From an uncultured Magnetococcales bacterium (GTDB lineage: Bacteria; Pseudomonadota; Magnetococcia; Magnetococcales; Magnetaquicoccaceae), in NCBI GenBank assembly GCA_903913345.1, contig CAIWLA010000575.1, positions 1 through 18,630 of the forward strand: DNA of 18,630 bases, written 5' to 3'. The notes under the pieces are model-generated. The model did not search any database and was not told the origin of the DNA. It worked only from the letters and a program-made list of their open reading frames with translations. The position numbers were made by a program, and so were the translations under genes. Below are positions 1 to 18,630 of this stretch, in pieces (position 1 is the first letter of the stretch; the number at the start of each line of letters is the position of its first letter).

Positions 1-2
1 AT

Positions 3-77
3 AAAATAATTGATTGGCTTGCTGACTCACCAAGGAAGCGAAAACGCCAGATGCCAACTTTGGAATCGTTAGGTTAA
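3..77 (+). CDS. Probable 3' end of an unidentified gene (partial)
   Basis: Reading frame 3 is open from the window edge to a TAA at 75-77 and gives 24 residues ending QMPTLESLG. The sequence has a normal amino-acid mix with a basic RKRKR stretch, as at the C-terminus of a DNA-binding or transposase-like protein. The other two plus frames hit stops within the first nine bases. I do not recognise the family. The fragment is too short to prove coding, so this is a tentative call for a gene that starts before the window. Confidence 0.3.
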   Translation, partial: KIIDWLADSPRKRKRQMPTLESLG

Positions 78-84
78 CGCTTAT

Positions 85-97
85 GGGGCAAAGCCCC
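85..97. repeat. Short GGGGC-AAA-GCCCC hairpin repeat
   Basis: This is a perfect 5-bp inverted repeat with a 3-base loop. The same core, with one more G/C pair, recurs at 13686-13702, and a related one (loop AAC) at 18519-18533. It belongs to the dispersed hairpin family seen several times in this window. Confidence 0.5.
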
Positions 98-132
98 GGA
101 AAGAGTGCAATAAACACGTTTGGATCTTTGCC

Positions 133-165
133 AAAAAACCCCCACTGGGGGGATGATCCCCCCAG
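133..165 (-). terminator. Hairpin repeat, possible terminator of the minus-strand operon
   Basis: Positions 145-165 form a perfect palindrome with 10-bp arms, CTGGGGGGAT and ATCCCCCCAG, around one base. Read on the minus strand it lies 33 bases after the stop of the small exported protein. It is followed by TGGGGG and then a run of six T (138-133). The six-base gap between stem and T-run is not ideal for an intrinsic terminator. The stem is also a member of the dispersed repeat family, with a close relative at 18465-18485, so its presence may reflect the repeat and not selection for termination. Confidence 0.4.
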
Positions 166-197
166 ACCCCCGCAATACGAGTCGCCTCACTGCACAC

Positions 198-587
198 TCA
201 TATCCTCAGCGGACTTTCCCCTTCCTCTTTATCGTCATCAAACGGGGGCGGGGAGTGGTCCGGCCCTTTTTTCCCTTTGCGTTTTTCCAGCTCGTGCAAA
301 AGCTCCTCCTCCCATTGATTCAATAACTTCTGGGTTCCTTGCAACGTCTGGTCTGCTTGCTCCTTCAGCTTGGGAACCTGTTGGTCAACGGTCAACTGGC
401 CAGCCTTGGCCAAGGCTTCCATGGCAGTGCGCAGTGCCTTTTGTGCCTGTTCCAATGCCTCTCCCACGCGTTTTTCCTCCTCCTGCACGGTGTTGGAGGA
501 GGAGGGAGGATCGCCACAGATGGCCTGGCCCGGCAGGGAGATCAGAGCCGCCAACAGGATAATACCGAGTCCATGAACGCCTTTCAT
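198..587 (-). CDS. Small exported coiled-coil protein, unknown function
   Basis: This is a 129-residue protein that I do not recognise. The N-terminus (residues 1-22) is a Sec signal peptide with a hydrophobic core from about 7 to 18 and a likely cut after GQA at residue 22. A Cys follows at 24, but QAIC is not a lipobox. Residues 30 to about 100 are rich in E, K, Q, A and L with heptad-like spacing, so probably helical or coiled coil, and the tail (105-125) is basic and then acidic (DDDKEE). The ATG at 587-585 is chosen because GAGAGG sits just upstream and because it overlaps the Nudix stop as ATGA, suggesting translational coupling. A longer frame to 623 exists but lacks the signal-peptide logic. 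It is probably periplasmic and co-expressed with the Nudix and TPR genes. Confidence 0.72.
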   Translation of the reverse strand: MKGVHGLGIILLAALISLPGQAICGDPPSSSNTVQEEEKRVGEALEQAQKALRTAMEALAKAGQLTVDQQVPKLKEQADQTLQGTQKLLNQWEEELLHELEKRKGKKGPDHSPPPFDDDKEEGESPLRI

Positions 588-1048
588 GCGGGCACCTCTC
601 CATCCAGATGGCTTCCCTGCCAACCCAGACAGGCCATTTGTTGCATCATGCAGGGATACGCCAGGGAACCCTCCTGGACCATTCGTCCAAATGCCGCCTG
701 ATCGATCCAGGTCGCTTCCAATAATTCATGGCTGCAACACTGAATCTCCCCCTCCCAGTCATGGCACAAAAAGATGAAACTGATATTGGGATATTCCTGA
801 TCCAACAGGGGAATGACCGCCGCCCGCTCCCACTGCTGCAAACGGACGCCGATCTCTTCGAGTACCTCGCGCCGCAACGCCGCCTCCAATGGCTCGCCCT
901 CGTCCACAAATCCACCGGGAAAAGACCACTTGCGCCACCGATGATCTTTGTAGGCCAGGCGCACCATCAACACCCGTCCGACCACCCCGGCCTCCTGCTC
1001 CACGAGCATGGCATGGGCGGAAACGGTGGCTTTGACCCGCCCGTTCAT
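584..1048 (-). CDS. Nudix hydrolase
   Basis: Nudix enzymes cleave nucleoside diphosphates linked to another group (nucleotide sugars, ADP-ribose, NADH, oxidised dNTPs) using Mg2+. Here the full signature GX5EX7REUXEEXGU is intact: G46, E52, R60, E61, E64, E65, G67. It begins after the usual KWSFPGG strand. At 154 residues it is the size of a single-domain Nudix protein, and no further domain reveals the substrate. I chose the ATG at 1048. An in-frame TTG at 1108 would add 20 residues but would overlap the upstream TPR gene. The gene follows the TPR/NTF2 gene by about 43 bases, and its stop overlaps the next start as ATGA. There is no signal peptide, so the product is cytoplasmic, unlike both neighbours. 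Confidence 0.9.
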   Translation of the reverse strand: MNGRVKATVSAHAMLVEQEAGVVGRVLMVRLAYKDHRWRKWSFPGGFVDEGEPLEAALRREVLEEIGVRLQQWERAAVIPLLDQEYPNISFIFLCHDWEGEIQCCSHELLEATWIDQAAFGRMVQEGSLAYPCMMQQMACLGWQGSHLDGEVPA

Positions 1049-1091
1049 TGCCTGACCGGGCGGGAGGGCATCGCCCGCGTACCCACTGTCA

Positions 1092-2201
1092 TCAAAATTC
1101 CCGCACAATTTTCCAGGCCGATCCCTCTTTTTGTACGGCCATGGTTTTGCTCACCTGATCCTGATAACGGCTTGACCAGTAACTTTGGGTGAATGTCACC
1201 TGGGCATGATCGGCATCCGTCAGCGTCACCTTCAAGCCGGAGAGGGTGATCCGAATCTTGCCGGCCGCACTGAGGGCGACCTGCCGCTGCCGTTTCCAGG
1301 CGTCACGGTCAGGAAACTTGTCCGGTATCTGGAAAGTGCCAGAGTAGAAGGAGAGATAATCATCCACCTTCCTGGATGACCAGGCCTTGGCCCAGCCTTG
1401 CACGGTCTGTTCAATCTCGGCCTGCACCGGCATATCGGCCGCAGTGACGGAAACCGCCGCCGGAACGGCCTCTGCCTCATGGCGTCCTTCTGTTCCCGCA
1501 CTCCCCCGGACAGCGGGATCCGCCTCACTGCGGACTGCGGCATCCGCGACATTGCTCACGCTGGTCTGTGGTTCCGGTGGAGCGGAGACGACGACCGGGG
1601 CCGGGGCGGCGGGCTTGACATCGGGGGTTGGCGGCTTGACCGCCGGCTTGGCCGCGACCACCGGAGAAGAATCATGAACGGGCGCGTTGGGCAACACAAA
1701 CAATTTTTTCAGAAAATCCAGCTTGGCAGAGACAAAATTGTTGGATCCGTTGATCCGCAACGCCTGGGCATACGACTGGGAGGCCAACTTGGCATAGACA
1801 TCTCCCAAATTTTCATGGGCCGTGGCATAGTCCGGCAAAATGCGCACGGCATTGAGCAATGCCTGCCGGGCATTCTCATAATCGCCCCGTTCTGCATACA
1901 AAACCGCCAGATTATTGAAGGGTTCCGGCAGGTCGGGAAAGTCCGTTCCCAACTCCCGGAAGACCCGGATGGCCTCATCGCTTTGACTCTTTCCGGTATA
2001 AATCAACCCTTTCAGAAAGCGCGCCTCGGCATCCCGAGGGTGCTCTTTCAGGAAGGCTTCCAGCTTTTTCATGGCCTGATCCAGCTTTTTTTCATCTGTC
2101 AAGCGGTAAATGTCATCCAATTCCCCGGCCCTGGCATGGTTGATCACACCCAGAGCAGCGGCCAGAATGAACAAGAACAGGTAAGAGCGTAGTCGTTTCA
2201 T
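1092..2201 (-). CDS. Exported TPR protein with C-terminal NTF2-like domain
   Basis: This is a 369-residue protein. Residues 1-25 are a signal peptide (KRLR, hydrophobic core, cut after ARA). Residues about 27-135 hold three to four TPR units of the pattern AEARFLKGLIY..., PFNNLAVLYAERGDYENA and ATAHENLGDVYAKL. A long Pro/Ala/Val-rich linker (about 150-255) leads to a C-terminal domain at 263-369. That domain starts VQGWAKAWSSRKVDDYLSFY and ends WKIVREF, the pattern of SnoaL/Cds6-type NTF2-like domains found at the C-termini of periplasmic TPR and L,D-transpeptidase-related proteins. The protein is likely a periplasmic scaffold or binding protein, with no catalytic residues visible. It lies 146 bases downstream of mlaA on the same strand and just upstream of the Nudix gene. 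The ATG at 2201 has only a weak ribosome-binding site. Confidence 0.85.
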   Translation of the reverse strand: MKRLRSYLFLFILAAALGVINHARAGELDDIYRLTDEKKLDQAMKKLEAFLKEHPRDAEARFLKGLIYTGKSQSDEAIRVFRELGTDFPDLPEPFNNLAVLYAERGDYENARQALLNAVRILPDYATAHENLGDVYAKLASQSYAQALRINGSNNFVSAKLDFLKKLFVLPNAPVHDSSPVVAAKPAVKPPTPDVKPAAPAPVVVSAPPEPQTSVSNVADAAVRSEADPAVRGSAGTEGRHEAEAVPAAVSVTAADMPVQAEIEQTVQGWAKAWSSRKVDDYLSFYSGTFQIPDKFPDRDAWKRQRQVALSAAGKIRITLSGLKVTLTDADHAQVTFTQSYWSSRYQDQVSKTMAVQKEGSAWKIVREF

Positions 2202-2347
2202 AAAAGTCTACCGGGTTGCAGGAATGGGGACGGCACGTCACGAACCAGCGACATTGTGGCTTTTTGTCTCGGATAATGCAACCAAAGAATGGAGGCACTC
2301 TGCATTTTGCCCCATCTCGCCTGGAGGTATCCAAAAAACGGGCGGCA

Positions 2348-3106
2348 TCACTCTTTTATGCTGATACGGCGACGCTGCAAATAGCCATCGCGCAACGCAA
2401 CGTAGGGATCGATGGCCGATTTGGTCAGATTTTCATACTCGCCCAGATGCAGAGAGGCCGTATTGGTTATCCGATAGGCGGTCAGGCCGGCTCGATACAG
2501 GGTCTCCTTGGGCACATAGGTCAGTGGGTTCAACAGGGTTTCGCCCACCAGTCCGATGCTGTCGCGCAGGTTGGACGGACCCAGAATCGGCCAGACCAGA
2601 TAGAGCGTATCTCCTGCACCATAATGACCCAATGCCACGCCCAGATCATCATGCACCCCTTCCATGCCATACTCTTTCGCCACATCGATAAAGCCCAGCA
2701 GACCGAGGGTGGTATTGATGCCGAAACGACCCAGTTCAACGCCGGATTGGGCCACTTTACCCTGCAGCAGGGCACTGGTCACATAGGTGGGTGTGGCCAG
2801 GTTGTGGAAAACATTTTTCACCCCAACGCGCAGCGGTTCCGGGGCAATAGCGGCATACACGGTGGCAACCGGTTGCAGCAATCCAAAATAGAACAGATCG
2901 TTAAACCGGAAAAAGAGCCGGTTTAACGGTTCCAGGGGGTCTGAAACACCCTCTGCGGGCAGGGCACTCTCCTCCTCCCCCTCGGTGTCCAACCCACTGA
3001 CTCGTGCATGATCGGTTGGTTCCCCCGGCGCACCGTCCGCCGGTGCGGCAGAGGCAAACAATGGAAAACACAGTATCAAAACCATCATGAAGGGGGATTT
3101 TTTCAT
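2348..3106 (-). CDS. mlaA: MlaA (VacJ) outer-membrane phospholipid-removal protein
   Basis: MlaA sits in the outer membrane with a porin and passes mislocalised phospholipids from the outer leaflet to periplasmic MlaC. Family signatures are clear: SDPLEPLNRLFFRFND at 55-70 (with the DPLEPLNR core at 56-63), then FHNLATPTYVTSALLQG, FGINTTLGLLGFIDVA and GVALGHYGAGDTLYLVWPILGPS. At 252 residues it has the normal length. The N-terminus is a signal peptide ending FASA|AP near residue 20, followed by an acidic linker. Unlike E. coli MlaA, I see no lipobox: the only early Cys (C13) is preceded by LIL. The gene diverges from mlaE across 157 bases, consistent with a shared regulatory region for the Mla system. 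Confidence 0.93.
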   Translation of the reverse strand: MKKSPFMMVLILCFPLFASAAPADGAPGEPTDHARVSGLDTEGEEESALPAEGVSDPLEPLNRLFFRFNDLFYFGLLQPVATVYAAIAPEPLRVGVKNVFHNLATPTYVTSALLQGKVAQSGVELGRFGINTTLGLLGFIDVAKEYGMEGVHDDLGVALGHYGAGDTLYLVWPILGPSNLRDSIGLVGETLLNPLTYVPKETLYRAGLTAYRITNTASLHLGEYENLTKSAIDPYVALRDGYLQRRRISIKE

Positions 3107-3263
3107 CTTTGACTCACTTTAAACCCATGCAAAAAAAAGGTCAATCGCTTAAGTTCCTTGCCAACCCGGTCAATAATGCGCGACAATCCACTGCTTTGCA
3201 ACCATCGGATTGTGTTCTGCCCACAGAAGCCTTTCCGTTCACCCTTTCGCTGAATTGGCTCCA

Positions 3264-4034
3264 ATGATTTTTTTTGTCCGGTCTCTTGGTCAACAAGCAA
3301 TTGAATTTGTTTTGGAAACGGGGCGCATGTTCCTGTTTTTGATGGCGGTGTTTGCCAACGCGGTCCGTCCACCCTATCGTCCGGCCAATCTGCTCAAGCA
3401 AATTCACTTTATTGGTATTCGTTCATTGTTTGTCATCGTCCTGACCGCCATCTTTGCAGGCATGGTGCTGGCTTTGCAGGGGCATCATACCTTGACCCGT
3501 TTTGGTGCGGAAGGGTTGCTGGGACCGGCGGTGGCCCTCTCCATCATTCGTGAACTCGGTCCCGTCCTTTCCGGTCTCATGGTGACCGGGCGGGCCGGTT
3601 CGGCACTGGCCGCCGAGTTGGGTATCATGCGGATTCGTGAACAGATTGATGCCCTGGAGGTCATGGGGATTGCCCCCTTGCAATTTTTGGTCACGCCACG
3701 CATCATGGCTGGTCTGGTTGCCCTGCCCATACTCACGGTCATTTTTGATGTCATCGGCATTTTTGGCGGTTATCTGGTGGCCGTGCAACTGCTGAACATG
3801 AGCAGTGGTGTCTATTTGTCCGGGATTGAATCCTCCGTTTTCATGCGCGATATTGTGACCGGGTTGATCAAGGCAGTCAGTTTTGGTCTGATTGTGACCT
3901 GGGTATGTACCTTCAAAGGCTATTATGCCAAGCGGGGTGCCGAAGGGGTCAGTCAGGCCACCACCTCTGCGGTGGTGCTCAGTTCGGTTTTGATTCTGAT
4001 TTGTGACTATTTCATCACCTCCATACTGTTGTAA
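3264..4034 (+). CDS. mlaE: MlaE, MCE-transporter permease
   Basis: This is the inner-membrane permease of the MlaFEDB lipid ABC transporter. The 256-residue protein carries the family core ELGPVLSGLMVTGRAGSA, then MRIREQIDALEVMGI and LVTPRIMAG. It has about five hydrophobic segments (near residues 50-70, 85-110, 145-175, 195-220 and 232-254). The start is taken as the ATG at 3264 because IFFVRSLGQQAIEF matches the usual amphipathic N-terminus. A TTG at 3210 gives 18 more residues of untypical sequence. It is first in the mlaEFDC run, with 15 bases to mlaF. No strong Shine-Dalgarno sequence is visible. Confidence 0.95.
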   Translation: MIFFVRSLGQQAIEFVLETGRMFLFLMAVFANAVRPPYRPANLLKQIHFIGIRSLFVIVLTAIFAGMVLALQGHHTLTRFGAEGLLGPAVALSIIRELGPVLSGLMVTGRAGSALAAELGIMRIREQIDALEVMGIAPLQFLVTPRIMAGLVALPILTVIFDVIGIFGGYLVAVQLLNMSSGVYLSGIESSVFMRDIVTGLIKAVSFGLIVTWVCTFKGYYAKRGAEGVSQATTSAVVLSSVLILICDYFITSILL

Positions 4035-4049
4035 AGAGACGGATTCCGC

Positions 4050-5081
4050 ATGTCCCCAACCATTGTCCAGAATGCCAGTGCCGCCCACCAGGAATCCTTT
4101 CCGATCTCTATCGGCGAACAATTGGTGCAGAGCGGGTGTGTCAGTGCGGGTCAATTGGCCAGGGCACTGGAGGTCCAGACCAAAGAGAAGGGTGTCAGCG
4201 ATCAAAAAGAGGCTCTGATCGGCAAAACCTTGATCGAGTTGGGGTATATCTCCCATCCCGCCCTGCTCAACTGCCTGTTTCATCAATTGACGCGGGAACG
4301 GGTGGCCTACCATCTGGATCCACAGGCCGAGACGATCATCCGTTTTGAGAATGTGGAAAAGACGCTGGATGGTCGCAAGGTGTTGGATCAACTCAACATG
4401 GCCATTCCCGCCAACAAAATTACCGCCATTATTGGCATCAGTGGCGGCGGCAAGAGTGTGACGCTCAAGCACATGGTTGGTCTGATGAAGCCCGATCAGG
4501 GGGAGGTTTGGGTCGGGGGTCAACCCCTGGGAAAACTCTCGGTGCGCGCGCTCAACGGGGTGCGTCGGCGATTCAGTATGCTCTTTCAGGAGGGTGCCCT
4601 GTTCGACTCCCTGAATGTCATGGACAACGTGGCCTTTCCCTTGCGCGAAACCACGGCATTGCCCGAAGCGGAGATTCTGGAGCGGGTGGAAGGGTGTTTG
4701 CAGGAGGTCAATCTGGGTGGCATGGGACACAAATATCCCGACGAGTTGAGTGGTGGAATGCGCAAACGGGCCGCTTTGGCGCGGGCGTTGGTCACTCGAC
4801 CGGAAATTCTCCTCCTGGATGAACCAACGGCCGGGTTGGATCCGATCATCGAAAATGCCATCCACTACTTGATGTGCGATACCTTCATGCGCACCCGCTA
4901 CACCATCGTCTGTATCAGTCATGCGGTGCCGGCCATTTTTGATTGGTGCCACCATGTCGTGGTGTTGCATCGTGGTCGGGTACTGGCCTCCGGTCCATCG
5001 GTGGAGATCCGCAATTCGACGGATCCCACCATCAAACAGTTTATTAGCGGTGATCTGGATGGTCCCATCCATGTCATCTGA
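4050..5081 (+). CDS. mlaF: MlaF ATPase with extra N-terminal GspE_N/MshEN-like domain
   Basis: This is the ATP-binding subunit that drives MlaFEDB lipid transport at the inner membrane. The ABC domain spans about 96-343: Walker A GISGGGKS at 129-136, Q-loop in SMLFQEGALFDSL, signature ELSGGMRKRAALA, Walker B ILLLDEPTAGLDP and the switch His in CISHAV. Total length is 343 residues against roughly 270 for a typical MlaF. The excess is an N-terminal domain with two 24-residue motifs, at 20-43 (IGEQLVQSG...LARALEVQ) and 56-79 (IGKTLIELG...LLNCLFHQ). Both keep the G, L, G, L, L and Q positions of GspE_N/MshEN domains known from type II secretion and pilus ATPases. A single ATG at 4050 starts the fused frame, and no internal start with a clear ribosome-binding site precedes the ABC part. 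No mlaB (STAS partner) gene is found nearby. Confidence 0.95.
   Translation: MSPTIVQNASAAHQESFPISIGEQLVQSGCVSAGQLARALEVQTKEKGVSDQKEALIGKTLIELGYISHPALLNCLFHQLTRERVAYHLDPQAETIIRFENVEKTLDGRKVLDQLNMAIPANKITAIIGISGGGKSVTLKHMVGLMKPDQGEVWVGGQPLGKLSVRALNGVRRRFSMLFQEGALFDSLNVMDNVAFPLRETTALPEAEILERVEGCLQEVNLGGMGHKYPDELSGGMRKRAALARALVTRPEILLLDEPTAGLDPIIENAIHYLMCDTFMRTRYTIVCISHAVPAIFDWCHHVVVLHRGRVLASGPSVEIRNSTDPTIKQFISGDLDGPIHVI
4107..4286 (+). other. GspE_N/MshEN-like tandem motif region inside mlaF
   Basis: These codons encode residues 20-79 of the MlaF fusion. Aligning the two 24-residue blocks by eye shows identical anchors at positions 3 (G), 6 (L), 10 (G), 17 (L), 21 (L) and 24 (Q). Position 1, Arg in c-di-GMP-binding MshEN domains, is Ser in the first copy and Leu in the second. 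The spacer is 12 residues and not the usual 5. The fold assignment is fairly likely; nucleotide binding is doubtful. Confidence 0.65.
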
Positions 5082-5105
5082 ACCCAGTCGCCGCGAGGAG
5101 AGGAG

Positions 5106-5555
5106 ATGAAGAGCATCAAGTTGGAACTTATGGTGGGTCTGTTTGTCTTGGCCGGTCTGCTGGCATTGGCGTGGCTCTCCATCAAGCTGGCCAGAATGGA
5201 ACTGGTCGTCGGGGATCATGTGCCGATGTATGCCAATTTTTCCTCCGTTTCCGGACTCAAAACGGGGGCAGCGGTGGAAATCGCGGGGGTGGAGGTGGGT
5301 CGTGTGGATGCCATTACCCTGAACACAACCGACTATGAAGCGCGGGTTCGGATGCAAATCAGGCCCGACATTCCCATCCAGGAGGATGCCATTGCCTTGG
5401 TGCGAACAAAGGGAATGATCGGTGATCGTTATATCATCATCAGTCCAGGGGGGTCACAAACCCTTTTGAAGGCCGATGGTCTCCTCCTCCATACCGAGCC
5501 GGCCATCAACTTTGAAGAGTTGATCAGTCAGTTTATTCACGGTTCTGTCAAATAG
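5106..5555 (+). CDS. mlaD: MlaD, MCE-domain lipid-binding protein
   Basis: MlaD forms a hexameric ring anchored in the inner membrane that channels lipids between MlaE and MlaC. The 149-residue protein has one N-terminal transmembrane helix (about 8-28) and a single MCE domain at about 38-118. Family features are ANFSSVSGLKTGAAVEIAGV, VGRVDAITL and the loop RTKGMIGDRYIIISPGG. It is shorter than E. coli MlaD (about 180 residues), mainly in the C-terminal tail. A strong ribosome-binding site (GAGGAGAGGAG) lies directly before the ATG, 24 bases after mlaF. Confidence 0.95.
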   Translation: MKSIKLELMVGLFVLAGLLALAWLSIKLARMELVVGDHVPMYANFSSVSGLKTGAAVEIAGVEVGRVDAITLNTTDYEARVRMQIRPDIPIQEDAIALVRTKGMIGDRYIIISPGGSQTLLKADGLLLHTEPAINFEELISQFIHGSVK

Positions 5556-5576
5556 TGTACGCAAGGACGTTGCCTC

Positions 5577-6209
5577 ATGGTTACCATACGCTCTCTCCCG
5601 TTTCGTGGGTTCTGGTTTTTGCTGGTATTCGGCGTTGGACTGTTGGGGGGTGCCACTCCCCTCCAGGCCGGGCCTCTGTCACAGATGGAAAATGTTCTCC
5701 AGAGGGTCTTGCTCATTTTGCGGGATCCTGCCCTGAGCACATCGGAAAAACAGACGGAACGCCGGGAAAAATTGCGCGCCATTGTCTATGCCGAGTTTGA
5801 CTTTCATACCATGTCGCAAGGGGCCGTGGGACCGAAGTGGCGCACATTTTCCGCTGCCCAACAGGCGCGTTTTATCGATCTCTTTGAACGCCTGCTCGAA
5901 AACACCTACATGAACAGCATCGAACGCTACAAAAGCGAGGAGGTGCGGTTTACCAAAGAGTTGGTGCAGTCCAACACGGTCACCCGTGTCGACAGCGTGG
6001 TGGTGAGCAAAGGGACGGAATTCAAGGTTTCCTACCAGTTGATCCTGAAAGATCAAGCCTGGAAGGTGATGGATGTCATCATCGAAGGGGTCAGTGTCGT
6101 GGCCAATTATCGGGCACAGTTCAAGCATTTGCTGCAAAAAGACGACGCGGAGGGGATCGACGCCATGCTGTCCACGCTGGAAAGTTCGGTCAACCGGAGC
6201 GAAAAGTAG
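5577..6209 (+). CDS. mlaC: MlaC, periplasmic phospholipid shuttle
   Basis: MlaC carries phospholipids across the periplasm between MlaA and MlaD. It is 210 residues long. A signal peptide occupies 1-31 (hydrophobic 12-26, cut after LQA), and the mature part has the family features FDFHTMSQGAVG, FIDLFERLLENTYM, VRFTKE and the C-terminal WKVMDVIIEGVSVVANYRAQF. Start at 5577: AAGGA lies about 11 bases upstream. The gene closes the mlaEFDC run; a candidate terminator follows. Confidence 0.94.
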   Translation: MVTIRSLPFRGFWFLLVFGVGLLGGATPLQAGPLSQMENVLQRVLLILRDPALSTSEKQTERREKLRAIVYAEFDFHTMSQGAVGPKWRTFSAAQQARFIDLFERLLENTYMNSIERYKSEEVRFTKELVQSNTVTRVDSVVVSKGTEFKVSYQLILKDQAWKVMDVIIEGVSVVANYRAQFKHLLQKDDAEGIDAMLSTLESSVNRSEK

Positions 6210-6219
6210 GGACTCCTGG

Positions 6220-6244
6220 GGGAGGGAGCCTCCCTTTCTCGTCT
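6220..6244 (+). terminator. Candidate intrinsic terminator after mlaC
   Basis: GGGAGG (6220-6225) pairs with CCTCCC (6229-6234) across a 3-base loop, followed by the pyrimidine-rich tract TTTCTCGTCTTTT. It lies 11 bases after the mlaC stop and at the junction to the AT-richer cassette. The T-tract is interrupted, so strength is uncertain. Confidence 0.45.
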
Positions 6245-6312
6245 TTTCGCGTTTCTTTCGTCATAAGCCTTGATTGTTCTGACGCAAACAGATGGATGGT
6301 AAAGGAACCGTG

Positions 6313-7323
6313 ATGGAGCAGGCAGCGGAAAGAACCCCAGGCAGGCAGCTTTTGTTGCCATTTGACGGTGATACAAACAGAGCGGTTCTCGCGCTTCGTG
6401 TCGTTCCACCAGGTGCTCCGTTGCAGGAAGTCCAACCGCCATCTGAACCTGTAACAAAAGGTTTTCAACGACAATACGAACATAAGAATGGGTGCCTGTA
6501 TCAGGGGGATTCTCTCGCCTGGCTGGCATCGCTCGATGAAGCCAGCGTGGATCTTGTGTTTGCTGACCCACCCTATAACATTAAAAAAGCAGATTGGGAT
6601 AATTTCGATACCCAGGAAAAATACATTGAGTGGTCTATTCAGTGGATCAAACACGCTTCGCGGGTGTTGAAGAATACCGGTTCTTTATATGTGTGCGGAT
6701 TTTCAGAAATACTGGCTGATTTGAAACACCCTGCTTCAACCTATTTCAAGGGTTGCCGATGGCTTGTGTGGCATTATAAAAACAAGGCAAATCTAGGCAA
6801 CGATTGGGGACGATCACACGAGAGTATCATTCATTTTCGAAAATCGGATGCCTTCAGGCTGAATATGGATGATGTGCGTATCCCTTACGGGGCACACACC
6901 TTGAAATATCCCTCTCATCCACAGGCGGAGACGAGTGCTTATGGAAAGGGCGTTCAGAAACAACGCGATAACTGGATGCCACATTCAAAAGGGGCAAAAC
7001 CAAAGGATGTGATCGATATTCCGACAACATGCAACGGCATGGGCGAAAAGACACCACATCCTACGCAAAAACCCGAAGAGTTGCTGCGCAAGTTTGTCCT
7101 GGCTTCATCGAATGAAGGCGAACTGGTCATCGACCCGTTCTCTGGATCAGGAACGACAATCGTTGTTGCAGAGCAGTTGAATCGCCGCTGGATGGCCTGC
7201 GATCTGGACCAGCAGTACAACCAGTGGGCAATCAAGCGGTTGGAAAACGTTCGGCGCATGACGAAGGATGAATGGATAGCCACTGACCGCAAAACAGCAG
7301 AACGAAGGGAATCCATCCGATGA
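6313..7323 (+). CDS. Beta-class DNA N6-adenine/N4-cytosine methyltransferase
   Basis: This is an AdoMet-dependent DNA amino-methyltransferase, here probably the modification half of a type II restriction-modification system. The catalytic motif IV DPPYN is at 85-89 and the AdoMet-binding motif I FSGSGTT at 276-282. The order IV before I defines the beta class. HPTQKPEELL precedes motif I, as in DpnIIB and HinfI type enzymes. The sequence alone does not tell the recognition site or whether A or C is modified. The ATG at 6313 is preferred because AAGGA lies 6 bases upstream; an ATG at 6292 would add 7 residues without a ribosome-binding site. The stop overlaps the restriction gene start as ATGA. 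Codons are visibly AT-richer than in the flanking mla and TPR genes, suggesting horizontal transfer. Confidence 0.92.
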   Translation: MEQAAERTPGRQLLLPFDGDTNRAVLALRVVPPGAPLQEVQPPSEPVTKGFQRQYEHKNGCLYQGDSLAWLASLDEASVDLVFADPPYNIKKADWDNFDTQEKYIEWSIQWIKHASRVLKNTGSLYVCGFSEILADLKHPASTYFKGCRWLVWHYKNKANLGNDWGRSHESIIHFRKSDAFRLNMDDVRIPYGAHTLKYPSHPQAETSAYGKGVQKQRDNWMPHSKGAKPKDVIDIPTTCNGMGEKTPHPTQKPEELLRKFVLASSNEGELVIDPFSGSGTTIVVAEQLNRRWMACDLDQQYNQWAIKRLENVRRMTKDEWIATDRKTAERRESIR

Positions 7324-7511
7324 ATCTGGCTGACTTGATCCTTCATGCGACGACCAAGGAACGGTTTCGCGCCGTTGAGAGTTATATATCTTTTTGTGCG
7401 CGTTATTTGGAATATGTCGATACAGGACTACAGGCACGCATTGTATCACAAAACGAAAGTCACTATCAGTTTTTCCAATACAGGGCAGAGGGTAGTTTCA
7501 ATATCACGCGC

Positions 7512-7520
7512 CCCTTGAAT
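7512..7520. repeat. Left target-site duplication CCCTTGAAT
   Basis: Nine bases immediately before the element are repeated exactly at 7674-7682 immediately after it. They encode Pro-Leu-Asn in the interrupted gene. Confidence 0.88.
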
Positions 7521-7673
7521 TGGGGTGTCCAAATTGGCCAAAATCATGTGCCCGGAAAGTGGACCCTGCAAAACGCAGAAAACGTGCTGTAAAATAACAA
7601 GATACGGTGATTTTTATGGTGCCAAAAACCGGGCAAAAAAATCAGGCCGAAAGGTGCCTTTTTGGACACCCCA
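7521..7673. mobile_element. 153-bp MITE-like element with 13-bp terminal inverted repeats
   Basis: The ends are TGGGGTGTCCAAA (7521-7533) and its exact complement (7661-7673). After two mismatches the inverted match continues for GGC. The element is flanked by the 9-bp direct repeat CCCTTGAAT. It is too short for a transposase, so it must have been moved in trans by an insertion sequence with similar ends, which I cannot name. A 9-bp duplication occurs in several families. It carries a stop codon in the frame of the host gene. Confidence 0.85.
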
Positions 7674-7682
7674 CCCTTGAAT
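7674..7682. repeat. Right target-site duplication CCCTTGAAT
   Basis: This is an exact copy of 7512-7520, directly after the right inverted repeat. The host reading frame resumes through it and into TCA at 7683. Confidence 0.88.
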
Positions 7683-8480
7683 TCACGTCTGATGTACAAT
7701 GCTGAAAATTATGACGAGGCCGCACAGATCTTTGTTTTGACGCTGGAGATGTTGCGAGATGGTCATCAGCCATCCAATGATTTGCGAGAAAACGTGATTC
7801 GTATCATTTACACGATTCAGCAATCCATTGGTGCCGCATTGGATGGATTGCCTGCCGGTCAATCCAATCAAGCCAGAAAAGTCAATGGGGATTTATTCGA
7901 ACGACTGATTCGTTTGCTGATTATTTTTCTCCGCATCGATTGTGTGTCAGGAACCATGCAAGTTCCTGTGAAAGATTTTGATGGAACAGAACTTTTCAAG
8001 TCGAGTTATCAACACGATTTATTATTAAGCAAGAATGATGAATTAAAAGTGATTGGCTCTGTCAAAACGTCCAGCAAAGACAGAATTGACAAAGTTTTTA
8101 TGGATAAGTTTCTTTATAATCGTCTGACGGATACCGCTCTGCCGCATATTGCTGTTTTTCTGAATGATGTACAGAGAAAAAACACGAGACAAGAAAATGA
8201 GTACGGAGTCAGCTCAACCTTTTTGCCGGGACATTTCAAGGCTTACACAGTCAAACTGAATCCATTGGACGGCGTATATTATTGCGACATTCGACCCAAC
8301 ATGGTTGAGGATATTTTTTTATCCAACCACATCAAAACGATAGATCATTTATTCTATTCCGACCTCTGGGAACTGCTGGATCGACCAGGGCAAACCTTGA
8401 AAGATGTCGCCATAAAGTAAAGAAGGGGATCGGTTCCCAGTCAACGGCATGTTCTTTCTTCACCGAAATTTTTGAATGTC

Positions 8481-11105
8481 ATGGCCAACCAAAAACCCAC
8501 ACCGGCACGACCTTCTCCCGTTCCGCTGGCCCAGTGGCTGGAGCAGGCGGTACAGGCCCATCAGCAGGGGCGTCTGGAGGAGGCCGTCCCTCTTTATCGG
8601 CAGATACTGGCCCACCACCCCCGGCATACGGGTGCCTTGACCAATCTGGCCTCCATTTATACCCGCCAGGAAAGGTATCCAGAGGCCCTGGCCCATTACC
8701 GGGAAGCCATAAAAGGGGGGGATGTCGCGCCGGAACTGTGGTTCAATTATGGCAATCTGCAACAAAAATTGGCGATGACCGCAGAGGCAATCACCAGTTT
8801 TCAGACGGCACTGCGTCTTCAGCCCAACCTGTATCCGGCCCATTACAATGTCGGCAATCTGCTGCGCGATCAGGGACGACTGGCAGAGGCCCTGGTCCAT
8901 TATCAGGCCGCCATCCGCTTGAATCCCCGTTTCTGGCTGGCTTGTCGCAATCTGGGCAATCTTTTTCGCCAGATGGGTCGGTATGCAGAGGCGATCCAAC
9001 AGCATCGGTTGGTTCTGACGCTGGCGGGGCAAACCGACCGGCAGCGGGGGGAAAGTCACTATAATCTGGCCAACGCCCTGGCCGATGACGGGCAGACCGG
9101 GGAGGCCATCGACCACTATCAGGCGGCGGTGCGCCTCGTACCCGATGGGGTGGATGGCTGGATCCATCTGGGTCACCTCAAACAGCAGACCGGTGACTGG
9201 ATGGCGGCAGAGCAATGCTACCGGGCCGTGCTGGAACGGCAACCGGATGCAGCCAGTGGCCCTCTCCACCTGATTCGTTTGTATCAGGCCCACAACCAGA
9301 CCGAGGCGGCCCAGACCCTTCTGACCGAGGCCTTGGCCCGTTTTCCGGACGATGGTCCCCTGTTGCGCCTCCATGGCGATCGACTGTATCAACAGGACGA
9401 GGCGGAGGCGGCCCTGGCGGTCTATCAGCGGATCGAGGCGTTGCAACCCGGTCTGGCGAGTACCGCCAATGCCTTGGGGGTGGCCTATCGGGCCATAGGT
9501 CAAACGGACGAGGCGGAGGCGGCCTGGCGGCGTTGCCTGACCATCGATCCCCGTCATGTGGTGGCACTGACCAATCTGGGCACCCTCTGCCGACTCAAAA
9601 AACGCCACGAGGAGGCACTGACCTGTTTGCGCCTGGCCGTGCAGATACAACCCGATGATCCCGACAGCGTGGCCAGTCTCGCCTGTACCCTGATCGATCT
9701 GGGTTTCATCAGCGAGGCCCTGCATTGGATCGATCCCCTCCTGACCACCCATGCGCAGCACCTGGATCTCCTCGGCATGAAGGCCTTTGCCCTGGTTCAA
9801 CAGGCGCGTATCGAAGAGGGCCAAACCCTCCTGGCCAGGGCATGCCAGATCAAACCGGACAGTCTGGTGGCCATCGGCAATACCCTCTTTTCTTCGCTCT
9901 ATCGGGACACCCTGGAGGCCGCCGACCAGACCCGGTTGCACCGGGAATTGGCCGTCCAGGTGATCCGTCATGCCAAACCGCTGCCACCCCGGTCTGCAAC
10001 CGGCCATTCCGCCTGTCTGGAGCCGCACCGGCGACGCATCGGCTACCTCTCCCCCGATTTTCGAACCCATCCGGTCGGTCTGTTCATGGAACCGGTGCTG
10101 CAACATCACGATGCCGACCGTTTTCACATCACCTGTTATGCGTTGCCCTCTGCATCCGATGAGACCACCCGTCGTCTCATGGGTCATGCCCATCGGTGGC
10201 GCGACCTGGAAGGGTGGAAGCTGGAGCGGATGGCGGCGCAGATCCAGGAGGATGACATTGAGATTCTAATCGATTTGGCCGGTTATACGGCGGGTGGACG
10301 GATGGATCTCATGGCCTGCCGACCGGCACCCATTCAGGCCATTTTTTTGGGATATCCCTATACCTCCGGTCTGGCCACCATGGATTATCTCATTGCGGAC
10401 GCCCACCTGATCCCGCCCCACCAGGCATCTTTGTATACCGAACGTGTGGTCCGCCTCCCACAGAGTGTCCTCTGCTACCAAAACCAGACCGCCCCGGCTG
10501 TGGCCCCGTTGCCGGCCCTGACCAACGGTTTTATCACCTTCGGCAGTTTTAATAATCTACCCAAACTGTCGGCCTCTTGTCTGGATCTGTGGGCGCGGGT
10601 ATTGAAGGCGGTGCCCCAGTCTCGTCTGGCACTGAAGGCCTCCAGTCTGGGGGATGAAGGGACGTGTGCCTTGTTTCGACAGCACTTTGTCCAACGGGGG
10701 GTGGAAGCCGACCGTATCTGGCTGCGACCGGTATTACCCTCTGGTCAACATATGGATGCCTTTGGTCTTTTGGATATTGCCCTCGATCCCATTCCCTTCA
10801 ACGGGGCCACGACAAGCTGTGACACCCTCTGGATGGGGGTGCCCCTGGTGACGCTGGCGGGGGAGGGATACATGAGCCGCATGGGGGTCAGCCTGCTCAC
10901 CACCCTGGGCCACCCGGAATGGATTGCGACCACCCCCGATGAATATGTGGAGATGGCCGCCACGTTGGCAGCGGACATCCCTGCCCTGGCGCGTCTCCGT
11001 GCCCGGTTGCGCCCGCAGATGGATGCGTCCGGGTTGTGCGATGCGGTGGGGTATACCGCCCATTTGGAGGAACTCTACCTGGGGATGATCGGAAATCTTT
11101 TCTGA
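8481..11105 (+). CDS. TPR-containing O-GlcNAc transferase-like glycosyltransferase (GT41, SPINDLY family)
   Basis: Predicted to transfer a sugar (GlcNAc in OGT, fucose in plant SPINDLY) to Ser/Thr of proteins in the cytoplasm. At 874 residues, roughly 1-500 are tandem TPR units such as AHYNVGNLLRDQGRLAEALVHYQAAIRLNP. From about 515 the GT41 catalytic region follows: RRRIGYLSPDFRTHPVGLF with the conserved His at 530, GYPYTSGLATMDYLIAD, TFGSFNNLPKLS with Lys695, and IPFNGATTSCDTLWMGVPLVTLAG with Asp781. The last two match the UDP-contacting Lys and Asp of OGT. The ATG at 8481 is preferred to a TTG at 8472. Upstream is the restriction remnant, and 37 bases downstream a phosphoribosyltransferase gene on the same strand. 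The sugar donor and target proteins cannot be read from the sequence. Confidence 0.92.
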   Translation: MANQKPTPARPSPVPLAQWLEQAVQAHQQGRLEEAVPLYRQILAHHPRHTGALTNLASIYTRQERYPEALAHYREAIKGGDVAPELWFNYGNLQQKLAMTAEAITSFQTALRLQPNLYPAHYNVGNLLRDQGRLAEALVHYQAAIRLNPRFWLACRNLGNLFRQMGRYAEAIQQHRLVLTLAGQTDRQRGESHYNLANALADDGQTGEAIDHYQAAVRLVPDGVDGWIHLGHLKQQTGDWMAAEQCYRAVLERQPDAASGPLHLIRLYQAHNQTEAAQTLLTEALARFPDDGPLLRLHGDRLYQQDEAEAALAVYQRIEALQPGLASTANALGVAYRAIGQTDEAEAAWRRCLTIDPRHVVALTNLGTLCRLKKRHEEALTCLRLAVQIQPDDPDSVASLACTLIDLGFISEALHWIDPLLTTHAQHLDLLGMKAFALVQQARIEEGQTLLARACQIKPDSLVAIGNTLFSSLYRDTLEAADQTRLHRELAVQVIRHAKPLPPRSATGHSACLEPHRRRIGYLSPDFRTHPVGLFMEPVLQHHDADRFHITCYALPSASDETTRRLMGHAHRWRDLEGWKLERMAAQIQEDDIEILIDLAGYTAGGRMDLMACRPAPIQAIFLGYPYTSGLATMDYLIADAHLIPPHQASLYTERVVRLPQSVLCYQNQTAPAVAPLPALTNGFITFGSFNNLPKLSASCLDLWARVLKAVPQSRLALKASSLGDEGTCALFRQHFVQRGVEADRIWLRPVLPSGQHMDAFGLLDIALDPIPFNGATTSCDTLWMGVPLVTLAGEGYMSRMGVSLLTTLGHPEWIATTPDEYVEMAATLAADIPALARLRARLRPQMDASGLCDAVGYTAHLEELYLGMIGNLF

Positions 11106-11142
11106 CAAGACACGTCATGCTCCGCCACGTGAGGCACCGCAT

Positions 11143-11928
11143 ATGAAAGTACCACGAACACCCTGGAACCGGTTTCCGGACGTGATCATCAGCACGCAGG
11201 AACAGGCGGTCAAACACCATCCCGCCTACCCCGCTGCAAAACAGGGGGATGGCAGGGCAGCCTACTGTCTGGTTAAAGAAAACCAACAGAAAGAGGCCGT
11301 TGTGCAGGTCAGACAACTCATCGGTCAGCGAACACCGGTATTGGTGCCTGTTCATGCACTGGAAAAAAATGGCGTCAATGCCATTCCAGAAGCCATGGCA
11401 AGCAGGTTGGAAAATCTCCTTGATTTGGCGATCGATACCGAGATCGTCCAAATCAACGCCGTTGGCCACACGGGTTCCGATGGATTCCATCGGTTGGCGA
11501 ATCAAGCCCTTTTTGATGGCATTGTTCGCCGAGATATGGAATACTTCCTGGTGGATGATTTTGTTGGCCAGGGCGGTACCTTGGCCAACCTCAAAGGTCA
11601 TATTGAAACCAATGGCGGTTGCGTCATTGGGGCTGTGGTGTTGACCGGCAAACCCTTTTCCGCCCGGTTGGCGTTGTCTGGCGAACAATTATCGGAGCTG
11701 AGGAGCAAACATGGACAAGAACTCGAAGACTGGTGGTATGACCGGTTCGGTTACCCCTTCGACTGCCTTACTCAATCAGAGGCTCGCTATCTCGCCCGGA
11801 CCCCGGATGCTGGACGCATCAGAGATCAAATTGCTCAGGCTCAGCAAACGGGAGATCGCTTGCCAGATGCGAGGTTATCACGGGACAAAGCCTCTCCCCC
11901 TCCACCCAATGAGGACAAAAACGGATAG
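11143..11928 (+). CDS. Phosphoribosyltransferase-fold protein
   Basis: This is a 261-residue protein with a type I phosphoribosyltransferase PRPP-binding loop, YFLVDDFVGQGGTLANL (VDDxxxxGGT at 137-146), preceded by strands with INAVGHTGSDGFHRLANQALFDG. Such enzymes join or release a base at PRPP. The region after the loop (VVLTGKPFSARLAL..., FGYPFDCLTQSEARYLAR, DAGRIRDQIAQAQQTGD) is not part of the classical purine or pyrimidine salvage enzymes and is probably a family-specific C-terminal domain. The last 25 residues are low-complexity and may be dispensable. GAGGC lies about 8 bases before the ATG. It follows the GT41 gene by 37 bases and converges on manC. The substrate is unknown. Confidence 0.75.
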   Translation: MKVPRTPWNRFPDVIISTQEQAVKHHPAYPAAKQGDGRAAYCLVKENQQKEAVVQVRQLIGQRTPVLVPVHALEKNGVNAIPEAMASRLENLLDLAIDTEIVQINAVGHTGSDGFHRLANQALFDGIVRRDMEYFLVDDFVGQGGTLANLKGHIETNGGCVIGAVVLTGKPFSARLALSGEQLSELRSKHGQELEDWWYDRFGYPFDCLTQSEARYLARTPDAGRIRDQIAQAQQTGDRLPDARLSRDKASPPPPNEDKNG

Positions 11929-12006
11929 CGGCGGTGGCCAAACGTCAGACGGTTGAATGGTGAAAAAGGCGGACTGGGCATGTCATCCGGGTGCGATCCA
12001 TGACCC

Positions 12007-13452
12007 TCACTCCACCCGTCCATAATGGTCCTCAAAGCGCACAATATCATCCTCGCCGAGATAGCTGCCCGATTGCACCTCGATCAGCTCCAGTGGAATG
12101 CGTCCCGGATTTTCCAGACGATGCCGGGTGCCCAGGGGAATGTAGATCGATTCATCTTCGGCCAGCAACAAGACATCCTCTCCTTTGGTCACCCGTGCCG
12201 TGCCTTTGACGACAATCCAATGTTCCGCCCGATGATGGTGCAGTTGCAGGGAGAGACGGGCACCCGGATTGACCAGGATGCGCTTGACCTGGAAACGCTG
12301 GGCACGATCGATACATTCATAAGCACCCCAGGGACGATAGACGGTGCGATGGGTGATCACCTCCTCCCGGTCCATCTCCCGCAACCGACTGACCAGCCTC
12401 TTGACATCCTGAACCTGTGATTTGTGTGCCACCAGCACCGCATCGGCTGTCTCGATAATGATATGATGATCCAGACCAATGGCCGCCACCAGACGGCTTT
12501 CACTGTGGATCAGGGAGTGGGAGACATCCTGGAGCAACAGATCGCCGGTCAGGACATTGCCTGCTTCATCCTGCTCGCCCTCTTCCCACAGGGCAGACCA
12601 CGATCCCATATCATTCCAGCCCGCTTGCAGCGGGATTACCACCGCATCCGTGGTCTTTTCCATCACGCTGTAGTCGATGGAGTCGTTGGGAGAGGAGGCG
12701 AAGGCGGCGGCCTCCAGAAAGACAAAATCAAAGGCCGGTCTGGCCTGGGCCACGGCCTGCAGGCAGGCACTCCATATGGCCGGGGCCAACCGCTGCAACG
12801 CTTGCAAAAACCGGTCGGCACGGAATAAAAAAATACCGCTGTTCCAGTAATAATCGCCGGATTCTGTATAGATTTCGGCCGTCTGGGCATCCGGTTTTTC
12901 CACGAACGCCTGCACGGAAAACGGTGTGGGTTGTGGTTCGTCCGTTTCCGACCCCGGCCAGTCACGCAGCGGATGGCCGCGTTGAATATAGCCAAATCCG
13001 GTCTCCGGTCTGGTCGGGACGATGCCGAACGTCACCAGATGGCCCCGTTCGGCGACCACTCTCCCGATGGCCATGGCACGATGCAAGGCGGCCACATCCT
13101 GGATGAAATGGTCGGCGGGCAATACCAACAGCAGGGCATCGGGATCCCGATTCAGGACCGAAAAGGCGGCACAGGCGGTGGCTGGTGCGGTATTGCGACC
13201 CACCGGTTCCAGCAAAATGGTGGCATCGGCCACCCCGGACAGACGGAGTTGCTCCGCTGCCAAAAAGCGGTGTTGTTCATTGCAGACCAGCAGGCAAGGT
13301 CCGCAATCGGGCAGTCCCCGCAGACGGTCCAGGGTGGTCTGGAACAGGGATTGTTTCCCGGAGAGGGTGAGAAACTGTTTGGGGTAGGCCTCCCGCGACA
13401 ACGGCCACAACCGCGTACCGGAGCCACCGGAAAGGATGACGGGAATGAGCAT
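12007..13452 (-). CDS. manC: Mannose-1-phosphate guanylyltransferase / mannose-6-phosphate isomerase
   Basis: A bifunctional type II enzyme (ManC/AlgA/CpsB) that makes GDP-mannose from mannose-1-phosphate and GTP and interconverts mannose-6-P and fructose-6-P, feeding surface polysaccharide and glycosylation pathways. The 481-residue protein has the full pattern: LSGGSGTRLWPLSR (7-20) and PKQF (24-27) in the nucleotidyltransferase domain, then FVEKPD and YYWNSGIFLFRA. The C-terminal cupin isomerase domain has RPWGAYE, NPGARLSLQLHHHRAEHW and VVKGTARVT. The ATG at 13452 has GGAG upstream and overlaps the stop of the preceding small gene as TGATG, so it is probably translationally coupled. It is third in a minus-strand operon after the TPR-CHAT gene. 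No clear terminator is seen in the 78 bases to the convergent phosphoribosyltransferase gene. Confidence 0.95.
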   Translation of the reverse strand: MLIPVILSGGSGTRLWPLSREAYPKQFLTLSGKQSLFQTTLDRLRGLPDCGPCLLVCNEQHRFLAAEQLRLSGVADATILLEPVGRNTAPATACAAFSVLNRDPDALLLVLPADHFIQDVAALHRAMAIGRVVAERGHLVTFGIVPTRPETGFGYIQRGHPLRDWPGSETDEPQPTPFSVQAFVEKPDAQTAEIYTESGDYYWNSGIFLFRADRFLQALQRLAPAIWSACLQAVAQARPAFDFVFLEAAAFASSPNDSIDYSVMEKTTDAVVIPLQAGWNDMGSWSALWEEGEQDEAGNVLTGDLLLQDVSHSLIHSESRLVAAIGLDHHIIIETADAVLVAHKSQVQDVKRLVSRLREMDREEVITHRTVYRPWGAYECIDRAQRFQVKRILVNPGARLSLQLHHHRAEHWIVVKGTARVTKGEDVLLLAEDESIYIPLGTRHRLENPGRIPLELIEVQSGSYLGEDDIVRFEDHYGRVE

Positions 13453-13730
13453 CAAATGACTCCAACCGTATACATGGTGCTCAACGCAGCTTCCAGGACA
13501 GCCAGTGCACTGAATCCAGCAATCATGATCCCGCCAAGGCGTGTGATGAGGCGATATTCCCGTTCTTTCAATCGTGCGCCAAAATACGATTGTGTCACCA
13601 GTTGTTCTCTGGCGACAGCGGACAACGCCTTGGCGCGTGCCTTGGCCTGTTCTTCAGGAACGCCAGAGGCCCTCAATTCCGGGGTCGGGGGCAAAGCCCC
13701 CGTTTTGATCCAAAGGGGAATACAAATCAT
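13452..13730 (-). CDS. Small single-pass membrane protein, possibly truncated DUF1640-like
   Basis: This 92-residue frame lies between the CHAT gene and manC. The segment ELRASGVPEEQAKARAKALS (19-38) followed by a helical stretch and the membrane span LGGIMIAGFSALAVLEA (65-81) resembles the ends of bacterial DUF1640/CCDC90-like coiled-coil proteins. The usual long central coiled coil is very short here. The ATG at 13730 is two bases after the CHAT stop; a GTG at 13784 is possible. The N-terminal codons for TGALPPTP are supplied by a hairpin repeat (13686-13702), so the original start may have been displaced. Its stop overlaps manC as TGATG. A real, coupled gene is likely but its function is unknown. 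Confidence 0.5.
   Translation of the reverse strand: MICIPLWIKTGALPPTPELRASGVPEEQAKARAKALSAVAREQLVTQSYFGARLKEREYRLITRLGGIMIAGFSALAVLEAALSTMYTVGVI
13686..13702. repeat. CGGGGGC-AAA-GCCCCCG hairpin repeat
   Basis: Seven-bp perfect arms surround a 3-base loop. It shares its core with 85-97 and with the first hairpin of the cluster at 18519-18533. It lies inside the 5' part of the small membrane protein frame and is read there as GALPP. Confidence 0.6.
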
Positions 13731-13732
13731 CT

Positions 13733-16700
13733 CTACATCCGCTCCACCATCATGAAGGCCGACCAGATATAGGGATAGTTCCACTCCTTGGAGGCCAGCA
13801 TCGACCGTTGGGATTCGAGCAGGGCCGCATGGACCGGCTTCCCTTCCGCCAATCGACCGTACAGACCGGTCATCAGGGCCTGGGTGCCGGCATCACTCAC
13901 CTCCCACAGCGAGGAGATAACGGTTTTGACCCCCGCCTCCTGGAAGGCGCGGCGCAACCCGTAGACCCCTTCGCCCTCGTGAATTTCACCCAACCCGGTT
14001 TCGCAGGCCGAGAGGACTGCCAGACGGGTTCCCGTCAGATTCAGCCCCAGCACCTCCAGGGCCGTCAGGACGCCATCATTTTCCGTTGGAATCTCCCCCA
14101 GGAAGGGGGCACTGCCGTTGATCCCCGCAAAGGCCAGACCGGCCCGCAACATGGGATTATCCCCCGGCGGCGGCAGATGGACATCGGCACCGCGCTGCAA
14201 ACTCAACAACCGCTTTTTCAGATTTTCGTCCGCCTTCAGGAAAAAGCCGTGGGTGGCAATATGGAGCATTTTGGGTGGCTCCTTCAACGACTGGATCACC
14301 TGTTCCTGGGCGGCATCCTCCGTAAAGATGGTGTTGGCCTCCTTTTTCGCCGTGGTGGCCTCGGAGATCAATTTGCCCTCTTTTTCGGCCCCCGGCAGCG
14401 GGTCAAATTTCAAACCCCGCAAACCACTGCCCGAAAAACCGCGCATGGCATCCTGCGTACCCGCCGACCGCTTGCCCGCCACCTGGGTCATCACCTCCTT
14501 GTCCACCACCTTGGTCGAGGTATAATTCGGGCCAGCCAGGATCAACAATTCACCCTTTGCATCCTCAATGGTGCTCGGTATCAGATCCCGACTGGTGGAA
14601 AGAATGTGCAAATCCAACGTCTTGAGCAGATATTCACCCTTGGAATCCATCAGGGCGTTGAAGGGCAGAATGTTAAGCATGTCATCGGGCACCACATAAA
14701 TCACCTTCCGACCGGCAAAACTGGGGGTCAACGGTGCCCAGATCAGGTCATGTACCTCCTGGCCAATCTTGTGCAACTCCTCCTCATCCAGACTCTCGTC
14801 CTGAATGGCCCCCCGATATCGCGTAATGGCTTCCTGAATTTTTTTCAGGTCTGGATAGGCAATCAGGGTATAGACCGGTTTTCCCCCCTCGCTGTGCAGG
14901 GAACCGGCCAACAGCTTTTTCTGGTCGCCATCCGAATAGGCCAGAAAATCGACCAATACGGCATCCTTGGGCAACACCTCGGTCAGTTGCTCCACGGTCA
15001 CCGGCTTCGCCGACTGGCGAAAACGCCGACTGGCCTGTCCCAACTCCATCTGCAAGGTATCCACGGTCTTTTCCAGATCATGGATGGCCTCCATGTGGCG
15101 TCCCTTGGTCTCCTCCGTGGGGCCAGAGAGGGTCAAAGCCGCCAGTTTTTTGCGGGTGACCGTCAACTGGTCACTCATCTCTTTCAACTTCGGCTCTTTG
15201 CCCATCTGGACAATCTGCCGAATCTCCGAGGTGACTTTCAGGAGTTGTCCCTTGCGTTGCAACCCCACATTCAACACCTCACGTCCGGCCAGGGAGGGGT
15301 CCGCCTGGGACAGTACCCCCAGATATTCGTCCAACTCCGGTCTGTACAACCGAATATAACCCTCGCGGGCATTGTCACCCGTTGCCCACAGCATCCGGGC
15401 CAGGAAGGAGGAACGCCGGTTGAAGCCGGTCTTGAGCAGTTGGAACGCCTCGGCCGGTTTTTTCTCGGCCCGCAATACCTTCCCCAGACTGTTGAGGGTC
15501 TCAAAGGTGTAGGGGTGTTGGTCGCCCAGGGTCGTTTCGGTCCGCTTCAGGGTGTCACGCAACAGCTTTTCTGCCTCCGGCAAACGCTGCATATCCCCGT
15601 ACAACGTCCCCAGGTCGAGCATGGAACGCAGGGTGTCCATATGATTTTCACCCAGAACCGAACGGCGCAGTTGCAACGCCTTGTCAAACAACGGCTCGGC
15701 CTCCTTGAACTGCCCCATCCTGGCCAATACCCGGGCCAGGTTGTTCATCCCCTTCATGGTCTTGCTGTTTTTTTCGCCCAGGGTCTTGTTCCAACTGGCC
15801 AATACCTTTTCAAACAAGGGTTTGGCCTTTGGATATTGCCCCTGCATCATGTACAGGTAGCCCAGATTGTTGAGAAAGGCCATGGTATCCGGGTGATCGG
15901 CACCAAACTGCCAACTGGCCGATTCAATGGCATTGAGATAATAGGGTTCCGCCTGTTCAAAGTTGCCCTGGCTTTCATGCAGCATGGCCAGATTGTTCAT
16001 ATTGGCCAGCGTGGAGATATGGTTGTCCCCCAACACCTTTTTGGAAATCTCCAGACCGGCGCGCAACAGCGTCTCTGCCTCGTCATACAATCCCATGGTT
16101 TCATACACCAAACCCAGATTGTTCATGATCGAGACCGTGCCCAGATGTTCCTTGCCGAAGACCGCACGATATTTTTCCAGGGTCTTTTTGTAGAGGGTCT
16201 CGGCTTCGGTCAGACGGCCCTGCCGACGATAGATACCCGCCAGATTGTTCATGGTGGTCAAGGTGTTGGGATGGTCCTCGCCCAGGGTCTCCTTTTCATG
16301 TTGCCATATCTCCCCGGTCAGGGTTTCGGCCTGGGGAAAGAGGCCCTGATCTTCGTACACCTTGGCCAGACCACTTTTGGCCTCCCACACATTGGGATCC
16401 TCTTTGGCCGCCTTGGCCAAAACCGCATCCAGAATCTCCTTGGCCCGACCATATTCACCCTGCTGCCGTTCCAACTCGGCCTCCTGGATCCGGGTGGTCA
16501 ACAACAGGGGACTGTTGGCCGGCAAAGAGGCCTCCTGAATGGCCAATATTTTCCGGTACAGAGTGGAGGCCTCCTCATACTCGCCCTGCAACACCCGCAA
16601 CGAGGCCAGTTGTACCTGACAATCCACGCTGTCTCCGTGATAGGCACCCAGCACCTGCTCCTCGGTCTCACACAACGGCTTCAAGAGGGCCTCGGCCTCC

Positions 16701-17686
16701 TTGTATTGGCTGACGTTGCGCAAATTGCGCGTCAAGGACATCACAATGCCAAAGGTGGTCGGATGTTTGGCCCCCAGACCCGCAGTTGCTGCGGTTTGTG
16801 CCGCCTTCAAGAGGAGAATCGCCTCCTTGAATTTCGATTGATTTTCATACAGATCGGCCAGCATCGTCTGGGCGGCCAGCACATCGGGATGGTTGGCACC
16901 CAGCAGCCGTTGATCATCCGCAATGACCTGTTGCAGCCCTTTGTCCGCCTCCTCCGTCTTGCCCGCCTGGATCAGGGCATTGGCCAGATCACGACGACTG
17001 GTCAGGGTGGCATAATGATCCGGCCCCAGATTGTCCTTGGCCAGGGCCAGGGCCTCCCGTGCCGCCGCCACCGCCGGATCCATCTGTCCCTGCGCCAACA
17101 GTCCACTGACCTCCCCCTTCTTCTGTGACCAGGCACCAACCACCTTCTCCTTGCCCGTTGGCACCGGGGCCGCTGCCGCAATCTTTTCATCCACCCAGGC
17201 GGGCATGACCCCCAACAGTTTGGAAATTTCTTCACTGTAGAAAAGAATATCCTCGGTCTTGCCCGCCAGGGCCGCCAGCTTGGAGGCGGTCCTGAAGAAG
17301 GGGACCGCCTGGTCCGCCAATCCCTGGTTGGCACTCAACACCCCGGCGGTGTGGGCATAATCCTGGTTGGCCGGATCCAGCAGAGTGGCCTTGGTAAAGT
17401 GGGCCAACGCCGTGACCAGGTCGTTTTTGGCCGCTGCTTCCTTGCCCAGATTGGCCTCTTCCTGGGCGGTCAACGGCTTGCCAGTGGTCTTGTCGGGGAT
17501 TTCCTTGCCCGCCGCCGGTTTGTCTGCCGCCTTGCCCGTGGCGGCCTTTTCTGCGGTCGATTTCTCGGTGGTGGCTTTCTCGGTCGTGGCCTTGTCTGCC
17601 GCCTGTGCAGAGAGCAACCCACCGCCCAACAAAAGGCACAACGGGAGCAGTGGCACGGCAAGACGGATCAGAGGAATGTTTTTCAT
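13733..17686 (-). CDS. Exported TPR-CHAT (caspase-HetF-associated) protease-like protein
   Basis: CHAT domains are caspase/separase-fold cysteine peptidases, often joined to TPR repeats that sense or bind partners. The 1317 residues show, in order, a signal peptide (1-29, cut after AQA), then a Lys/Thr/Ala/Glu low-complexity linker (30-72). Two TPR-like units follow (about 80-145), then a long kinesin-light-chain-type TPR array (about 205-755) of units such as NNLGLVYETMGLYDEAETLL. After a coiled-coil stretch (about 825-890) the CHAT domain runs from about 970 to the end. The catalytic pair is intact: His1146 in IATHGFF (codon 14251-14249) and Cys1228 in LSACETGLG (codon 14005-14003). The signal peptide implies periplasmic or outer action. 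It heads a minus-strand operon with the small membrane protein (2 bases downstream) and manC. No good ribosome-binding site precedes the ATG at 17686. Confidence 0.92.
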   Translation of the reverse strand: MKNIPLIRLAVPLLPLCLLLGGGLLSAQAADKATTEKATTEKSTAEKAATGKAADKPAAGKEIPDKTTGKPLTAQEEANLGKEAAAKNDLVTALAHFTKATLLDPANQDYAHTAGVLSANQGLADQAVPFFRTASKLAALAGKTEDILFYSEEISKLLGVMPAWVDEKIAAAAPVPTGKEKVVGAWSQKKGEVSGLLAQGQMDPAVAAAREALALAKDNLGPDHYATLTSRRDLANALIQAGKTEEADKGLQQVIADDQRLLGANHPDVLAAQTMLADLYENQSKFKEAILLLKAAQTAATAGLGAKHPTTFGIVMSLTRNLRNVSQYKEAEALLKPLCETEEQVLGAYHGDSVDCQVQLASLRVLQGEYEEASTLYRKILAIQEASLPANSPLLLTTRIQEAELERQQGEYGRAKEILDAVLAKAAKEDPNVWEAKSGLAKVYEDQGLFPQAETLTGEIWQHEKETLGEDHPNTLTTMNNLAGIYRRQGRLTEAETLYKKTLEKYRAVFGKEHLGTVSIMNNLGLVYETMGLYDEAETLLRAGLEISKKVLGDNHISTLANMNNLAMLHESQGNFEQAEPYYLNAIESASWQFGADHPDTMAFLNNLGYLYMMQGQYPKAKPLFEKVLASWNKTLGEKNSKTMKGMNNLARVLARMGQFKEAEPLFDKALQLRRSVLGENHMDTLRSMLDLGTLYGDMQRLPEAEKLLRDTLKRTETTLGDQHPYTFETLNSLGKVLRAEKKPAEAFQLLKTGFNRRSSFLARMLWATGDNAREGYIRLYRPELDEYLGVLSQADPSLAGREVLNVGLQRKGQLLKVTSEIRQIVQMGKEPKLKEMSDQLTVTRKKLAALTLSGPTEETKGRHMEAIHDLEKTVDTLQMELGQASRRFRQSAKPVTVEQLTEVLPKDAVLVDFLAYSDGDQKKLLAGSLHSEGGKPVYTLIAYPDLKKIQEAITRYRGAIQDESLDEEELHKIGQEVHDLIWAPLTPSFAGRKVIYVVPDDMLNILPFNALMDSKGEYLLKTLDLHILSTSRDLIPSTIEDAKGELLILAGPNYTSTKVVDKEVMTQVAGKRSAGTQDAMRGFSGSGLRGLKFDPLPGAEKEGKLISEATTAKKEANTIFTEDAAQEQVIQSLKEPPKMLHIATHGFFLKADENLKKRLLSLQRGADVHLPPPGDNPMLRAGLAFAGINGSAPFLGEIPTENDGVLTALEVLGLNLTGTRLAVLSACETGLGEIHEGEGVYGLRRAFQEAGVKTVISSLWEVSDAGTQALMTGLYGRLAEGKPVHAALLESQRSMLASKEWNYPYIWSAFMMVERM

Positions 17687-17713
17687 ATTATTTAGCCCAG
17701 TTAGAATCGGTTA

Positions 17714-17729
17714 CGCCATGGTCATGGCG
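17714..17729. repeat. Small inverted repeat in the CHAT upstream region
   Basis: CGCCAT-GGTC-ATGGCG, with 6-bp arms, lies 28 bases upstream of the TPR-CHAT start. It could be a small operator or part of the 5' leader; no regulator is known. Confidence 0.3.
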
Positions 17730-17776
17730 AAGGGTGCCAGACATGGGCCGGTAGGGAGAATCAACAACTGTCCCCC

Positions 17777-17806
17777 ATGATACCGTTTTTCCTCGAAACA
17801 AAGCAA
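17777..17806 (-). promoter_or_regulatory. Weak sigma70-like promoter candidate for the TPR-CHAT operon
   Basis: On the minus strand, TTGCTT (17806-17801) and TATCAT (17782-17777) are separated by 18 bases. The -10 matches 5 of 6 consensus bases and the -35 only 3 of 6. A start here would give a leader of about 85 bases containing the inverted repeat at 17714-17729. This comes from motif reading only. Confidence 0.25.
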
Positions 17807-17818
17807 TCACGATCTCTG

Positions 17819-18601
17819 TCATCCATCACTTTTTTGACTGTGCGAATGGTTGGCGTAGGTCGGCCAGTCGGGGAGATAGGCGTCCGCCTGGTTGCCCCAG
17901 GTGATCCAGCCCGGTTGCGAGCCACGGGCAAACAGTTCGAGAAAGGGACCGGGAGAGCAGCTTTCGATAATGGTGTAGAGTTCATCCGGTTTGCGGGAGT
18001 GTTCCCGTTTCATCGATCGGATGATGTTGACCTGGCGGCGTCCTGGGGCGAGGGTGCGGGCTGCCTTGCCTCGGGTGCCAAACAGGATCAACTCGGTGGT
18101 ATTGCGAAAATAAAAACCAACGCCCCGTCCGTCGGGTCCACCGTCTTTGCGCACCTTGTGCCAGACCAGGTTGGCCTTGTAGACAAACCCCCAGGCGGCC
18201 AGCACCTGCAACCCTTCCGGCAACAGGGCATTGGGCACCCACAGGTACAGATGGGCGGTCGGTTCCACCATCTCCGCCACCGGCAGCGCGAGAATATCGG
18301 CCAATGAGAGGGTATCATAACGGTTCAGCCGCTTGTGTTCCGGGGCCATTTTGCCCGTGCGGTTCTGGAACTGCCAGGGTGGATCGGCCAATACCGTGCG
18401 GAACAATTGGCCATCCAGCCGCGCCCGCAAATCGGCGGCTGTTTCGGCCTTTTTCGTGGCGGGTCCAGGGGGATCATCCCCCTGGTGGGGTCCAGGGGCT
18501 GACGCCCCTGGTGGGGTTCGGGGCAACGCCCCGCTGGACGAAACGATGATCAAAGCCGTCTCATCTGTGCTCTGCCCGGACCGGATTGGGAGTGCTGCCA
18601 T
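17819..18601 (-). CDS. MT-A70 family DNA N6-adenine methyltransferase
   Basis: MT-A70-type enzymes methylate adenine N6 in DNA or RNA. Bacterial copies often occur in phage and mobile regions. Residues about 66-245 carry the family pattern: TVLADPPW (catalytic DPPW at 73-76), MAPEHKRLNRYDTLSLADI, HLYLWVPNALLPEGLQVLAAW, FRNTTELILFGTRG, KREHSRKPDELYTIIE and LFARGSQPGWITWGNQ. With the ATG at 18601 the protein is 260 residues, but residues 23-46 are encoded by three tandem hairpin repeats. That ATG also shares bases with a better plus-strand start at 18600. The true start may be a TTG downstream (for instance near residue 59 or 66). An in-frame TGA at 18619-18617 shows the gene does not extend beyond the window. 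Confidence 0.88.
   Translation of the reverse strand: MAALPIRSGQSTDETALIIVSSSGALPRTPPGASAPGPHQGDDPPGPATKKAETAADLRARLDGQLFRTVLADPPWQFQNRTGKMAPEHKRLNRYDTLSLADILALPVAEMVEPTAHLYLWVPNALLPEGLQVLAAWGFVYKANLVWHKVRKDGGPDGRGVGFYFRNTTELILFGTRGKAARTLAPGRRQVNIIRSMKREHSRKPDELYTIIESCSPGPFLELFARGSQPGWITWGNQADAYLPDWPTYANHSHSQKSDG
18465..18533. repeat. Cluster of three tandem hairpin repeats
   Basis: Three palindromes occur in a row, separated by TGGGGT or TGGGGTT. The first, 18465-18485, has arms CCAGGGGGAT and ATCCCCCTGG around one base. The second, 18492-18511, has CCAGGGGC and GCCCCTGG with loop TGAC. The third, 18519-18533, has CGGGGC and GCCCCG with loop AAC. The first is close to 145-165, and the third to 85-97 and 13686-13702. 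The cluster lies between the MT-A70 catalytic region and the candidate plus-strand start at 18600. Confidence 0.75.
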
Positions 18602-18630
18602 GCGTCTGACGACTGTTCAAATCGAGACTA
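18600..18630 (+). CDS. Probable 5' end of a plus-strand gene (partial)
   Basis: An ATG at 18600 opens MRLTTVQIET and runs off the window. GGGAG lies 7 bases before it (TTGGGAGTGCTGCC), a good ribosome-binding site. The opening resembles N-termini of small nucleotidyltransferase-fold proteins, but ten residues cannot support a family call. If real, it diverges from the MT-A70 gene and makes the 18601 minus-strand start doubtful. Confidence 0.35.
   Translation, partial: MRLTTVQIET

Follow-up and report, generated by a model that had tools for sequence, protein, structure and literature searches.

An MshEN_N-Type Four-Helix Domain Fused to the Mla Phospholipid Transporter ATPase MlaF in Magnetococcia

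RESULTS

The window, by which we mean the whole 18,630-nucleotide stretch of DNA analysed here, from an uncultured Magnetococcales bacterium, carries an mla locus in which Pfam matches place mlaE, mlaD, and mlaC contiguous and head to tail with mlaF, in the order mlaE, mlaF, mlaD, mlaC from about 3264 to 6209, as the initial annotation had described. The permease gene mlaE (3264..4034, +; PF02405, E = 1.8e-82) is followed by mlaF (4050..5081, +), an open reading frame of 343 aa encoding an MlaF-type ABC ATPase (PF00005) with an N-terminal MshEN_N domain; by mlaD (5106..5555, +), whose 149-aa product has a single MlaD/MCE match (PF02470, E = 1.6e-20); and by mlaC (5577..6209, +), encoding the periplasmic lipid chaperone (PF05494, E = 6.9e-46). 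The gene for the outer-membrane lipoprotein MlaA (2348..3106, -; PF04333, E = 9e-62) is divergent from mlaE. The mlaE frame is open from a TTG at 3210, and the ATG at 3264 is the more likely start. In 38 other main-type loci, mlaE, mlaD, and mlaC also lie beside mlaF, as far as the contigs reach. The genome (G000; the window is contig C575) comprises 3.63 Mb in 729 contigs, and the closest named relatives of the window MlaF in the genome collection are from Magnetococcales bacteria.

Beyond the mla genes, an N6/N4 DNA methylase (PF01555, 5e-47) begins 82 bases past the mlaC stop, followed by two open reading frames without a Pfam match (7320-7592 and 7662-8420); this region (6292-8420, +) is possibly a restriction-modification set. 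An MT-A70 family methylase (PF05063, 4.4e-31) lies at 17819-18601 on the reverse strand. Elsewhere in the genome, locus L013 (G000:C77; reverse strand, 762-1493 and 1486-2253) holds a second MlaE-like permease (PF02405, 1.1e-26) beside an ABC protein (PF00005, 1.1e-18). The latter has the signature LTVEQ, Asn instead of Glu after Walker B, and no clear H-loop His, and is probably a dead ATPase. Second, weaker MlaE matches were seen in several relatives.

The ABC nucleotide-binding domain of the window MlaF extends from about residue 96 (4335..5078, +), with the ABC_tran match at residues 112-261 (PF00005, E = 3.1e-30). Its motifs are intact (Walker A at 129-136, the signature LSGGM at 233-237, Walker B D257 and E258, and H291), and G129, G134, K135, S136, LSGGM, D257, E258, and H291 are invariant in 19 sequences. 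MlaF chains are among its closest solved relatives; the best solved match, 8fed (8.9e-53), has no label beyond ABC transporter ATP-binding protein. Past the column of E. coli D245 there are 10 residues in the window MlaF, compared with 24 in E. coli, and the long C-terminal extension that makes the handshake of the E. coli type (residues 247-269) is lacking.

Ahead of the ABC domain lies an MshEN_N (GSPII N-subdomain) four-helix domain at residues ~18-82 (4101..4295, +), identified from profile matches, AlphaFold helices, and a structural match. Re-reading the sequence agreed with the initial description of two 24-residue motifs, at residues 20-43 (motif I; 4107..4178, +) and 56-79 (motif II; 4215..4286, +), sharing G3, L6, G10, L17, L21, and Q24, separated by 12 residues and neither starting with Arg; position 1 is Ser in motif I and Leu in motif II, and both have Ile in place of Leu at position 2. 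The tandem motif is not a chance occurrence, since its relaxed form arose in none of 20,000 shuffles of the window MlaF, which is also the only open reading frame of at least 60 aa in the window to have one. Over the 36 fused copies aligned from the class, the spacer ranges from 6 to 12 residues, as opposed to the 5 that define MshEN_N. Two cysteines, one per motif (C30 and C75, at positions 11 and 20), are kept in 22 and 24 of these copies, respectively. The linker to the ABC domain (residues 80-95; 4287..4334, +) contains E83, present in 36/36 fused copies, and Y87, present in 34/36; this Glu and Tyr also occur in three proteins that lack the domain.

The proposal that MlaF is fused to a GspE_N/MshEN-like domain was borne out by profile matches, the predicted fold, and a structural match. 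A profile of 19 fused N-termini matched MshE (PDB 5htl) at 1.2e-8, and one of 36 diverse fused N-termini did so at 1.9e-12; the latter also matched PilF at 2.7e-22 when summed over four stretches (best single stretch, 5.5e-7). PF05157 gave no match in the window MlaF at E ≤ 1, nor in 19 members (the window protein and 18 relatives) at E ≤ 10 with the HMMER filters on. In two large open reading frames of the same genome (on C48 and C706), PF05157 falls just downstream of a stretch resembling the MlaF domain, which indicates that the latter corresponds to the N-terminal helical subdomain only. The suggested comparison with PF05157/MshEN therefore held for MshE and failed for PF05157 itself, which covers the other subdomain. 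An AlphaFold model of the N-terminal domain has four helices (21-27, 33-46, 57-63, and 69-89) in the four-helix bundle of MshEN_N, as a GspE_N-like fold would have, with a structural match among the 26 chains compared. Helix 4 is continuous across E83-R84-x-x-Y87 and ends at residue 89, leaving six residues between it and the ABC domain. An earlier full-length model, built from 19 close sequences and of poor quality (mean pLDDT, 52.3), placed the first three helices of the domain within the same borders and ended helix 4 at residue 82. The fold and homology of the N-terminal domain are well supported.

An MlaF of this type was found in 39 of 48 Magnetococcia genomes (E ≤ 1e-40), and in 36 of these it carries the domain: 35 are aligned, as 36 rows with two copies from G047, and in G034 the gene is split over two contigs. 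Fused MlaF spans 12 of the 14 families; in family f11, MlaF occurs only in G018, without the domain, and family f13 has no Mla. The domain is missing from MlaF in G018, G040, and G046, whose proteins begin near or within the linker and whose loci hold mlaA, mlaE, mlaD, and mlaC. Nine genomes (G009, G011, G012, G017, G020, G024, and G037-G039) have no such MlaF at E ≤ 1e-40, although G020 has an MlaE. In the three f13 genomes (G037, G038, and G039), each of which is 99% complete, neither MlaE (E ≤ 1e-10) nor MlaF (E ≤ 1e-40) gave a match. G047 carries its two fused mla loci at L219 (G047:C400) and L216 (G047:C118), one of which branches with family f2 beside G003 and may reflect assembly contamination or transfer.

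The 80 best-matching MlaF loci in the genome collection include 61 without a Magnetococcales name, and the MshEN_N domain is absent from all 61 at E < 1. In a scan of 398 genomes of the phylum (48 of them Magnetococcia), MlaF-sized full-model matches occurred only in Magnetococcia among the matches listed (E to 2.5e-10), the others being mostly in longer frames and a few in short or broken ones. Three N-terminal queries against a protein database returned 19 ABC proteins, of which the five named by organism belong to Magnetococcus, Magnetaquicoccus, or Magnetococcales, and also one further Magnetococcales ABC protein, five DUF4388 proteins, and one nucleotidyltransferase (E = 0.0095). A tree of the ATPase domain with 13 of the 61 outgroups placed all 39 Magnetococcia rows together (98/99); it requires three changes of domain presence, readable as one gain and two losses, with the branching among several families and that of G018 not settled. 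Most simply, MlaF acquired the domain a single time, on the stem of Magnetococcia, a class of magnetotactic bacteria.

At least two losses of the domain have left the operon in place, and the copy in G013 is degenerate, as are those of family f14 at motif II Gln24; an ancient fusion that now persists as a functionless, neutral relic could produce such a pattern. We consider such a relic very unlikely: the domain is retained in 36/39 genomes, and G3, L6, G10, L17, and L21 of motif II are each kept in 35 or 36 of the 36 copies across 12 families, despite N-termini only 24 to 69% identical to that of the window.

Replacement of MlaB as a stabilizing lid on the ATPase, the role first suggested for the domain, is also improbable. 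A STAS profile, which recovered each of eight known STAS proteins in leave-one-out validation (E. coli MlaB at 5.5e-7), found no STAS open reading frame in the window, in agreement with the initial annotation, or in the 38 other main-type Magnetococcia loci (flanks to ~5 kb, less at contig ends); the best non-seed frame beside mla genes came from outgroup locus L085, with 0.057 in one of the eight runs. The absence of a STAS gene from fused loci would suit a substitute, as would the exception in G016, where a STAS frame at L224 (G016:C126; 409-813, +) lies upstream of a second, unfused mlaE-mlaF pair, an MlaB-like arrangement within the same class. However, a STAS neighbour was found in 0/61 unfused non-Magnetococcales MlaEF loci (flanks to 6 kb) and in none of the three Magnetococcia loci without the domain, so that a survey of the fusion against mlaB does not tie the absence of mlaB to the fusion. 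Because these loci lack a STAS gene too, an mlaEF pair with no MlaB next to it is the background condition among the loci compared, which agrees with the report that MlaB is sparse and that MlaEFD is the likely ancestral core (PMC10665443); the domain therefore looks like an addition rather than a substitute. The point of attachment differs as well: the domain is joined to the N-terminus, and MlaB centres on the helical subdomain of MlaF (PMC7367683). An mlaB elsewhere in the genome had been named as a possible counterexample: STAS genes do occur outside the locus, with 10 PF13466 matches at E ≤ 1, seven of them over the cut-off of that model, but no match in any of the 48 genomes passes the MlaB family cut-off, by a narrow model that passes its own cut-off in one of 14 control genomes. 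The class-wide STAS search reached ~7.6e-10 and was complemented by the STAS-profile searches of the loci.

The C-terminal tail of E. coli MlaF docks at the MlaF-MlaB interface (PMC7367683). Past the D245 column, this tail has 10 residues in all 36 fused proteins and in the three without the domain, 24 in E. coli, and 7 to 24 in 60 of the 61 outgroups (the remaining one is a longer frame); 24 of the 61 unfused outgroups share the 10-residue length.

In MshE, each motif contacts one guanine of c-di-GMP through positions 1, 2, 3, 17, 21, and 24; residues 1-62, the N-subdomain on its own, bind the ligand at 0.35 µM (PMC5013675). The window domain has the two tandem 24-residue motifs of MshEN_N (LG, G10, L17, L21, Q24) and matches 11 of 12 key positions, compared with 8 of 12 for the nonbinding GSPII-A of PilF, when R, K, or L is accepted at position 1 and, by our own rule, hydrophobic substitutes at 2, 17, and 21. 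Its only departure from the wider consensus is the Ser at position 1 of motif I; motif II starts with Leu, allowed by the extended consensus, in 34/36 copies, and 35/36 have Gly at position 3 of both motifs. The missing Arg and the 12-residue spacer had been taken to argue against classical c-di-GMP binding. That case was overdrawn, given the Leu and the variable spacer in relatives and the report that Thermus thermophilus PilF GSPII-B, in which Lys and Leu replace both position-1 arginines, binds at 6 nM (PMC11731258). The doubt is not removed, because no binding was seen for a partly restored PilF GSPII-A fragment whose motif II has Ser and Ala at positions 1 and 3, respectively (PMC12002112); the same source notes that helix capping or subdomain contacts can block even a perfect motif.

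Conservation of the putative site is uneven. Gln24 is kept in 28/36 copies in motif I, no better than an exposed Gln at position 16, and in 23/36 in motif II, where it is lost from all seven rows of family f14, the family to which two of the three domain-less genomes also belong. All five contact positions other than position 1 are kept in both motifs in 16/36 copies (twelve from the window's own family, f1, together with G019, G014, G006, and G001), and the other 20 have lost at least one. From this retention in f1 and loss elsewhere, a working site appears plausible in f1 and seems eroded in other families. With 20 GGDEF matches at E ≤ 1e-10 in the window's genome, c-di-GMP is likely present.

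DISCUSSION

The partial loss of contact residues in 20 of the 36 copies would also suit a ligand-free docking or dimerization module that tethers MlaF to another protein or to a partner MlaF and steadies the complex, in the manner of a type II secretion ATPase whose N-terminal domain has ceased to bind c-di-GMP; for the homologue XpsE, loss of this binding has been reported (PMC5013675). Forced dimerization largely rescues E. coli MlaF without its C-terminal extension (PMC7367683), and every fused MlaF has the short tail. Since domain-less and unfused MlaF proteins share that tail, the fusion brings no special need for a dimerizer, and the retention of the ligand-contact Gly3 in both motifs of nearly all copies also speaks against a ligand-free role. 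We regard a docking module as possible but, on the whole, doubtful.

The explanation that we favour, at a little under even confidence, is that the gene encodes the ATPase of an Mla phospholipid transporter (MlaEFD with MlaC and MlaA) that is ligand-controlled through an N-terminal MshEN_N four-helix regulatory domain. The analysis shows the fusion, the predicted fold and the homology of the domain, and its distribution and losses; we infer the ligand, the control that it exerts (stimulation or inhibition of transport), and a helix as the transmitting element as follows. A small ligand, with c-di-GMP as the leading candidate, would sit in a groove flanked by the two 24-residue motifs; its binding would shift helix 4, on which Gln79 of the putative groove lies, together with the conserved ERxxY extension, and this shift would alter the contacts of the two MlaF subunits with each other or with MlaE. 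Since E83 and Y87 are kept even in proteins that have lost the remainder of the domain, we provisionally assign helix 4 to the ATPase side, where it would pass on movement or occupancy of the groove. The earlier idea that the domain may tie lipid transport to a signal gains support from sequence as a possible signal input, and with more room for c-di-GMP than was first allowed. More tentatively, Magnetococcia MlaF may be a directly c-di-GMP-gated ABC ATPase in which binding to the MshEN_N domain switches intermembrane phospholipid traffic on or off; if so, outer-membrane lipid turnover would differ between motile and sessile states.

The regulation of Mla transport is an open question even in E. 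coli, including how MlaB is controlled (PMC7367683). If MlaF is joined to a second-messenger sensor fold throughout a class, a cytoplasmic signal would be directly linked to intermembrane lipid transport, in a way that can be tested. This would be the first such link found in the open-licence literature searched, and the fusion would extend MshEN domains to ABC transporters. As far as searched, that literature yielded no report of an MlaF-MshEN fusion; articles on MlaF and c-di-GMP, judged by their titles, reported none either, and no pairing of MshEN with an ABC transporter was among the matches listed. The site is well kept in some natural copies, partly eroded in some, and deleted in others, which offers a ready experiment. 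Our results suggest that lipid traffic in Magnetococcia may be wired directly to a c-di-GMP-type signal.

Compared with known systems, the domain resembles MshEN_N of Vibrio cholerae MshE (PDB 5htl) and GSPII-B of PilF (PDB 8pfa and 9gl5) in its tandem 24-residue motifs and four-helix bundle, with G3, hydrophobic residues at 2, 17, and 21, and Gln24 in both motifs, and it shares with PilF GSPII-B the Leu at position 1 of motif II. It differs from both in being fused to an ABC ATPase instead of a secretion or pilus ATPase, in lacking the MshEN_C subdomain (PF05157 negative), and in the Ser that begins motif I and the longer spacer (12, and 6 to 12 in relatives, versus 5). The ATPase is like the MlaF of PDB 6xbd and 6xgy and of Pseudomonas aeruginosa 7ch8 in belonging to an mlaE/D/C operon and in its LSGGM signature, the Met of which has been noted for Mla/TGD systems (PMC7367683); unlike these, it has an extra N-terminal domain, a short C-terminal extension, and no mlaB. 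The gene order also differs, with mlaE before mlaF and mlaA adjacent in the window and mlaF-E-D-C-B in E. coli K-12. Closest in layout are the MlaB-less MlaEFD systems (Geobacter-type and other loci, and Veillonella as described in PMC10665443), with E-F-D(-C) and no STAS gene; 24 of the 61 such outgroups share the tail length of the window MlaF, and none has the MshEN_N domain. The fusion in Magnetococcia is a new domain architecture built from known parts.
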